In this document: one piece after another, positions 1 through 64,000 of the stretch
Layout of the letters: every line of letters begins with the position of its first letter
Position numbering within the stretch: the first letter of the stretch is position 1
Source: an uncultured Bacteroidota bacterium
Lineage (GTDB): Bacteria; Bacteroidota; Bacteroidia; Flavobacteriales; Flavobacteriaceae
Assembly: GCA_902512755.1 (NCBI GenBank)
Contig: CABXKB010000001.1
Location: 62,001 to 126,000 of the forward strand
Reading direction: 5' to 3'
DNA: 64,000 bases
Notes under the pieces: model-generated
The model's database searches: none
What the model was told of the DNA's origin: nothing
Seen by the model: only the letters and a program-made list of their open reading frames with translations
Translations under genes and position numbers: made by a program

Positions 1-408
1 GGTGATACAACAATGATTCCACTAACCAGATTAGCTAGTTATAATGGCGGACCAGTTTCACAATATCTTGATCCTAAAACTTTAGAAAAAGTTGCTGCAG
101 ATACTATGGTTGGTGGAGCAACACTCACTAAACTTTTAGGAACCTCTGCCTGGTATGCACCTGGAGCTTCTGTAGCTTTTTTAGTAGACAGCATTTTAAA
201 TGATTACAAGCGCATGATACCTTGTTCTGTCCTATTGGAAGGCGAGTATGGTTTAAATGATATATGTATAGGTGTTCCCTGTATTATTGGAGCTGATGGA
301 ATTGAATCTATAGTTGATCTTAAGCTAAACGAAACAGAACAAGCTTTATTAAATAAAAGTGCTGAAAAAGTTCAGACTATGAATGCAGCCTTAAAAGACA
401 TTCTTTAA
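1..408 (+). CDS. mdh: malate dehydrogenase, C-terminal part (5' end outside window)
   Basis: The reading frame is open from base 1, so only the last 135 residues are present. The first residues, GDTTMIPLTR, match the region just after the catalytic histidine of NAD-dependent malate dehydrogenases (HGDTM type); the histidine itself lies outside the window. The remainder contains the C-terminal catalytic/dimer region, with WYAPGASVAFLVDSI and the DICIGVPCIIG strand. The enzyme interconverts malate and oxaloacetate in the TCA cycle in the cytoplasm. It ends 101 bases before secDF, which has its own promoter, so the two are probably separate units. The family call is secure; an LDH-like substrate preference cannot be excluded from this fragment alone. 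Confidence 0.9.
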   Translation, partial: GDTTMIPLTRLASYNGGPVSQYLDPKTLEKVAADTMVGGATLTKLLGTSAWYAPGASVAFLVDSILNDYKRMIPCSVLLEGEYGLNDICIGVPCIIGADGIESIVDLKLNETEQALLNKSAEKVQTMNAALKDIL

Positions 409-447
409 AAAAGTAATCTTCAAAAGATCATTATTCTCTTTTTAGAG

Positions 448-478
448 TTGCCTAATCATAGGTTTAATACTATATTTG
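448..478 (+). promoter_or_regulatory. secDF promoter, Bacteroidota type
   Basis: TTG at 448-450, a 20-base spacer and TATATTTG at 471-478 fit the Bacteroidota primary-sigma consensus TTG-N19/20-TAnnTTTG. The inferred transcription start is near 485, which leaves a leader of about 25 bases before the ATG at 510. Confidence 0.65.
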
Positions 479-509
479 CTCGCCTTAATTGAGCTTTAAT
501 TTTATTAAA

Positions 510-3461
510 ATGCAAAACAATTCTTTGATAAGAGTTTTTGGTATTCTATTTGCAATTGTAAGTATTTATCAACTCTCTTTTACTTTTATTGCCAGTAATG
601 TTGAAAAACAAGCATCAAAATATGCAAGTCAAGTCGTCTCTGAAGATAATACCAATTATCTAGAAGTTCGAGATCAAAAGGCTAATGCCTATTTGGATTC
701 AATTGGAAACAATCCCATTTATGGTTTTACTTCCTATAATGATGCGAAAGAAAAGGAACTTAATAAAGGTCTTGACCTTAAAGGAGGTATAAATGTAATT
801 CTTCAAATCTCTATCCGAGACATCCTAAGTGGTTTAGCTGAAAACACAAAAAACCCTCTATTCAATAAAGCATTGGATGAAGCTGATCTACTTCAAAAGT
901 CTTCTGATGAGCCCTATATTGAGTCTTTCTTTGAAGCTTTTGATTTAATAAAGGGTGGTATAAAATTAGCATCTCCAGAGATTTTTGCAAATCGTACTCT
1001 AAGTGATGAGATTAACTTTGAAATGAGTGATCAAGAAACACAGGTTATAATTCGAAGAAAAATTGATGAATCCATAGTATCAGCATTTGAAGTATTAAGA
1101 AAGCGTATTGATAAATTTGGAGTAACTCAACCTAACATTCAGCGTTTGGGAACCTCCGGAAGAATTCTAGTTGAGTTACCTGGAGCCAAAGACGTGGAGC
1201 GTGTTCAGAATTTACTTCAGAGTACAGCTCAATTAGAATTTTGGGAAACTTACAAAAACGATCAACTAATAAGTTTTCTTATTGAAGCTAATACATTAAT
1301 AGGTTCGAAAACTAAATCAGAAGAAGCTCTTGACCAAAACATTGATAAAGACATCAGTTCAGAAATAGACGATCTGTTAGCTGATGTTGCTTCTCAAGAT
1401 TCAATTGTTACTACAAGTAATCCGATTATAGATCGTATTGTAGGTCAAGGTTTTCAAGGAGGTCCTGTTTTAGCCCAATTTGCAGTACGTGACAGTGATT
1501 TAATTATGGGCTATTTAGATCAACCTGATGTTCGTAAGTTATTGCCTTCAGAATACAGATATATTCGATTTGCTTGGGGTAAGCCTACAGCAGATGGAAA
1601 TGTTGTAGAGCTTTATGCATTAAAATCAAATCGAGATAATTTAGCCCCTTTGAGTGGAGGGGTGGTTGTAGATGCTTTACAAACCTTTGATCAATTAGGA
1701 AATCCAGCGGTTTCAATGCAAATGGATTCCAGGGGCGCACGTATATGGGAGAATATGACTGGAAAAGCTTATAATGATGCAAGTAATATTGCTATAGTGT
1801 TGGATAATGTTGTTTATTCAGCACCAGGTGTTTCTAGTGGAGCTATTTCAGGAGGACGTTCTGAGATTACAGGAAACTTCACCCTTAATGAGGGGATTGA
1901 CTTGGCAAATGTTTTAAGAGCAGGAAAACTTCCTGCTTCTGCTGAAATTATTCAATCTGAAATAGTTGGACCTTCACTAGGTAAAGAAGCCATAGAAGCT
2001 GGGATATATTCTTTTTTAATTGCTTTAATTATCGTATTGCTGTGGATGATTTTTTACTATGGTAGTTCTGGGTTTTTTGCAGATATAGCATTATTATTAA
2101 ACATATTACTAATCTTTGGAATCCTTGCAGGACTAGGAGCTGTACTTACTTTGCCAGGCATTGCAGGTATTGTTTTAACCATTGGTATTTCTGTAGATGC
2201 CAATGTATTGATATTTGAGCGTGTTCGCGAAGAACTTAATAAAGGTAAAGGGACTCGTAAAGCGATAGCCGATGGATTTAATAATGCTCTCTCTTCAATC
2301 CTAGATGCTAATATCACTACTGGTCTTACAGCATTAATTTTATTTATTTTTGGAACAGGACCTATTAAAGGATTTGCAACTACCTTATTAATAGGGATTG
2401 GAACGTCATTATTTACAGCAATATTTATTACTCGTATTCTTGTAGATTCGAGAAATGAAAAGGGAAAAGGAGTTTCTTTTTCTACAAAGTCTACTAAAGG
2501 ACTATTATCTGATATTAGTATTAAGTTTTTACAAAAACGTAAAGTTGCTTATATAGTTTCCTCGATTTTAGTTTTAATTAGTTTATGCTCTTTAGGTTAT
2601 AGAGGCCTAAATCAGGGGGTTGATTTTGTTGGTGGGAGATCCTACACTATTCGTTTTGAAAAAGCTGTAAATCCTTCAGAAATAAGCTCATTGTTAAACG
2701 ATGAGTTTGGTAGTGTTGAAGTGAAAACTTTTGGAGAGGAAAATCAACTGAAAATTACTACAAAATATAAAGTAGATGTTAAGGGTATTGCCGTTGACGG
2801 AGAAATCCAAAATAAGCTATTCTCTTCACTTTTATCATATTTACCTGACGGTATTTCTTATGATGATTTTGTAAATGGGAGTTCTGAAAAATCTATTGGA
2901 ATTATGTCTTCTATAAAGGTAGGACCTACTATTGCAGATGACATTAAGAAAAATTCATTCTTAGCTGTTATAGGATCTTTAATCGTTGTCTTCCTGTATA
3001 TTTTGTTGCGTTTTCAAAAATGGCAATTCTCTCTTGGAGCTGTAACTGCTGTTTTTCATGACGTATTAATTGTACTTGGAATATTTTCAATCACTTATAC
3101 TTTCATGCCTTTCAGTATGGAGATTAACCAAGCATTTATCGCTGCCATATTGACTGTGATAGGGTATTCTTTAAACGACACAGTGGTTGTTTTCGATAGG
3201 ATTAGAGAATTTGTTAACGAGCATACAAAATCAGAATTTAATAACACTGTGAATAGTGCATTAAATAGCACTTTAAGCAGAACTTTAAACACTTCACTTA
3301 CAACTCTTCTTGTACTTTTAGCTATCTTCATCTTTGGTGGAGAATCTATTAGAGGCTTCATGTTTGCTTTAATAGTAGGGGTTGTTGTAGGGACTTATTC
3401 ATCTGTATTCATTGCAACTCCTGTTATGTATGATACACAGAGGAAAAAAGAGCTCAACTGA
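510..3461 (+). CDS. secDF: protein translocase subunit SecDF (fused)
   Basis: This fused SecD-SecF protein of 983 residues uses the proton-motive force to help pull preproteins through SecYEG across the inner membrane. The SecD half has an N-terminal membrane segment, a large periplasmic part and a six-helix bundle carrying the RND-type signature ISVDANVLIFERVREE near residue 570. The SecF half carries the equivalent GYSLNDTVVVFDRIRE near residue 895. Fusion of the two is usual in Bacteroidota. An in-frame TTG at 489 is possible, but the ATG at 510 fits the promoter and puts the hydrophobic segment close to the N-terminus. The gene is convergent with the DinB gene downstream. Confidence 0.95.
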   Translation: MQNNSLIRVFGILFAIVSIYQLSFTFIASNVEKQASKYASQVVSEDNTNYLEVRDQKANAYLDSIGNNPIYGFTSYNDAKEKELNKGLDLKGGINVILQISIRDILSGLAENTKNPLFNKALDEADLLQKSSDEPYIESFFEAFDLIKGGIKLASPEIFANRTLSDEINFEMSDQETQVIIRRKIDESIVSAFEVLRKRIDKFGVTQPNIQRLGTSGRILVELPGAKDVERVQNLLQSTAQLEFWETYKNDQLISFLIEANTLIGSKTKSEEALDQNIDKDISSEIDDLLADVASQDSIVTTSNPIIDRIVGQGFQGGPVLAQFAVRDSDLIMGYLDQPDVRKLLPSEYRYIRFAWGKPTADGNVVELYALKSNRDNLAPLSGGVVVDALQTFDQLGNPAVSMQMDSRGARIWENMTGKAYNDASNIAIVLDNVVYSAPGVSSGAISGGRSEITGNFTLNEGIDLANVLRAGKLPASAEIIQSEIVGPSLGKEAIEAGIYSFLIALIIVLLWMIFYYGSSGFFADIALLLNILLIFGILAGLGAVLTLPGIAGIVLTIGISVDANVLIFERVREELNKGKGTRKAIADGFNNALSSILDANITTGLTALILFIFGTGPIKGFATTLLIGIGTSLFTAIFITRILVDSRNEKGKGVSFSTKSTKGLLSDISIKFLQKRKVAYIVSSILVLISLCSLGYRGLNQGVDFVGGRSYTIRFEKAVNPSEISSLLNDEFGSVEVKTFGEENQLKITTKYKVDVKGIAVDGEIQNKLFSSLLSYLPDGISYDDFVNGSSEKSIGIMSSIKVGPTIADDIKKNSFLAVIGSLIVVFLYILLRFQKWQFSLGAVTAVFHDVLIVLGIFSITYTFMPFSMEINQAFIAAILTVIGYSLNDTVVVFDRIREFVNEHTKSEFNNTVNSALNSTLSRTLNTSLTTLLVLLAIFIFGGESIRGFMFALIVGVVVGTYSSVFIATPVMYDTQRKKELN

Positions 3462-3492
3462 TAAATAGATTGTTTTTAAGCTAAGTTTTATT

Positions 3493-4020
3493 TTAATAAC
3501 TGTTTTTAAGAGAATTTTCAATGTGAGCAAGGTGATGGTTACAATGCCATGCATATAAAAGTGTTGTGGTTCCAATAGGATATTGCTTATTTCTCTCTGG
3601 GTGAAAATAACAGCGTTTAAATTCTTGTTCATTTAACCCCTTTAAGAAAATTGACCATCTCTTATGAAGTGCCTCAATAAGATCTAAACTATATTCAACT
3701 TCGATATTTATTGCATCACTTAGAGTTGCCCAATTTTCTTGATTATAATCTTTAATATTTGGTTCATTTTCTAAAACAGCATGTTTCATTCTTAAATAAC
3801 AATGCATGTGACTATCAGCTAGATGGTGAACTACTTGTGCAATACTCCAGCCTTCTGGGCGATATTGTTTTTTTAAATCACTTGGGTTTAGCCCATCTAA
3901 TATATTTCTTAATTTCTGTGGAAATTTGGCTATAGTTTGTATTGCTTTTTCAAGTTGCTTGAATTTAGGTTGGTCTATCCATTCAAATTTTCCAATAGGG
4001 TGCTTGAGTTTATCATTCAT
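3493..4020 (-). CDS. DinB/YfiT-family putative metal-dependent thiol transferase
   Basis: This 175-residue four-helix DinB-superfamily protein resembles YfiT/BstA-like enzymes, some of which are bacillithiol S-transferases. The likely metal ligands are the histidines of the VVHHLADSHMH segment (about residues 64-74) and of WHCNHHLAH near residue 160, which is the spacing expected for the HHH site of the family. The subfamily reading is supported by a bacillithiol deacetylase gene (bshB1) elsewhere in the window. It is the last gene of a reverse run folE-cysS-yidD-lgt, 9 bases after lgt. The fold is confident; the substrate is not known. Confidence 0.75.
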   Translation of the reverse strand: MNDKLKHPIGKFEWIDQPKFKQLEKAIQTIAKFPQKLRNILDGLNPSDLKKQYRPEGWSIAQVVHHLADSHMHCYLRMKHAVLENEPNIKDYNQENWATLSDAINIEVEYSLDLIEALHKRWSIFLKGLNEQEFKRCYFHPERNKQYPIGTTTLLYAWHCNHHLAHIENSLKNSY

Positions 4021-4029
4021 AGGTTAAGT

Positions 4030-4851
4030 CTAAACTAGTTTAGGTTTTCTAAACATTAGATAACCACCTAAAAGAATAAAAGGGATACTTAACCATTGTC
4101 CAGTAGAAAATAAGGGGAAAAACTCTTCTAAGCCACCCTGACTTTCTTTTATAAACTCAATTAAAAAACGAATGGTAAACATTCCAATAAAAAAAAGCCC
4201 AATAAGATAGCCCTCTATATTTTTCTTTTTTGTTTTGAATACTTTTTTAAGAATAAAAAAAAGTATGAGATATCCAAAAGCTTCATAGAGTTGTGCTGGA
4301 TGACGTGGAAGATTTTCTCCACGATTTAAAAAAACTACTCCAAAATTAGAATCACTGTATCTCCCGACAATCTCTGAATTAAAAAAGTTTCCTATGCGGA
4401 CAAAACTTGCCCCAATTGTTACAGGAACTATAACTCTGTCTAAAAGCCAGAAAATAGATTTTTCTTTAAATTTTAATTTATACAAATACAATCCAATTAA
4501 GGAACCGATTACAGCACCGTGACTTGCTAAGCCTCTAAAACCTGTAAACTTGTATCCGCTTGGGGTATCTCTAATTGGTAATAAAATCTCCAAAAGATGA
4601 TTTTGGTAATAATCCCAGCTATAAAAGAAAACATCCCCTAAACGTGCGCCTAGAAGAATCGATAAAACCATATAAACAAAAAGCGACTCCAAGTAATCTA
4701 AAGAAATTTTTTCGTCAATAAAAATTTTCTTCATGATATAATATCCAAGCCCGAAAGCAATAATAAACATAAGGCTATAATAATGAATGCCAAAACTGCC
4801 AATTTTAAAAAGTGTTTCGCTTGGTGCCCAATCAATTTTTGTAAAGTACAT
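4030..4851 (-). CDS. lgt: prolipoprotein diacylglyceryl transferase
   Basis: Lgt transfers diacylglycerol from phosphatidylglycerol to the lipobox cysteine of prolipoproteins in the inner membrane, the first step of lipoprotein maturation. The 273-residue protein shows about seven membrane segments and the Lgt signature RIGNFFNSEIVGR (about residues 152-164), plus GLASHGAVIG and LPRHPAQLYEA, which hold conserved active-site residues. Length is normal for the family. The window encodes several clear lipoproteins that would be substrates. yidD lies 57 bases upstream and the DinB gene 9 bases downstream. Confidence 0.95.
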   Translation of the reverse strand: MYFTKIDWAPSETLFKIGSFGIHYYSLMFIIAFGLGYYIMKKIFIDEKISLDYLESLFVYMVLSILLGARLGDVFFYSWDYYQNHLLEILLPIRDTPSGYKFTGFRGLASHGAVIGSLIGLYLYKLKFKEKSIFWLLDRVIVPVTIGASFVRIGNFFNSEIVGRYSDSNFGVVFLNRGENLPRHPAQLYEAFGYLILFFILKKVFKTKKKNIEGYLIGLFFIGMFTIRFLIEFIKESQGGLEEFFPLFSTGQWLSIPFILLGGYLMFRKPKLV

Positions 4852-4908
4852 ATGATTTTTTTTAACCCTGTAAATGTAATTAAAATAGCAAGGAAACGAA
4901 ATAATTCA

Positions 4909-5130
4909 TTATGGAATAGGATCATAACCAGACCCACCCCAGGGGTGGCAACTTGAGATACGTTTTAATGTCAATACCCCCCCTTTTAATAAGCCATGTT
5001 TTATTAAAGCCTCTAATGCGTATTGTGAACAAGTAGGTTGATATCTGCATGTAGCTGGCAGTAATGGTGAAATAAAATTTTTATAGCCTTTAATTAATAA
5101 TATAAATGGAAAAATTAAAATTTTTTGCAA
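4909..5130 (-). CDS. yidD: membrane protein insertion efficiency factor YidD
   Basis: This small 73-residue protein of the YidD family (DUF37) assists YidC/Sec-dependent membrane protein insertion. The family motifs are visible: [20 protein letters not shown] with its paired cysteines and, near the C-terminus, [14 protein letters not shown] short amphipathic or hydrophobic N-terminus (residues 1-22) would bind the inner membrane face. It sits 10 bases downstream of cysS and upstream of lgt, so it is probably co-transcribed with both. Confidence 0.9.
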
Positions 5131-5140
5131 ACTAAAGTAT

Positions 5141-6619
5141 TTATTTAATTTTGAATGAGCTTCCCTCGCGGGTATCGTTAATTTGTATATTCAATTTTGA
5201 AAGAGAATCTCTGATAAGATCAGAGGTTTCAAAATCTTTTGAATTCCTAGCTTTATCTCTAATCTCGGATAATAGATTAAGAATGCCATGGAGTTCAATA
5301 TTTACTGACGTATTTAGATTTTTTTTAACACTTTTTAGTCCTAAAACATCATTAAACAAATCATGCATTATTTGTTTTAATTCCTTTAAATCTTTAGAAT
5401 TAATTTCTTGTTTGTTATTGGCTACTGCATTGATGTGTTTAATAGCATCAAAAAGATGCGCAATAAGAAGAGGGCTATTAAAATCATCATTCATCGCGCT
5501 ATAACATTTTTCTTTCCATGCAATTAAGTCAAATTTACTAGTAACAGAAGAAGGAACAAGTGTCTCTAATGTTTGCATACCATCTATTAATTTGTCAAAA
5601 CCTTTTTTTGAAGCCTCCAGTGCTATTTCACTAATATCTAGTATACTTCTATAGTGAGCTTGAAGCATAAAAAAACGAACAACCATCGGGGAAAAAGATT
5701 TTTTAAATATTTTATTTTCACCACTGAACATTTGGTCAGGTAAAATGCTATTACCTGTAGATTTAGCCATTTTTTTCCCATTAAGAGTTAACATATTGGC
5801 ATGAAACCAATAATTAACAGGAGATTTCTTATGAATTGATTCAGCCTGAGCAATTTCGCACTCATGGTGAGGGAATTTTAAGTCCATTCCACCACCATGA
5901 ATATCAAATTGAGAACCCAAATATTTCTGACTCATGGCTGTACATTCTAGGTGCCATCCAGGAAAACCATCACTCCAAGGTGAGGGCCAGCGCATAATAT
6001 GTTCAGGCTCGGCTTTTTTCCATAAAGCAAAATCTTGTGGATTTATTTTATCACTTTGACCACCCAAACTTCTTGTATTATGAATCAATTCTTCAATATT
6101 TCTTCCGCTAAGTTTACCATAGGGAATTTTCTCATTGAATTTTAGTACGTCAAAATAAACAGATCCATTTATTTCGTACGCATAACCTTGTTTTATGATT
6201 TTTTTGATCAATTCAATTTGTTCAACAATATGTCCAGTAGCTGTAGGCTCTATACTAGGCGGCAGGGTATTAAATTTCGACATAGTATTCCTGAAGTCTA
6301 GAGTATATCGCTGCACAACTTCCATTGGCTCTATAGATTCTAGACGGGCTTTTTTGGATATTCGATCTTCTCCATCATCAGCATCATTTTCAAGATGGCC
6401 AGCATCAGTAATATTTCTTACATAACGAACTTTATACCCTAAGTGTAGAAGGTAGCGGAATATTAAATCAAATGAGATAAATGTCCTACAGTTCCCTAAA
6501 TGCACATTACTGTATACAGTGGGTCCACAAACATACATGCCTACATTATTTGGCAAAATAGACTTAAAAACTTCCTTATCTCCTTTTAACGAGTTGTATA
6601 CAACAAGAGAACTATTCAT
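5141..6619 (-). CDS. cysS: cysteinyl-tRNA synthetase
   Basis: CysS charges tRNA-Cys with cysteine in the cytoplasm. The 492-residue class I synthetase has the HIGH-type motif in [13 protein letters not shown] (residues about 31-43), the KMSKS-type motif KMAKSTGNS, and zinc ligands in [16 protein letters not shown] and PHHECEIAQ. Its start codon overlaps the folE stop by one base (TAATG), which suggests translational coupling with folE. yidD follows 10 bases after the stop. Confidence 0.96.
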
Positions 6620-7299
6620 TAAAATTTAGTGTCAAGTTTGATATAGTCCAAAAACTCACGTTTCTTTTCTTTGTTATTAAACAAACCTCCGAATTCACTA
6701 GTAACAGTACTACTAGCAACGTCATTAATGCCTCGTGAATTAACACATAGATGTTTCGCATCAATTACACAAGCTACATCTTGAGTACCCAATATTTGTT
6801 GCAACTCATTTACAATTTGAAGTGTAAGACGCTCCTGAACCTGAGGTCTTTTTGCAAAATAATCTACGATACGATTCATTTTTGATAACCCTATTACAGA
6901 ACCATTTGAAACATAAGCCAAATGGGCTCTTCCAACAATAGGGAGAAGATGATGTTCACAAGTGGAGTAGAGGGTAATGTTTTTTTCAACCAACATTTGA
7001 CCATATTTGTATGAATTTTTGAATGTTGATGCTTTTGGTTTTTGATCTGGATGGAGACCTCCAAATGTTTCTTTAACATACATTTTAGCAACTCTTAAAG
7101 GAGTTCCTTTTAGACTGTCATCTGTTAAGTCCATTCCTAGAGTTTCTAAAATTGCTAAAACATGCTCTTTAATGATTATAATTTTTTCATCATCGCTTTG
7201 ATCAAAGGCATCTGATCTCAAAGGAGTTTGAGAGTTTGAAGAAAAGTGATCTTCACCTCTATCAGTAATGTTATTGGAAATTAATTTTTCTATTTTCAT
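6619..7299 (-). CDS. folE: GTP cyclohydrolase I
   Basis: FolE converts GTP to dihydroneopterin triphosphate, the first step of tetrahydrofolate synthesis. [15 protein letters not shown] carries the zinc-binding Cys and His, and [17 protein letters not shown] carries the second zinc cysteine. The frame also has an ATG at 7317, but a TATATTTG promoter box at 7319-7326 would place transcription start near 7312, so the ATG at 7299 (MKIEKLIS) is preferred, giving 226 residues. The N-terminal 40 residues are variable, as usual. It heads the reverse run folE-cysS-yidD-lgt-DinB; the folate partner folP is at 18.5 kb. Confidence 0.94.
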
Positions 7300-7318
7300 A
7301 AGTCTATTAAGATGCATA

Positions 7319-7326
7319 CAAATATA
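7319..7326 (-). promoter_or_regulatory. -7 box upstream of folE
   Basis: Read on the minus strand this is TATATTTG, a perfect TAnnTTTG box. No convincing TTG is present about 20 bases further upstream. Its position favours the folE start at 7299 over the one at 7317. Confidence 0.45.
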
Positions 7327-7363
7327 CTTATTTTAATAAGTATATAATTATAGCCTGTTGACA

Positions 7364-8875
7364 TCAAAGTTTAAAGTTATAACTGAGAGTGAGTTGTGTT
7401 AGATTTTCTTTAATTTGGTAAGGTGAAGTAAGGCCCTTAGAAAAAAGTTTAAAGTCTTTATTTTGTTCAAACTTTATAAAAGAAATATTGAGGTTACTTC
7501 CCCCAAAGTCAAACCCAATTCCTAAAGTTAAAGCGTGATCTTCATCTATATTGGTATCTTGGTTTTTTGTTTGAAAAAAATACCCACCTCTAAAACTGAT
7601 GTCCTTGAGTCGATATTCTCCACCTATTTTTAAAGTATTTATAGAGTTTAAAGTTTTATTTACTTCAGTATTCAGGCTATTCAAAAATTCACTTGTGACA
7701 TTCTGGCTAAAATAGCTATTAGATAAATTTTGGGCGCTATAGTCAATTGATATAAGTCCTGCCATATTGAAAATATAAGCAAAACTTAGAGTAGTTTTTG
7801 AAGGAATTTTAAGACGATATGGAGAATAGGAGTTTGTGATATCTGGGTCAATAATTTCTTGGATTTCGAAATCTTCATCAAATCTATATGCACTTATTTT
7901 CTGTTGAGTTTCGTCTTGAATATCAATCCATTGAGGGCTATCATAGGTTACGCCTAAACGAATATTTTCTAATTTTAAAATTCCACCAAATTGGATTGAA
8001 AAGCCATCTCCATAGCTAATTAAATCATTATTGAACTTAACATCATAAATAAAGGAATCTTGATCTTGATTTCCCTCAAAAAAATCTTGATTATTTCTAA
8101 ACTCTAATTTATGTAAGTTAAGATTAATTCCAAAGTGAAGGATGTTTTCATATAATGCACTAAAATTAAAACTTGTTTTTCTATGTAACCCACTATTTAT
8201 TATGTCTAAGTTGTTAAGATTATTAATAGAGTTTATATTTGATGTGTAGGATTTCTCTAAATCATTTGAGCTGAGTGGATCAATAATGTAGGACTGATAT
8301 CCTAGAAATGCTTGTTGAGCACCGAAACCAATTTCATCTCCTAAATAACGATAAATATCTGAAATCGTTTCATCATCATAAAGCTGTATTTCCTCAAAAG
8401 CTATTCCATTGGCGTAATACAAAAAATAATCTGCAATGCTTGTATTGTTAATTCCGCTTAGTGAAATTTGTTGATCAAAATTGGCTATACGGTTTACATT
8501 TATTGCTGCACTTATTCGAGACCATGGATTTTCTTCATCGGTATTGTTAAAAACAAAGACAGCACCAAATTGATCAAAATAAAAAGTATCTTGATTTGTA
8601 GATTTTGACTCTCCAAAATATTTACCTTCATTTTCAAGTGCTTGTAGATTTATGGAACCACCTATTTCTGTATTTAAAAAGACAGAAGATGCTGCAGGGT
8701 TATTACTAATAGCTGTGAAATCCCCTCCTAAAGCACCAAATGCGCCAGCCATACCTGTAAATCGCGCGGAGCCACTTAAGCCTGTTTTTGTTAAGTAAGT
8801 TAAATCATTTAAAGTCTGTGATACTAAAAATTGAGACATAATTAGAACAGTACCCAAGTAAACCAAGGAACGCAT
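7364..8875 (-). CDS. FadL/OmpP1-family outer membrane transport protein
   Basis: This 503-residue beta-barrel protein has an N-terminal signal peptide ending near SQFLVSQT. The first mature segment, GLSGSARFTGMAGAFGALGG followed by DFTAISNNPAA, is the typical N-terminus of OmpP1/FadL-like proteins of Bacteroidota, which are often annotated as haemin receptors or hydrophobic-compound transporters. Alternating hydrophobic strands run to the end, and the chain closes in the strand LTLSYNFKL. The real substrate is unknown. It lies 23 bases downstream of a lipoprotein gene read in the same direction and is probably co-transcribed with it. Confidence 0.8.
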   Translation of the reverse strand: MRSLVYLGTVLIMSQFLVSQTLNDLTYLTKTGLSGSARFTGMAGAFGALGGDFTAISNNPAASSVFLNTEIGGSINLQALENEGKYFGESKSTNQDTFYFDQFGAVFVFNNTDEENPWSRISAAINVNRIANFDQQISLSGINNTSIADYFLYYANGIAFEEIQLYDDETISDIYRYLGDEIGFGAQQAFLGYQSYIIDPLSSNDLEKSYTSNINSINNLNNLDIINSGLHRKTSFNFSALYENILHFGINLNLHKLEFRNNQDFFEGNQDQDSFIYDVKFNNDLISYGDGFSIQFGGILKLENIRLGVTYDSPQWIDIQDETQQKISAYRFDEDFEIQEIIDPDITNSYSPYRLKIPSKTTLSFAYIFNMAGLISIDYSAQNLSNSYFSQNVTSEFLNSLNTEVNKTLNSINTLKIGGEYRLKDISFRGGYFFQTKNQDTNIDEDHALTLGIGFDFGGSNLNISFIKFEQNKDFKLFSKGLTSPYQIKENLTQLTLSYNFKL

Positions 8876-8898
8876 TTGAGTCAGATTTTTAAATTATT

Positions 8899-10257
8899 TT
8901 AATTAGTGCGACCCCTATTTCCAGATGAACCACTACTTCTTCCTAAGGAACCACCCCCTCCAGAATTGTATGATCGAGTAGAAGACCTGTTATTGCTGTA
9001 GGAATTATTTGACCTGCTATAACTATTACTTCTTTGTGATCGATAATTACTAATACTTTTGTTTTTGTTTTGATTCGATTGTCTAACAACTCGTCTAGAT
9101 GATCTTGAATTTCTAGAATTACCAGGAGAATCAACTAATAGAGAACTTATCCTTCGCTGAACTCTTGTAGAAGATCTAGCAGGATTTCGCTCTACTAAAC
9201 GATATTGTGTTTGATCACCTCCTGAACCTCTTGATAATCCCTGAGGTGATTTTACGATATTTGTATTCAATGGAGTTTGCCTTAAATCTCTTGAAAAAGA
9301 ATTAATAGTTCCTAAAGGCCTTATGCTTCTTGAATTATTTAAACTTTTTGTGTTAATTCCTAACCGATTTCTATCATATCCAATAACTAGATTTCTTCCA
9401 AGTGAACTTACACCTCTTCCTAAGTTAATTCGATTAAGCTTATTTTGGACATCTCGTTCTCTGGAATCAGCACTTTGAGTTGTTTCTCTACTTCTCTCTT
9501 TAGGACTATTATAATTTTTTTCTCCACGACCAGATTTAATTCGTGCTATAGTAGAACTGTAGTCGCGTTTGTTTCTTTGATTAGAATTATTCCCATAATA
9601 GTCACCAAAACGATTCCACTGATTTGCCCAGCTGTTTCTGTAACCACTTCTAAATCCAAATCCATAAGGGTTGTAAAATCCTCCATAATAGCTAAATGGT
9701 GAGTAAAAGGAATTAAAACCACGCCACATACCTGCATAACGTCTGAATGGATTCCAATATGGATAGTTTCTAAATGGGCTGTAAAATCCTCCATATCCAA
9801 ACCGGTAAGGGTCAAAATAATAATTATTCCAAAAAGGTGAATAGCTAAAACCAAAGCTTGCTAGTCCCCATGAGTAATTAGGAAAATTATTCAAAAGGAT
9901 AATTTCGGTTTGTGAAGTTTCTCCTCCCCATGGGATTTGGGAATTATCATTTTCAAGAGCAACATCTTCTATATTTTCAACTGAACTGCTATATGAGTTT
10001 ATATCAGTAAAATAAATTTCATTATCAGTAGTTTCTACATATCCATTATTGGCGGCTTCTTTGAAATACTGCTCATAATAATTATTCTTTGTTATGGCTT
10101 TAGATTTTTCTAAACCTATATTTGACGGAGAAACATAAATTCCATCTGAGGCAAAGTAAGAAGACCCTTGAAAGCTAGCACAGCTTGCAAGTAGTGTTGC
10201 TAAAGAAAGACCTAAAAATAATTTTTTAAATTTAAAGCGTATAGGTTTCTTTTTCAT
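8899..10257 (-). CDS. Tyr/Asn/Arg/Ser-rich lipoprotein of unknown function
   Basis: This 452-residue lipoprotein has a basic n-region, a hydrophobic core and the lipobox LLASC with Cys at about 26. Residues about 125-230 are very rich in Tyr, Phe, Gly, Asn and Pro, as in the segment YSPFWNNYYFDPYRFGYGGF. From about residue 230 the chain becomes Arg/Ser/Asn-rich and ends in a Gly/Ser/Arg tail, which points to a disordered, surface-exposed protein. Similar proteins in flavobacteria are annotated only as hypothetical. The pairing with a FadL-like gene downstream suggests a shared role in the outer membrane. No enzymatic motif was found. Confidence 0.7.
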   Translation of the reverse strand: MKKKPIRFKFKKLFLGLSLATLLASCASFQGSSYFASDGIYVSPSNIGLEKSKAITKNNYYEQYFKEAANNGYVETTDNEIYFTDINSYSSSVENIEDVALENDNSQIPWGGETSQTEIILLNNFPNYSWGLASFGFSYSPFWNNYYFDPYRFGYGGFYSPFRNYPYWNPFRRYAGMWRGFNSFYSPFSYYGGFYNPYGFGFRSGYRNSWANQWNRFGDYYGNNSNQRNKRDYSSTIARIKSGRGEKNYNSPKERSRETTQSADSRERDVQNKLNRINLGRGVSSLGRNLVIGYDRNRLGINTKSLNNSRSIRPLGTINSFSRDLRQTPLNTNIVKSPQGLSRGSGGDQTQYRLVERNPARSSTRVQRRISSLLVDSPGNSRNSRSSRRVVRQSNQNKNKSISNYRSQRSNSYSRSNNSYSNNRSSTRSYNSGGGGSLGRSSGSSGNRGRTN

Positions 10258-10319
10258 AGCAAATCGTTTTAGAAATGTGATACAAAAGGTTTAGATTTGT
10301 AACACAAAATTATTTCAAA

Positions 10320-10327
10320 CAAATATA
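10320..10327 (-). promoter_or_regulatory. -7 box upstream of the Tyr-rich lipoprotein gene
   Basis: On the minus strand the sequence is TATATTTG, 63 bases before the lipoprotein ATG at 10257. A clean TTG at the right spacing is not evident. It lies in the 93-base divergent region shared with proS. Confidence 0.4.
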
Positions 10328-10350
10328 GGCAAATTCTGTGCCAAACTTTT

Positions 10351-11829
10351 ATGGCCAATAAATTAACTCCACGGGAAAAAGATTATTCTAAATGGTATAA
10401 TGAAATAGTAGTTCAAGCTGATCTTGCTGAAAATTCAGTAGTTCGTGGCTGTATGATCATTAAACCATATGGTTATGCAATATGGGAAAAAATGCAAACC
10501 GAACTTGATAAAATGTTTAAAGCTACTGGACACGAAAACGCTTATTTTCCACTATTCGTTCCTAAAAGTTTATTTGAAGCTGAAGAAAAAAATGCGGAAG
10601 GTTTTGCAAAAGAATGTGCAGTAGTAACTCATTATCGTTTAAAAAATGATAAAGACCAACCAGGCAAACTTAAAGTAGATCCGAACGCTAAGCTTGAAGA
10701 AGAACTTGTTGTTCGACCTACAAGTGAGGCTGTCATTTGGAACACCTATAAATCTTGGATTCAATCATATAGAGATTTACCGATTTTAATTAATCAATGG
10801 GCTAATGTTGTTCGCTGGGAAATGCGTACTCGGCTTTTTTTAAGAACAGCAGAATTTTTATGGCAAGAAGGGCATACGGCTCATGCTACCAAAAAAGAAG
10901 CAATTGAGGAAACAAAATTAATGAATCAAGTATATGCTGATTTTCTTGAAAATTTTATGGCTATACCTGTTATTCAAGGGACAAAAACTGCCAGCGAACG
11001 ATTCGCAGGTGCAGAAGAGACTTATTGTATCGAAGCTCTAATGCAAGATGGTAAAGCGTTACAAGCAGGAACTTCACATTTTTTAGGTCAAAACTTTGCT
11101 AAAGCATTTGACGTAAAATTTGCTTCAGAGTCAGGAAATCTAGAACATGTATGGGCAACCTCTTGGGGGGTTTCAACAAGACTAATAGGCGCACTTATCA
11201 TGACCCATAGTGATGATATAGGCTTGGTTTTACCACCTAATCTAGCTCCATATCAAGTGGTTATAGTTCCCATTTACAAGGGTGATGAGCAACAAAAGCA
11301 AATCGCTCAAGTTGCAGAAAAAATTAAAGCATTATTAGAAGAAAAAAATATTCGTGTTAAGTTTGACAATCGTGATAAGTTTAAACCTGGATTTAAATTT
11401 AATGAATATGAGTTAAAGGGAGTTCCCCTTAGAATTGCTATTGGTCCAAATGATTTAAAAAAAGGAAGTGTTGAAATTGCTAGACGAGATACTTTATCAA
11501 AAATTGTTATCACTCAGGAAGAAGTTGTTAGTCACATTGATTTTAATCTTAAAGAAATGCAACAATCTTTATTTGATAAAGCAAAAAGTTTCCGTGAGCA
11601 AAAAATAACAGTAGTAGATAATTTTGTAGATTTCCGAAAGGTTTTAGATGATAAAGGTGGTTTTATCTCTGCTCATTGGGATGGAACTGAATTAACTGAG
11701 CAGGCAATTAAAAAAGAAACAAAAGCAACAATTCGATGTATTCCATTAGATAATATAGAAGAATCAGGAAAATGTGTTTATTCCGGAAAAGATTCTAATA
11801 GACGTGTGCTTTTTGCTAAAGCATATTGA
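10351..11829 (+). CDS. proS: prolyl-tRNA synthetase (short, archaeal/eukaryotic type)
   Basis: This class II synthetase charges tRNA-Pro. At 492 residues it is the short type without the bacterial editing insertion. Class II motifs are seen as [14 protein letters not shown] (motif 1 region), [21 protein letters not shown] (split here as VRWEMRTRL and [12 protein letters not shown], motif 2) and the late [16 protein letters not shown] (motif 3). The anticodon-binding domain begins near residue 290 ([13 protein letters not shown]), and the C-terminal domain has [21 protein letters not shown]. This type is common in Bacteroidota. It is divergent from the Tyr-rich lipoprotein gene. Confidence 0.95.
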
Positions 11830-11984
11830 TTTAAATCTTTTATCGGTTTTTATTGTTCTTTTTTTAATATTAAATCAGCCTTACTTTTTGCAAGTCCAAT
11901 CAGATATGGAAATTCATATCCGTAATATCATTTAGAAAGTAAAATCATCTATAATAGGCAATAGATTTTGTTTTTCAAATCTTC

Positions 11985-12015
11985 TTGCTTAATAATAATA
12001 TTCCGTGTACATTTG
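11985..12015 (+). promoter_or_regulatory. tRNA-Glu promoter
   Basis: TTG at 11985-11987, a 20-base spacer and TACATTTG at 12008-12015 match the TTG-N19/20-TAnnTTTG consensus. The box ends 14 bases before the mature tRNA 5' end. The preceding 150 bases after proS hold no gene that can be recognised. Confidence 0.6.
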
Positions 12016-12029
12016 CGCACTGAAAATAT

Positions 12030-12101
12030 GGCCCGTTCGTCTATCGGTTAGGACGCCAGGTTTTCATCCTGGAAAGAGGGGTTCGACTCCCCTACGGGCT
12101 A
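12030..12101 (+). tRNA. tRNA-Glu (TTC)
   Basis: A complete cloverleaf is present: 7-bp acceptor GGCCCGT/ACGGGCT with a G-T first pair, an anticodon stem CCAGG/CCTGG enclosing the loop TTTTCAT with anticodon TTC, and a T arm AGGGG-TTCGACT-CCCCT. The discriminator is A and CCA is not encoded. It lies 17 bases upstream of rpsT and is probably in the same transcript. Confidence 0.95.
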
Positions 12102-12118
12102 CAAAATAAATTTAAATT

Positions 12119-12370
12119 ATGGCAAATCATAAATCGGCATTAAAACGTATTCGTTCAAATAACAAGAAACGTCTTTTAAATCGTTTCCAGCATAAAACAA
12201 CCCGTAATGCTATCAAAAAATTACGTGAGATCACTAAAAAGAAAGAAGCAAATAAAGTTTTTCCAACAGTTGTTTCTCTTATAGATAAACTTTCAAAGAA
12301 AAATATAATTCATGCTAATAAAGCATCTAACTTAAAATCTAAACTCGCTAAGCACGTTGCTTCGTTATAA
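12119..12370 (+). CDS. rpsT: 30S ribosomal protein S20
   Basis: S20 binds 16S rRNA and stabilises the 30S subunit. The 83-residue, very basic helical protein starts MANHKSALKRIRSNNKKRLL and contains HKTTRNAIKKLRE, both typical of S20. It follows tRNA-Glu after 17 bases and is closed by a strong hairpin terminator shared with the convergent rho gene. Confidence 0.96.
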   Translation: MANHKSALKRIRSNNKKRLLNRFQHKTTRNAIKKLREITKKKEANKVFPTVVSLIDKLSKKNIIHANKASNLKSKLAKHVASL

Positions 12371-12391
12371 GTTTAATATTTACAATAAAAA

Positions 12392-12418
12392 AGGCTTCTT
12401 ATATAAGGAGCCTTTTTT
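12392..12418. terminator. bidirectional terminator between rpsT and rho
   Basis: AGGCTTCTT at 12392-12400 pairs with AAGGAGCCT at 12405-12413 around the loop ATAT, giving 9 bp with one G-T pair. T residues follow on the plus strand and an A tract precedes the hairpin, so it can work for both convergent genes. Confidence 0.85.
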
Positions 12419-12436
12419 ATTACATTAAGCTTTTGG

Positions 12437-13984
12437 TTAAGAATTCATCGAAATTAAAAACTCTTCATTGCTTTGAGTTCTTGTAAAGCGATCATTTATA
12501 AATTCCATAGCCTCAACAGGGTTCATATCTGCTAAATACTTTCTCATGATCCACATCCGTTTTATAGTGTTTTCATCCAGTAATAAATCATCACGACGAG
12601 TACTTGATGAAACTAAATCAATAGCTGGGAAAATTCTCCTATTGGCAATTCGACGATCCAGTTGAAGCTCCATGTTTCCTGTTCCTTTGAATTCTTCAAA
12701 TATAACCTCATCCATTTTAGAGCCTGTTTCTGTTAATGCAGTTGCAATTATAGATAATGAGCCTCCATTTTCAATATTCCTAGCCGCACCAAAGAAACGT
12801 TTTGGCTTATGTAGAGCATTTGCGTCAACACCTCCACTGAGGATTTTTCCAGAAGCAGGCTGTACAGTATTATATGCTCTTGCTAAACGCGTAATGGAAT
12901 CCAAAAGAATAACAACGTCATGTCCACACTCCACAAGTCTTTTTGCTTTTTCCAAAACAATATTAGCAATCTTAACATGGCGTTCTGCAGGTTCGTCAAA
13001 CGTAGATGCGACAACTTCTCCATCTACATTTCTTTGCATGTCTGTAACTTCCTCTGGTCGCTCGTCAATCAATAAAATCAATTGGTAAACTTCAGGATGA
13101 TTTGCTGCTATTGCATTAGCAATGTCCTTAAGCAACATCGTTTTTCCTGTTTTTGGTTGTGAAACAATCATACCCCTTTGTCCTTTACCTATAGGGGAGA
13201 ACAAATCCATGATTCTACTAGAAATTGTACTTTGTTTATCGGCCAAATTAAATTTTTCTTCAGGAAAGAGGGGAGTGAGGTGTTGAAATGAAACACGGTC
13301 TCTAACTACTTTAGGGTCCAGACCATTGATCTTATTGACTTTAATTAGCGGAAAGTATTTTTCTCCTTCTTTTGGAGGACGAACAGATCCAAGAACAGTA
13401 TCGCCGGTTTTAAGTCCAAAAAGGCGAATTTGTGATTGAGAAACATAAACATCGTCTGGAGAAGAGAGGTAATTATAGTCTGAAGAACGCAAAAATCCGT
13501 AACCTTCAGTCATCATATCTAATACTCCTTCAGTTTCTACAATACCATCAAACTCAAAGTCAGGTTGCCGGTAGCGACTTCTATTATCTTTATTGTGATT
13601 ATTTTCACCACGATTTACGTTGTTGAAATTATTTTTTTGGTTCCCGTTTTTCTTGTATTTATTGTTCACTTGTCCTTCTTTCTTATGATGTGGTTTGCTG
13701 TCATCTTTATTATATGGAGTATTATTCTGTCTTGATTTATGAACTGGAAGAATCTTTTGAGAAACTTTCTTTTGGTCGTCAGATTTTTGGTTTTGAATAT
13801 TATCCTGGTTTTTTGGAGAAGCGGAAGCAGTAGTTTCTTCATCAGGTTTTGATGCAATGAAATCTACAATTTTATAGACCAGATCAAGTTTTTTCAATCC
13901 TGCAATACGTTTAACACCAATTTTTTTGGCAATTTCTTGTAATTCAGGTAGTTTCTTTGTTTTAAGAGTAGCTAATTCGTACAT
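12437..13984 (-). CDS. rho: transcription termination factor Rho
   Basis: Rho is the hexameric RNA helicase that ends untranslated transcripts. The 515-residue protein has a Rho_N helical domain (residues 1-47, [20 protein letters not shown]), then an insert of roughly 95 residues rich in Asn, Lys, Gln and His, a cold-shock-type RNA-binding domain (about 150-220, [20 protein letters not shown]) and the ATPase. Walker A is [14 protein letters not shown] and Walker B is [17 protein letters not shown]. Long polar inserts are common in Bacteroidota Rho and may affect RNA binding or condensation. It is convergent with rpsT and divergent from the DUF4293 gene. Confidence 0.96.
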
Positions 13985-14120
13985 GAAGTTGTTTGAAAGT
14001 TTATGCTTTATAGGCTAATTGCAATGCTATAAAGATTAAATGTTGTAGAAGCACAATATTACAAATTTTATTTAAAACAACCACTTTAAAAAAAAAGTTA
14101 ATTTTGTTAAAAGCCTATTC

Positions 14121-14510
14121 ATGATTCAACGGATTCAATCTCTATATCTTCTTCTTGTTATTTTACTTTCTTGTTTTGTATCATATTTGTCCTTTAATTC
14201 TTCTTTTGAGATTGGATTAAATTCTTGGTTTAAAACCCATTATTGCTTTTTCAGTATCCCATTACTTGGACTACTATCCTTATTTATATATAATAAACGC
14301 AAGATACAGTCAATCCTTTGTTTTGTGTTGATTATAATAAATATTTTAGTACTTCATATTTATGGTATAAAAGTATTTCAAGGAAATTCTAATGCCATAA
14401 TTATAGTAATCCTTGTATGTTCTTTTCTCGAATGTATTTTATTAATTATGGCGCGAAAAGCTATTAATAAAGATGAAAAGCTAGTTCGCTCAATCGATCG
14501 CATTCGCTAA
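14121..14510 (+). CDS. DUF4293-family membrane protein
   Basis: This 129-residue protein has four predicted membrane segments (about 8-25, 41-57, 64-82, 92-110) and starts MIQRIQSLYLLLVILLSCF, which is the characteristic beginning of the DUF4293 family found next to rho in Bacteroidota. Its function is unknown. A TAATTTTG box at 14099-14106 could be its promoter. The stop overlaps the 3' end of the convergent phosphoesterase gene by 21 bases. Confidence 0.75.
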   Translation: MIQRIQSLYLLLVILLSCFVSYLSFNSSFEIGLNSWFKTHYCFFSIPLLGLLSLFIYNKRKIQSILCFVLIIINILVLHIYGIKVFQGNSNAIIIVILVCSFLECILLIMARKAINKDEKLVRSIDRIR

Positions 14511-15008
14511 GTCACCTCTTGTCCCAAGTTCTATAACATCTAGGTTTTGAATCTTTCCTTTATCTATTTCAAAACGAAGCATTGTTCTTTTTTTATGGAA
14601 GCCATAAATTCCTGCTGCTCCCGGATTCATATGTAGATGATTGTTTTCTTTATCCTGGATCACTTTTAAAATATGTGAATGACCACAAATGAATAATTTA
14701 GGTTTATATTTTTTAATTAAGGCTTTTGCTTTTAAATTATATTTTCCTGGATAACCAGCAATATGAATTATTATCACTGAAACTCCCTCACAATTGAAAG
14801 AGAGCACTTCAGACGATTGCAGTCTTACCTGATTACCGTCTATGTTTCCATATACCGATTTAAGAGGTTTTAGCGAAGCTAGATAGTCTAAAACTTTTAG
14901 GTTTCCTATATCACCTGCATGCCATAGCTCATCTGATTGTGAAATATAGCTTGTTATTTTTTTATCTAAGTGACCATGTGTATCAGAAAGCAATAATATT
15001 TTTTTCAA
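14490..15008 (-). CDS. YfcE/MJ0936-type metallophosphoesterase
   Basis: This small calcineurin-like phosphoesterase has 172 residues and shows all metal-binding blocks in order: DTHGH (residues 9-13), GDIGN (about 37-41), GNIDGN (about 55-60), an isolated His in IIIHIAGYPG and GHSHI (about 109-113). Homologues hydrolyse phosphodiesters with low specificity, so the physiological substrate cannot be told. It is convergent with the DUF4293 gene. The 206 bases beyond its start, towards truA, contain only the truA promoter. Confidence 0.85.
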   Translation of the reverse strand: MKKILLLSDTHGHLDKKITSYISQSDELWHAGDIGNLKVLDYLASLKPLKSVYGNIDGNQVRLQSSEVLSFNCEGVSVIIIHIAGYPGKYNLKAKALIKKYKPKLFICGHSHILKVIQDKENNHLHMNPGAAGIYGFHKKRTMLRFEIDKGKIQNLDVIELGTRGDLANAID

Positions 15009-15166
15009 TGAATTATATTATAATTTGATTAAAGTTAATCATTAGGAGCTATTATTTTAAACAAAAAAAATTTTAACTTTTAAACCTTTTTATATGATTC
15101 ATTTTTCATCCTCCATGAATAGTTTTGTTATTACTAATAATATTTAGTTGAGAACTCTTTCTCTAA

Positions 15167-15197
15167 TTGTATCAATAAATAATTCAAAGTATATTTA
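15167..15197 (+). promoter_or_regulatory. truA promoter
   Basis: TTG at 15167-15169, a 20-base spacer and TATATTTA at 15190-15197 differ from the consensus TAnnTTTG only in the last base. The GTG start of truA follows 17 bases later. Confidence 0.5.
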
Positions 15198-15214
15198 GCT
15201 CAAAAATAAAATAG

Positions 15215-15961
15215 GTGCGTTATTTTTTAGAATTTTCTTACGCAGGGACTAATTATCATGGATGGCAAATTCAACCTAATGCAATTTCTATACAAGAGGT
15301 TATGGAAAATGCCTTGAGTACACTCTTAAAATCACCAACCACACTTCTTGCTGCAGGGAGGACTGATACAGGTGTACATGCTCGACAGATGTTTGCACAT
15401 TTTGATTCTAACTTCAATGTGGAGTTTCAACAAAAATTAGTTTATCAGCTCAATCAATTTTTACCTTCCGATATTGTTATTCATTCTCTTAGACAAGTAA
15501 AATTAGATGCTCATGCTCGTTTTGATGCACTTTTAAGAACCTATGAATATCATATTTCAATTAAAAAAGTAGCTTTTGAGAATGATTTGCATTATCAAGT
15601 TAATCAAACTTTAGACTTTGATCTTATGAATGCCGCTGCACAGATTCTTTTGGAATATCAAGATTTTGAAAGCTTTTCAAAATCAAAGACAGATGTCAAA
15701 ACCTTTTTATGCGACATAAGTTATGCGAAGTGGACTAATTCAGAAAAGGGTTATATATTTACAATAACTGCTAATCGGTTTTTGCGTAATATGGTTCGAT
15801 CGATAGTAGGTACATTGATTGAAATTGGTTTAAAAAAGAAAAAATTGGAAAAATTTCATCAAATTATTTCAGTTAAAAAACGCTCTGCAGCAGGTTTTTC
15901 TGTGCCAGCAAAGGGCTTGTTTCTTACCAAAATAAAATACCCAGACAATATTTATATATAA
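15215..15961 (+). CDS. truA: tRNA pseudouridine(38-40) synthase TruA
   Basis: TruA makes pseudouridine at positions 38-40 of the tRNA anticodon arm. The 248-residue protein begins at GTG (MRYFLEFSYAGTNYHGWQ), and no ATG lies in a better position. The catalytic aspartate is in AAGRTDTGVHARQMFAHF (about residue 52). The second half has the conserved FLRNMVRSIVGTLIEIG. Only 2 bases separate it from the ABC exporter gene, so the two are very likely co-transcribed. Confidence 0.94.
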   Translation: MRYFLEFSYAGTNYHGWQIQPNAISIQEVMENALSTLLKSPTTLLAAGRTDTGVHARQMFAHFDSNFNVEFQQKLVYQLNQFLPSDIVIHSLRQVKLDAHARFDALLRTYEYHISIKKVAFENDLHYQVNQTLDFDLMNAAAQILLEYQDFESFSKSKTDVKTFLCDISYAKWTNSEKGYIFTITANRFLRNMVRSIVGTLIEIGLKKKKLEKFHQIISVKKRSAAGFSVPAKGLFLTKIKYPDNIYI

Positions 15962-15963
15962 AT

Positions 15964-17730
15964 ATGGCGAAAGTAAGCGGTAAAATTTTTGATATAGAAC
16001 TATTCACTAAACTTTTAGCATATATAAAACCTTTTCAATCAACTTATTATTTTGTTATTATTTCAGCTATTTTGCTGTCTTTTTTTTCAACGGTAACACC
16101 ATATTTGCTTAAAGTTACCGTTGATGATTACATCCGACCGAAAGATTTTCAGGGGATGGTTTTTTTTGTTAGTTTAATGTTCACAACCTTATTATTAGAA
16201 GTTGTATTCCAGTTTCTTTTTGTTTTTTATGCTAACTGGCTGGGCCAAAAAGTAATTAAAGATTTAAGGGTTAAGCTTTTTAATAAGATTCTTTACTTCA
16301 AAATGTCATATTTTGACAAGACAGCTGTAGGGCGTTTAGTAACTCGCTCTGTTAATGACATTGAAACTATAGCGAGTGTTTTTTCACAAGGTTTGTTTAT
16401 GATCATTGCTGATTTACTAAAAATGATTTTGGTGATAGGAGTAATGCTTTATGTTGATTGGCGTTTATCTCTTATTGTATTTTCAATTCTCCCAGTTATA
16501 ATTTACGCGACGAGACTTTTTCAAAAGTCAATGAAAAATGCTTTTGAGGAGGTACGAGTTCAGGTAGCTAATTTAAATTCTTTTGTACAGGAGCGAATCA
16601 GTGGAATTAAAATAGTTCAATTATTTAATCGTGAAAAAGTGGAGTATAAGAGTTTTGTTTCAATTAATGAAAAACACAAAAAAGCATGGTTGAAAACAGT
16701 ATGGTTTAATTCTATTTTCTTTCCTATTGCTGAAATTTCTTCTTCTGTAACAATTGGTCTGTTAGTATGGTATGGAGGATTAAATGTAATTTCTGGCGGA
16801 GGTGTTTCTCTTGGAACTATTTTTCTTTTTATTCAAATGTCTCAAATGTTATTTAGGCCATTAAGACAAATTGCGGATAAATTTAATTCTTTACAAATGG
16901 GAATGGTATCAGCTGACCGTATATTTGAAATTTTAGAAACACAAAGCAGTATCGAAGATAAAGGAACATTTTTTCCAACTCAAATTAAAGGTGATATTAG
17001 TCTAAAACAATTAGGTTTCTCATACATTCCTGGAGAGCTAATAATAAATAATATATCACTTGAAATTAAATCTGGTGAAACAGTTGCTTTAGTTGGTGCC
17101 ACCGGAGCTGGAAAGTCTACTATAATAAATTTAATATCTCGTTTTTATGAATTTGATTCTGGGGATATCACGATAGATGGAACTTCCATTCGTAAATACA
17201 ACTTGGAAACTTTACGTAATAAAGTTTCTGTTGTTCTTCAAGATGTTTTTCTTTTTGCAGATACTTTATTTAATAATATTACACTGTTCAACCCTTTAAT
17301 TACAATAGATCAAGTTGTTAAAGCTTCAAAAGAAATAGGAGTTCATGAGTTTATAGAATCTTTACCTGAAGGCTATGATTATAATGTTAAAGAGAGAGGT
17401 GTCATGCTCTCTTCCGGTCAGCGACAGTTAATAGCATTTTTAAGAGCTTATATCTCAGAACCGTCAATTCTCGTATTAGACGAAGCAACATCGTCAGTTG
17501 ACAGTTATTCAGAGGAGATAATTCAACGCGCAATTGACAAATTGACTCAAGGCAAGACATCTATTATTATTGCTCATCGTTTATCAACAATTAAAAACGC
17601 AGATCGAATAGTTGTTATGGATAAAGGAAATATTATGGAAGAAGGGACTCATGAGCAATTATTAAAGATTGAAGACGGGCACTATGCTAAACTTTATGAA
17701 GTGCAGTATGCAGAAGAGTTTCCCGTTTAA
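15964..17730 (+). CDS. ABC exporter, MsbA-like half-transporter
   Basis: This 588-residue fused permease-ATPase works as a homodimer in the inner membrane. Residues 1-310 form six membrane helices of the type I exporter fold, and residues about 340-575 form the nucleotide-binding domain with Walker A GATGAGKST, a Q-loop in VVLQDVFLF, the signature LSSGQRQL, Walker B ILVLDEATSSVD and the H-loop AHRLS. Relatives export lipids (MsbA) or drugs, so the substrate stays open. It follows truA by 2 bases and is convergent with cdaA (adjoining stops). Confidence 0.9.
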   Translation: MAKVSGKIFDIELFTKLLAYIKPFQSTYYFVIISAILLSFFSTVTPYLLKVTVDDYIRPKDFQGMVFFVSLMFTTLLLEVVFQFLFVFYANWLGQKVIKDLRVKLFNKILYFKMSYFDKTAVGRLVTRSVNDIETIASVFSQGLFMIIADLLKMILVIGVMLYVDWRLSLIVFSILPVIIYATRLFQKSMKNAFEEVRVQVANLNSFVQERISGIKIVQLFNREKVEYKSFVSINEKHKKAWLKTVWFNSIFFPIAEISSSVTIGLLVWYGGLNVISGGGVSLGTIFLFIQMSQMLFRPLRQIADKFNSLQMGMVSADRIFEILETQSSIEDKGTFFPTQIKGDISLKQLGFSYIPGELIINNISLEIKSGETVALVGATGAGKSTIINLISRFYEFDSGDITIDGTSIRKYNLETLRNKVSVVLQDVFLFADTLFNNITLFNPLITIDQVVKASKEIGVHEFIESLPEGYDYNVKERGVMLSSGQRQLIAFLRAYISEPSILVLDEATSSVDSYSEEIIQRAIDKLTQGKTSIIIAHRLSTIKNADRIVVMDKGNIMEEGTHEQLLKIEDGHYAKLYEVQYAEEFPV

Positions 17731-18519
17731 TTAGTCATTCATATCTTGAGCAATAGATTTTTCTAATTTTTCAAGACTATCAAAATTAAAAAAACTTCCA
17801 TTTTTAAAATAAACCACTTCTCCGGTTTGTTCAGATATCACCAAAACCAATGCATCTGTTTTTTCTGTAATGCCTATAGCTGCTCTATGTCTTAATCCAT
17901 AACGGGAAGGAATATTTGACCGATCACTTAGAGGCAAAATAACGCGTGTAGCTATTATAATATTATTTTCAATTACTATGGCTCCATCATGTAATGGACT
18001 ATTTTTAAAAAAAATACTTTCTAAAACTTGAGGTGTCAATTGAATATTAGAATAATTATTTTCATTTAAAGTAAAATCAAGAGAATTGTTTTTTTGTAAT
18101 ACAATTATAGCTCCCATTTTACTTTTAGACATATCTTCACAAGAATTTATTAAGATTTTTAAGTTTAAATTAGATCCCTCCCGAGTTTGGTTTAAAAATT
18201 TAAAATAGCGAACTACATTTCGCTTATTAGTAAAATTTGTTGAACCTAAAAGCAGAAGAAATTTTCTTATTTCTTCCTGAAAAACAACGATTAAGGCAAA
18301 AAATCCAACACTAATAAACTTTCCAAGTAAATTGCTTAATACATCCATATTGAGCAAAGCAGTCAACTTCCAAATCAAATAAATCATTACAATTCCAATA
18401 AAAATGTTTATAGCTACTGTCCCTCTAACTAGCTTATATAAATAGAAAAGAAGTAAAGCTACAAGGAGAATGTCAATAACATCTATAAAAGAAAAATCAA
18501 TAAAATCTGTAATATTCAA
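17731..18519 (-). CDS. cdaA: diadenylate cyclase CdaA
   Basis: CdaA condenses two ATP to cyclic di-AMP, an essential second messenger for turgor and envelope control in many bacteria. The 262-residue protein has three N-terminal membrane helices (about 12-80) and a DisA_N-type catalytic domain with the two diagnostic motifs: DGA in SPLHDGAIVIE (about 177-187) and RHR in YGLRHRAAIGITE (about 207-219). In Bacteroidota cdaA is usually next to folP, as here (30 bases apart, same strand). No c-di-AMP phosphodiesterase was recognised in this window. Confidence 0.92.
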   Translation of the reverse strand: MNITDFIDFSFIDVIDILLVALLLFYLYKLVRGTVAINIFIGIVMIYLIWKLTALLNMDVLSNLLGKFISVGFFALIVVFQEEIRKFLLLLGSTNFTNKRNVVRYFKFLNQTREGSNLNLKILINSCEDMSKSKMGAIIVLQKNNSLDFTLNENNYSNIQLTPQVLESIFFKNSPLHDGAIVIENNIIIATRVILPLSDRSNIPSRYGLRHRAAIGITEKTDALVLVISEQTGEVVYFKNGSFFNFDSLEKLEKSIAQDMND

Positions 18520-18549
18520 GTAAGTATGCTTTGTGTAAATTTATAAAAA

Positions 18550-19320
18550 CTATTGAAGCTCTAACCATAAGTCAATGCATTCTTTCGCTTCTTTAACATC
18601 GTGGACTCTTAATATTTTTGCTCCACGCTCTAAGCCCCATGCATGAAGGGCCGTTGTTCCATTTAACGCTTGATCAGGTCCAAACCCAAAGGTTTTGTAA
18701 ATCATAGATTTTCTAGAAACCCCAATAAGTATAGGACAGCTAAGACTTTTTAAGTGATTTAAATTTTTAAATAATGTAAAATTGTGTTCTTTGCTTTTTC
18801 CAAATCCAAATCCAGGATCTAAGATTATGTCATTGATGCTAGATAAAGAAGCTTTTTTTAACTGCTTGTTAAAAAAATAAGCAATCTCTTGAATTACATC
18901 ATGATAATAAACTCCATCCTGCATGTCTTTGGGCGTTCCCTTCATGTGCATCATTACGTAAGGCACTTTGTGTGAACCGACTACAGAAAGAATTCTTGGA
19001 TCTAATATACCTCCTGATATATCATTTATCATACTTACTCCCATGTCCAAACTTTCTTCAGCCACAACACTGTTGTAGGTGTCTAATGAAAAGTAAGTTT
19101 TTGGAAATTCTTTTAATAATACCTTGAGATAAGGAAATAAAAGCTTTTTTTCTTGATCTGGATCAATTATTGAACTACCTGGTTTGCTACTTGCAACACC
19201 AATGTCAATAAAGGAAGCTCCTTCGTCAAGCATTTTCTGGGTTTGAGCTATAGCATTATTCAAACAATTATACTTCCCACCATCATAAAAAGAATTATTT
19301 GTAAGATTAAGAATTCCCAT
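18550..19320 (-). CDS. folP: dihydropteroate synthase (start codon uncertain, possibly non-ATG upstream)
   Basis: FolP joins para-aminobenzoate to dihydropterin pyrophosphate in folate synthesis. Typical blocks are MINDISGG, the pterin-site LDPGFGFGKS, GVSRKSMIYKTFG and the C-terminal RVHDVKE. From the only in-frame ATG (19320) the protein would start directly at the first core strand (MGILNLTNNSF). The reading frame continues upstream for 30 more codons and encodes GNLIDLTKPKI, which is family-like N-terminal sequence, yet contains no ATG, GTG or TTG. ATT at 19363-19365 or ATC at 19378-19380 could serve as start. The usual TPDSF loop reads TNNSF here. cdaA lies 30 bases downstream. Confidence 0.88.
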   Translation of the reverse strand: MGILNLTNNSFYDGGKYNCLNNAIAQTQKMLDEGASFIDIGVASSKPGSSIIDPDQEKKLLFPYLKVLLKEFPKTYFSLDTYNSVVAEESLDMGVSMINDISGGILDPRILSVVGSHKVPYVMMHMKGTPKDMQDGVYYHDVIQEIAYFFNKQLKKASLSSINDIILDPGFGFGKSKEHNFTLFKNLNHLKSLSCPILIGVSRKSMIYKTFGFGPDQALNGTTALHAWGLERGAKILRVHDVKEAKECIDLWLELQ

Positions 19321-19406
19321 GATTTTGGGTTTTGTTAAATCAATTAGGTTACCCCGTATACGAATTTGTTGAGCTGTGATATTCTTTTTGATAACTTTTG
19401 AAGCGT

Positions 19407-19994
19407 ATGGCTAATGAATTAAAAATAAATTCGAAATTTATAACAAATTTATATGAAATGGAAGCTACCGAAAAAAAGTATCATGAAATTATCTTTCAAT
19501 GTCGAGCTTTATTCGAAAAAAAAATGAGTGACTATGGATCTGCCTGGAGAATTCTCAGATTACCCTCTTTGACAGATCAAATTATGATTAAAGCTCAACG
19601 CATCAGAAGTTTACAAACGAATAAAATTATAAAAATAAATGAAGGTGAAGAGTCTGAATTCATTGGAATAATTAACTATAGCGTTATGGCACTAATACAA
19701 ATTCAAAAGGGGATAGCTGAACAATCTGATCTAGATTTAGAAACTGCTTTAAAGCTTTATGATAGAAAATTAAAAACCACATTTGAATTAATGCTAAATA
19801 AGAATCATGACTATGGAGAGGCCTGGAGAGACATGCGGATAAGCTCACTTACTGACTTGATTCTACAAAAACTACTTCGAGTAAAACAAATAGAAGATAA
19901 TGAAGGAATAACCATTGTAAGCGAAGGGATTGAAGCAAACTATCATGACATTGTAAATTATGCCATTTTTGCATTGATTCATTTAAAAGTATAA
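19407..19994 (+). CDS. DUF1599 protein with two tandem domains
   Basis: This 195-residue protein is built of two copies of the DUF1599 (nucleotide-modification-associated) domain. The repeats are visible as KKMSDYGSAWRILRLPSLTD (first copy, about residues 45-64) and KNHDYGEAWRDMRISSLTD (second copy, about 133-151), each followed by a helix and an INYSVMALIQ / VNYAIFALIH segment. The biochemical role is not known. An in-frame TTG lies 9 bases upstream, but ATG at 19407 is a better start. It is divergent from folP and its stop overlaps the start of the permease gene by one base. Confidence 0.8.
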   Translation: MANELKINSKFITNLYEMEATEKKYHEIIFQCRALFEKKMSDYGSAWRILRLPSLTDQIMIKAQRIRSLQTNKIIKINEGEESEFIGIINYSVMALIQIQKGIAEQSDLDLETALKLYDRKLKTTFELMLNKNHDYGEAWRDMRISSLTDLILQKLLRVKQIEDNEGITIVSEGIEANYHDIVNYAIFALIHLKV

Positions 19995-21067
19995 TGCAAT
20001 ATGCAGTTAATAAAATCGTACAGGTTTTTTTAGCACTTTTTGGTGTTGCAACTCTAGTGTTTTTTCTATTTACTGTTCTCCCTGGTGATCCAGCTCAAAT
20101 GATGTTAGATCAAAATGAAGACAGTAAACTTCTAGAGAAGTTAAAATCAAAATTTGGTTTTGATCTACCAATCTCTAAGCAGTATTTTTATTATCTAAAT
20201 GACCTCTCTCCAATTTCTTATCATTCAAAAGATCCAAATGTCTTTGCGTATTATGATAAATATATTTATGGTGGTTTGAAAATTTTTAGTAACCAGAACC
20301 ATGTTTTATTATTGAAACTCCCATACTTACGCACTTCATATCAAAAAACAGGAAAGCCCATTTCTGAAATATTAAAAGAAACTTTGCCAAACACAGTAAT
20401 ACTTGCTTTTTCATCAATGATGATAGCTGTTCTGTTGGGTATTTCGTTGGGTATTTTATCAACTTTATATAAAGATCATTGGATAGATAGATTCCTTCTA
20501 TTTTTTAGTACTATAGGGATGAGCGTACCTTCCTTTTTTAGTGCAATACTTTTTTCTTGGTTTTTTGGATATTTTCTTAACTCATATACTCAACTTAATA
20601 TGACAGGAAGTTTCTATGAGTTAGATGATTTTGGAGACTCATATCATATTATTTGGAAAAATTTAATTTTACCTTCATTTGTTTTAGGGATTCGTCCGCT
20701 AGCAGTTATTATTCAATTAATTAGAAGTAATTTATTAGACGTTCTTTCTCAGGATTACATTAGAACTGCTTACTCCAAGGGTCTTTCAAAATTTCAAGTA
20801 ATTTTTAGACATGCTTTAAAAAATTCTTTAAACTCAGTAGTAACTGCTGTATCAGGCTGGTTTGCATCTCTTCTAGCTGGAGCGATTTTTGTTGAATATG
20901 TGTTTGGATGGAATGGTCTAGGAAAGGAAATAGTTGAGGCACTTAACCAATTCGACATTCCAGTTGTAATGGGTTCTGTAATTGTTGTTGCCTTTCTCTT
21001 TATTATCATTAATATTGTTGTCGATTTAATATACATCTATTTAGACCCAAGAATAAAAACACTGTAA
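19994..21067 (+). CDS. DppB/OppB-type ABC transporter permease (solitary)
   Basis: This 357-residue inner-membrane permease of the peptide-transporter family has a first membrane helix with the usual FLFTVLPGDPA after it, an unusually long extracytoplasmic section (about residues 45-125), then five more helices with the permease loop QDYIRTAYSKGLSKFQVIFRH (quoted as QDYIRTAYSKGLS, about 252-264) and AGAIFVEYVFGWNGLG. A second permease, ATPases and a binding protein are absent from the surroundings, so it must work with subunits encoded elsewhere. It sits between DUF1599 and tpiA in a tight forward run. Confidence 0.85.
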   Translation: MQYAVNKIVQVFLALFGVATLVFFLFTVLPGDPAQMMLDQNEDSKLLEKLKSKFGFDLPISKQYFYYLNDLSPISYHSKDPNVFAYYDKYIYGGLKIFSNQNHVLLLKLPYLRTSYQKTGKPISEILKETLPNTVILAFSSMMIAVLLGISLGILSTLYKDHWIDRFLLFFSTIGMSVPSFFSAILFSWFFGYFLNSYTQLNMTGSFYELDDFGDSYHIIWKNLILPSFVLGIRPLAVIIQLIRSNLLDVLSQDYIRTAYSKGLSKFQVIFRHALKNSLNSVVTAVSGWFASLLAGAIFVEYVFGWNGLGKEIVEALNQFDIPVVMGSVIVVAFLFIIINIVVDLIYIYLDPRIKTL

Positions 21068-21070
21068 ACA

Positions 21071-21820
21071 ATGAGAGATAAAATTGTAGCTGGAAATTGG
21101 AAAATGAACAATGATCAATACCAGACTAAAGAACTACTAAGTAATTTAAAGTCTTCTAAAATCCCAGATGATGTTCGTGTTATGGTAGCCCCTTCATTTA
21201 CTCAGCTATCTCAAAGCAAAAATTTATTAAATAATACAAATATATCAGTTATTGCTCAAAACATGAATGCGGCTCATTCTGGTGCATATACTGGGGAGAT
21301 TTCTGCCGATATGCTTAAAGGCATTGAGGTGAATACCGTAATTATTGGGCATTCTGAAAGACGATCAATATTTAATGAATCAGATGAAATTCTTAAAGAA
21401 AAAGTAAAGGCTGCTTTGGCTGCTGACATGGAAGTAATCTTTTGTTTTGGAGAAGAACTCCAAGAGCGAAAAACTAATAATCATTATAAAGTGGTAGCTA
21501 ATCAACTCAAAGTTGCACTTTTTGAACTTCCAGAAATAGTATGGAAAAATCTTATTTTAGCTTATGAGCCTGTTTGGGCAATTGGCACTGGAGAAACTGC
21601 AAGTCCCCAACAAGCACAGGAAATGCATGCATACATTCGTAAATTAATAGCACAGAATTACAATCAATCAACAGCTGAAAATTTAGCTATTCTTTATGGA
21701 GGTAGCGTAAAACCTAATAATGCTAAAGAAATATTTTCAGAACAAGATGTTGATGGTGGTTTGATAGGTGGGGCCTCTTTAAAGGCTAATGATTTTATTG
21801 AAATATTCAGTGCCTTTTAA
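21071..21820 (+). CDS. tpiA: triosephosphate isomerase
   Basis: TpiA interconverts dihydroxyacetone phosphate and glyceraldehyde 3-phosphate. The 249-residue barrel enzyme shows GNWKMN with the substrate-binding Asn and Lys, the electrophilic His in VIIGHSERR, the catalytic Glu in LAYEPVWAIGTG, and the phosphate-binding LYGGSVKPNN. It begins 3 bases after the permease stop, and its TAA overlaps the ATG of prmA (TAATG), indicating coupled translation. Confidence 0.97.
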   Translation: MRDKIVAGNWKMNNDQYQTKELLSNLKSSKIPDDVRVMVAPSFTQLSQSKNLLNNTNISVIAQNMNAAHSGAYTGEISADMLKGIEVNTVIIGHSERRSIFNESDEILKEKVKAALAADMEVIFCFGEELQERKTNNHYKVVANQLKVALFELPEIVWKNLILAYEPVWAIGTGETASPQQAQEMHAYIRKLIAQNYNQSTAENLAILYGGSVKPNNAKEIFSEQDVDGGLIGGASLKANDFIEIFSAF

Positions 21821-22656
21821 TGGCACATTCATATATAGTATATTACTTTACCATATTACCTAAAATTCCTTGGAGCGATATATTACTTGCTCAACTAAAT
21901 AGCCTTCCATTTGAAAGTTTTGAATTAACAGATGTTGGTTTTAATGCATTTGTTTCAGAGAAACAGCATAACAGTAATTTTTTAGCGTCAATCCCATTAT
22001 TTAAAAATAATGATGTGAAAATTGATTTTAGATTAGATATAATTGAACCAGTTAATTGGAATGCTAAATGGGAGAATAATTTTAAGCCAATTCATATTGG
22101 AGAGAACTGTGTTATACGTGCAGATTTCCATCCACAGTTAAATAAAAAGTACGAGTTGGTAATTAATCCAAAAATGAGTTTTGGAACTGGACATCATCAA
22201 ACGACTTTTATGATGATGGAATTTGCATTAAATGAGATTGTAGAAGGAAAATCAGTATTGGACATGGGATGTGGTACTGGAGTGCTGGCAATTATTAATT
22301 CAAAAATGGGAGCAAAGAAAATAGATGCTATTGATAATGATCCTTGGTGTATAGAAAATTCTAAAGAAAATGCCCTTCAAAATCAATGTAAAAATATTAA
22401 TGTAATTTTTGGATCTGAAATAATTAATAAAAAGTCTAGTTACGATTTAATTTTCGCGAATATAAATCGTAATGTTTTGTTGGAACAAATTCCAGCTTTT
22501 GCAGAAGCATTAAGTTTAAAAGGAACTATATTGCTTTCAGGTTTTTATAATAAGGATACACCTATATTAAGAGAAAGGGCAGGTGAGTTTGATCTTAAAA
22601 TTGTTGAAGAAAAACAAAAAGACAAATGGTCTGCCTTAAAGTTTAAATATGAGTAA
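21820..22656 (+). CDS. prmA: ribosomal protein L11 methyltransferase
   Basis: PrmA trimethylates ribosomal protein L11. The 278-residue protein has an N-terminal substrate-recognition domain with LNWNAKWENNF-type sequence (here EPVNWNAKWENNFKPI, about residues 85-100), and an S-adenosylmethionine fold with MSFGTGHHQTT and VLDMGCGTGVLAI (about 145-157), followed by the NxNRNVL motif FANINRNVLLEQIP. Its 3' end overlaps clpS by 8 bases. Confidence 0.93.
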   Translation: MAHSYIVYYFTILPKIPWSDILLAQLNSLPFESFELTDVGFNAFVSEKQHNSNFLASIPLFKNNDVKIDFRLDIIEPVNWNAKWENNFKPIHIGENCVIRADFHPQLNKKYELVINPKMSFGTGHHQTTFMMMEFALNEIVEGKSVLDMGCGTGVLAIINSKMGAKKIDAIDNDPWCIENSKENALQNQCKNINVIFGSEIINKKSSYDLIFANINRNVLLEQIPAFAEALSLKGTILLSGFYNKDTPILRERAGEFDLKIVEEKQKDKWSALKFKYE

Positions 22657-22933
22657 AGAAAACCCCAAAATTGTTCCACAAGAGATTGAGAAGATTGAAA
22701 CGCTAGAAAAAAAGGAACATGAAATCATTCTTTTCAACGATGATGTGAATACTTTTGATCATGTCATTGAATGTTTAGTGAAAATTTGTAATCATTCTTA
22801 TATTCAGGCTGAGCAATGTGCATTTATAGTTCACTATTCAGGAAAATGCATTGTTAAAACAGGACCCTTAGAAGAACTTATTCCTATATGCAATGAGCTT
22901 TTGAAAGAAGGTCTGAGTGCTGAAGTAGTGTAA
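22649..22933 (+). CDS. clpS: ATP-dependent Clp protease adaptor ClpS
   Basis: ClpS delivers N-degron substrates to the ClpAP-type protease. The 94-residue protein has the N-end-rule binding core LFNDDVNTFDHVIECLVKIC (residues about 28-47) and the His-containing AEQCAFIVHYSGKCIVKTG. Length and order match the family. It overlaps the prmA 3' end by 8 bases and ends the tightly packed run that starts at DUF1599. Confidence 0.92.
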   Translation: MSKENPKIVPQEIEKIETLEKKEHEIILFNDDVNTFDHVIECLVKICNHSYIQAEQCAFIVHYSGKCIVKTGPLEELIPICNELLKEGLSAEVV

Positions 22934-22990
22934 CTAAATACTAATTTTTTTCTTTGACTTAAATCATCGATCTTTGCAAAAAAAGGTAAA

Positions 22991-23542
22991 ATGAAATTCA
23001 GAATTTTAATACTAATTACATTTATGGTTAAAATCTTCGGAGTACAAGGACAAAATGACACCAATAAAACAATTTATCAATTTAAAGTTGCCAATCTCGA
23101 GGGGGATGAATTTGACTTTAATACTCTAAAGGGAAAAAAAATTATGATTGTAAATACTGCATCTAAATGTGGGTTGACTCCTCAATACAAGAAGTTGCAG
23201 GAATTGTATGAAAAATATGGAAATGAAAATTTTGAAATTGTTGGTTTTCCAGCAAATAACTTTTTATTTCAAGAATCAGGAACTGATGAGGAAATTGCTG
23301 CATTCTGTGAAAAAAATTATGGGGTAACTTTTCCAATGATGAGTAAAATTTCGGTAAAAGGTAGTAGTATGCATCCTATTTACAAATTTTTAACTCAAGA
23401 AGCCAAAAATGGAGTAATAAGTTCCAGTGTTTCTTGGAATTTCCAAAAATATCTTATTAATACTGATGGACAGTTAGCCAGAGTGGTATCTCCAAGGACA
23501 CAACCAGATGATCCTAAAGTGATTTCATGGATTGAAAATTAA
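22991..23542 (+). CDS. exported glutathione-peroxidase-family thiol peroxidase
   Basis: This 183-residue member of the GPx family has an N-terminal signal peptide (residues 1-21, hydrophobic LILITFMVKIF, then GVQGQND), so it acts in the periplasm. The peroxidatic Cys is in VNTASKCGLTPQY (about residue 57), the conserved Gln region is FPANNFLFQESGTDEEI and the Trp is in VSWNFQKYLI. Flavobacteria with bacillithiol genes such as bshB1 generally lack glutathione, so the reductant is more likely thioredoxin. The PLP-enzyme ATG follows the stop directly, so the genes are coupled. Confidence 0.88.
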   Translation: MKFRILILITFMVKIFGVQGQNDTNKTIYQFKVANLEGDEFDFNTLKGKKIMIVNTASKCGLTPQYKKLQELYEKYGNENFEIVGFPANNFLFQESGTDEEIAAFCEKNYGVTFPMMSKISVKGSSMHPIYKFLTQEAKNGVISSSVSWNFQKYLINTDGQLARVVSPRTQPDDPKVISWIEN

Positions 23543-24691
23543 ATGAAAAACCCTCAAAATTTTAAAACACTTTGTGTACATGCGGGAGAGCTAAAGGATG
23601 AAAAATTTGGTGGAGCAATTTCCCCCTTATATATGTCATCTTCTTATGCCTTTAATAATGTTGAAATAAATCAATATCCAAGATATTTTAACACCCCAAA
23701 TCAAAGAGGAGTCTCAGAAAAAATAGCTGCTTTAGAAGGAGCGGATGCTGGCCTAATATTTGGCTCGGGTATGGCTGCAATAAGCACTACATTACTATCT
23801 CATCTTAACAGTGGTGATCACGTGATCTTCCAAGATGATCTTTATGGCGGTACAAGAAATTTTATTCAATATGAATTCCCTAGGTATGGTATTGAATTCA
23901 GCTTTACTTCAGGAATTAAAACTGCTGATTTTGATCGTGAAATCAAGGATAATACTAAAGGAATCTACATTGAAACCCCTAGTAATCCATCACTTAAAAT
24001 TATAGATATTAAATCTGTTAGCAATCTTGCAAAAAAAGCAGGAATATGGACCATGATTGACAATACTTTTGCAAGTCCAGTTAATCAAAATCCTATTTCT
24101 ATGGGCATTGACATTGTAATTCACAGTGCTACAAAATATTTAGGTGGACATAGTGATATTTGTGCAGGAGCTGTTCTTGGAACCAAAAGCACCATTGAAA
24201 AAGTGTTTAGTTCTGCAAAAAATCTAGGAGGAAGTTTGAGTGAATATACAGTTTGGCTCCTTGAAAGGAGTATAAAAACACTTTATATTCGTGTTCAAGC
24301 TCAAAACACAAATGCAAAGTTAATTGCAGATTTTTTAGAAAATGAAAGTTGGGTAGAAAGAGTTTATTATCCTGGACTTAAAAGTCATCCTAATCATAAT
24401 ATTGCTAAAATGCAAATGAAAGGTTTTGGAGGAATGTTGTCTTTTGATATAATTCCAGAAATAGATTCCAAAAAGTTTTTACTTGGTTTAGATTTAATTA
24501 AACCAACAATGAGCTTAGCTGGGATTGAGAGTTCTGCTCTAAGCCCCCAGCTTACATCTCATGCTTTATTAACAGAAAAAGAGCGTATCTCTCAAGGTAT
24601 TAGCTCTCAAATGGTCAGATTTTCAGCAGGAATAGAATCCATTGAAGACTTGAAAAGCGATTTACTTCAATCATTAAAAAATCAAATCTAA
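23543..24691 (+). CDS. cystathionine gamma-synthase/lyase family PLP enzyme
   Basis: This 382-residue trans-sulfuration enzyme of the Cys/Met metabolism PLP family has the PLP-phosphate loop in LIFGSGMAAIS, IDNTFASPVNQNP with the PLP-pyridine Asp, and the Schiff-base lysine in VIHSATKYLGGHSD (about residue 200). The C-terminal SLAGIESSALSPQLTSHALL is typical of cystathionine gamma-lyase/beta-lyase-like members. Which of the synthase, lyase or methionine gamma-lyase reactions it catalyses cannot be decided by eye. Cysteine supply would fit the adjacent bacillithiol gene bshB1, whose ATG overlaps its stop by one base. Confidence 0.88.
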   Translation: MKNPQNFKTLCVHAGELKDEKFGGAISPLYMSSSYAFNNVEINQYPRYFNTPNQRGVSEKIAALEGADAGLIFGSGMAAISTTLLSHLNSGDHVIFQDDLYGGTRNFIQYEFPRYGIEFSFTSGIKTADFDREIKDNTKGIYIETPSNPSLKIIDIKSVSNLAKKAGIWTMIDNTFASPVNQNPISMGIDIVIHSATKYLGGHSDICAGAVLGTKSTIEKVFSSAKNLGGSLSEYTVWLLERSIKTLYIRVQAQNTNAKLIADFLENESWVERVYYPGLKSHPNHNIAKMQMKGFGGMLSFDIIPEIDSKKFLLGLDLIKPTMSLAGIESSALSPQLTSHALLTEKERISQGISSQMVRFSAGIESIEDLKSDLLQSLKNQI

Positions 24692-25416
24692 TGAAAATTG
24701 ATATTCTAGCTTTTGGATCTCACCCAGATGATGTTGAATTAGGAAGTGCAGGAACGATAGCGAAATCTATATCCCAAGGCAAGTCAGTAATAATTATTGA
24801 TCTTACTCAGGGTGAATTAGGAACCCGAGGGAATATAGATATAAGAAAAAGTGAGGCCTCTACTGCTGCTTCTATTTTAGGTGTTGTAAAACGTGAAAAC
24901 TTAAAATTTAAAGATGGCTTTTTTGTGAATGACGAAAATCATCAGCGTTTAGTTATAAAAAAAATTAGAGAGTATCGTCCAGAAATTGTTATATGTAATG
25001 CTATTGAAGATCGTCATATCGATCATTGTAAGGGAAATAGTTTGGTTAATGATGCTTGCTTCTTAAGTGGACTTACAAAAATAGAGACTAAAGACTCTAA
25101 CGATAAACATCAAGATGCTTGGCGGCCAAAAATTGTTTTGGAATACATCCAATGGAATGATGTTAAGCCTGACATAATAATAGATGTTAGTGGCTACATA
25201 GATATAAAAATGAAAGCTGTTAATGCATACTCAAGCCAGTTTTTTGACCCAAATTCAGTTGAAGATAATACCCCTATAAGCAGCAAAAATTTTTATGATA
25301 GTGTTTCGTATCGAGCTAAAAATTTTGGCCGACTAATTGGAACTCAAGCAGGGGAGGGATTTACTTCTCGTCAACCAATTTCAATTGATAATTTAGATGC
25401 TTTAATCTACTTTTGA
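24691..25416 (+). CDS. bshB1: bacillithiol biosynthesis deacetylase BshB1
   Basis: BshB1 removes the acetyl group from GlcNAc-malate to give GlcN-malate in bacillithiol synthesis. The 241-residue LmbE/PIG-L-fold protein has the zinc motif AFGSHPDDVELG (residues about 7-18) with the third ligand in DRHIDHCKG (about 111-119), plus LTQGELGTRG and the C-terminal YGSRIGT-like NFGRLIGTQAGEGF. It overlaps the preceding PLP-enzyme gene by 1 base, and its TGA overlaps the start of the next oxidoreductase gene, so the three are translated together. Confidence 0.9.
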   Translation: MKIDILAFGSHPDDVELGSAGTIAKSISQGKSVIIIDLTQGELGTRGNIDIRKSEASTAASILGVVKRENLKFKDGFFVNDENHQRLVIKKIREYRPEIVICNAIEDRHIDHCKGNSLVNDACFLSGLTKIETKDSNDKHQDAWRPKIVLEYIQWNDVKPDIIIDVSGYIDIKMKAVNAYSSQFFDPNSVEDNTPISSKNFYDSVSYRAKNFGRLIGTQAGEGFTSRQPISIDNLDALIYF

Positions 25417-26396
25417 TGTCTAATGTAATCAAATGGGGAATTTTAGGGCTTGGAAAAATTGCACATAAATTTGCTTCTGATTTAATTTTAGTTAAAGATT
25501 GTGAGCTTGTAGCAGTAGCATCATCAAACTATGATCGCGCTAAAGTCTTTGCAAATAAATTTGGAGTAAAAACTTGTCATATAGGCTATGATGATCTTTA
25601 TAAAGATAAATCAGTTGAAATTATTTATATAGCTTCTTTGAACCATAATCATTACAGACATGCAATTGAATCAATGAAGCATGGAAAAGCTATTTTATGC
25701 GAGAAGCCATTAGCTATTAATCATCATCAAGTAGAAGAAATGATTAAATCTGCCAAAAAGCATAAGGTTTTTTTAATGGAAGCACTTTGGACTAGATTTA
25801 ATCCAGCTTTCGAACAATTGCTTCGATGGATTGATCAGGGTGCAATAGGTAAGTTAAGGTACATAAATGCCACTTTTAGTTTTAATGGTTTGGATAAAGA
25901 TATAGACTCTCGTCTCTTTAATCCTGAGAAAGGAGGAGGGAGCTTATTGGATATTGGAATTTATCCTTTATTTCTTGCCCTCATAATTATGGGTAATCCA
26001 AACACTATTAAAGCCTCAGCAGTTTTATCTGATACGGGGGTTGATGAGCAAATAGGAATGTTATTGACTTATGATCAGTCGCAAGCTATTTTATATTCGA
26101 GTTACACTCATCACGAGGATATGCGTGCAAGAATTTGTGGTGAACAAGGTGAATTATACTTAAATTCACGTTGGCATGAGTCTCCCAAACTTAAACTTGT
26201 GAAAGATGGAAAATCAATTGATAAAACTTTTGATTTTATAGGTAAAGGATATAGTTATGAGATTCTAGAAGCAAATCGATGTCTACGAAATAAAGACACA
26301 GAATCTTCTAAATGGCCCTTGAAAAATAGTCTAGACTTAGTAAATCTAATGGATAAAGTCAGAATACAGACTGGAATTATATATCCCATGGATTAA
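25416..26396 (+). CDS. Gfo/Idh/MocA-family NAD(P)-dependent oxidoreductase
   Basis: This 326-residue oxidoreductase has an N-terminal Rossmann fold (KWGILGLGKIAHKFASDL, residues about 5-22) and the family signature CEKPLAINHHQ (about 95-105) with the catalytic-site Lys. The second half is the alpha/beta sugar-binding domain with GGGSLLDIGIYP. Relatives act on sugars, inositols or dihydrodiols, so the substrate is open. The ATG at 25416 overlaps the bshB1 TGA. It closes the forward gene run before tRNA-His. Confidence 0.85.
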   Translation: MSNVIKWGILGLGKIAHKFASDLILVKDCELVAVASSNYDRAKVFANKFGVKTCHIGYDDLYKDKSVEIIYIASLNHNHYRHAIESMKHGKAILCEKPLAINHHQVEEMIKSAKKHKVFLMEALWTRFNPAFEQLLRWIDQGAIGKLRYINATFSFNGLDKDIDSRLFNPEKGGGSLLDIGIYPLFLALIIMGNPNTIKASAVLSDTGVDEQIGMLLTYDQSQAILYSSYTHHEDMRARICGEQGELYLNSRWHESPKLKLVKDGKSIDKTFDFIGKGYSYEILEANRCLRNKDTESSKWPLKNSLDLVNLMDKVRIQTGIIYPMD

Positions 26397-26419
26397 GAAA
26401 TAAGAGAAGCGTAAAACAC

Positions 26420-26449
26420 TTGTTTGCTATCAAAAAACATTTAAATTTG
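26420..26449 (+). promoter_or_regulatory. tRNA-His promoter
   Basis: TTG at 26420-26422, a 19-base spacer and TAAATTTG at 26442-26449 match the Bacteroidota promoter. The tRNA 5' end follows 10 bases later, as expected for a stable RNA. Confidence 0.65.
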
Positions 26450-26459
26450 CAGATCTAAT

Positions 26460-26534
26460 GGTGGTTGTAGCTCAGTTGGTTAGAGCGCCTGATTGTGGTT
26501 CAGGAGGTCGTCGGTTCGAGACCGATCTTCCACC
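26460..26534 (+). tRNA. tRNA-His (GTG) with two mismatches in the acceptor stem
   Basis: The cloverleaf has a G at -1 (26460) facing C73 (26534), a D stem GCTC/GAGC, the anticodon stem CCTGA/TCAGG with loop TTGTGGT (anticodon GTG) and a T arm GTCGG-TTCGAGA-CCGAT. The acceptor 5' strand GTGGTTG faces CTTCCAC. Pairs 1-4 and 7 form, but 5-68 and 6-67 are T-T mismatches; the fully paired 3' strand would be CAACCAC. The G-1/C73 identity element argues that it was a genuine tRNA-His. An accessory region begins right after it. Confidence 0.85.
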
Positions 26535-26548
26535 CTCACTAAACAAAG

Positions 26549-26576
26549 GAGTTAACCTAAAGTTAACTCTTTTTTT
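26549..26576 (+). terminator. terminator after tRNA-His
   Basis: GAGTTAAC at 26549-26556 pairs with GTTAACTC at 26562-26569 around the loop CTAAA, followed by seven T residues. Confidence 0.85.
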
Positions 26577-26579
26577 ATT

Positions 26580-26600
26580 GCCAGGAAATAGACAGTTAAA
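26580..26600 (+). repeat. 21-bp direct repeat, copy 1
   Basis: GCCAGGAAATAGACAGTTAA plus a final A. The second copy at 26633-26653 differs in one base. The copies start 53 bp apart directly behind the tRNA-His terminator. No protein-coding frame of note covers them. Confidence 0.7.
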
Positions 26601-26632
26601 GATAACAAAAAGAGCCTAAATAGATGTTTTCT

Positions 26633-26653
26633 GCCAGTAAATAGACAGTTAAA
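26633..26653 (+). repeat. 21-bp direct repeat, copy 2
   Basis: GCCAGTAAATAGACAGTTAA plus a final A, identical to the copy at 26580-26600 except for G to T at the sixth base. The rest of the stretch up to 26765 shows no gene. Confidence 0.7.
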
Positions 26654-26765
26654 TCCCCAAAAAATTCCAATCTAAAACTTTCAAATAAGACCCCCATCCC
26701 TAAAAATAAATCCACTTTTATTTTGAGACTAGTGCTGATATAATCGTATATAATCTAAACCATCT

Positions 26766-26819
26766 GCATATCCTCTTCATTAAGTTCAGGAAGAAAAACA
26801 CGGAGTAGAGATATTGTAG
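26766..26819 (+). repeat. island repeat, copy A (54 bp)
   Basis: This is the first of four copies of a sequence whose core reads AAACACGGAGTAGAGATATT. Copy A matches copy B (27608-27661) at 52 of 54 positions. It lies 13 bases beyond the 3' end of the minus-strand DUF218 gene, so unlike copies B, C and D it does not precede a gene in its own direction. Confidence 0.85.
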
Positions 26820-26831
26820 TTTTTAGGTATA

Positions 26832-27566
26832 TTAAATTCTATAATATAATCGTCCTAAAACTTCTCTTAATGCTATTTCGGTTTTTCTTAAACCCCCTGA
26901 ACTTGCTATAAAATCTATAAAGTTCCAACTTAATTTTGGCGGGGTTTTAAAATCAACTTTGTAAGGAATTACAATATGCCCTTGTTTTTCAAATAGTGAT
27001 TTTGCTCTACTCATATGAAACGCAGAAGTAACGAGAATAATAGTTCTTTTATTTCCAATTAAATCTGTTACTGCATATGATTCATCAGATGTATTTAATA
27101 CTTCTTTTGTAATTAAAATATCCTCTTTTTTAACGCCGAACCTTATAGCATATTCCTTTAAAATATCGCCTTCAGATGTTTTTGTCTTGTTGTATGGAGA
27201 TTTTCCTCCTGTGAAAATAATTATATTTGATTTATTAAAATTATAAAGTTCAATACCTTTAAAAAATCTGTCAGTATCCCCCCATTCTATCTTATAATCA
27301 TTCTCAAATTCATTTATTCTCATTATCCCACTTAATACGACAATTGCATCAGCTTTATTTTGATTTTCAAACTTTCCGAATTCATACTCACCCTCAACTT
27401 GTTTCATTATGAGATTTGAAAAAATAGGTGTTGATACAACATAAAATAAAAAAAGAGAGTAATAAGTTAATTTCTTGAAACCCTTGAAAGTGCTGAAAAG
27501 AATTATTAAAATAAATACCATTATAGGCATTACAAAAAGGGGAAGTATTTTGTGAAGAAATATCAT
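26832..27566 (-). CDS. YdcF/SanA-like DUF218 membrane protein
   Basis: This 244-residue protein has two N-terminal membrane helices (about 7-26 and 31-51) followed by a DUF218 domain facing the periplasm. Domain hallmarks are KADAIVVLSG (about 81-90), GDTDRFFKGIELYN, IIIFTGGKSPYN, the acidic TSEGDILKEYA, NTSDESYAV and VTSAFHMSRAKSLFEKQG with the conserved Ser/His-Arg pattern. Relatives such as SanA and ElyC act in envelope integrity and lipid-carrier homeostasis, but the activity is not defined. It stands alone between repeat copies A and B and is the first gene of the accessory stretch. Confidence 0.82.
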   Translation of the reverse strand: MIFLHKILPLFVMPIMVFILIILFSTFKGFKKLTYYSLFLFYVVSTPIFSNLIMKQVEGEYEFGKFENQNKADAIVVLSGIMRINEFENDYKIEWGDTDRFFKGIELYNFNKSNIIIFTGGKSPYNKTKTSEGDILKEYAIRFGVKKEDILITKEVLNTSDESYAVTDLIGNKRTIILVTSAFHMSRAKSLFEKQGHIVIPYKVDFKTPPKLSWNFIDFIASSGGLRKTEIALREVLGRLYYRI

Positions 27567-27607
27567 AACGTTTTTTGACCTAAATTAAATAAATAATTAT
27601 ATCAATA

Positions 27608-27661
27608 GCATATCCCCTTCATTAAGTTAAGGAAGAAAAACACGGAGTAGAGATATTGTAG
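27608..27661 (+). repeat. island repeat, copy B
   Basis: This 54-bp copy differs from copy A at two positions. It precedes the secreted-protein gene at 27704 and runs into a weak -7 box TATATTAG at 27669-27676, so it may contribute to a promoter or regulator site. Confidence 0.85.
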
Positions 27662-27703
27662 AGTTTTTTATATTAGCAACTTATTAATCATAAATCAATT
27701 AAA

Positions 27704-28435
27704 ATGAAAAAATTATTTTTATTAAGCATTTTACTGCTAATTACAAATCTTGCTGGAGCTCAGGTCATACAAGCTAGAGTTTTAGATATTGAACCTATGA
27801 ATTTAGAAAAAATGAAATCAGCAGTTGCTGAAAAAACTAAATTATATAATTCAAAAGAGGGTTCTACAAGGTTTTCAACATTTGAAATTCTATCTGGGCC
27901 AAATGCAAATAATTTATGGAGAGTACAACACGGAGAAGAAATTGGTGATTTTGATTCATCTGTAAGTAAAGAAGAATTAGATTATTGGTGGAAAACAACT
28001 GGAAAGTTACACACACCTCTTGCAAATCGCTTTTGGTATTTAAATAAAGACGCAACATATATCCCCGATGGTTATAAAAGACTGAATCATAGAAGAGTAA
28101 TTATTTATAAGTTAATCCCAGGTAAAGAAAAAGATTTTTGGAGGTACAGAACCAGATTATCAGTTGCAATGAAACAAGCTGGATGGAAAAACAGAGTAGG
28201 TGTTATGTCGTGTATGTCGGGATGCAATGGTAGTTGGGTGATGGTTAGATATCATCATAAAGACTTAGCTTCAATGCAAGATGAAAATTCTAATATGTTT
28301 TCAAATGTCGTGGATAAATACAATGAGCTCTATGGTAAAGAGTCCTATGATGACGATTACTTGAATATCCAATTATCAGTGTCTGAAAATATTTCACACT
28401 TTCAAAAGCTATTACCAGAGTTAAGCTCAAGATAA
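27704..28435 (+). CDS. secreted protein with two ferredoxin-like (ABM/Dabb-type) halves, function unknown
   Basis: This 243-residue protein has a signal peptide (KKLFLLSILLLITNLAGAQ). The mature chain appears to be duplicated: residues about 21-90 (VIQARVLDIEP, then RFSTFEILSGPNANNLWRV) and about 128-195 (RRVIIYKLIPGKEKDFW, then NRVGVMSCMSGCNGSWVMV) share the layout strand-helix-strand with a hydrophobic strand after a Gly/Asn turn. This recalls dimeric alpha-beta barrel domains of antibiotic-biosynthesis-monooxygenase type, but catalytic residues cannot be assigned. It shares its upstream repeat and the ATAAATCAATTAAAATGAAA start region with the lipoprotein gene at 28554 and has its own terminator. 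Confidence 0.65.
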   Translation: MKKLFLLSILLLITNLAGAQVIQARVLDIEPMNLEKMKSAVAEKTKLYNSKEGSTRFSTFEILSGPNANNLWRVQHGEEIGDFDSSVSKEELDYWWKTTGKLHTPLANRFWYLNKDATYIPDGYKRLNHRRVIIYKLIPGKEKDFWRYRTRLSVAMKQAGWKNRVGVMSCMSGCNGSWVMVRYHHKDLASMQDENSNMFSNVVDKYNELYGKESYDDDYLNIQLSVSENISHFQKLLPELSSR

Positions 28436-28449
28436 ATAATTATTATAAG

Positions 28450-28472
28450 CCCTCCCAAGCGGAGGGTTTTTT
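28450..28472 (+). terminator. terminator of the gene at 27704
   Basis: CCCTCC at 28450-28455 pairs with GGAGGG at 28461-28466 around CAAGC, followed by six T residues. The 24 bases from GGAGGG onwards recur exactly at the second terminator (29388-29411). Confidence 0.85.
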
Positions 28473-28478
28473 ATTACA

Positions 28479-28516
28479 GTTCAGTAAGAAAAAAAAGGAG
28501 TAGAAATATTACAGAG
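28479..28516 (+). repeat. island repeat, copy C (degenerate, 38 bp)
   Basis: GTTCAGTAAGAAAAAAAAGG and on to ACAGAG aligns without gaps to copies A/B with about seven mismatches. It starts 6 bases after the T tract of the preceding terminator and leads into the promoter box at 28522. Confidence 0.7.
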
Positions 28517-28521
28517 TTCCT

Positions 28522-28529
28522 TATATTTG
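28522..28529 (+). promoter_or_regulatory. -7 box of the TPR lipoprotein gene
   Basis: TATATTTG is a perfect TAnnTTTG box 24 bases before the ATG at 28554. It directly follows repeat copy C. A TTG at consensus spacing is not present; the repeat occupies that position. Confidence 0.5.
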
Positions 28530-28553
28530 AACACTAAACATAAATCAATTAAA

Positions 28554-29354
28554 ATGAAAAAAATTCTTCTAATCTTATTTACAGGTCTAATGATATCGGC
28601 ATGTAATAATCCTCAAAAAACATCATCTAAGTTTTCAGCGCCAGGACCAGGAAAATACATTGAATGGTTTGGTAATAATGAAATGGCAAATGAATTTGCT
28701 ATGATTGGAATGAGACACTTTATGAATGCTGAACAAGAAAAAGCTTATGCTTTTTTCGAAACAGCTCTTTCTTACGATTCTTCAATGTTTGCTCCACATG
28801 TTTGCCTAGCGGAAATGTCTTTAGACGGTTCTGAAAAACAAGAATACCATATATCGCAAGCGAAAAAGAATGTTGCAGAAAATAATGAGACATCTAAGGT
28901 TTTTGTTTCAATTTTAGACCAGAAGCCTGATGGTTACTGGGGCTATTTTGATTCCTCAAATGCGCATGAACTTTGGAAAAAAATGCATGAGCTTGAACCA
29001 AAAGGAAACTTCATAAAACAATTCTATGCGTGGACTATGAAAGATAAAGAACAAAGTATCGCAACTATTAATAAGTTTATAGCTAACGCAAAAACAAATA
29101 ATGAGTCTTATGAAAATCTACTTAACCTTTTGGGGTACAAATTGATGTCAAAAGGTGATATGGAAGGTGCTGAAAAAGTATTTTTAGACTATATTAAAGC
29201 CTACCCTGACGGATATAATGCATATGACTCAATGGGAGAATACTATTTAAAAAATGAAATGAATGAACCTGCAAAAGAGATGTACATGAAAGCTCTTGAA
29301 AAATATCAGTTTGCAAATAATGCGCGCAACGTAATTTCAAAAATGAGGGAATAA
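28554..29354 (+). CDS. TPR-containing lipoprotein
   Basis: This 266-residue lipoprotein starts at ATG 28554 (an upstream in-frame TTG at 28527 would ruin the signal peptide). The signal LLILFTGLMISAC gives a lipobox Cys at about 18. Tetratricopeptide-like helix pairs are seen at about residues 60-95 (EQEKAYAFFETALSYDSSMF) and clearly at the C-terminus (GDMEGAEKVFLDYIKAYPDG, then EMNEPAKEMYMKALEKYQ). TPR lipoproteins usually bind other proteins at the envelope. It is flanked by repeat copy C and a terminator nearly identical to that of the previous gene. Confidence 0.75.
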   Translation: MKKILLILFTGLMISACNNPQKTSSKFSAPGPGKYIEWFGNNEMANEFAMIGMRHFMNAEQEKAYAFFETALSYDSSMFAPHVCLAEMSLDGSEKQEYHISQAKKNVAENNETSKVFVSILDQKPDGYWGYFDSSNAHELWKKMHELEPKGNFIKQFYAWTMKDKEQSIATINKFIANAKTNNESYENLLNLLGYKLMSKGDMEGAEKVFLDYIKAYPDGYNAYDSMGEYYLKNEMNEPAKEMYMKALEKYQFANNARNVISKMRE

Positions 29355-29373
29355 TAAGAACAAATAATTATAT

Positions 29374-29399
29374 AAACCCTCCACTTGGGAGGGTTTTTT
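29374..29399 (+). terminator. terminator of the TPR lipoprotein gene
   Basis: AAACCCTCC at 29374-29382 pairs with GGAGGGTTT at 29388-29396 around ACTTG and continues in T residues. The sequence from GGAGGG to TTCAG (29388-29411) is identical to that behind the preceding gene. Confidence 0.85.
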
Positions 29400-29411
29400 A
29401 TTACAGTTCAG

Positions 29412-29614
29412 AAACTTCTAATTTTCTTAAATAAGTCAACCCTATATTCTTTGAGTTAGAGCACCTTTAACTCATTGATTTTATAGACTTTAACACCTGT
29501 TGCTATACCCACTTTTGTTAGGGGTTGTTTTCAGCCCTACAAGTATAACCCTCTGTCTCTTGATGTCTTAAAAAAACTAAGAATATGCCGATGATTTAGT
29601 AGTAACTTAATCTT
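29412..29614. other. intergenic stretch without recognisable gene
   Basis: All frames on both strands are broken by stops within about 25 codons. A short minus-strand frame reads GLKTTPNKSGYSNRC-like sequence without a start. Nothing can be assigned. It lies between the second terminator and the lipoprotein relic. Confidence 0.4.
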
Positions 29615-29782
29615 TTACGGTCTTGTATTGATAAATTCAGTTACGGTGCTTCCTTCTTTATAGGTCCCTTGTGAAGGAAAAAGATCACCTCCCTCTGGTG
29701 GATTAGACCTAACATCTACAACAAACTTTTTAGTGCAGCTAGAGAGTGAAATAATGAAAATTAAAAGAAATAGTTTTTTGAT
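29615..29782 (-). pseudogene. short lipoprotein relic or non-ATG gene (InlB-B-repeat-like start)
   Basis: On the minus strand, ATC AAA AAA CTA begins a perfect lipoprotein signal: IKKLFLLIFIISLSSC, with the lipobox LSSC. The mature part, FVVDVRPNPPEGGDLFPSQG and then TYKEGSTVTEF, resembles the opening of divergent InlB B-repeat domains, which are normally followed by more repeats; here a TAA stops the chain at 55 residues. No ATG, GTG or TTG is in frame at the right place, so either ATC is used or an ATG has mutated. Repeat copy D lies about 120 bases upstream in the same direction. Confidence 0.55.
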
Positions 29783-29903
29783 AGTATTGGTAAATAGTTG
29801 AGTAAATGTATGAATTTTGCAGATATTGTAAATTCCAACAGTATCTAAAAGAGGTGTAAAATGTGTTACATTGAAGCGTTGATTCTACTAATGTTATAAA
29901 ACT

Positions 29904-29945
29904 CTACAATATCTCTACTCCGTGTTTCTTCCTGAACTTAATGAA
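29904..29945 (-). repeat. island repeat, copy D (inverted, 42 bp)
   Basis: Read on the minus strand this matches copy A from TTCATTAAGTTCAGG to GATATTGTAG, apart from a two-base deletion in the A run. It points towards the lipoprotein relic at 29782, as copies B and C point to their genes. Confidence 0.85.
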
Positions 29946-30040
29946 AAGAGTTTGCGATAATTTAAATGCAGTAAATATGCAGTAAGCTATTACTTGTTGA
30001 ATTCATATTTTACTATACTTTTAATTTTTAAAAAACATAA

Positions 30041-30772
30041 ATGAAATCCTTTTACTTTATCGCTGTAATTTTTCTGTTATATATTAATATTTCGAAAGCT
30101 CAATGGCAGTATCGAACTGATGACAAACAGAATGAGATTATATCCGTCAATGATAAAAACAATAATTCATCCTTTTTGATAGAAAGAAAAAAAAATGGTA
30201 AAATTAATTTTTACATAAAAGGTGTTGGTGAAAGTGAATGTAAAATACAATCCATTGAGTTTAGATTTGATGGAATAAAAGATGTCTTGTTATTCAAGGT
30301 TGAAAAATCAGAAGAGAAAAAATTAAAAATTTTATATGACGACATAAATGGTTTAGGTTATTTAAAGTCTTTTTCAAAATTGGTAAAGGAAAGGAATTTC
30401 ATATATTCTCAATTTATCAATGTTTGTGGTATTAGCATTAATAAAAGATATAGTCTTAAAGGCTCTTCAAATGCCATAAATAAAATAAATTTGATACCAT
30501 TTCTAAATAAAACAATTAAAATTACAGAAGCCAAAATGGCTAAAATTAAATTTATTGAAAAGTCAATACCAAGATTAGAAACAAAAAATTTTCCTACTCA
30601 TAGATTAAGAGATATAAATCCATTGGATATTACCGAGGTTTATTGGAAATCATATCAAAATGACAAATATCATATTAAAATAAAACTTAAACTTAATGGT
30701 GAAAAAAGCAGAGAGCTATTTGGAAAATTCAAATTGTTTAAGCAAATTGATAAGATTAAATCAAGGTATTAA
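30041..30772 (+). CDS. secreted protein of unknown function
   Basis: This 243-residue protein has a signal peptide (KSFYFIAVIFLLYINISKAQ), so it is exported. The mature chain is Lys-rich, with strand-like sections such as SSFLIERKKNGKINFYIKGV and YHIKIKLKLNGEKSRELFGK. No known motif was recognised. One cysteine pair (about residues 67 and 129) could form a disulphide. It belongs to the accessory stretch after tRNA-His and is followed by two degenerate signal-peptide fragments. The low complexity and AT-rich codons fit a fast-evolving orphan. Confidence 0.6.
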   Translation: MKSFYFIAVIFLLYINISKAQWQYRTDDKQNEIISVNDKNNNSSFLIERKKNGKINFYIKGVGESECKIQSIEFRFDGIKDVLLFKVEKSEEKKLKILYDDINGLGYLKSFSKLVKERNFIYSQFINVCGISINKRYSLKGSSNAINKINLIPFLNKTIKITEAKMAKIKFIEKSIPRLETKNFPTHRLRDINPLDITEVYWKSYQNDKYHIKIKLKLNGEKSRELFGKFKLFKQIDKIKSRY

Positions 30773-30790
30773 TCAAGAGGACAATTAAGG

Positions 30791-30841
30791 ATGAATAAAA
30801 ACACTTTTTTTAAAACATTATTATTCATTAATTTTTTATAG
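30791..30841 (+). pseudogene. signal-peptide stub 1
   Basis: ATG opens a 16-codon frame, MNKNTFFKTLLFINFL, that looks like the start of an exported protein and then meets TAG. It begins 18 bases after the preceding gene's stop. It is probably a gene remnant, though a short leader peptide cannot be excluded. Confidence 0.35.
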
Positions 30842-30870
30842 TCTCACCAGAATTTAACGTTTATAAAATA

Positions 30871-30948
30871 ATTAAAATTCTAACACTCCTATTTCTTCAA
30901 ATTATATTAATTCCCTTATTATCATTTTCCCAAGAACTTTTTTACTAG
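30871..30948 (+). pseudogene. signal-peptide stub 2, without ATG
   Basis: From ATT the frame reads IKILTLLFLQIILIPLLSFS then QELFY and TAG. This is a good Sec signal peptide with a cleavage-like SFSQE, cut off after five mature residues. ATT stands where ATG would be expected. From here to 31255 the DNA is extremely AT-rich and holds no gene that can be recognised. Confidence 0.35.
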
Positions 30949-31255
30949 TTCATAATTTTAGATCGAAGGGAGGTTAAAAACAAAAACAGTGTAAATATTT
31001 AAAAATTATCTAAATAGGTTGCTTCATAGATATAGTTAATTTTTGATTTTCTTTTTGTAATTTCTTATTTCCCGGTTGAGTACAGCTTTATAATATAACT
31101 ATTAAGATAATTTTTTTTATTATAATTAACTTATAATCAATATGTTAACATACACTAATAAGTGAATTAACTTATTTATAAACATAAGTATATTATTAAA
31201 TAATAAGTTTTTAAAATTTTTAATATTATTCTTATTTAGATTTAATAAAAACAAT

Positions 31256-31263
31256 TAAATTTG
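31256..31263 (+). promoter_or_regulatory. -7 box upstream of the gene at 31282
   Basis: TAAATTTG fits TAnnTTTG and stands 18 bases before the ATG. A TTG at the expected distance is lacking. Confidence 0.4.
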
Positions 31264-31281
31264 AATTTAAAATAAATATCT

Positions 31282-31629
31282 ATGGGAGAAGATGTTATAC
31301 GAAAAAATAAATTTGGACAATTATCATATTGCAAAGATTGCGGTTTATTTCATTTAACATTTTCAAATATATTAATCGAATTGTCAGAAATAGAGTTAAG
31401 GGCATTTCATATAGTTGTTAAAGAAATAGATATTGAGTATTGGAATAATAATTCAATTAATCAAAATTGCATAAGAATCTTCCCAATAAATACTAGTCAA
31501 AAAAATTTAGTTTTAGTTTTTGATTATCATGAGCTTGAAGCTCTAAGAGAGTTGGTAATGGTATCTAACATTAAAAGAAAAGAGTTTATTTCTTTCTCTG
31601 ACATAGATTATGACATTAATTTGAATTAA
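31282..31629 (+). CDS. small cytoplasmic protein, DUF6686-like
   Basis: This 115-residue protein without signal peptide or membrane segment starts with a GQLSYCKDCGLFHLTFSN section (about 12-29), in which two Cys and one His could bind a metal. It continues with LSEIELRAFHIVVKEID and ends in ELEALRELVMVS. The arrangement resembles small Bacteroidota proteins of the DUF6686 type (Cys-x-x-Cys-x-x-x-His followed by a helix), but I give this from memory of the pattern only. It stands alone between the AT-rich stretch and the DUF4249/TonB receptor locus. Confidence 0.5.
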   Translation: MGEDVIRKNKFGQLSYCKDCGLFHLTFSNILIELSEIELRAFHIVVKEIDIEYWNNNSINQNCIRIFPINTSQKNLVLVFDYHELEALRELVMVSNIKRKEFISFSDIDYDINLN

Positions 31630-31888
31630 ATAACTCCCTTAACGTTTTTAAAGATATGAAAGCTTTATAGGGTCTTTCTCTATTTATGTAAAAAAGAATA
31701 TTTTGTTTAAATCACTACTTTCTTTGATATTTATTCTCTCTAAAACTTCCTTATTTACAGAAACGTAATTTTTTTTACGTTTTTATTATATTATTGATCT
31801 AAAGTGTAAATTTTATATTTACTTTTAATTTGCTGTTTTAAAAGAAACTTTTTTTATAGCATTTCATAAATCAATTTGTTTTTTAAGC

Positions 31889-31909
31889 CGCCTATTAGGC
31901 GATTTTTTT
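31889..31909 (+). terminator. hairpin with T tract before the DUF4249 gene
   Basis: CGCCT at 31889-31893 pairs with AGGCG at 31897-31901, followed by ATTTTTTT. It works in the plus direction only, about 260 bases after the small DUF6686-like gene, in an otherwise empty stretch. Confidence 0.6.
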
Positions 31910-31920
31910 GTAAAATCGAT

Positions 31921-32739
31921 TTATTTAACTGTATAAAGTATTTCAGAAACTTCTGAGACTCGAAAATATCCTAATGGACTATTCTCTGGAAAGGAGAGGT
32001 TTACTATATTTCCATTTAGATTAGAATCAATCGTTTGAAAAGGACCACCTTGTTCTGTATTTTGAGAAATGAGAAGGTACCAAAATTGGTAGGCTGTTTT
32101 AGATAAGCTATATTGTCTTATTCTTACACTATCATTTTTTTCTAAACTAGAGTTTAATAATACTCCATAATATTCTGATCCATTTGAAAAATCATCACGA
32201 TAAACGTTGTATTCTGGTGAAAAACGATCACTTGTAAATTCAAAATAACTATAATTATCTTCTTCTTCTTCCACATCAATACTGTATGCTTCTATTTGGG
32301 TATTAATATTTCCAAAAAACGCAATACTATCTTGTTTAATTTTATAAATTGATGCAACAGGATTTAATACCTCAGTACCAGAATAAACTTGATCTTCAAA
32401 AAGAATTTCTAGAGTAAATTCACTGCCCAAATTAAATGGTATAGTATCTAGAGGGTTATATATTCCACTATTTTCCATTTCCATAAATTTATAAATTTTG
32501 TCATCTTCATCTCTTATATGTACTTGTGCACCATTTGCTGGAATTCTTAGGTTTTGAAAAAAAGGAGTGGTTTTGGAAAGTTTAATAAGTTGCTCAGTTT
32601 GACCATTTTCTTTTATCCAATTCAAATATCCCTCAATCACCAAACGATCATCTGAATAATTTAAATCTAAATCAATTACCTTTTCACATGCAATAAATAT
32701 GGATATCAATATTATAAAAAGGGTGTTTTTTCTATACAT
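31921..32739 (-). CDS. DUF4249 lipoprotein, partner of TonB receptor
   Basis: This 272-residue lipoprotein has a signal TLFIILISIFIAC with lipobox Cys at about 17. The N-terminal KVIDLDLNYSDDRLVIEGYL is typical of DUF4249 proteins, which in Bacteroidota are found directly after TonB-dependent receptors and are thought to be surface-exposed partners. The remainder is beta-rich. Only 2 bases separate it from the receptor gene upstream. The substrate of the pair is unknown; no SusD-like features are present. Confidence 0.8.
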   Translation of the reverse strand: MYRKNTLFIILISIFIACEKVIDLDLNYSDDRLVIEGYLNWIKENGQTEQLIKLSKTTPFFQNLRIPANGAQVHIRDEDDKIYKFMEMENSGIYNPLDTIPFNLGSEFTLEILFEDQVYSGTEVLNPVASIYKIKQDSIAFFGNINTQIEAYSIDVEEEEDNYSYFEFTSDRFSPEYNVYRDDFSNGSEYYGVLLNSSLEKNDSVRIRQYSLSKTAYQFWYLLISQNTEQGGPFQTIDSNLNGNIVNLSFPENSPLGYFRVSEVSEILYTVK

Positions 32740-32741
32740 AA

Positions 32742-35168
32742 TTAAAATTTAAAATTATAAGTTACAGAAGGAATAATTCCAAATATGGATAAACGAATGG
32801 CTTCAGTTTGTCTGGTTTCCCAATTTCTTTGGAAACGAATATTTGCTGCATTTTGCCTATTGTAAGCATTAAATATGCTAAAAACCCATTGGCCAGAAAA
32901 TGCTTTTTCTTTTCGATTATGGTTATAAATGGCTGAAAGGTCTAGACGATGGTAATTTGGTAGTCTACTGCTATTTCTATTTTCGTAATTCGGTATTGAA
33001 AAGATCATAAACTCGTATTGTGCTTCAGGGTAGGTGACGGGTTGTCCTGTTTGGAATAAAAAATTAGCATTAAAATCCCATTTCTTATTAAGTTTAAAAT
33101 TTGAAGTAATTGATATATCATGAGTTTTATCAAAAGGGGTAAAGTACCAATTCCCCATATTTATACCAACTTCTGAGGAAGATCTACCTGGCGTTCTTTG
33201 TTCAGATCTAGATAAAGTGTAAGAAACCCATCCTGTCAATTTTCCTTCGTTTTTTCTAATCAAAAGCTCTAACCCTTTAGCTTTTGCTTCACCATTCAAT
33301 AAAACTTGTTCTATGGCATTATTTGCAATTAATTCAGCTCCATCAATGTAGTCCAATCTATTTTGAATTGATTTATGAAAAACTTCAAATTCAAGATTAT
33401 ATTTATTAGAGTTAAATGTTTTAAAATAGCCTATTGCAAATTGATCTAGTATTTGTGGATCTATAAACTTTCCACTCGGTGCCCAGATATCGATTGGTGT
33501 AGGGGAGTTAGTATTAGAAATCAAATGCAGGTATTGAACCATACGATTGTAACTCGCCTTGAAAGACTGGTAGGGTTTGTTTTGATATGCCAAAGCGACA
33601 CGAGGTTCAAAGTAGAAAAAGTTTTTTAATACAGTACCTTTTTCATAGTCTATTTCACCTGTAGGTTCTGCCCCTTGATAAAGTTTTAATGCCGAGTTAT
33701 ATAATATTGGATTGTCATTGGCATAGGTGTTTAGCTTTTGTCCCAGACGAATAAAATTACTTAGTCTTCCTCCTAACTGAAGACTTGTCTTAGAACTCAA
33801 TTGATAATTAATACCAGTATAAAGAGAGCTTTCTAGGGCGTATTTATCAGTCAATTTATTTGTTTGAATTTGAGATTCCTCTTTTGTTGGTTCAATTAAA
33901 CCTGGATCAAACTTATAGTAGATACTATTTAGCCCGTATTCCAATTTTATTTTTTCGGATAAATAGTGCTTAAAATCGTATTTCAAATTAAAATTTACGA
34001 TACTTGAATTCCATTCAAAATCAGCAAAGCTAAAATCTAGTCTGTAATCGTAATCTGAATATATAAGAGATAAATTTGAAAACAATTGATTTGAGAATAG
34101 ATGATTCCAGCGAAAATTTGCGACAGAATTACCATAGGCATTATTGAATAAGTTTGAGATATCAAATACATCTCTTCCAAAATACCCTGAAAGAAAAAGA
34201 TTATTTGTATTATTAAGTGTATAGCTAAGTTTGGTGTTTAAATCATAGAAATATGCCTTGTTGTCTTTTACACTTTCTATTAATGGTAAAAACAGATGCA
34301 CATAGCTGCTTCTTCCGCCTATAAGAAATGATCCTTTTTCTTTCTTTAGAGGCCCTTCAAGCAACAAACGGCTAGAAATTAAACCTACCCCACCTTGAGC
34401 ACTAAAATCATTGCTATTTCCATCTTTTTGATAAATATTTAATACAGAGGAGACCCGACCACCATAATTAGCAGGAATGCCTCCTTTATAAAGTTTAATG
34501 TCTTTTATTGCATCAGGATTGAATACAGAGAAAAATCCAAAAAGATGTGAAGAATTAAAAATAATAGCCTCATCAAGTAAGATTAAGTTTTGATCAGCTG
34601 CACCTCCTCTAACATTAAATCCAGATGCCCCCTCACCACCATTTGTAACTCCTGGAAGAAGAGTAATTGACTTGATTATATCAACCTCTCCAAGAGCTGC
34701 TGGTATTTTTTTAATGGTTTTAATAGCCAATGAATTCACACTCATTTGAGGACTTTTAAGGTTCAGTCGTTCAATATTATCATTTACTATGACCTCATCT
34801 AATTGATCAACCTCTGGAATAAGTTTTATGTTGTATGTTAGATCTTCAGTCAAACTTATTTTCTCCAACAAACTTTTAAACCCTAAATAGCTAATTAATA
34901 GTTTTTGTTCACCTTTTGGAATACTAATAGAATAAAATCCATATTCGTTTGTTGAAGCGCCAAGGTTCAAATCGGGTAACAAAACGTTGACGCCAATCAG
35001 AGTTTCGTTATTTTCAATATCTGAGATATATCCACTAAGGGTGATCTTTTCTTGGCTATATATAATTGAGGTTTTAAAACAAACAACTGTCAATAATAAG
35101 TAAGTATAAAGCCCCCAATTATTAAATGGTTTGATTAGTTTCAGATTCATAGATTTTTTTAAATACAA
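32742..35168 (-). CDS. TonB-dependent receptor with carboxypeptidase-regulatory-like domain
   Basis: This 808-residue outer-membrane receptor has an N-terminal signal (LLLTVVCFKTSIIYSQ), a beta-sandwich CarboxypepD_reg-like domain at about residues 40-120 (LSGYISDIENNETLIGVNVL), a plug domain at about 130-245 with LPGVTNGGEGASGFNVRGG, and a beta-barrel ending in VTYNFKF. The ligand is not known. It is paired with the DUF4249 lipoprotein. The ATG at 35168 or 35150 could be the start; both leave a usable signal. Confidence 0.9.
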   Translation of the reverse strand: MYLKKSMNLKLIKPFNNWGLYTYLLLTVVCFKTSIIYSQEKITLSGYISDIENNETLIGVNVLLPDLNLGASTNEYGFYSISIPKGEQKLLISYLGFKSLLEKISLTEDLTYNIKLIPEVDQLDEVIVNDNIERLNLKSPQMSVNSLAIKTIKKIPAALGEVDIIKSITLLPGVTNGGEGASGFNVRGGAADQNLILLDEAIIFNSSHLFGFFSVFNPDAIKDIKLYKGGIPANYGGRVSSVLNIYQKDGNSNDFSAQGGVGLISSRLLLEGPLKKEKGSFLIGGRSSYVHLFLPLIESVKDNKAYFYDLNTKLSYTLNNTNNLFLSGYFGRDVFDISNLFNNAYGNSVANFRWNHLFSNQLFSNLSLIYSDYDYRLDFSFADFEWNSSIVNFNLKYDFKHYLSEKIKLEYGLNSIYYKFDPGLIEPTKEESQIQTNKLTDKYALESSLYTGINYQLSSKTSLQLGGRLSNFIRLGQKLNTYANDNPILYNSALKLYQGAEPTGEIDYEKGTVLKNFFYFEPRVALAYQNKPYQSFKASYNRMVQYLHLISNTNSPTPIDIWAPSGKFIDPQILDQFAIGYFKTFNSNKYNLEFEVFHKSIQNRLDYIDGAELIANNAIEQVLLNGEAKAKGLELLIRKNEGKLTGWVSYTLSRSEQRTPGRSSSEVGINMGNWYFTPFDKTHDISITSNFKLNKKWDFNANFLFQTGQPVTYPEAQYEFMIFSIPNYENRNSSRLPNYHRLDLSAIYNHNRKEKAFSGQWVFSIFNAYNRQNAANIRFQRNWETRQTEAIRLSIFGIIPSVTYNFKF

Positions 35169-35209
35169 ATATTCATTTGGCTTTTACTTAATTATAAAAA
35201 ATTAGATTA

Positions 35210-35851
35210 TTAGAATGCAAGACCAAAACCAACATTTCCAATTAGAATACCGCCTTGGATAAGACCAGGAATTGGAGGCCTTTCTTCTGAAAAACTTTGA
35301 GTAATTCCATTAGAAGTTGACGTAAAATTTATAGTATCAGGTAAATTACCTAATCCAAATCCTACTTCAAAGCGAAAGTAAAACTTACCTCCGGTTTTTA
35401 CGCCTAATTTTATATTGGTCGTTTTAAAATTTAAATCTGTTGAACCTGAACCAGCTTCAGTAATTCCACCATTTTTAAAGGCTAGATTAAAAAAAGTGAG
35501 ATCAGCATCAAATTTGGCTTGACCTAAAGAAATGAAAAAGCCGTTTCCTTTTTGATTAAAATAGAAATTAGCGCCGTACTCAAAGTAAGAGAATAACTCT
35601 ACCTCATCGGGCGGAATTTTTAGCCTACTATAGTCAAGATAGGTTGAAACACGATTCCCCAACATAGGAAGTAAAACTTCTCCATTAAGCCCTATAACAT
35701 TTGGAATCCCAATCTTAAAACCAATATTTATACGTTTTATTCTTGTGCTGTCTAAGATTTTATTTTCAGTTTCAACTAATTGAGAATGACAAATAGTTGA
35801 ATTAAAAAAAAAGAACATTAGTAAAATTCCATAAATTGAAATGGTCTTCAT
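35210..35851 (-). CDS. small outer-membrane beta-barrel protein, function unknown
   Basis: This 213-residue protein has a signal peptide (ISIYGILLMFFFFNSTICHS) and a chain of amphipathic strands such as RVSTYLDYSRLKI, YFEYGANFYFNQKGNGFFIS and GKFYFRFEVGFGLGNLP, closing in GNVGFGLAF with a terminal aromatic residue. This fits an eight-stranded barrel. No family name can be given with certainty. It lies 41 bases upstream of the TonB receptor and 14 bases after the M28 peptidase in the same direction, so they may be co-transcribed. Confidence 0.6.
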   Translation of the reverse strand: MKTISIYGILLMFFFFNSTICHSQLVETENKILDSTRIKRINIGFKIGIPNVIGLNGEVLLPMLGNRVSTYLDYSRLKIPPDEVELFSYFEYGANFYFNQKGNGFFISLGQAKFDADLTFFNLAFKNGGITEAGSGSTDLNFKTTNIKLGVKTGGKFYFRFEVGFGLGNLPDTINFTSTSNGITQSFSEERPPIPGLIQGGILIGNVGFGLAF

Positions 35852-35865
35852 ATTGTTGGTTTAGT

Positions 35866-36843
35866 TTAATTTAATTTAATTCTATTTTTTCTATTTGCTA
35901 ATTCCCAAGCAGTGTAGAAAATTAGCTTTGTTCTTTTTTCTAAAATCGAATAATTTATTTTATCTGGAGTATCAGTTGGCTTATGATAGTCCTCATGAGT
36001 TCCACTAAAGTAAAAAATAACAGGTATATTTTTTTTAGCAAAATTATAATGATCACTTCGGTAGTAAAATCGATTAGGATCTTTTTCATTATTATATGTG
36101 TAATCCAATTCTAATTGAATGTATTTGTCATTTGTAACTTCAGAAATATCATGAAGTTCTTGACTTAATTTGTCAGCTCCAATGAGATAAATATAATTAG
36201 GATCAGCTGTTTCCCGTTTTGGATTAATTCGACCAATCATATCAATATTTAAATTGGCAACAGTATTTTCAATTGGATATAGGGGGTTTTCAGTATAGTA
36301 CTTTGACCCTAAAAGCCCTTTTTCCTCTCCTGTCACATGAAGAAAAACTAAGCTCCTTTTTGGTCCATTTCCTTCATTTTCAGCCTTCTTAAATGCTTCA
36401 GCTATTTCTAGCAAGGCTACATTCCCAGTTCCATCATCATCTGCACCATTATTTATTTCACCATTATTATCAATTCCTATATGATCAAGATGTGCAGAGA
36501 TCACTATGTGTTGATCGGGGTATTTTGATCCCTTTATTATTGCAGCTACGTTTTCAGTTTCAACTTTTTTTCCTTTAATGTTCAATGTCATTGGCTGCAA
36601 GTAATTTTGAGTTCTATCAGCCCTATTAATACCAGCTGTTATGTAAAAATTTTGCAAAAAATCAACAGCTCTTTTTTGACCTATAGTTCCTGTTTCTCTT
36701 CCTTGAAAATAATCTGAAGAATAAACATATAAATTCTCCATTAGTTCTTTTGCAGTTATAGTGTTGGCATAGTCAGAAACAATATTACTTTCTTGTGAAA
36801 TACTGATTTTAGCTATAAATAAAAGTATTATCGTTAAACGCAT
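35866..36843 (-). CDS. secreted M28-family zinc aminopeptidase
   Basis: This 325-residue peptidase has a short signal peptide (LTIILLFIAKISISQ). The di-zinc site is visible: His in VISAHLDHIG (about 115-124), the bridging Asp in NNGADDDGTGNVALLE, the catalytic Glu pair in TGEEKGLLGSKYY, Asp in NLNIDMIGRINP and the last His in GTHEDYHKPTDT. M28 enzymes release N-terminal amino acids from peptides; here this occurs outside the cytoplasmic membrane. Neighbouring receptor genes suggest peptide or nutrient scavenging, but this is inference. Confidence 0.88.
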   Translation of the reverse strand: MRLTIILLFIAKISISQESNIVSDYANTITAKELMENLYVYSSDYFQGRETGTIGQKRAVDFLQNFYITAGINRADRTQNYLQPMTLNIKGKKVETENVAAIIKGSKYPDQHIVISAHLDHIGIDNNGEINNGADDDGTGNVALLEIAEAFKKAENEGNGPKRSLVFLHVTGEEKGLLGSKYYTENPLYPIENTVANLNIDMIGRINPKRETADPNYIYLIGADKLSQELHDISEVTNDKYIQLELDYTYNNEKDPNRFYYRSDHYNFAKKNIPVIFYFSGTHEDYHKPTDTPDKINYSILEKRTKLIFYTAWELANRKNRIKLN

Positions 36844-36860
36844 CTTAAAATTTAATTAGA

Positions 36861-37658
36861 CTATTTTATTGAAATTAATGATTGTTTATTTTCTAAATAA
36901 GCTAGTATACCATCCCATAGCTTTATTCTTAATTCTAGAGCTTGTTTTGAATAGATTAAAACCTCATCCCATTTTTTATAATCTTGAGCACAAAGATGCT
37001 GAATCATCTCTATTGACATCGGTCCATGCTCCCCAGAATCTACTTCTATATGACGTTCAAAATAATAGATTAGATCTTCTAGATCTTCTCCTTGAGAAAT
37101 CTTCAAGTTTTTAATAATTTCAATAAACATATGAGGTATTAAATCTTCTCTTCCAAAAGTAAAAACAGCAGCAATTAAATGAGTTTTATTAGAGTAAACA
37201 ACCTCAAAGGTGAATTCTAAAAAGTTTTTAATATGTAGGGGAAGGGGAGCTTTATTTAAAATATTTGAAATACTTTCTCCAGTATTAATGGCCTCAATGA
37301 TCTCATCAATATTTTTTGTACTTGCTCCAAGGGAATTCATCGCTTCAAGATACATTTCAAAATGACTCATGGGAATGCCCTTTCTATTTAGATCTGACTC
37401 TTCTCCCCAAACAATTTCATTTATAAGTCGTGAAGCTTTTGGATAACCAGAGGGGCGCCAAGGAATCTCATTACAACTCAATAGATTTTGCAATTGTTTA
37501 AGTAAAGACATGAAGTCCCAAACAGCAAACACATGGTTTTCCATAAAGGATTGAATGTCTTTTATAGAATTTATAGATTTATAAACAGGGTGGTGTTTAA
37601 GTTTCTCCCTAAGCGGAAGGAGTTCTTGCTCTAGTCTTTCAATCATCTTCAAAAGCAT
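36861..37658 (-). CDS. DUF3050 protein, haem-oxygenase-like fold, possible di-metal enzyme
   Basis: This 265-residue all-helical cytoplasmic protein of the DUF3050 family belongs to the haem-oxygenase/TenA-like fold. Conserved potential metal ligands are E40 and H42 in FMENHVFAVWDFM, H99/E101 in SHFEMYLEA, E171 and H176 in GREDLIPHMF, and E201, H203, D207, H211 in YYFERHIEVDSGEHGP. This set recalls haem-oxygenase-like di-iron oxidases, but activity is unproven. It is divergent from a LysE-type exporter with 38 bases between the starts, and it follows the M28 peptidase operon boundary. Confidence 0.75.
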   Translation of the reverse strand: MLLKMIERLEQELLPLREKLKHHPVYKSINSIKDIQSFMENHVFAVWDFMSLLKQLQNLLSCNEIPWRPSGYPKASRLINEIVWGEESDLNRKGIPMSHFEMYLEAMNSLGASTKNIDEIIEAINTGESISNILNKAPLPLHIKNFLEFTFEVVYSNKTHLIAAVFTFGREDLIPHMFIEIIKNLKISQGEDLEDLIYYFERHIEVDSGEHGPMSIEMIQHLCAQDYKKWDEVLIYSKQALELRIKLWDGILAYLENKQSLISIK

Positions 37659-37696
37659 TATATTGGGGTGTAAATATATTGATAAATTTGCCTTTT

Positions 37697-38308
37697 ATGG
37701 AGCAAAACACAATTTTCCTCTTTCTTATTACTTCAGTAACTTTAACACTTTTCCCTGGACCAGATATAATGTATGTTATTTCCACTAGTCTAGCGAAAGG
37801 CTGGAGAAAAGGAATCCTTTTAAGCCTAGGGCTTTGTTCAGGTTTAGTTGTACACACTCTAATTGTTGTTTTAGGGCTTGGAAATATAATGCAAGCTTTT
37901 CCGCAAGCAATTCGAGTTATTGAATTATTTGGAGCCTCCTACTTGTTATTTATAGCTTATCGTCTTTTAAAAAACAGTAATCAAATTGAAGGCACCTCTT
38001 CTAAAAAAGAGATTTCAGAACGTCTTTTTTTTACAGGACTTTTAATGAACTTGAGTAACCCCAAGGTGACTCTTTTTTTTATTAGTTTTTTTCCAGGATT
38101 TATTTTTTCAGAATTTCTTTCTTATGAGTTTCAATTTTTAATTTTAGGTGCAATCTTTTTTATTCAAGCACTTATAATATTTATATTAACCACTATTGTT
38201 GCATATCGACTAGGTCAAAATTTCAAATTTTACAATAAACAATTGTTATGGAATAAAATTCAAGCAACTGTTTTATTCATTATTTCGATTATTTTAATAT
38301 ATCCTTAA
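37697..38308 (+). CDS. LysE/RhtB-family amino-acid exporter
   Basis: This 203-residue inner-membrane protein with about six helices has the LysE-type opening TLFPGPDIMYVISTSLAKGW (residues about 18-37) and the mid-protein NLSNPKVTLFFISFFPGF. Members export amino acids or related compounds. The ATG at 37697 is preferred over TTG at 37679 because it starts just before the first helix. It is divergent from the DUF3050 gene. Beyond its stop lies a stretch of broken frames. Confidence 0.85.
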   Translation: MEQNTIFLFLITSVTLTLFPGPDIMYVISTSLAKGWRKGILLSLGLCSGLVVHTLIVVLGLGNIMQAFPQAIRVIELFGASYLLFIAYRLLKNSNQIEGTSSKKEISERLFFTGLLMNLSNPKVTLFFISFFPGFIFSEFLSYEFQFLILGAIFFIQALIIFILTTIVAYRLGQNFKFYNKQLLWNKIQATVLFIISIILIYP

Positions 38309-38369
38309 ATTAATTAATACTGTCAAGCTTATTTAATGCCCTAGAGATGCTTTGCAGTCATTCAAACCA

Positions 38370-38640
38370 ATGATTTCAACAAACGATAAGATTGCCTATT
38401 ATCAGGTTTTATTAAAAGTTGGTATGACAAGGTAAATACCGCTTTTATCTTGGATGTTACAGTTTTGATGGTACTATAAGAGGTGAAGGGGGGGGGGGTC
38501 CAATGGCACAAGATAAATTAATTGGTAATATGCCCACTGAAAAATTAATTTCTTATTTCACTAATTGCAAAAAACTTCCAGAATCAATTGATGTATTAGC
38601 CTTCGAGAGTGCTTATAATTTTTCTCATAATTTATTATGA
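38370..38640 (+). pseudogene. broken reading frame with an 11-G tract
   Basis: ATG at 38370 opens 21 codons (MISTNDKIAYYQVLLKVGMT, then R, stop). One frame over, an open stretch from 38428 to the TGA at 38638-38640 reads QGKYRFYLGCYSFDGTIRGE, GGGG, then PMAQDKLIGNMPTEKLISYF and further to SHNLL. The glycine run is encoded by 11 consecutive G at 38488-38498. The two frames look like parts of one former gene split by a shift; the family is not recognised. An ATG at 38503 could still give 45 residues. The 360-base gap holds nothing else. Confidence 0.4.
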
Positions 38641-38673
38641 AAAATTAAAAACTCGATGAAGAAATTATTCTAA

Positions 38674-40095
38674 TTAAGAACTATTAAAACGCTTAATCAA
38701 TCTTTTTTCCCAATATAAATATTCATTAAGATCTTGATTATTTATTTTAAAAAACGGATATAATTCAGAATAACCCTTTTCTTTACTTAAAAGTGAATTT
38801 ATAACTTCTGCAAATCCACAAAACTTTGGATAGCTTTTTGAACCAAAACCAAGAACGGTATAATTTATCGATTTTAATTGTTTATATTTTTGAAATTGTA
38901 ATTCAAACCGATTGGCATTAGATGGAGCTTCACCGTCTCCATAGGTTGATGTCATTACAATAATTTTTTCTGCATTAGGGAAAATTTTATAATTATTTAA
39001 GCTACAAAAAGCCACCTTATTATTTTCTTTCTTTAGTTTTTTTAATAATCTTTTTACGAACTGGTAAGTATTGCCTGTTTCTGAGCCATATAGTATAATA
39101 ACTTTAGCTTCATTTAAATTATTTTTAGAAAATTTAAGTAATGCCCAACTAGTTCTTGATGTAATGAAAAGCCCTGAAAAAATAAAAAATAAAAGCGATA
39201 TTGCGGTAATTGTTAATAGAAAAGCGATGAACATATTACTTTCTCCTGTGTGAATCCAATATGCCCAAGCTTTAATCAAATAAGGGACAGAATGAATATC
39301 TTCAGTTAATATGCTATTATCTCCCCGCTGAAAAATAATAGTACGATTTAATAATTGAATTTTAAATGTATCATTTATTGAAGAAGAAAATGGATATATG
39401 ACATTTTGGACTTTATTAAGGAATAAATCATCTAGGTCAATATATCTTTCACCTGCTTTATACTCATGCTTAATAGATTTATTGTAATCAAAGACATATA
39501 GCCTTTCTGTGGTCAGGTAAAACCCACTAATTGCAGTAATAAAAACAGGGATTAAAAACCATCTTCCAAGTTCGACATGAAGCTTTCGAAAAAATTGACT
39601 TTCTTTAAAAGGGCCAAATATTTTAGTTAAACCACCAATTTTCTTAAGCAATAATATAAATCCAGTGAGTGCAAGTAATACTGTTAAAAAAGAAATAAAA
39701 CCCATTAGAAATCGCCCACTCTTTTTTAAAAATAAAGAACGATGCAAGTTCTTCATGAAGTTAGATAAGCTTGATCTTGGTTTAACATTGTCTATTTTCT
39801 CTCCCGTTTCTGGATTAACATATACTGTTTCAAATCCTTTGGAAGTAACTCCTTGCACCACAACAAAGTTTTTTTCAGTTACTGATATTTTATAGACTTC
39901 TTCAAAGTTGTTTTGAAGAGCATGCATGGTGTTTTTGAGACTGATTTTATCAAGACCAGAAATAGCTTCTTGCTTAGACTGGTCAACAAATGCTTCAATG
40001 CCCAGATAGGTTCCTGTGACTGATGCGATAATTAAAAAAATAGAAACACTTATCGCTAACAAGAAGTGAGTGCTTCTCCATATTCCTTTTATCAT
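38674..40095 (-). CDS. PepSY-type membrane protein with C-terminal flavodoxin domain
   Basis: This 473-residue inner-membrane protein has four membrane helices (about 10-30, 135-155, 178-198, 290-315) interleaved with PepSY-like periplasmic parts (VYVNPETGEKIDNVKPRSSL) and HRSLFL and HVELGRW histidines that may bind haem. Residues about 330-470 are a flavodoxin domain with the FMN loop ILYGSETGNTYQFVKRLL, TSTYGDGEAP and LGFGSKSYPKFCGFA. Many Bacteroidota homologues continue with FAD and NAD(P) reductase domains; this one stops after flavodoxin. It ends the reverse iron operon and overlaps the DUF2271 gene by 4 bases. Transmembrane electron transfer for ferric reduction is the likely role. Confidence 0.82.
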   Translation of the reverse strand: MIKGIWRSTHFLLAISVSIFLIIASVTGTYLGIEAFVDQSKQEAISGLDKISLKNTMHALQNNFEEVYKISVTEKNFVVVQGVTSKGFETVYVNPETGEKIDNVKPRSSLSNFMKNLHRSLFLKKSGRFLMGFISFLTVLLALTGFILLLKKIGGLTKIFGPFKESQFFRKLHVELGRWFLIPVFITAISGFYLTTERLYVFDYNKSIKHEYKAGERYIDLDDLFLNKVQNVIYPFSSSINDTFKIQLLNRTIIFQRGDNSILTEDIHSVPYLIKAWAYWIHTGESNMFIAFLLTITAISLLFFIFSGLFITSRTSWALLKFSKNNLNEAKVIILYGSETGNTYQFVKRLLKKLKKENNKVAFCSLNNYKIFPNAEKIIVMTSTYGDGEAPSNANRFELQFQKYKQLKSINYTVLGFGSKSYPKFCGFAEVINSLLSKEKGYSELYPFFKINNQDLNEYLYWEKRLIKRFNSS

Positions 40096-40592
40096 TTTTC
40101 TGGAAATATGAATTTGATGTTTAGAATAAAACCATTTCCTTCATATGATTTCTTCAAACTTTCTTCATTTAATGCGACATTAATATCGTCAGGATAATAT
40201 CCTTTATCTTCAACTGCAGTTTCGAATCGAAGATAATTAGCATTATCATAAAGTAATTTGGGAATTTCAAGTTGTAGAATTCTCGTTTCTCCTCCAGATA
40301 TTGTTGGGCCAGACACTCCTTCAATTAAAGGATAAAAGTCATCATCCAAGAATAAATTGTTTGCCTTAAGATGTTTCCAAAAAGACTTCATCTCTGAGAA
40401 CCAAGTTTTATCAGATCCTAAAACATAAATTGTTTTTAAATATATTTCTTCATTATCTATTATTGAAATCGAAAAATACGCACCTTCACCTCGATAGTCA
40501 GTCATTTCAACCATACACTTCAAAGAAATCATTTCTTCGCTTTTTGGATAGCACAAGAAAACTACTAGAAAAATATAAAATAAAATTTTCAT
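40092..40592 (-). CDS. DUF2271 periplasmic protein
   Basis: This 166-residue exported protein has a short signal (KILFYIFLVVFLCYPKS) and a DUF2271 domain, recognised by the order YFSISIIDNEEIYLKTIYVL, DKTWFSEMKSFWKHL and the GPTISGGETRILQLEIPKLL section. DUF2271 proteins accompany PepSY membrane proteins in iron-uptake loci. Its stop overlaps the ATG of the PepSY-flavodoxin gene (ATGA type), indicating coupling. The function is unknown; a periplasmic partner of the reductase is inferred from context. Confidence 0.78.
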   Translation of the reverse strand: MKILFYIFLVVFLCYPKSEEMISLKCMVEMTDYRGEGAYFSISIIDNEEIYLKTIYVLGSDKTWFSEMKSFWKHLKANNLFLDDDFYPLIEGVSGPTISGGETRILQLEIPKLLYDNANYLRFETAVEDKGYYPDDINVALNEESLKKSYEGNGFILNIKFIFPEK

Positions 40593-40740
40593 TAATTCAA
40601 AAATATCAAGTTTTGATTAATTCTGTTTTTTTCTTCATCAAATTTATACCCATTAAGAATAAAAAATAAATCATTAAATTCTTTACGATTAAACAATAAG
40701 TATAATGTTTATATCTCAATGATTTATTACAAGTATTCAT

Positions 40741-43164
40741 TTAAAATTTGATTTGTGTACTTAAATAAATATTTCTGTTTGGTGAGGTTATTATACCTGG
40801 GCCAGGATATCCCGTTGCTCTACGGGTAAAATAAGCTTCGTTTAAAAAATTATTTATTCCAAATTCTAATTTAATTTTATTTAACGTATAGGATCCAGAA
40901 AAATCTAATAGTTTGTAACTAGGAATAAGACCAATAACTCCACTCAAATTTCCTTTAATTGCATTTGATGAATCTGTGTATTGATTTGAAACAAAACTAT
41001 ATTGAAGATTAAGTGCTAAATTTTTGTATCCAAACTGAAGACCTGTTTTAATGTTATTTTCCGGTACAAATTCAACATTCTTACCAATTATTCCTGGAGT
41101 AGAAGATTCAGTATATTTTGATTTGATAAATGAATAATTTAAAAAGCTTTTTAATGAATATATTGTATTATCAAAATTCAGTAACTCTGAAATATTTAAA
41201 TCTATTAATGATTCTAAGCCATTCAGTCTTGCATTCCCCACATTTCCACGTTCGCTTTTAACACTTCCGTCTTGAAAAACTTTTTGAATAAAACCAATTC
41301 TATCTTGATATGCTATGTGGAAAAAATTTATATCAAATGAAATTATTTTATTTATTTTTCCTCTAATTCCTAAATCAAGAGTATAACCTTTTTCATCTGT
41401 GATATTTGGGTTAATTGCAAAAGCTGGATTAATAATGCTTATATCGGTGAAAGTAACTGATCGGTAGTTTTGGGAACCATTCCCATAAATTTCAAGAGAA
41501 TTAGGTGTTTTATAACTCAACCCAATTCCAAGTAGAATGAAAGATCTTTGACGTTCCTCTTCTGAATTTAGGGTTTCATTGAAAATAACATTTCCAGCTG
41601 CATCAGTGTTAATTTTTTGATAACTTCCCATAGTTGAGGTAAGAATATTTTCATATCTGATTCCAGGTGTAATTGAAAAGTCATCGTTCAAATAAAAAAT
41701 ATTTTCCGAAAACAGTGCAATATTTTTATTGGGATAAATATAATTTGATTGTTTACTATATCTAGGGTATTGTTCTTTATAGAATGAAAAATCAGGATCT
41801 GATAATGCTGATCCTGGTCCTTGAGCGGATGTATTTCGAGCCCTGTAATATTTTCCTCCTAAAAGTAAAACTGATTGATTATTTCCAAGGGTATAGTTTT
41901 GCAGCCACTTTAATTCAACTCCATAATTGTTAAAATCGCCTTTAATTAGGTCTCTTTCCTGATTAGGATCTATTTGACTTACACGATTTGATCGAAACCC
42001 CACGGAGTTACGTTGAGCATTTAAACCAAAAACATTTAGACTTAAATTTGAATTTTCTGAGAAACCATGTTCAAATTTTAAATTGTATAAAAACCAATAT
42101 AGCCCAAACCAATTCCTTTTTCTATTGCTTTGATAAGGATTTTCTTGAAAAAGATCATCAGTAAGTCCTCCTGCCTGTTGAGCTAAATAATCGAGATAAG
42201 TTACTTCTGCACTAACCTTTGTATCCTTAGAGATATCATGACTTAATTTAAAAAAGAAATTAGAAGAATTAAATTTTGAGTTGGGTCTAAATCCATTACC
42301 TTTTTTTAAATTAAAAAAACTAGCATATCGCCATTTTCCGAGTCGGCCATTCATTTGAGTAAAATTTGTGTAAAGGCCGTTCGAACCAAGTGTATTTCTT
42401 GTTAATAAACTAATTGGACGGTAAGTTGTTGTTTCTTTAAGTTTAAAATTTAACAATCCTCCAAATTGTGTTCCATATTGTAAAGAAGCTGCTCCTCGGA
42501 TAACCTGTATTTCTTCTAAAGCCTCTGCTGGCGGCGTATAATAACTTTCTGGATAACCTAATACATCTGCGCTTATGTCATAATTGTTTTGACGAGTATT
42601 GAAATTAGAAGTTCGATTTGGATCTAATCCTCTGCCTCCAATATGCAATTGAAGTCCAGCATCATCATTTTGATATATATTCAATCCAGAAATTTGATTG
42701 AATATCTGTCTAGCGTTGTTTGATGCAAGATTTGCCATTGATTGTTCTACAAGAATGACTTCAGTTTTCTTGCCAGCATAGATCGCTGTTTTTTCAAAGT
42801 CTTTCATTCTTTTTAGTGCAAAAATATCTTTCTTTTTTGCATTTAAAATAATCTCATTTAATTTTTCTAAACGTCGTGGAATAATAATATTCATGGTGCT
42901 TTTATCATTAAAATCAATTTCTTTTTCAATAATTGAATAATCGTTTGAAATAAAAACATAAGTAGCTTTAGAAGTTTTACTTTTAATTACAAACTTTTCA
43001 CCTTCTTCAATTTCATTAATAAAGCCCTCATTTTTATTATATACTTTAATAAAAGCTTTCAAGTCATCCTTTTCTTCAAGTTTAATGATACATTCGACAC
43101 TGAATTGAGCATAGCTATTGAAGCTAATGATTAAAAATAATAGACTATAAACCGTATATTTCAT
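40741..43164 (-). CDS. FecA-like TonB-dependent receptor (siderophore or ferric-chelate type)
   Basis: This 807-residue outer-membrane receptor has a signal peptide (YSLLFLIISFNSYAQ), an N-terminal beta domain (20-105), a plug (about 130-245) with RQIFNQISGLNIYQNDDAGL and QVIRGAASLQYGTQFGGLLN, and a barrel ending in NRNIYLSTQIKF. The plug and TGYPGPG-type C-terminal turn resemble Fe(III)-dicitrate/FecA-like receptors. It sits in a six-gene operon with imelysin and PepSY proteins, so iron or another metal chelate is the probable cargo. The 5' end overlaps the HTTM gene by 20 bases. Confidence 0.88.
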   Translation of the reverse strand: MKYTVYSLLFLIISFNSYAQFSVECIIKLEEKDDLKAFIKVYNKNEGFINEIEEGEKFVIKSKTSKATYVFISNDYSIIEKEIDFNDKSTMNIIIPRRLEKLNEIILNAKKKDIFALKRMKDFEKTAIYAGKKTEVILVEQSMANLASNNARQIFNQISGLNIYQNDDAGLQLHIGGRGLDPNRTSNFNTRQNNYDISADVLGYPESYYTPPAEALEEIQVIRGAASLQYGTQFGGLLNFKLKETTTYRPISLLTRNTLGSNGLYTNFTQMNGRLGKWRYASFFNLKKGNGFRPNSKFNSSNFFFKLSHDISKDTKVSAEVTYLDYLAQQAGGLTDDLFQENPYQSNRKRNWFGLYWFLYNLKFEHGFSENSNLSLNVFGLNAQRNSVGFRSNRVSQIDPNQERDLIKGDFNNYGVELKWLQNYTLGNNQSVLLLGGKYYRARNTSAQGPGSALSDPDFSFYKEQYPRYSKQSNYIYPNKNIALFSENIFYLNDDFSITPGIRYENILTSTMGSYQKINTDAAGNVIFNETLNSEEERQRSFILLGIGLSYKTPNSLEIYGNGSQNYRSVTFTDISIINPAFAINPNITDEKGYTLDLGIRGKINKIISFDINFFHIAYQDRIGFIQKVFQDGSVKSERGNVGNARLNGLESLIDLNISELLNFDNTIYSLKSFLNYSFIKSKYTESSTPGIIGKNVEFVPENNIKTGLQFGYKNLALNLQYSFVSNQYTDSSNAIKGNLSGVIGLIPSYKLLDFSGSYTLNKIKLEFGINNFLNEAYFTRRATGYPGPGIITSPNRNIYLSTQIKF

Positions 43165-44515
43165 CTTTCAATGGTAATATCCATTTTTTATTTTCAAAGG
43201 ATTCGATTTGTTTATTAAGATCAATATTAGGATCAATAAATCGTTGACTTGGACGCCCATTCAAGGCAACAAAACTATCCGCGAATATTTGAATATTTTC
43301 ATGACCTTGGTTTTCAAAATGATGAGCCAAATAATGAGCATATTCTAATATGAAGTCAGGCTGAAAGCTCATTTGTTTTTCCTGGAATGAACTCAAAAAA
43401 TCTGAATTATCAACATAGAATACTTTTTGCGTGACACTGTCTTTAACTTTGAAAGTAGTATATCCTTTCTTTTCCATAAGCATAACTCTCCAAGAAAAAC
43501 GATACCCTTGTTCGTTCCAGAACAATTCTCCAGGATAAGCTAAATGTCTAAAAGGAAAAAGAAGTTGAAAAATAAAAAAGCATATAAAAACAGGAAGAAC
43601 TAGACCATGATTTTTATGTTTAGAATAAATAGATTTATTATTTACTATCTCACTTTTATTAATAATATCTCCAATGTTTTTAATAATATTTCTTAGTTGA
43701 GAAATCCATTTTTGATGTATTGATTCGTCAAAAAAGATCAATGCGCAAAAAATCATTATAAAAGGGAACATTCCAATAGGTGGGAAAAAGATTTTTGTCA
43801 ACATATGAAAAATAATAACAAATAGAAAAGCAATTTTTCTAGTTTTCTTTGAAAGCAGAAAAAATGGTATAAACACATCATATAACATCCCGAACCAACT
43901 GGCTGCATGATGGATAAAATTTAATTGTAATATCTCGCCTATAATTGGAATGTCATATTTAGAGGTAAGCCAAATAGATAGTGGCTGGGCTTCTATTAGC
44001 CAATCAGAATTGATTTTTGCAATTCCAGCGTAAAAATACACAATACACAAGAATAATTTTAATGCATCAATGTTCCATGCAGGGACTTCATTAACTTTTA
44101 TATTTTTATCAGCATCTAAAGAGAAGTAACTTGCTGCTGGAAGAAAACATAACATAAATGCAACACAGCTTATAAAATAATAATGATTTAAATAGGTAGT
44201 TTTATCAATTAACTCGATGTATGTGAATATTAAAAAAAAACTTATGATAGAAAGTCGATAGCGATAACCAAGTATGATTCCTATGCTTGATATAATGCAA
44301 ATAGAATAAAGGAGATAATTAAAAACTCCTAAATCATTGACCCAGAAAAAACCGAAGTATTTAAAATGAAATTTAGGAGTGATATAAAGTGTTTCTATCC
44401 AATCATTCGCCCAAAAACGAACTAAAGCAATTAGCATCAAAAGGCCAAATAGAATGCGAAAAACAGCTAATGGGGCAGGATGTAAGGTGGCTTCTTTGAA
44501 ATATTTTCTAAGCAT
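43145..44515 (-). CDS. HTTM-domain membrane protein (vitamin K-dependent carboxylase-like)
   Basis: This 456-residue protein has an HTTM (horizontally transferred transmembrane) domain: residues 1-290 with about seven to eight helices starting PLAVFRILFGLLMLIALVRF and including KLFLCIVYFYAGIAKINSDW. A soluble C-terminal part (about 320-456) has RHLAYPGELFWNEQGYRFSW and WRVMLMEKKGYTTFKV, as in gamma-carboxylase homologues. Bacterial HTTM proteins have unknown chemistry. Its steady place between imelysin and the FecA-like receptor suggests a role in metal uptake or receptor modification. It overlaps the receptor gene by 20 bases. Confidence 0.85.
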   Translation of the reverse strand: MLRKYFKEATLHPAPLAVFRILFGLLMLIALVRFWANDWIETLYITPKFHFKYFGFFWVNDLGVFNYLLYSICIISSIGIILGYRYRLSIISFFLIFTYIELIDKTTYLNHYYFISCVAFMLCFLPAASYFSLDADKNIKVNEVPAWNIDALKLFLCIVYFYAGIAKINSDWLIEAQPLSIWLTSKYDIPIIGEILQLNFIHHAASWFGMLYDVFIPFFLLSKKTRKIAFLFVIIFHMLTKIFFPPIGMFPFIMIFCALIFFDESIHQKWISQLRNIIKNIGDIINKSEIVNNKSIYSKHKNHGLVLPVFICFFIFQLLFPFRHLAYPGELFWNEQGYRFSWRVMLMEKKGYTTFKVKDSVTQKVFYVDNSDFLSSFQEKQMSFQPDFILEYAHYLAHHFENQGHENIQIFADSFVALNGRPSQRFIDPNIDLNKQIESFENKKWILPLKDEIYGL

Positions 44516-44557
44516 TGTTCTAATAGCTCTTAATCCAAAATAATATATTTAATTTAA

Positions 44558-45748
44558 TTAATCTCCATCAGCATCTGCATAGTCAACGCTGATATTAAGT
44601 TTTTGCAACATGTCAACTTTAAGCATAACAACAGTTTTTTGAATTGCATCATAGGTGGCTAACATCTGATTGTTATTCTCTTCAATTTGTAATTTAAAAT
44701 TGTCATTAAGTTCTAATATTTTATCTTTTGCTATTTTTAATTGATTATTTATTCGTTCACTTAGCTTGTCATCAATATCTGTTTCTAAATAATCTAAATA
44801 TTGTTTTAAACTTAAGCCAATCTCTTCAGGATCATCATAATGTTTGCCATTAAAAAATTGTTCTATTGCTTTACCGGCTTCTAGCGATAGTAGTTTAGAA
44901 TAGTTTTCACCATAATAGGATTCAATTCTATCTGGAAGCGGTTTTCCAGAGAAAACACCTGCAGGTATGCCAAATTTATTTGCACGATACCCTTTTTCAA
45001 AATAAAATATAAAGTCATTTATAATTAGATTAATACTTGAAGTTGCTGTATTATCAGTAGATTCTATAAATGATTCCCGGTAAGATCCTTCCCACTGGGT
45101 TTTTACCTGATTTGTTAATTCAACCATTTGGGAGATAATATCATTTAGATAAGTGCCGTAGTTAAGGCTGCTATCAGAATATTTTGCAGTGATCTTATTT
45201 TCGTTTTCATCAATACCAAATAATAGATAGTCCAAAGCTGAAAAACCTTGAGAGGAAAAATTAGAGCTTTTATCTAGATCATAATTTTTATTAGAAATAT
45301 TGTTTTCAATCCTATCAATATTAACAGGATAAAGATTCATTCTGTTTTTAAAATAAATTTCTTCAGCAATTCCAATGTCAAACATTTCTATGTATTGCCA
45401 TTTTAAGTAACTAATTAACCAAATTTCTTTTAAACTGTTTAAGTTATCAATTGTAGGAGTATTTGCAAACGTTTTAGAGACTTCTTGAAATTCTGTAAGT
45501 GAATTTTGAAAATTGGTTATTGACGGTATAATTATTTTATCAGCCCAATTAGTTAACATCTCTTTATGGTCGAAAGAAATAGTTGTAGTAGTATTTTGAG
45601 AATTGCTATTGTTTGAGTCATTTTCTGATTCTGTTGCTTCGTTAGAAGATGTTACAACTTCAGTTTCTATAGTTTCTTCTATATCATTAGAGCAATGATT
45701 TAATAATAACATTAATAAAACCGGAAAAAGTAATATATGTTTTTTCAT
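44558..45748 (-). CDS. imelysin-family lipoprotein
   Basis: This 396-residue lipoprotein starts at ATG 45748, because MKKHILLFPVLLMLLLNHCS provides a proper lipobox signal; the in-frame ATG at 45811 adds an unrelated 21 residues. An acidic Ser/Glu/Asn linker follows. The imelysin fold is seen from about residue 60 (MLTNWADKIIIPSITNFQNS), with GFSALDYLLFGIDENENK at the position of the family GxHxxE motif. The canonical His is replaced here (SALDY). Imelysins are iron-regulated envelope proteins thought to bind metal or haem. It lies between the DUF4856 and HTTM genes in the operon. Confidence 0.85.
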   Translation of the reverse strand: MKKHILLFPVLLMLLLNHCSNDIEETIETEVVTSSNEATESENDSNNSNSQNTTTTISFDHKEMLTNWADKIIIPSITNFQNSLTEFQEVSKTFANTPTIDNLNSLKEIWLISYLKWQYIEMFDIGIAEEIYFKNRMNLYPVNIDRIENNISNKNYDLDKSSNFSSQGFSALDYLLFGIDENENKITAKYSDSSLNYGTYLNDIISQMVELTNQVKTQWEGSYRESFIESTDNTATSSINLIINDFIFYFEKGYRANKFGIPAGVFSGKPLPDRIESYYGENYSKLLSLEAGKAIEQFFNGKHYDDPEEIGLSLKQYLDYLETDIDDKLSERINNQLKIAKDKILELNDNFKLQIEENNNQMLATYDAIQKTVVMLKVDMLQKLNISVDYADADGD

Positions 45749-45852
45749 AATAAAAAAGAGCAAGTGTTTTTTTAAAAAAACACTTGCATCTAAGGAGCTA
45801 TTAAACTTCAATTATTAACAAGTTTATAGGTTTATGGTTATAGCTCTTTCTT

Positions 45853-47106
45853 TTAGGGCAATGTTAATCCAGTAGCTGAAGCAACTTCAGCAGCCATGAC
45901 AGTTAGTTCATCAGCTGTTCTTCCCCAGAATCCTCCATCACCAGCAGAAAGCCTACCAAGAAGATCATTTACCTCTTCGTTGGTCATGTAGGGATTCCCT
46001 GATGAGTCTTTTGTAAACTGAAGACCTATTATGAAACCATAAGCTTCAGATAAAGCATGTAAAGCATCTGCCCAATCTCCATTTGTAATATCTTCAGCTC
46101 CATCAACTAAATAAGATTGTGCTTTATAGCCAACCACTTTAGATATTTCTGCTGAAATTATACCTGCTTGTTTGTCACGTTCTGTATAATCTTTATTTAC
46201 AATAGCAGCTCTACCAGCAATAAAGGCCTTATAAATCTTATCGCTAATACCCTCTTCGTTAGATTGAGAGTTTATTTTATTTAAATAGTAATTTAAGTTT
46301 GCAGTGTCTCTTCCTGAGGCTGGATCGCCTAGACCCGACTTAAATTGACTATCTAAGCCATATAAATATCCAAAACCTTCATCCCAGTAGTGTTCCATCT
46401 TGGTAATTGAATTTTCAGTTTCACCTGGATATGTGTAGCCATAAATTCCAGCATCGTTATCTTCTCGAGCACCGTCAAGTTTTGAAAATGATAAATAGTT
46501 GTTAACTATTTGATCTACTTGAAGTGCTCCAATCAATCCCTTCGAAAATACCTGATTTAATTCGAAGCCTTTAGCTGTAACCTTCACAGTTCGAGAACCA
46601 TCCGCTTCTGTATAAGATCCTGCAATACCGGAAGCGGCAGTTGTTTCAGCAATTACAGCTGGAGCAACAACTGTTGTAAAATCATTGATCCATCCATCAA
46701 AGAGTGGTTTTACTGTTGCAGAAGCCACAGGGGATGCAGCTGTTTTTCCACGCACATTTTTCCCACTAGCATCAAGGGTAGGGTCTGTGAAGCCTGTTCC
46801 AGAGGCAAACATAGTGTCAATTTGATCTTTAGTATAATCAGTATTATTCATAGCTGACTTTAGTTCAGTAGCCATTCCAACTCTTGCTGTTTGACCAGTA
46901 TAGAAAACTGTCGAAACTCCACCTCTAGTAAATGAATACTCTTCAGGTAGTATATAAACATTTTCTACAACTGTAACAGTTTCAACTTCTGTAACAGTAA
47001 CTGTTTCAGTCACTATTTTTTCTACTTCTACAATTTCGGTAATTGTCTCTGTCTCAGTACAACCTATTGCAAAAAGCATTATAAGTGTTAAATACATTTT
47101 TTTCAT
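45853..47106 (-). CDS. DUF4856 lipoprotein, first gene of the iron operon
   Basis: This 417-residue lipoprotein has a signal MKKMYLTLIMLFAIGC with Cys at 16. It is followed by a repetitive Val/Thr/Glu spacer (residues about 17-50: TETVTVTEVETVTVVENVY), probably a stalk. The DUF4856 domain begins at YSFTRGGVSTVFYTGQTARV and contains TKMEHYWDEGFGYLYG, which holds imelysin-like helices with a conserved His-Glu region. DUF4856 proteins are regularly paired with imelysin. The gene is the promoter-proximal member of the reverse operon running to 38.7 kb. Confidence 0.82.
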   Translation of the reverse strand: MKKMYLTLIMLFAIGCTETETITEIVEVEKIVTETVTVTEVETVTVVENVYILPEEYSFTRGGVSTVFYTGQTARVGMATELKSAMNNTDYTKDQIDTMFASGTGFTDPTLDASGKNVRGKTAASPVASATVKPLFDGWINDFTTVVAPAVIAETTAASGIAGSYTEADGSRTVKVTAKGFELNQVFSKGLIGALQVDQIVNNYLSFSKLDGAREDNDAGIYGYTYPGETENSITKMEHYWDEGFGYLYGLDSQFKSGLGDPASGRDTANLNYYLNKINSQSNEEGISDKIYKAFIAGRAAIVNKDYTERDKQAGIISAEISKVVGYKAQSYLVDGAEDITNGDWADALHALSEAYGFIIGLQFTKDSSGNPYMTNEEVNDLLGRLSAGDGGFWGRTADELTVMAAEVASATGLTLP

Positions 47107-47212
47107 AATTAATTTTATTAAGATTAAGTCTAAATAGATTCGGCAAATATACTTCCCATATGTTTATTATCAAAATTTATTTAGATTAATTATAAATAGA
47201 AGAAGAAATAAG

Positions 47213-47240
47213 AAAAAACTGGTGCTTAAGAAAGCACCAG
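47213..47240 (-). terminator. strong minus-strand terminator
   Basis: CTGGTGCTT at 47219-47227 pairs perfectly with AAGCACCAG at 47232-47240 around four bases; on the minus strand six T residues follow. It would terminate a minus-strand transcript coming from the 47.3-47.5 kb region, upstream of the DUF4856 gene. Confidence 0.8.
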
Positions 47241-47270
47241 CCGCCAATAAGTTAAATATCTATTTTAGAC

Positions 47271-47543
47271 TTAATGGCTTAATATTGAATTTTGATTCCA
47301 TGAGAAACAGAAAATTTCTTTAGAAGCAAAGCTTGGATTAGAGTAATTGTTAGATTTGACGAATGGGGAATTAAAGTAAAATGAGAATTTGGCAAGGGTC
47401 CTTTTATAAAAAATCTTATCACATAAATTATCAAACTGTAAAGTTTTAAGATCCTTAATGCAGGTATATTTATTTTGAAGGTTTTCAAAATTTATGCGCG
47501 ATGTAATTTCTATGATCATTATATTATGATTTAAATTTAACAA
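47271..47543 (-). CDS. doubtful small ORF ahead of a strong terminator
   Basis: This 90-residue frame has no recognised domain (KFSFYFNSPFVKSNNYSNPS in the middle). A second overlapping frame at 47279-47488 ends in VSHGIKIQY, which resembles a last beta-strand. The presence of a perfect terminator 30 bases downstream suggests that something is transcribed here on the minus strand: a small protein, a gene remnant or a non-coding RNA. The protein call itself is weak. Confidence 0.2.
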   Translation of the reverse strand: MLNLNHNIMIIEITSRINFENLQNKYTCIKDLKTLQFDNLCDKIFYKRTLAKFSFYFNSPFVKSNNYSNPSFASKEIFCFSWNQNSILSH

Positions 47544-47647
47544 GTAATTGGCTTAGAATAAATATAAATTAGCTTGAAAGTTTTAGTTAGTTTATGAAAT
47601 AAAAATTTACTTTTTTTAATAATAATGATTTTAGGCTTTAAAATTCT

Positions 47648-47655
47648 TATATTTG
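47648..47655 (+). promoter_or_regulatory. -7 box upstream of guaB
   Basis: TATATTTG, 28 bases before the ATG at 47684. The -33 region shows TTTTAGG rather than a clear TTG at suitable spacing. Confidence 0.5.
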
Positions 47656-47683
47656 CATGCAATTAATTATAAATTAATTGTTT

Positions 47684-49153
47684 ATGACTTCCAATAAGTT
47701 TTTAGGACAAGGTTTGACCTATGATGATGTTCTTTTAGTACCAGCATTTTCTGAAACACTACCTAGAGAGGTTTCCTTAAAATCTCGCTTTAGTAAAAAT
47801 ATCCCATTAAATATACCTGTAATATCTGCTGCAATGGACACTGTCACTGAAAGTAAAATGGCAATTGCTATGGCACGTGAGGGCGGAATCGGAGTATTGC
47901 ATAAAAACATGACTATTGAAGAACAAGCGATAAAAGTTCGAGCAGTTAAGCGCTCTGAATCGGGAATGATTATTGATCCAGTCACCTTGCCTGAAACAGC
48001 TCTTGTTTCAGATGCTAACCTAAATATGAATCAATACAAAATTGGAGGGATTCCGATTATAGACTCTCATAACAAACTTATTGGTATTGTCACTAACCGT
48101 GATCTGCGTTTTGAAAAAAACAATAAGCGACCAATAAAAGAAGTCATGACGAGTTCAAATTTGATCACTGTAGATGAGGGAACCTCCTTACAAGATGCTG
48201 AACAAATTTTGCAAAAACATAAAATTGAAAAATTGCCAGTGGTTGCTAAGGACGACACACTAGTCGGTTTGATTACATTTCGTGATATTACAAAACATTC
48301 CACCAAGCCTAATGCTAATAAAGATCGATTTGGTCGCCTTCGAGTTGCGGCAGCAGTAGGCATTACCTCAGACGTTCTTGATCGAATTAAGGCTCTTGAT
48401 CAGTCAGGGGTTGACGCTATTGTTATTGACACAGCACATGGTCACAGTAAGGGGGTAGGGGAAATTGTAAAAAAAGTCAAAAATCATTTCAAGAATTTAG
48501 ATATAGTAGTTGGTAATATTGCTACTGGTGATGCCGCAAAGTATCTTGTTGATATTGGCGCAGATGGAGTGAAAGTTGGCATCGGTCCTGGCTCTATTTG
48601 TACAACAAGAGTTATTGCAGGTGTTGGTTACCCTCAGCTTTCAGCTATTATTGAAGTTTCTAAAGCATTAAAAGGCGCTGACGTTCCTATTATTGCTGAT
48701 GGTGGAATTCGCTTTACAGGAGATATACCAAAAGCTATTGCTGCTGGAGCTGATTCTGTTATGCTTGGATCTTTATTGGCAGGAACTCGAGAATCTCCGG
48801 GTGAAACGGTTATATATGAAGGGAGGAAATATAAAACCTATCGAGGAATGGGGTCTGTAGAAGCTATGAAAATGGGTAGTAAAGATCGTTACTTTCAAGA
48901 TGTTGAAGATGATTTAAAAAAACTTGTTCCTGAAGGAATCGTAGGAAGAGTTCCATTTAAAGGCGACTTAAATGAAAGCATCCATCAATTTGTTGGAGGT
49001 CTTCGCGCAGGCATGGGTTATTGTGGAGCTAAGGATATTAAAACATTAAAGTGTAACGGACAATTTATTACTATAACATCTGCAGGTATGCGTGAATCCC
49101 ATCCACACAACATCAGTGTGACTAAAGAAGCACCGAATTATAGCCCAAGTTAA
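47684..49153 (+). CDS. guaB: IMP dehydrogenase
   Basis: GuaB oxidises IMP to XMP, the first step of GMP synthesis. The 489-residue barrel enzyme carries two CBS domains inserted at about residues 95-205 ([40 protein letters not shown]). The catalytic cysteine loop is [20 protein letters not shown] (about 300-319), the IMP-binding part is [20 protein letters not shown] and the flap contains GMGSVEAM. The ATG at 47684 is preferred over TTG two codons upstream. It is convergent with the small T9SS-domain gene. Confidence 0.96.
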
Positions 49154-49154
49154 T

Positions 49155-49484
49155 TTATGATGCTACGACTTTAAAGGTATTCACCTTTTTCGCTGTGACT
49201 ACGCGAACTATATACATATTTCCAGATTCTAAAATATATGGAAGTTGAAAAGCACCTAACTCTTGAACTTTTATATCTGTGATTTTATTTCCAATAATTG
49301 AATAAACTTCGATTACTCCCGGACCATTAAAACCTTTTAAATATAAGTTGCCGTTATTGTATAATACGTTTTTTAATTCTTGCGTTGTTGTATTAGAAAT
49401 TGTATTATTGGGGGGTAAAAATTTTGTTGCGAATGCAATATTAAAAGTAAGAAGTAGAATAAAAAATGGTAGTTTTTTAACCAA
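49155..49484 (-). CDS. orphan T9SS type A sorting-domain protein
   Basis: This 109-residue exported protein has a signal peptide (KLPFFILLLTFNIAFATKF). After about 20 linker residues the whole mature part is a type A C-terminal domain of the type IX secretion system: NNGNLYLKGFNGPGVIEVYS, IIGNKITDIKVQELGAFQL and the end MYIVRVVTAKKVNTFKVVAS. Such domains normally sit behind a large cargo protein; here there is no cargo. It could be a remnant or a small secreted protein. It is convergent with guaB and starts divergently from the peptidyl-prolyl isomerase genes. Confidence 0.72.
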   Translation of the reverse strand: MVKKLPFFILLLTFNIAFATKFLPPNNTISNTTTQELKNVLYNNGNLYLKGFNGPGVIEVYSIIGNKITDIKVQELGAFQLPYILESGNMYIVRVVTAKKVNTFKVVAS

Positions 49485-49676
49485 CAGCTTTAAATTTAAC
49501 GCAATTTAAGGATATTTTGTGAGTTATTAAAATTTTTTCAACAATTTAAAATACATATAATCAATAATATAGGAATCTTATTAAGAAAAAAATTTAAAAT
49601 TGTTAATAAACAAACAATAAATACTAGATTTTACGTTAAACCAAATTTAAGTACTATAGTATTATACATTGTTATA

Positions 49677-50492
49677 ATGATCTTAAATAACTCTTGTGAT
49701 AAATGGATTCCAGATAATCAAGAAGTTTTAGCTCGTGTTGGAACACAGTATCTATATAGAGATGATCTCAGTCAAATTATAGGTTCTTATAATAATCAAT
49801 CCGATAGTATTATTAAAACAAGGAATTTTATTGATTTTTGGGCTCTTAAACAAATACTATTTCAAAAAGCTCAAGTTAATCTTTCAAATCAGGAGATTGA
49901 TGGTTTGAACCAATTAATTGACGATTATCGTTTAGATATTTATGGGAATGCATACCGTCAAACTGTTGCAAGTAAAAGTGTCGACACACTTTTTTCTTTT
50001 AGTGAAATAGATTCTTTTTTAAATATAAATAAAGCAGTTTTTAAACTAAAGGCTCCTTTATTTCAGGTTAGATATATTCATTTACCACATGACAATGTTG
50101 ATCAAACTGAGATTCAGTTAAGTTTTCAACGCTATAACAAATTGGATAAATTATTTTTAGATTCTTTATCTTTTCAATACTCTAGTTACATTCTTTCAGA
50201 TAGTCTTTGGATTAGTCGAAATAATCTTAAATCTAGAATCCCTTTTTTAAATCAAAACAATTTTGATAATTACATAAATAAATCAAAATTCTTTAAAATT
50301 GAAGACACATTGGGGGTATATTTGTTCCTAGTTAAAGAAATTTTAAATAAAGGAGAAATAGCTCCTCCAGAAGTTTCAATTCCTACTGTAAAAAACATTA
50401 TATTAAATCAAAGAAAATTAAAATTTACAAAAGAACTTGAAAAAGATATTTTACAAGATGCAATCAAATCTAAAACTTATGAGATGTATTAA
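49677..50492 (+). CDS. PpiC/SurA-related lipoprotein (start probably upstream, non-ATG)
   Basis: From the ATG at 49677 the protein has 271 residues and begins MILNNSCDKW, which is too short for a lipoprotein signal. The frame is open far upstream and encodes KPNLSTIVLYIVIMILNNSC, a complete hydrophobic signal with lipobox, but it has no ATG, GTG or TTG; ATT at 49599-49601 is a candidate. The mature chain is helix-rich with a SurA-like N-domain (VLARVGTQYLYRDDLSQIIG) and AVFKLKAPLFQVRYIHLP, reminiscent of parvulin-chaperone homologues without a clear catalytic domain. It overlaps the SurA-like gene downstream and is likely to act in outer-membrane protein folding. Confidence 0.7.
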   Translation: MILNNSCDKWIPDNQEVLARVGTQYLYRDDLSQIIGSYNNQSDSIIKTRNFIDFWALKQILFQKAQVNLSNQEIDGLNQLIDDYRLDIYGNAYRQTVASKSVDTLFSFSEIDSFLNINKAVFKLKAPLFQVRYIHLPHDNVDQTEIQLSFQRYNKLDKLFLDSLSFQYSSYILSDSLWISRNNLKSRIPFLNQNNFDNYINKSKFFKIEDTLGVYLFLVKEILNKGEIAPPEVSIPTVKNIILNQRKLKFTKELEKDILQDAIKSKTYEMY

Positions 50493-51840
50493 CTTTTTTA
50501 GTTTATTTATTTTATTTATTTGCCCATTGATTGCTCAAAATGACATCTCAAATAGAATAAAAGTTGATGGTGTTCTAGCAGTTATAGGTGATTACGTTAT
50601 TCTGGATTCTGATATTGACAAAACTTTAGTTGAAATGAAATCTCAAGGAATTTCAACTAATGGTATTTCACGCTGCCAATTATTAGGAAAACTTATGGAA
50701 GATAAACTTTATGCACATCACGCCATTCAAGATAGTTTAGAAATTAGTGTGGAGGAAATATATAGTTCTGTAGATCAGATTATAGATAATTTTACACAGC
50801 AATTGGGATCTATTGAAAAAGTCCTTGAATTTTATAATAAAGAAGATGAATCAACTTTTCGTCAAGAGATTTTTGAACTTAATAAAGTTCAAAAGCTATC
50901 ATCAATGATGCAAGCCCAAATTGTAGAGGATGTTGAAGTTACTCCAGAAGAAGTCAGAATATTTTTCGAATCTATTCCAAAAAATGAATTACCCACGTTT
51001 GGCACTGAGTTAGAAATCTCGCAAATTGTTATAGAGCCTGAAGTTGGAATACAAGAAAAAGAAAGAGTAATTAATCAGTTAAAGGTTTTCAGAGAAGATG
51101 TATTAGAAAGAGGATCAAGCTTTGCCTCCAAGGCTATATTATATTCACAAGACCCAGGCTCTAGATCAACAGGAGGTAAATATACTCTAAATCGAAAGCG
51201 GCCTCGAATGGTTAAAGAGTTTCGAGACGAAGCTTTTAGTTTAGAGGAAGGAGAAATTTCTAAACCGTTTAAAACTGATTTTGGCTGGCATATTTTAATG
51301 GTTGATAAAATTCGAGGGCAGGAAGTTGATGTAAGGCACATCTTATTAACACCAAAAATTGAATTATCTCAGCTTAAAGAAGCAAAAACTAAGCTAGACA
51401 CTCTAAGGAATCGTCTGATAAATGACGAGATTAGTTTTAAGGATGCAGCATTAGAACTCTCTGATGAAAAAGAAACTAAATATAATGGTGGGGTTCTTAT
51501 TAATCCTCAGACAGGTGATACACGATTTGAATTAACTAATTTGGATCCAGTACTTTATAGTCAAATTCGAAACTTAAGGGACGGTGAAATTTCACTGCCA
51601 ATAATTGAAGAAGAACGTTCGGGTCTTAAAAAGTATAAAATTCTGAAAGTCAGTAATCGTTTTGATGAGCATATAGCCGATTACTATCTAGATTACTCTC
51701 GTATTAAATCTTTAGCCCTTAAAGAAAAGCAACTTAATTTAATAAAAGACTGGATGTCGGATAAGATTGAAAGTACATATGTAAATGTAAATAGCGAAAA
51801 TCGTTTATGCGAATTCAAAAATAATTGGATCAAGAAGTAA
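50458..51840 (+). CDS. SurA-like periplasmic peptidyl-prolyl isomerase/chaperone
   Basis: This protein of about 460 residues has a signal peptide (INFFSLFILFICPLIAQ). A SurA N-domain (VDGVLAVIGDYVILDSDIDK, about residues 30-50) is followed by two parvulin-like domains: about 175-275 (ELEISQIVIEPEVG, YSQDPGSRSTGGKYTLN, GWHILMVDKIRG) and about 280-385 (VDVRHILLTPKIE, DEKETKYNGGVLINPQTGDT). It escorts outer-membrane proteins through the periplasm. Possible starts are ATG 50458 and ATG 50479; both keep the signal peptide, and both overlap the end of the preceding gene. Confidence 0.85.
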   Translation: MQSNLKLMRCINFFSLFILFICPLIAQNDISNRIKVDGVLAVIGDYVILDSDIDKTLVEMKSQGISTNGISRCQLLGKLMEDKLYAHHAIQDSLEISVEEIYSSVDQIIDNFTQQLGSIEKVLEFYNKEDESTFRQEIFELNKVQKLSSMMQAQIVEDVEVTPEEVRIFFESIPKNELPTFGTELEISQIVIEPEVGIQEKERVINQLKVFREDVLERGSSFASKAILYSQDPGSRSTGGKYTLNRKRPRMVKEFRDEAFSLEEGEISKPFKTDFGWHILMVDKIRGQEVDVRHILLTPKIELSQLKEAKTKLDTLRNRLINDEISFKDAALELSDEKETKYNGGVLINPQTGDTRFELTNLDPVLYSQIRNLRDGEISLPIIEEERSGLKKYKILKVSNRFDEHIADYYLDYSRIKSLALKEKQLNLIKDWMSDKIESTYVNVNSENRLCEFKNNWIKK

Positions 51841-51841
51841 A

Positions 51842-52285
51842 CTACTTAAAATATTTTAGAGGCACCCAAAGCATTCCAAAACACTCACCTTTCTCTTTAT
51901 TAATGTTTTTATGATGAATTTTATGTGCTCTACGAATACCTTTTGTATATCGGTTATTAGCATTTTTAAGCAACTTAAATCGTTGATGAATGAAAACATC
52001 ATGCACCAAAAAATAAGTTAAACCATACAATGATATCCCTAACGCTATAGGTAATCCAAACCAAAAATTTAATTCTCCCCATAGCACAACAAATCCAGAA
52101 CTTACTAGTGCATAAAAAATAAAAAACAAATCATTACGCTCAAACCACGATTTGTGATCTTTAACATGGTGGTCTTTGTGTAAAGACCATAAGAAACCGT
52201 GCATAATATATTTGTGAGAAAACCATGCCATAAATTCCATTAATACGAAGGTTAATATAACTGTAAAAATCCAGAGTGTTATCAT
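51842..52285 (-). CDS. crtZ: beta-carotene hydroxylase
   Basis: CrtZ adds 3-hydroxyl groups to beta-carotene rings to make zeaxanthin, the usual yellow pigment of marine flavobacteria. The 147-residue membrane protein of the fatty-acid-hydroxylase superfamily carries the four histidine clusters for its di-iron site: HKYIMHG, HKDHH, HDVFIHQRF and HKIHHK. It lies 5 bases downstream of crtB on the same strand. Lycopene cyclase and phytoene desaturase are not next to it. Confidence 0.9.
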   Translation of the reverse strand: MITLWIFTVILTFVLMEFMAWFSHKYIMHGFLWSLHKDHHVKDHKSWFERNDLFFIFYALVSSGFVVLWGELNFWFGLPIALGISLYGLTYFLVHDVFIHQRFKLLKNANNRYTKGIRRAHKIHHKNINKEKGECFGMLWVPLKYFK

Positions 52286-52290
52286 TTTCC

Positions 52291-53145
52291 TTATATAAGA
52301 TTTAATCTATACTTTAAGTAACTACGAGCAAAAACAGTAATTTTTTGATAATTTGGTACTCGTATTCTAGTGTTTTTAATATTTATTGAAGGAGTACGCT
52401 TTAGCTTTAGTAATAGTTTGCTGTAATATTTATATGCAGTGTATACTCCAAAACGAGCTTCATTAGGTAGTTTAAAAATCCCTGTCAATGCATAGTCAAA
52501 ATCTTTTTCAATATCTTTGATTATTAACAGCTTAGAATCTTCATCAAATTTCTTAAAATTTACATTTGGAAAATAAGTTCGATCTAATTCTTGAAAATCA
52601 TTTTTTAAATCTCTAAGAAAATTCACTTTCTGAAAAGCAGAACCTAAAGCCATTGCTGTTGGCTTGAGTTCTTCATATTTTGAGAAATTACCTTTAACAA
52701 AAACCTTTAAGCACATAAGTCCTACAACGTCTGCAGATCCATATATGTATTCCTTGAAGTCTTCTTCTGTTTCATAAACTTTTTTTTCTAAATCCCACCT
52801 CATGCTTTTTAAGAATGATGCGATTAGCTTATGATCAATTGAAAACTCATCAACAGTTTTTTGAAATGAATTAAGAATAGGATTTAAACTAATCTTATTT
52901 TTTAAGCTATAATATAAATCTTCTTCAAATCTATTTAGAAGTTCTTTTTTTGGATATTCATGAAAACTGTCTACTATTTCGTCAGCAAAACGAACAAAAC
53001 CGTAGATATTATATATATGATTTCTAATGCTTGAATGAAGCATTTTAGTAGCCAAAGAAAAAGAAGTGCTATAAGATTGAGTAACTGATCTACTGCAGTC
53101 TTCTGAAACAGAATCAAATAATTTTTTCATGGCCTTTATTATCAA
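52291..53145 (-). CDS. crtB: phytoene synthase
   Basis: CrtB condenses two geranylgeranyl diphosphates to phytoene, the first committed carotenoid step. The 284-residue all-helical enzyme has both Asp-rich motifs: FADEIVD (about residues 36-42) and DLKNDFQELDRTYFP (about 175-189). The start may be MKKLFDS, 5 codons downstream of the ATG used. It is preceded by the CarH-like regulator (48 bases) and followed by crtZ. The phytoene desaturase gene crtI, often next to crtB in flavobacteria, is missing here. Confidence 0.92.
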   Translation of the reverse strand: MIIKAMKKLFDSVSEDCSRSVTQSYSTSFSLATKMLHSSIRNHIYNIYGFVRFADEIVDSFHEYPKKELLNRFEEDLYYSLKNKISLNPILNSFQKTVDEFSIDHKLIASFLKSMRWDLEKKVYETEEDFKEYIYGSADVVGLMCLKVFVKGNFSKYEELKPTAMALGSAFQKVNFLRDLKNDFQELDRTYFPNVNFKKFDEDSKLLIIKDIEKDFDYALTGIFKLPNEARFGVYTAYKYYSKLLLKLKRTPSINIKNTRIRVPNYQKITVFARSYLKYRLNLI

Positions 53146-53192
53146 TTAGGCGGTTAAAATTATTTATAAATATAAGTAAAACCTAGAAAATA

Positions 53193-54131
53193 CTAGGCAA
53201 AAACATTTTTGGGAAAATATTTTGAAATAAAAGATTCTAAAGATCTATACAATTCAATTTGGTTAGGCAAATTAGTTATATTAATAGCTGTTTGTTGCGG
53301 GCCAAATAATAAAAGTTTTGATTTTCGATCATCCAAAACCTTTCTATAAAAATCTTCTAAATAAAACATAATTTCCTCTTTGTTTGGTTCCACCGTTAAA
53401 TAGGTGACAAAATTAAATTTGGTATCGTAACTATATAATGTTTCTAGACTTGAAATCTGTATAGATTGTCCTAAGAAAATTGTTCGATGCCCTTTAGACA
53501 AAATCAAAAAGTTTAAATATAAAATTCCTAATTCGTGAATTTCATTTTCTGGGAGAAATAATACAAATGTAGGATTGTTACTGTTTACGTAATTATTATG
53601 CTGAAGGGTTTCAGTTTGAAGATGTATTTTTTGTTTTATTAAACTAGTTAAGAAGTGCTCATGAGTAGTTGAAATTGCTCCTGTTTGCCAGAGTATACCT
53701 AATTCACGCATTAGAGGCATGAAAATTTGAATAAATACATATTTAAAATTGTGATGTTGAAGAATTTCTTCATAATTAGCATCAAACAATTCACAATCAA
53801 AATTGATCATAGCTAATTTAAATGCATTTATAGATACTTGCTCAGTGTTTGATTTTAATGCGACATTTCTTACTAATTCAGGAATATCATCTATATCTAG
53901 GTTTGCGATTTTAGAAATTTTGAAACCATGATTATAGAGTAATGTTATATTAAGAAGTTTTTTAAGACTTTCGAGACTGTAACGCCGAATGTTAGTATCA
54001 GTTCTTTCAGGCTTTAAAAGGTTATATCGTTTTTCCCAAATCCTAAGCGTATGAGCCTTTATTCCTGATAAATTTTCGAGATTTTTAATACTGAAAGTGC
54101 TTTTTACCCTATTCATATGTTCAATTTTCAT
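53193..54131 (-). CDS. MerR-family regulator with B12-binding domain, CarH/LitR-like
   Basis: This 312-residue regulator has an N-terminal MerR helix-turn-helix (residues 12-80; AHTLRIWEKRYNLLKPERTD), a helical bundle with the light-sensor signature W148-x9-E158-H159 (ELGILWQTGAISTTHEHF) and a cobalamin domain with EIHELG (H199) as the lower cobalt ligand. In CarH proteins adenosylcobalamin makes a DNA-bound tetramer that light breaks, switching on carotenoid genes. Its place beside crtB and crtZ fits this. The ATG at 54116 is an alternative start. The promoter box at 54146 would serve it. Confidence 0.88.
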   Translation of the reverse strand: MKIEHMNRVKSTFSIKNLENLSGIKAHTLRIWEKRYNLLKPERTDTNIRRYSLESLKKLLNITLLYNHGFKISKIANLDIDDIPELVRNVALKSNTEQVSINAFKLAMINFDCELFDANYEEILQHHNFKYVFIQIFMPLMRELGILWQTGAISTTHEHFLTSLIKQKIHLQTETLQHNNYVNSNNPTFVLFLPENEIHELGILYLNFLILSKGHRTIFLGQSIQISSLETLYSYDTKFNFVTYLTVEPNKEEIMFYLEDFYRKVLDDRKSKLLLFGPQQTAINITNLPNQIELYRSLESFISKYFPKNVFA

Positions 54132-54145
54132 TATAAAAGCTTAAA

Positions 54146-54153
54146 CAAACATA
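54146..54153 (-). promoter_or_regulatory. -7 box of the CarH-like regulator gene
   Basis: On the minus strand TATGTTTG (TAnnTTTG). The start at 54131 would leave a leader of only about 8 bases, the one at 54116 about 24. No CarH-like palindromic operator was resolved by eye in the 20 bases between it and the tRNA-Leu end. Confidence 0.4.
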
Positions 54154-54174
54154 CGAAAAAATATTAAATAAATG

Positions 54175-54258
54175 TGCGCACGAGAAGACTCGAACTTCCA
54201 CGGGATAAATCCCACTAGCCCCTCAAGCTAGCGCGTCTACCAATTTCGCCACGTGCGC
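54175..54258 (-). tRNA. tRNA-Leu (GAG)
   Basis: An 84-base tRNA on the minus strand with acceptor GCGCACG/CGTGCGC fully paired, anticodon stem CTAGC/GCTAG with loop TTGAGGG (anticodon GAG), a long variable arm TGGGATTTATCCCG typical of leucine, and a T arm around TTCGAGT. The discriminator is A; CCA is not encoded. Confidence 0.95.
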
Positions 54259-54269
54259 AAAACGAAAAG

Positions 54270-54342
54270 TGACTTGGCTGGGGCTCGAACCCAGGACCCT
54301 CTCCTTAAAAGGGAGATGCTCTACCAACTGAGCTACCGAATC
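54270..54342 (-). tRNA. tRNA-Lys (TTT) with one acceptor mismatch
   Basis: A 73-base tRNA with anticodon stem TCTCC/GGAGA and loop CTTTTAA (anticodon TTT), D stem GCTC/GAGC and T arm CTGGG-TTCGAGC-CCCAG. The acceptor strands GATTCGG and CCAAGTC pair except for a C-A mismatch at 5-68 and a T-G wobble at 3-70. It is transcribed ahead of tRNA-Leu with an 11-base spacer. Confidence 0.93.
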
Positions 54343-54354
54343 TTTTTGAGGGTG

Positions 54355-54362
54355 CAAATATA
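54355..54362 (-). promoter_or_regulatory. -7 box of the tRNA-Lys/tRNA-Leu pair
   Basis: On the minus strand TATATTTG, 12 bases upstream of the mature 5' end of tRNA-Lys. It lies back to back with the aroK promoter box at 54398. Confidence 0.5.
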
Positions 54363-54397
54363 ATTATCAAATATGTATTTTTACTCCTGATTTGATA

Positions 54398-54405
54398 TAA
54401 ATTTG
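54398..54405 (+). promoter_or_regulatory. -7 box of aroK
   Basis: TAAATTTG (TAnnTTTG), 19 bases before the aroK ATG. The -33 element is not clear. Confidence 0.45.
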
Positions 54406-54424
54406 CTTTGGTATTTAAACTCCA

Positions 54425-54955
54425 ATGAAAACAAAAAAAATTATCTTGCTAGGCTATATGGGTAGTGGAAAAACAGCTGTTGGAAGCCTGCTCAACAAGA
54501 TGTTGAAGTTGCCATTTTGGGACTTGGATTTTTATTTGGAGCAGAAATTTAATAAACCAATAGCTTCTATTTTTAAATTAAAAGGCGAACTCGATTTTAG
54601 AGAAGAGGAGCGAAAAGCTTTAGAAGAACTTCTTAATTCAGATAAGCAGATGATTATTTCTTTAGGGGGTGGTACTCCATGTTATTATGATACTATGGAA
54701 TATTTAATTTCTTTAGACCAAGTAAAAACATTTTATCTATATGCAGATGTTAAAACAATTAGCAAACGACTTGAATTAGAAAAACATACCAGGCCTTTAA
54801 TATCACATTTGAATAACCTTAATAATATTCAAGAGTTTGTAGGCAAACATTTGTTTGAGCGAACCGTATTTTATGCAAAAGCAGATTTTAAAATAGTAAC
54901 TGAAAAAAAGTCCATTGAAAATGTTGCTGAAGAATTAGAAAATCTTTTAACTTAA
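54425..54955 (+). CDS. aroK: shikimate kinase
   Basis: AroK phosphorylates shikimate at the 3-hydroxyl in aromatic amino acid synthesis. The 176-residue P-loop kinase has Walker A LLGYMGSGKTAVG (residues about 8-20), the shikimate-binding DLDFYLEQKF with its Asp pair, LDFREEE with the conserved Arg, SLGGGTPCYY and the lid Arg in HTRPL. Its last 9 bases overlap the convergent phosphoribosyltransferase gene. Confidence 0.93.
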   Translation: MKTKKIILLGYMGSGKTAVGSLLNKMLKLPFWDLDFYLEQKFNKPIASIFKLKGELDFREEERKALEELLNSDKQMIISLGGGTPCYYDTMEYLISLDQVKTFYLYADVKTISKRLELEKHTRPLISHLNNLNNIQEFVGKHLFERTVFYAKADFKIVTEKKSIENVAEELENLLT

Positions 54956-55450
54956 ATATATTCCAGAATTTTCGCCCTTAAGATTAACTGTTATGTGTTC
55001 GTTAACAGATGTTGAAAGTGAAATCCCTTTAAAATCTGCTTTAATTGGAAAATTTTTGTGATTTCTATTTACCATGACAACTGTTTTGATTCGCTTTACT
55101 GGAATTTGAAGAAAATATGAAACGGCATGGATCAGAGTACTGCCTGTGTTAAGTACATCATCAACAATTACTATAGATAGATGTTTAAATTTTTCTAAAG
55201 GAATATTGCTTTGAATATTGCTATAAGGTGTTTTTTTATTAATAGATAGATTTACATAGTTCAATTTTATATTACTAATTGAACCTATTGCCTGACCAAG
55301 CATTTCGCTAAAAAGCCCGCCCCGTTTTCCTATCCCTACAATGACTAAATATTCTTCATCAAGATTAGTTTCATAAACTTGATACGCGATTCTTTTAATA
55401 GAAGAAAGAATATCTTTAGAATCTTTTATTTTATTTCCTTTTTTAGTCAT
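54947..55450 (-). CDS. PyrR-like phosphoribosyltransferase
   Basis: This 167-residue type I phosphoribosyltransferase has the PRPP-binding motif SIVIVDDVLNTGSTL (about residues 90-104). It also has VVMVNRNHKNFPIKADFKG, which matches the late part of PyrR (uracil phosphoribosyltransferase/pyrimidine regulator) proteins. Whether it regulates pyr genes by RNA binding or acts only in nucleobase salvage cannot be told. It lies 15 bases downstream of the S4 gene and overlaps the aroK 3' end by 9 bases. Confidence 0.8.
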   Translation of the reverse strand: MTKKGNKIKDSKDILSSIKRIAYQVYETNLDEEYLVIVGIGKRGGLFSEMLGQAIGSISNIKLNYVNLSINKKTPYSNIQSNIPLEKFKHLSIVIVDDVLNTGSTLIHAVSYFLQIPVKRIKTVVMVNRNHKNFPIKADFKGISLSTSVNEHITVNLKGENSGIYLS

Positions 55451-55465
55451 TTACAAATGTATAGA

Positions 55466-55846
55466 TTAATCATCAAACTCTTCATCTAGAAGAATTTCGT
55501 CAATTTCTCTACGTTGTTTTTTTGTAGGTCTTCCTGTTCTTTCGCCTCTAATAACTTTGGCAGTTAATCCTTTTAGCTCTTTTTGTTTTAATAATCTAAT
55601 GTCTGTAGTTTCTGAGTAATAAAGTCCAACTAGTTTAGCGCCTAAACGATTTTTGGGTAGATCAAGCACTTGGTAGCTTCGCCATAATTGCTCTTGCCTT
55701 ACTTGAAATATATCAAGAGGTAATAATTCTTTTGAGGGTTTTACGGTTTGATTATTAATTTTAATTTTCCCACTCTTGCATGCATTAGCTGCTATGTTTC
55801 TTGACTTAAAAATTCGAATACACCATAAAAAATGATCAATACGCAT
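55466..55846 (-). CDS. S4-domain RNA-binding protein, Hsp15 type
   Basis: This 126-residue protein has an N-terminal S4 domain: MRIDHFLWCIRIFKSRNIAA followed by CKSGKIKINNQTVKPSKEL. The tail (from about residue 80) is rich in Lys and Arg, as in Hsp15, which binds stalled 50S subunits carrying nascent chains. It is followed by the PyrR-like gene on the same strand and is divergent from the FKBP gene. Confidence 0.88.
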   Translation of the reverse strand: MRIDHFLWCIRIFKSRNIAANACKSGKIKINNQTVKPSKELLPLDIFQVRQEQLWRSYQVLDLPKNRLGAKLVGLYYSETTDIRLLKQKELKGLTAKVIRGERTGRPTKKQRREIDEILLDEEFDD

Positions 55847-55920
55847 GACTAAAACTTATAAATATTAACAACAAAAATAAAGTAAAATTGTATCTTTCAG
55901 CCCTTTTAAAAACAGTATTC

Positions 55921-56685
55921 TTGAAAAAACGTTTTATACATATTTTATTATTTACCTTTATCATTTATTCATGTGATAAAGAAGAGGAGGAAGTTGAATT
56001 GCCTCGTGATGTTGGAGAACAAGCGGTTATTGATGAGCAAAGTTTGGAAGATTTTTTATCTACTCATTTTTATAATTATGAAGACTTTCAAAATATAGGT
56101 TATCAAACCAAAATTACATTTGATACAATAATTGGTGAAAACTTAGAAAAAACACCTTTAATTAACCAAGTAAAAAAATCTTCAATAAGTGTTAAAACTT
56201 CTGACGGATCTTTTGTAAACCATTCAATTTATACTTTAGTAGCTCGAGAGGGAACAGGGGAATCCCCTTCCTCTGTAGATTCAACATATTTAACATATGA
56301 AGGATTATTGTTAAATAAATTTAGCTTTGACAGGTCATCCACTCCTGTTTGGTTTGATCTTACATCTGTAGTCCGTGGATTTAGAGAAGGAGTACCAGCT
56401 TTAAAGCCAGGTGAGTTCTCTGTAGATCAAAATAATGTTCCCGTTTTTTCTAACTATGGCCAAGGCGCTATATTTATGCCATCAGGACTTGGATATTTCG
56501 GGAATACTTCAAGTTCTATTCCCGCGTATTCTCCACTGATCTTTATAATTGATTTATATCTTGTAAAACAGACTGATCATGATGGTGATGGAATATTATC
56601 TGCTCTTGAATTTGATTCTGATGGAGATGGTATTGCCGATGATACGGATGGTGATGGTTTAGCAGATTACTTAGATGCAGACTAA
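55921..56685 (+). CDS. FKBP-type peptidyl-prolyl isomerase lipoprotein with acidic Ca-binding-like tail
   Basis: This protein of about 254 residues is read from TTG at 55921, since KKRFIHILLFTFIIYSC forms a lipobox signal and no ATG is available. The middle (about 100-225) is an FKBP domain: STYLTYEGLLLNKFSFDRSS, VVRGFREGVPALKPGE, IFMPSGLGYFGN and the last strand PLIFIIDLYLV. The C-terminus is a run of Asp-rich repeats DHDGDGILSALEFDSDGDGI and DDTDGDGLADYLDAD, like thrombospondin-type-3 calcium motifs. Similar lipoproteins in flavobacteria assist folding at the envelope, including gliding proteins, but no direct link is seen here. Confidence 0.85.
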   Translation: MKKRFIHILLFTFIIYSCDKEEEEVELPRDVGEQAVIDEQSLEDFLSTHFYNYEDFQNIGYQTKITFDTIIGENLEKTPLINQVKKSSISVKTSDGSFVNHSIYTLVAREGTGESPSSVDSTYLTYEGLLLNKFSFDRSSTPVWFDLTSVVRGFREGVPALKPGEFSVDQNNVPVFSNYGQGAIFMPSGLGYFGNTSSSIPAYSPLIFIIDLYLVKQTDHDGDGILSALEFDSDGDGIADDTDGDGLADYLDAD

Positions 56686-56750
56686 CTTTATTTATGGAAT
56701 TGAATATAGAAAAAAGATTCAGGGAAGCATAGCTTCCAAAAAAATAAAAA

Positions 56751-57704
56751 TTAAATACGGTTTTTAACGGCCAATGCTTTTTTAACAATAGCATTTTTAT
56801 CTAATCCATATTTAGACATAAGTTGTGTTGGTGTTCCAGATTCTCCAAAGGTGTCTTGAGTCGCTACAAATTCCATTGGACATGGGTTGTGTTTTGCTAA
56901 TAGCCCTGCAATACTTTCACCCATACCGCCCAAATAGTTGTGTTCTTCAGCACTTACTAAACAACCAGTTTTGAGAACCGACTTTATAATAAGATCTTCA
57001 TCTAAGGGTTTTATTGTGTGAATGTTAATGACTTCTGCTTGAAGTCCTTGGGATTTTAAATCTTTTGCAGCTTCTAAGGCCTCCCATACCAAGTGCCCTG
57101 TGGCAACAATAGTTAAATCCTTTCCTTTTTGAAGTAGAATGCCTTTTCCGATTTGAAAACCTAGATTTTCTGTAGTAAAATTTGCTACTGCGGGACGACC
57201 AAAACGCAAATAAACTGGCCCATCAAAATCAGCAATAGCAATTGTAGCTGCCTTCGTTTGATTAAAATCGCATGTGTTGATCACTGTCATTCCTGGCAAC
57301 ATTTTCATAAGGCCAATATCCTCAAGGATTTGATGAGTAGCACCATCTTCTCCTAGAGTTAACCCAGCATGGGAAGCACATATTTTTACATTTTTACCAG
57401 AATATACTATCGACTGACGAATTTGGTCATATACTCGACCAGTAGAAAAGTTTGCAAAAGTGCCAGTAAAGGGAATTTTTCCTCCAATTGTAAGGCCTGC
57501 AGCTATTCCCATCATATTAGCTTCTGCAATTCCGACTTGGAAGAATCGTTCAGGGTTTTCATCTATAAAAGTTTGCATTTTCAAAGAACCTATAAGATCT
57601 GCACAGAGTGCAACGACATTTGGATTTGATCTTCCAAGCTCAGTTAATCCTACTCCAAAACCTGATCTAGTATCTTTATTTCCTTGATTTATATAATCTA
57701 TCAT
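56751..57704 (-). CDS. transketolase, C-terminal subunit
   Basis: This 317-residue subunit holds the pyrimidine-binding and C-terminal domains of transketolase: VGIAEANMMGIAAGLTIGGK with the catalytic Glu, FTGTFANFSTGRVYDQIRQS, and the transketolase C-domain (GKDLTIVATGHLVWEALEAA). It works with the thiamine-diphosphate subunit encoded just upstream (11 bases) in the pentose phosphate pathway. Split transketolases of this kind are frequent in Bacteroidota. 1-deoxyxylulose-5-phosphate synthase is excluded by the two-gene layout and motif set. Confidence 0.88.
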   Translation of the reverse strand: MIDYINQGNKDTRSGFGVGLTELGRSNPNVVALCADLIGSLKMQTFIDENPERFFQVGIAEANMMGIAAGLTIGGKIPFTGTFANFSTGRVYDQIRQSIVYSGKNVKICASHAGLTLGEDGATHQILEDIGLMKMLPGMTVINTCDFNQTKAATIAIADFDGPVYLRFGRPAVANFTTENLGFQIGKGILLQKGKDLTIVATGHLVWEALEAAKDLKSQGLQAEVINIHTIKPLDEDLIIKSVLKTGCLVSAEEHNYLGGMGESIAGLLAKHNPCPMEFVATQDTFGESGTPTQLMSKYGLDKNAIVKKALAVKNRI

Positions 57705-57715
57705 TTTTTTCAGTT

Positions 57716-58561
57716 TTAGTAATCCCCAAGAGTTTCAATGTTTTGAGAAAGTGCGTTTTCTAATTGTTTGTCGTTAGGGGCTTTTCCATGCCACGCGTGA
57801 GTATGCATCATAAAATCAACACCATTTCCCATCTCTGTTTCCATTAAGATAGCAACTGGTTTCCCACTTCCTAGTTTTGATTTTGCTACTTTAAAAGTTT
57901 TGAGTAAATGTGGAATAGAATTTCCTTTTTTGAGTTCAATTACTTTCCATCCAAAGGCTTCAAATTTGTTTTTCAAACTCCCCATTGGAAGAACATCTTC
58001 TGTTCTTCCGTCAATTTGTTTCCCATTAAGGTCAACTGTTGCAATAATATTATCAACTTTTTTGCCAGCTGCAAACATTAATGCTTCCCAGTTTTGCCCT
58101 TCTTGTAATTCTCCATCACCAATAAGTGTGTAAACTGTCTTTGGGTCATTATTTATTTTTTTAGTTAAAGCAGCTCCTATTGAAACTGACAATCCTTGTC
58201 CGAGTGAACCAGAGGCTACTCGAATACCTGGAAGATTTTCATGTGTTGTTGGGTGCCCTTGAAGTCTAGAATCAATTAAACGAAAGCTATTAAGTTCACT
58301 AACAGGAAAAAAACCTCTTCGAGAGAGAACACTATAAAATACAGGCGAAATATGTCCGTTGGATAAAAAGAATAAATCTTCATTTTCTCCATCCATGGAG
58401 AAGGGTAAAGTAACCTTCATTTGTTTAAAAAATAATGCAACAAAAAATTCAGCACAGCCTAAAGAGCCTCCGGGATGTCCAGAGTTTACCTTATGAACCA
58501 TACGCAGTATATCGCGTCTTACTTGAGTAGTTGTTTTTTCTAAAGATTGAATATTTGTCAT
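57716..58561 (-). CDS. transketolase, N-terminal (thiamine diphosphate) subunit
   Basis: This 281-residue subunit has the thiamine-diphosphate domain: VHKVNSGHPGGSLGCAEFFV near the N-terminus, FFLSNGHISPVFYSVL, the GDG motif TLIGDGELQEGQNWEALMFA with VDLNGKQIDG at the end of the cofactor site, and HAWHGKAPND. The ATG at 58561 (MTNIQSLEKTT) is preferred over 58609, because the additional 16 residues are not conserved-looking. It is co-transcribed with the C-terminal subunit and is divergent from tgt. Confidence 0.88.
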   Translation of the reverse strand: MTNIQSLEKTTTQVRRDILRMVHKVNSGHPGGSLGCAEFFVALFFKQMKVTLPFSMDGENEDLFFLSNGHISPVFYSVLSRRGFFPVSELNSFRLIDSRLQGHPTTHENLPGIRVASGSLGQGLSVSIGAALTKKINNDPKTVYTLIGDGELQEGQNWEALMFAAGKKVDNIIATVDLNGKQIDGRTEDVLPMGSLKNKFEAFGWKVIELKKGNSIPHLLKTFKVAKSKLGSGKPVAILMETEMGNGVDFMMHTHAWHGKAPNDKQLENALSQNIETLGDY

Positions 58562-58690
58562 TAGGATATTATTTGATTTTAAAAGTAGCTTAAGTTGTAT
58601 CATTATCAAAGAGATTTACATGAGTTTTATTTGCTTTTTATACCAAGTAATTAACAACATTAATCTTCTCGAATTTACTATTCAGAGTCC

Positions 58691-58698
58691 TATATTTG
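58691..58698 (+). promoter_or_regulatory. -7 box directly before tgt
   Basis: TATATTTG ends only 5 bases before the ATG at 58704. With the usual distance to the transcription start, the mRNA would be leaderless or nearly so. No TTG at the consensus spacing is seen. Confidence 0.45.
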
Positions 58699-58703
58699 CA
58701 TTG

Positions 58704-59834
58704 ATGAAATTCAATCTTTTGACTACCGATTCACATACAAGTGCCCGTGCTGGAACCTTAATTTCAGATCATGGAGTAATTGAAACTCCAATATTCATGC
58801 CTGTAGGCACTGCTGCCTCGGTTAAAGGGGTTCATCAACGTGAATTAAATAAAGATATTAATCCTGACATAATATTGGGCAATACATATCACTTGTATTT
58901 ACGTCCTGGAACATCCGTTATTGAACAAGCTGGAGGATTACATCGTTTCATGGGTTGGAAAAGGCCTATCCTTACTGATTCTGGAGGTTATCAGGTATAT
59001 TCACTTTCTGCTAATAGAAAGATTAAAGAAGAGGGTGTCAAATTTAAATCTCATATCGATGGTTCTTATCATTTCTTTACCCCAGAGAAAGCTATTGAAA
59101 TTCAACGCTCCATAGGTGCTGATATCATTATGGCTTTTGATGAATGTACTCCTTATCCCTGCGACTATAATTATGCCAAAAATTCTATGGAACGTACTCA
59201 TCGATGGCTTACTCGCTGCATTGAGACTGATAAAAAATTACCTCAACTTTATGATTACAAACAAATTCTCTTTCCAATAGTACAGGGCAGTGTTTATAAT
59301 GATTTACGTAGAGCTTCGGCTCATTTTATAGCTGAAAAAGATGCTCCTGGAAATGCCATTGGAGGTTTATCTGTTGGTGAGCCTCATGATGAAATGTACT
59401 CTATGACCGATGAAGTATGTGGTATTTTGCCTCAAAATAAGCCACGCTACTTAATGGGTGTAGGAACTCCAATTAATCTTCTTGAAAATATTGCTTTAGG
59501 TGTAGATATGTTTGACTGTGTATTGCCAACACGTAATGCTAGAAATGGAATGCTATTTACCGCATTTGGTACTATAAATATTAAAAATAAAAAATGGAAA
59601 AACGATTTTTCTCTTCTTGATCCAGCAGGTTACTGCTTCGCTGATTTGGAATATTCTAAAGCTTATGTAAGACATTTGTTTTCTGTTAACGAGATCTTAG
59701 GAAAACAAATTGCAACCTTACACAACTTGAGTTTTTATATCTGGTTGGTTCGTCAAGCAAGAAAACATATCTTAGAGGGAGACTTTAAGGCCTGGAAAGA
59801 ACAAATGGTTGTTCAAATGGAAGGACGTTTATAA
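58704..59834 (+). CDS. tgt: queuine tRNA-ribosyltransferase (tRNA-guanine transglycosylase)
   Basis: Tgt exchanges G34 of certain tRNAs for a queuosine precursor. The 376-residue barrel enzyme has ILTDSGGYQVYSLS with the general acid Asp, IGGLSVGEPHDEM and the nucleophile region MFDCVLPTRNARNG. The zinc loop normally reads CxCxxC plus a distant His. Here the matching segment DPAGYCFADLEYSKAYVRHL keeps one Cys and the later His (IATLHNL) but lacks the other two cysteines. The ATG at 58704 matches the family start; longer in-frame starts would precede the promoter box. lptG/F follows after 3 bases. Confidence 0.94.
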   Translation: MKFNLLTTDSHTSARAGTLISDHGVIETPIFMPVGTAASVKGVHQRELNKDINPDIILGNTYHLYLRPGTSVIEQAGGLHRFMGWKRPILTDSGGYQVYSLSANRKIKEEGVKFKSHIDGSYHFFTPEKAIEIQRSIGADIIMAFDECTPYPCDYNYAKNSMERTHRWLTRCIETDKKLPQLYDYKQILFPIVQGSVYNDLRRASAHFIAEKDAPGNAIGGLSVGEPHDEMYSMTDEVCGILPQNKPRYLMGVGTPINLLENIALGVDMFDCVLPTRNARNGMLFTAFGTINIKNKKWKNDFSLLDPAGYCFADLEYSKAYVRHLFSVNEILGKQIATLHNLSFYIWLVRQARKHILEGDFKAWKEQMVVQMEGRL

Positions 59835-59837
59835 AAA

Positions 59838-60911
59838 ATGAAACTACTTGATCTCTATATTATTAAACGTTATCTCGGTACTTTTATCGTGATGATTCTA
59901 CTTTTTATACCTATTGGTATTATGGTAGATGTTGCAGAAAAAATCGACAAATTTAAGGAAAAAGAAGTTCCAATAACTAGTATATTAGAGTATTACATTG
60001 ATTTTACTTGGTATTTTGCTAACTTATTGTTTCCTATTTTTCTATTTTTATCTGTAATCTGGTTTACATCTAAACTGGCAAATAATACTGAAGTAATCGC
60101 CATTTTAAGTTCGGGGATATCTTTTTTTCGTTATTTAAGACCTTTTTTGCTCAGTGCTACTTTTATTGCTTTTATTTCATTTTTTGCTGGAATGTTTATA
60201 GTTCCAAAGTCAAATCAAGGCTTTAATGATTTTAGATATAAATACCTTGTAAAAAAAGAGGCAAGAAAAACTGATGTCGTTTTTCAGCAAATTAATGATA
60301 ATGAATATATTTATGTCAATAATTATGATCCTATAAGGAAGCAAGCTTCCAATTTCACTTTAGAACATTTTGAGGGAAATACATTAAAATTTAAGATTAA
60401 AGCAAGAAGGATACGTTGGATAGAAAAAGATAGTATTTTTAGGTTGATAAATTACAAAAAGAGAAGTTTTTTTGGTGATGAAGAGCTTCATGAAGTTAAA
60501 TCACGAAAAGATACAATTTTTGATTTTTCAATTACTGATTTAGCTCCTGTAAACTATATTGCTGAAACCTTAAATTTCTTAGAACTTGATGATTTTATTA
60601 ATAAAGAAAGAGAGCGAGGATCTACTTTAATCAACAATCATTTGCTTGTAAGACATAAGCGCTGGAGCATTCCAATTTCTGCATTTATACTTACACTTAT
60701 TGCAGTAGCAGTATCTTCATTTAAGCGACGTGGCGGTATGGGAGTAAATCTTGCATTTGGAATAACCTTAGGCTTCCTCTTCATTTTTTTTGATAAAATT
60801 TTTGGTGTTATGGTTAATAAATCTACATTTCCACCATCTTTAGCCGCCTGGCTTCCCTTATTTATTTTTAGCATTTTGGCTTTCTTTTTACTTCGTCATG
60901 CAAAGAGATAG
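59838..60911 (+). CDS. LptF/LptG-family lipopolysaccharide export permease
   Basis: This 357-residue YjgP/YjgQ-family inner-membrane protein has two helices at the N-terminus (LLDLYIIKRYLGTFIVMILL; SILEYYIDFTWYFANLLFPI), a third at about 100-120, a periplasmic beta-jellyroll section (about 130-265) and three C-terminal helices with SIPISAFILTLIAVAVSSFK. It would act with LptB and a second permease to move lipopolysaccharide to the LptC/A bridge. G or F cannot be told apart here. It overlaps the EamA gene by 14 bases. Confidence 0.88.
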   Translation: MKLLDLYIIKRYLGTFIVMILLFIPIGIMVDVAEKIDKFKEKEVPITSILEYYIDFTWYFANLLFPIFLFLSVIWFTSKLANNTEVIAILSSGISFFRYLRPFLLSATFIAFISFFAGMFIVPKSNQGFNDFRYKYLVKKEARKTDVVFQQINDNEYIYVNNYDPIRKQASNFTLEHFEGNTLKFKIKARRIRWIEKDSIFRLINYKKRSFFGDEELHEVKSRKDTIFDFSITDLAPVNYIAETLNFLELDDFINKERERGSTLINNHLLVRHKRWSIPISAFILTLIAVAVSSFKRRGGMGVNLAFGITLGFLFIFFDKIFGVMVNKSTFPPSLAAWLPLFIFSILAFFLLRHAKR

Positions 60912-61800
60912 AAGTAAAAATTTATTACTTTTTCACTTCATTGTTCTTCTCTTTGGCTTCACTTCAGTATTAGGCGCCCTAATTTCAATTTCGGCATTAC
61001 CATTAGTAATTTACAGGATGGGTTTAGCCGCAATTGGCTTAGCTATATATTTTTTGTTGTTTCACCCTAATTATTTTTTTTTATCTAAAATGCTTTGGGG
61101 TAAAGTAGTTTTAGGAGGTATAATTATTGGAGTTCATTGGGTAACTTTTTTCTTTGCAATCAAAATAGCAGGTGTATCTCTTGCTCTAAGCATGATGGCA
61201 ACAGGCGCTTTAATAACTGCAATTTTAGACCCATTAATTAATCGTAGAAAACTCTTAGGTTATGAATTAATATTTGGGGGTTTAACCACAATTGGAATTG
61301 GTTTAATTTATCAAGCAGAATTCGAACACATTGAAGGCATTTCAATAGCGCTATTATCAGCATTTCTTTCTTCGTTGTTTACTATTATTAATAGTGAAAT
61401 GGTTATAAAAGCAAGACCAATAACCTTATCTTTCTACGAATTAGTTATTGGATTTATAATAGGTATACTTATATTTTTTTTTTCTGACGCACTCACTATT
61501 CAATCTTTTAAATTAAAAGAATGGGATATAGTCTGGATTATTATCTTGGCCTTTTTATGTACTTCCTACGCTTTTAATGTTTCCATAAAAGTAATGCGTC
61601 ATCTTTCATCTTTTACTATTATGATGGTAATTAGTCTTGAACCGATATATGGTATAATATTATCCTTATTGATTTGGAATGAAAAAGAGTACTTAAGTGT
61701 AAATTTTTATGTTGGATTTTTGATTGTAATCTTTTCAATTTTGATGAATGGAATATATAAACTTAGTAAAGAAACACAGAAAAATAAATCTAAATTGTAA
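60898..61800 (+). CDS. EamA/DMT-family transporter
   Basis: This 300-residue membrane protein has ten predicted helices arranged as two EamA repeats (about 10-140 and 150-290), with MMATGALITAILDPLINRRK in the first repeat and MMVISLEPIYGIILSLLIWN in the second, both typical of drug/metabolite transporters. The substrate is unknown. Its 5' end overlaps the LPS permease gene by 14 bases, suggesting co-transcription with tgt and lptG/F. Confidence 0.85.
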   Translation: MQRDRSKNLLLFHFIVLLFGFTSVLGALISISALPLVIYRMGLAAIGLAIYFLLFHPNYFFLSKMLWGKVVLGGIIIGVHWVTFFFAIKIAGVSLALSMMATGALITAILDPLINRRKLLGYELIFGGLTTIGIGLIYQAEFEHIEGISIALLSAFLSSLFTIINSEMVIKARPITLSFYELVIGFIIGILIFFFSDALTIQSFKLKEWDIVWIIILAFLCTSYAFNVSIKVMRHLSSFTIMMVISLEPIYGIILSLLIWNEKEYLSVNFYVGFLIVIFSILMNGIYKLSKETQKNKSKL

Positions 61801-61808
61801 AGAATTTT

Positions 61809-61816
61809 TAAATTTG
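61809..61816 (+). promoter_or_regulatory. -7 box upstream of accA
   Basis: TAAATTTG (TAnnTTTG) between the EamA stop and the accA ATG, 16 bases before the start. The -33 element would lie inside the EamA gene and is not clear. Confidence 0.4.
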
Positions 61817-61832
61817 TTTTTAACATTTTTAT

Positions 61833-62786
61833 ATGGAATATTTAGAATTTGAATTACCTATAAAAGAATTGCACGATCAGCTTAAAAAGTGTACTTCAAT
61901 TGGATCTACAAATGAGATTGATGTTTCTGACACCAGTATACAAATTGAAGAAAAGTTAATTAAAGCCAAAAAAGAAATTTATGGTAATTTATCTGCTTGG
62001 CAGCGAGTTCAGCTCTCACGACATCCCTCAAGACCATATACGTTGGATTACATTAAATCCATAACAGAGGGGTCTTTTTTAGAATTACATGGTGATAGAA
62101 GTGTATTAGACGATAAGGCTATGATTGGTGGTTTAGGGAAGATTAATGACCAATCATTTATGTTTGTTGGAACTCAAAAAGGATTCAATACCAAAACTCG
62201 ACAATATCGAAATTTTGGTATGTCGAATCCAGAAGGTTATAGAAAAGCTTTACGTTTAATGAAATCTGCTGATAAATTTAATATTCCTATAGTCTCATTT
62301 ATTGACACTCCTGGAGCATTCCCTGGCTTAGAAGCCGAGGAAAGAGGACAGGGTGAGGCAATTGCACGAAATATATTTGAAATGATGTCTTTTTCGGTCC
62401 CCATTATTGTTGTAATTATTGGCGAAGGAGCTTCTGGAGGCGCATTAGGAATAGGTGTTGGAGATCAAATTTTTATGTTAGAAAACACTTGGTATTCGGT
62501 TATTTCTCCAGAATCATGTTCTTCTATACTATGGAGGAGTTGGGAGCATAAAGAGATTGCTGCAGAAGCACTTAAACTTACACCTAAAGATATGCTTAAA
62601 AATAAGTTAATTGATAAAATTATAAAGGAACCTTTAGGAGGAGCGCATTTTGATAGAGAGGCAACATATTCAAATGTTAAAAAAGAAATCTTAAATGCTT
62701 TTAAATATTTGCAAAAATTAGATCCAAGAGTAAGAATCGAACAACGTCGTGAAAAATTTATTGCGATGGGAAGGGTTTCAGAATAA
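61833..62786 (+). CDS. accA: acetyl-CoA carboxylase carboxyltransferase subunit alpha
   Basis: AccA is half of the carboxyltransferase that moves the carboxyl group from biotin to acetyl-CoA in fatty acid synthesis. The 317-residue protein starts with a helical segment ([18 protein letters not shown]) and has the crotonase-like core: [39 protein letters not shown], the oxyanion region [17 protein letters not shown] and [14 protein letters not shown]. The beta subunit accD is not in this window. Confidence 0.95.
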
Positions 62787-62891
62787 ATCTTGAGTTTTTA
62801 ACAATAATCATTGACTTATGAACATCCTAATCTTTAAAGATAGCAGATATTCAATTTCTTGAAGCTTAGTTAAAGTTTGTACTTTAGTTTC

Positions 62892-64000
62892 ATGGAAGAG
62901 AAAAAGTCATTAGAATTAAAAAAAGTACAATCATCTGCAGTAATTAATTTACAACAGGGAAAAATACCTCCGCAGGCATTAGAGCTTGAAGAGGCAGTGC
63001 TTGGCGCAATGTTGATAGACAAAAAAGGAGTTGATGAGGTAATAGATATTTTGCAACCCGATGCATTTTATAAAACAAAACATCAATATATTTTTAATGC
63101 TATATACCAACTATTTCATGACTCTCAACCTATTGACTTATTGACAGTTTCGTCCGCATTGCGAAAAGATGGAAAGCTGGAATCTATAGGAGGAGAGTTT
63201 TATCTAGTACAACTTTCTCAAAGAGTCGCCTCTTCAGCCCATATTGAGTTTCATGCACGTATTATTTTACAAAAATTTATTCAACGAAGTCTAATACGTA
63301 TTTCTAATGAGATTATAGAAACTGCATATAAAGATTCAACTGATGTATTTGATTTACTCGACGAGGCAGAATCTAAACTATATGATGTAACTCAAGGAAA
63401 TATTAAAAAATCTTCCGAGTCTGCCCAAAACTTAGTGATAGAAGCAAAAGCTAGGATAGAAGAAATATCAAAACGTGAAGGACTTAGCGGAGTTAGTACA
63501 GGTTTTCAAAAACTTGACAAACTCACCTCGGGCTGGCAGTCAAGTGATTTGATTATTATTGCTGCACGCCCTGGAATGGGTAAAACGGCACTTACACTTT
63601 CTATGGCACGAAATATAGCTGTAACTAAAGAAATACCTGTAGCTTTTTTTTCTTTAGAAATGTCTTCTGTTCAGCTTATTACGCGTTTAATTTCTGCAGA
63701 AACTGGTCTTTCATCTGAAAAATTGAGAACGGGAAAGCTTGCAGATCACGAGTGGCAACAATTAAATGTAAAGGTTACTGACTTGGAAAAGGCCCCTTTA
63801 TTTATTGATGACACACCTTCATTGTCAATTTTTGATTTAAGAGCAAAAGCGCGACGTTTGTCCTCTCAAAATGGAATCAAGTTAATTATAGTTGATTACC
63901 TTCAGTTAATGACTGCTGGTTCAACTAATAAAGTAGGAAATCGAGAGCAAGAGATTTCAGCAATTTCACGAAACTTAAAAGCTCTTGCAAAAGAATTAGA
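62892..64000 (+). CDS. dnaB: replicative DNA helicase DnaB, N-terminal and partial ATPase domain (3' end outside window)
   Basis: DnaB is the hexameric 5'-3' helicase of the replication fork. From the ATG at 62892 the open frame continues to the window end (369 codons seen). The N-terminal domain reads IPPQALELEEAVLGAMLIDK and PDAFYKTKHQYIFNAIYQLF; the linker follows; the RecA-like ATPase has GVSTGFQKLDKLTSGWQSSD, Walker A AARPGMGKTALTLS, FFSLEMSSVQLITRL and Walker B LIIVDYLQLM. No intein interrupts the part seen. The 105 bases before it hold no other gene. Confidence 0.95.
   Translation, partial: MEEKKSLELKKVQSSAVINLQQGKIPPQALELEEAVLGAMLIDKKGVDEVIDILQPDAFYKTKHQYIFNAIYQLFHDSQPIDLLTVSSALRKDGKLESIGGEFYLVQLSQRVASSAHIEFHARIILQKFIQRSLIRISNEIIETAYKDSTDVFDLLDEAESKLYDVTQGNIKKSSESAQNLVIEAKARIEEISKREGLSGVSTGFQKLDKLTSGWQSSDLIIIAARPGMGKTALTLSMARNIAVTKEIPVAFFSLEMSSVQLITRLISAETGLSSEKLRTGKLADHEWQQLNVKVTDLEKAPLFIDDTPSLSIFDLRAKARRLSSQNGIKLIIVDYLQLMTAGSTNKVGNREQEISAISRNLKALAKEL

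Follow-up and report, generated by a model that had tools for sequence, protein, structure and literature searches.

Tandem gene units in a Flavobacteriaceae genome point to an integron-like gene-swapping system without known integron parts

Introduction

Two neighbouring genes of an uncultured member of the Flavobacteriaceae encode different proteins and are enclosed by nearly the same flanks. What are these flanks, and how could different genes have come to lie between them? The window analysed here is the whole stretch of 64,000 nucleotides that contains both genes (G000:C1:62001-126000), taken from a 1.22-Mb draft genome (G000) that is 54.7% complete. A first-pass annotation of the window, made from the sequence, had described tandem forward units bordered by the junction of a terminator and a repeat, and had proposed that coding parts are exchanged between constant flanks.

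Results and Discussion

The array in the window

Two forward copies of the repeat lie at 26766-26824 and 27608-27666; the copy at 28461-28519 is weaker (66%), and the one at 29955-29898 is in reverse. The 23-base core of the repeat occurs three times in the window, none being expected from 100 shuffles. In the draft genome, nine copies of the core were counted at up to three mismatches: the three of the window, five on contig C8, where a longer array of the same kind adjoins a tRNA-Met gene, and one on C37. The repeated forward units and their common flanks were confirmed. An exact copy of the 24-base stretch GGAGGGTTTTTTATTACAGTTCAG is present at both 28461-28484 and 29388-29411, and the shared context in which both genes had been said to start is ATAAATCAATTAAAATGAAA, identical at 27690 and 28540. 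The features of the locus are as follows.

26461..26535, plus strand: tRNA-His, left edge of the variable locus (ARAGORN, Rfam tRNA)
26757..26790, plus strand: site 1, recombinase-tail copy and GTTCAGG; putative crossover G 26784; 36 bits with the nhmmer tail model
26784..27625, plus strand: unit 1, cassette with sites at both ends
26832-27566, minus strand: DUF218 gene of unit 1 (Pfam DUF218, 95.5 bits)
27607..27632, plus strand: site 2, tail copy; putative crossover G 27626; 22 bits with the tail model
27626..28478, plus strand: unit 2, type-a 5′ flank, promoter-like stretch, exported-protein gene and terminator
27704-28435 and 28450-28470, plus strand: gene (ORF) and terminator (pattern) of unit 2
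28461..28484, plus strand: site 3, short variant GGAGGGTTTTTTATTACAGTTCAG; putative crossover G 28479, placed by eye
28479..29405, plus strand: unit 3, TPR lipoprotein-like gene (28554-29354) and terminator (29377-29397, pattern)
29388..29411, plus strand: site 4, same short variant, where the forward array ends; putative crossover G 29406, by eye
29406..29439, minus strand: remnant of a recombinase 3′ end, ..LTYLRKLEVSEL and stop, abutting the array directly after site 4
29885..29955, minus strand: site 5, repeat in reverse; putative crossover G 29937; only 13 bits with the tail model

Site 3 has no tail-model score and was assigned from the exact 24-mer and its alignment with full-length tails. 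The remnant was found with a degenerate pattern written to cover both 29406..29439 and the intact genes; this pattern matches one place in the window at up to three mismatches (0 expected in shuffles), and tblastn of the intact recombinase protein gave no match to the remnant region at E≤1e-3. After site 5, a decayed lipoprotein unit can be read by eye on the minus strand. Further on, the exported protein encoded at 30041-30772 is 81% identical to that of L078:18672-19376 in genome G001, where it lies between two sites, so this gene may be a further cassette beyond the reversed site.

These features change the first description in several respects. The units are real, and the array starts one unit earlier, at 26784. 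The DUF218 gene of the first unit lies on the minus strand, and a reversed site is present at 29937. Finally, the cassette reading largely holds, with the general border at the GTTCAG that ends the 24-base stretch and not at the terminator. A strict hairpin-plus-T scan detected a terminator before only 17 of the 144 sites aligned below (0 in shuffles); a terminator is therefore no constant component of the unit. The hairpin by itself is an ordinary terminator, with 11 pattern matches at nine places in the draft, including these two. The 24-base stretch is not a terminator sequence spread over the genome, as it was found at these two places only (up to three mismatches in the 1.22-Mb, 54.7% complete draft; reversed control, 0).

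No common family was found for the two proteins, which had first been called unrelated: the gene at 27704-28435 has no Pfam family at E≤0.01, and 28527-29354 gave TPR matches below the cut-off. We rejected an Rfam RNA element, because among the five Rfam matches in the window at E≤1 the tRNA alone reached its gathering score. An ARAGORN tRNA-Arg call at 27175-27269, inside the DUF218 gene, is absent from the Rfam matches and probably false. The 93 nt between tRNA-His and site 1 (26660-26752) are 89% identical, in reverse, to L010:403-495 and also resemble stretches in L079, L106 and L170; judging from these matches, they are possibly the end of another mobile element.

The shared site and the 3′ end of a recombinase gene

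A total of 178 repeat hits in 43 loci was collected, and those reaching the middle of the repeat were aligned. Among the matches listed, the aligned repeats have one constant left part followed by differing right parts. Read in reverse complement, the shared site, TTAAATCATCGGCATATCCTCTTCATTAA joined to GTTCAGGAA, gives the end of a tyrosine recombinase gene, with its last ~11 codons and the stop codon (PELNEEDMPMI and stop). The other strand of the site reads (P)ELNEEDMPMI and stop, and the recombinase ends in ..GHSSINVSLTYLRALEVPELNEEDMPMI and stop; the left half of the repeat is the 3′ end of a recombinase gene.

The conserved stretch spans about -29 to +8 relative to the G of GTTCAG, as seen in 144 sites retained from 210 tail hits (at least 20 bits, enough flank, unique sequence). 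Loci L078 and L079 overlap, and one site is counted twice in both the repeat-hit and the tail-model lists. Three right-flank types were told apart by eye among the matches listed, and a motif rule assigned 73 sites to type a, 16 to b, 9 to c and 46 to no type (n = 144). Type a is the ..AACACGGAGTAGAGATATTGTAG.. block already seen in the first-pass annotation. By eye, and among the matches listed, the right part runs into a promoter-like stretch and the shared start context.

In the recombinase frame, 99/144 sites read as 11 codons then a stop, and 45/144 do not. This count is consistent with coding selection and is no proof of it: the sites are alike in sequence, so recurrent stops are found in the other two frames too, at 68/144 and 101/144. 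In at least five loci (L078, L110, L085, L102 and L105), the recombinase tail before GTTCAG is replaced by another sequence. The replacing segment reads ..LPRMKQATNEVSEDLPLF.. (L078:4559-4774, similar in the four others), and a 71-aa ORF in L078, for which no family was found, has this segment as its 3′ end.

The recombinase and its tail

The recombinase gene at L095:6460-7506 (G060) encodes 348 aa and adjoins a tRNA-Ala call. An array on the opposite strand has its first site in the last codons of this gene; the tail recurs there in six more copies at no more than 9/33 mismatches, or in seven more when counted with the tail model. L095 and L134 are the best such loci, the array beginning exactly in the last codons of the recombinase. 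An array adjoining the recombinase gene, which is an integron feature, is present in these two loci and in L132, where the gene is broken.

The protein scores as a phage-type integrase and not as IntI, with 43.8 bits (E = 3.1e-11) for Pfam Phage_integrase and 24 bits for the integron integrase model TIGR02249, the cut-off of which is 265. Nine aligned genes keep RPH.E, KS..NR, YSFRH, GHSS and LTY, so that the R, K, R, H and Y of the tyrosine recombinase superfamily are found in order in the catalytic domain. At the position of the usual HxxR motif, the nine genes have YSFR.

Further copies of the recombinase's own tail were detected in the locus for 12 of the 24 recombinase 3′ ends tested (0 in simple shuffles), all in the same orientation. 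No further copy was found at the other 12, where five contigs end within 120 bp and seven have 0.7-16.7 kb downstream. Five of the seven copies in L132, and the sole one in L178, are on the 5′ side of the gene. Some copies in L164, L171 and L180 carry 27-40 recombinase residues, and may be fragments of other gene copies and not cassette borders. The set left out L165, since its contig ends before the stop codon, as well as fragments lacking most of the gene; it includes L168 and L170, cut by the contig start, L181, which is a C-terminal match only, and the broken gene of L132.

Codons were compared in four genus genes picked for their common tail PELNEEDMPMI, the bodies of which share 47% protein identity. 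For shared residues, identical codons were counted in 54/54 cases in the tail (last 11 codons), 81/101 in the preceding stretch and 414/870 in the body, which suggests constraint on the DNA itself. Adding a fifth gene (L131) gave 78/82 for the tail versus 676/1470 for the body. With nine genes, five from the genus and four from another family, the contrast was weaker (161/252 versus 2537/5364) because the other lineages have their own tail.

Cassette contents

Cutting between neighbouring sites of the same orientation (at least 15 bits, 150-4500 bp apart) gave 120 units, three of which have no ORF of 50 aa, leaving 117. At least one of these units, L010:1845-3554, comprises two cassettes, as one weak site went undetected. 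The main ORF follows the array direction in 104/117 units and runs against it in 13/117, including the DUF218 gene of the window. According to a crude home-made rule, 88/117 unit genes look exported or lipoprotein-like. Family searches covered 106 proteins, namely 104 of the 113 unit ORFs of at least 60 aa (the nine omitted being mostly near-duplicates or short) and the genes of window units 2 and 3. Pfam detected 37 families, each in at most three members; PADLOC detected no defence family among the same 106 proteins, and defence cargo was rejected on this basis.

Cassettes shared between genomes and loci

Near-identical cassettes were found in different species and loci. Unit 2 has a counterpart at L107:8173-8979, in a G028 array beside tRNA-Ala, with 90.6% identity to 27665-28474 over 810 bp; unit 3 has one at L106:4087-4951, beside tRNA-Met in G026, with 97.6% identity to 28533-29398 over 866 bp. 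The core gene guaB shows 75% identity between the own genome and both G028 and G026. Similarly, 2524-3554 of L010 (G000) matches L103 (G030) at 97.2% over 1037 bp, with a guaB identity of 76%; cassettes of the own genome thus have 90-98% copies in relatives with 75-76% guaB identity. Moreover, L107 4993-5362 (tRNA-Ala) and L098 6373-6742 (tRNA-His) are 96.7% identical over 364 of 377 bp, L107 and L108 have two units in swapped order, and two G001 loci have a common unit at 94.8%. The guaB comparison covers pairs involving the own genome.

Alignment ends fall within 40 bp of a site in 78/244 cases (32%), versus a random mean of 3.1% and maximum of 7.4% (1000 draws). The count is based on an all-against-all comparison of loci between genomes, with 65 alignments (at least 300 bp and 80%, core-gene alignments included) and sites of at least 11 bits plus three window sites added by hand; of 260 ends, 16 close to the end of a locus were left out.

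In units 2 and 3 of the window, identity with the copies stops inside the constant flanks, which bears out the proposed exchange of coding parts between such flanks. After the terminator, the window has the short site variant ..TTTTTTATTACAGTTCAG, whereas a full tail follows it in the relatives, and the 5′ flanks of both units also differ from those of the L107 and L106 copies. The coding parts of units 2 and 3 and their present flanks appear to differ in origin. Since the units differ from their copies in both flanks, homologous exchange in the flanks, or decay, happens too. Among the matches listed for the loci fetched from relatives, the two genes were never found together outside the window.

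Distribution of the repeat and of the recombinase

The exact pattern GAAAAACANNGAGTAGAGATATTRTAG was found in ten stretches of the GTDB r220 contigs, all titled Flavobacteriaceae or Bacteroidetes MAGs; judging by isolate names, the cassette hosts are probably marine flavobacteria, and some of the records are probably single-cell genomes. At up to three mismatches, the core is present in 16/60 genomes, all members of the genus (37 of the 60, own included), and in 0/23 genomes from other genera of the order. A repeat model built from 13 own-genome copies matched 28/38 genus genomes at E≤0.001, some only near 1e-4. The units of the window are members of a cassette family that spans the genus and has mostly one gene per cassette.

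Recombinase homologues were detected in 14/38 genomes of the genus. Long genes without internal stops are present in G060, G032, G022, G018 and G016, the gene of G011 is broken, and fragments are found elsewhere; the match in G019 has only 25% identity and may belong to another family. In G016 and G032 the contig ends 19 and 99 bp past the stop codon of the recombinase, as would be expected if assemblies break at repeats. The genus search gave no homologue in G000 or G001. The latter genome (89% complete, four contigs) has 26 repeat matches, so arrays persist without this recombinase, or another enzyme acts on them. The only Phage_integrase match in the own draft is G000:C9:39527-39988, on a contig without listed repeats. 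In the whole order, the recombinase was found in 23/395 genomes (E≤1e-10), spread over four families distinct from that of the window, and in a phylum-wide draw in 3/395.

Proposed reaction and alternative explanations

We consider it likely that the locus is the relic end of an array served by a tyrosine recombinase that uses the 3′ end of its own gene as attachment site. A cassette would begin with R, a right flank with promoter-like sequence, and end with T, which copies the recombinase stop codon and last ~11 codons; between them lie one gene in most cases and a terminator in some. We infer that the recombinase performs the reaction, that the intermediate is circular and that a precise base can be named for the crossover; in the free circle, T and R would be joined at ..ATTAA/GTTCAGG. 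Recombination of the circle with the recombinase 3′ end would insert the cassette there, giving the recombinase the T of the cassette as its new C-terminal end and shifting the old T one unit outward, so that tandem arrays would grow beside the gene. Each insertion is predicted to swap the last ~10 residues of the enzyme, which presumably lie beyond the catalytic tyrosine. Insertion into the enzyme's own 3′ end would explain a site that ends at a stop codon, arrays at the recombinase 3′ end and recombinase lineages that differ in their site. In the window, where the recombinase is reduced to a remnant, the array would no longer be served locally, and an enzyme elsewhere could still act on it.

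Homologous recombination alone could also shuffle the units, the recombinase being an unrelated neighbour whose tail spread as a repeat. The repeats of 37-110 bp would supply the homology, the breakpoints of window units 2 and 3 lie inside the flanks and not at GTTCAG, and the repeat is found in 28/38 genus genomes while the recombinase homologue, often a fragment, is found in 14. We regard this explanation as unlikely, because arrays abut recombinase genes exactly at their last codons, the tail looks constrained as DNA inside these genes, alignment ends cluster within 40 bp of the sites, and the same site is followed by different 5′ flank types, leaving only ~37 conserved bp.

The repeat might instead be a promoter element of an exported-protein regulon and not a recombination border, since its right part enters the promoter-like stretch and start context and most unit genes (88/117, by the crude rule) are exported or lipoprotein-like. 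This is very improbable: 13/117 genes, including DUF218, run against the array direction, conservation is highest where the repeat corresponds to the recombinase tail and stop codon (about -29 to +8), and near-identical units are found in different species and loci. A regulon of promoters only was rejected on the gene directions and the tail match.

Integrons and superintegrons, such as the VCR arrays of V. cholerae, have IntI, attI and attC, the attC boxes reading RYYYAAC .. GTTRRRY. A divergent true integron with attC sites would account for the layout, with mostly single genes in one direction and a site at the 3′ end of each unit, and is the least credible explanation, membership being rejected on the integrase family (the TIGR02249 score above) and on the attC boxes, for which motif matching gave GTTRRRY at the crossover in 0/144 sites and RYYYAAC upstream in 8/144 (shuffled mean 16.8, range 8-28).

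Relation to known systems

The preferred reading, a recombinase that uses its own 3′ end as its site, points to an integron-like gene-swapping system without known integron parts. As in integrons, mostly single-gene cassettes of ~0.25-3 kb are arranged in tandem, mostly in one direction, with a conserved site at the cassette 3′ end and a tyrosine recombinase gene at the array end. Unlike in integrons, the recombinase is not IntI, the site lies inside its own 3′ coding end and no attC boxes were found by motif match in the 144 sites. Integron cassettes are promoterless and expressed from a common promoter, Pc, whereas the cassettes described here appear to carry their own promoters, to judge by eye from the promoter-like right flanks.

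According to PMC5704250, CIMEs and IMEs that lack an integrase of their own accumulate in tandem at the end of a target gene through site-specific recombination. The present units differ from the accretion described there in that the target would be the recombinase's own gene and most units hold a single gene. The additive flexible genomic islands of Methylophilaceae, in which the repeats are the last 20 bp of tRNA-Lys (PMC10872708), similarly combine small-genome aquatic bacteria, a variable island and a repeated attachment-gene end; here, the repeated end is a recombinase tail and not tRNA-Lys. Tycheposons are likewise tRNA-associated, have a tyrosine recombinase and are found in aquatic plankton. 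They are described in PMC10872708 as cargo elements of 4-200 kb, unlike the present one-gene cassettes with a recombinase-tail site. The array logic is nearer to 3′-end accretion (PMC5704250) and to tRNA-end additive islands (PMC10872708) than to the integron. No account of such a system was found in searches of an open-access library.

We suggest, tentatively and with slightly less than even confidence, that small-genome Flavobacteriales have evolved a gene-capture platform of their own, independently of the integron and parallel to it, in which the recombinase serves as its own landing site and its tail is replaced with each cassette. If so, the enzyme could also be tuned by the cassettes it mobilises, and if the reaction is confirmed, there would be a second route to integron-like arrays. 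The arrays offer a concrete, testable candidate machine for the continuing exchange of single genes among small-genome oceanic bacteria: a recombinase family and a ~37-bp site, with which the cassettes of any metagenome could be listed.

The tRNA-His locus in relatives

The oxidoreductase gene upstream and the TonB receptor gene downstream of tRNA-His lie on one contig in 12 genomes, own included. tRNA-His adjoins the oxidoreductase in 10/12; in G011 and G020 it lies on the opposite side of the region. The gap varies in content and ranges from 1.1 kb in G025, where a DUF4249 gene follows tRNA-His almost directly and no site was found, to 26 kb in G011, which has a broken recombinase and an array. 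The gaps of L185, L186, L190, L191 and L193 contain other genes and no recognisable site. The content of the locus varies among the 12 genomes, although some pairs, for instance G028 and G010, share their genes in order. The gaps without sites and the order shared by G028 and G010 indicate that the locus is also a general hotspot.

Possible carriers and neighbouring genes

Viral carriers were rejected, as the exact pattern GAAAAACANNGAGTAGAGATATTRTAG had no match in IMG/VR and the recombinase no confirmed relative in the viral contigs searched. Partial recombinase matches were limited to two phage records of one phage (25.9%) and one plasmid record (24.4%). Short Rep-like proteins (REP_ORF2-G2P, below the cut-off) are encoded in or beside an array at L078:9511-9789 and 13180-13458 (G001), and a DUF3987/BT4734 primase-like protein near the recombinase at L170:3435-5549 (G071); these proteins are hints at a replicating carrier for the cassettes. 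Finally, near the G018 recombinase, large genes at L131:5888-10582 resemble, by eye, a GHKL ATPase and a PD-(D/E)XK nuclease, and are perhaps a defence island.
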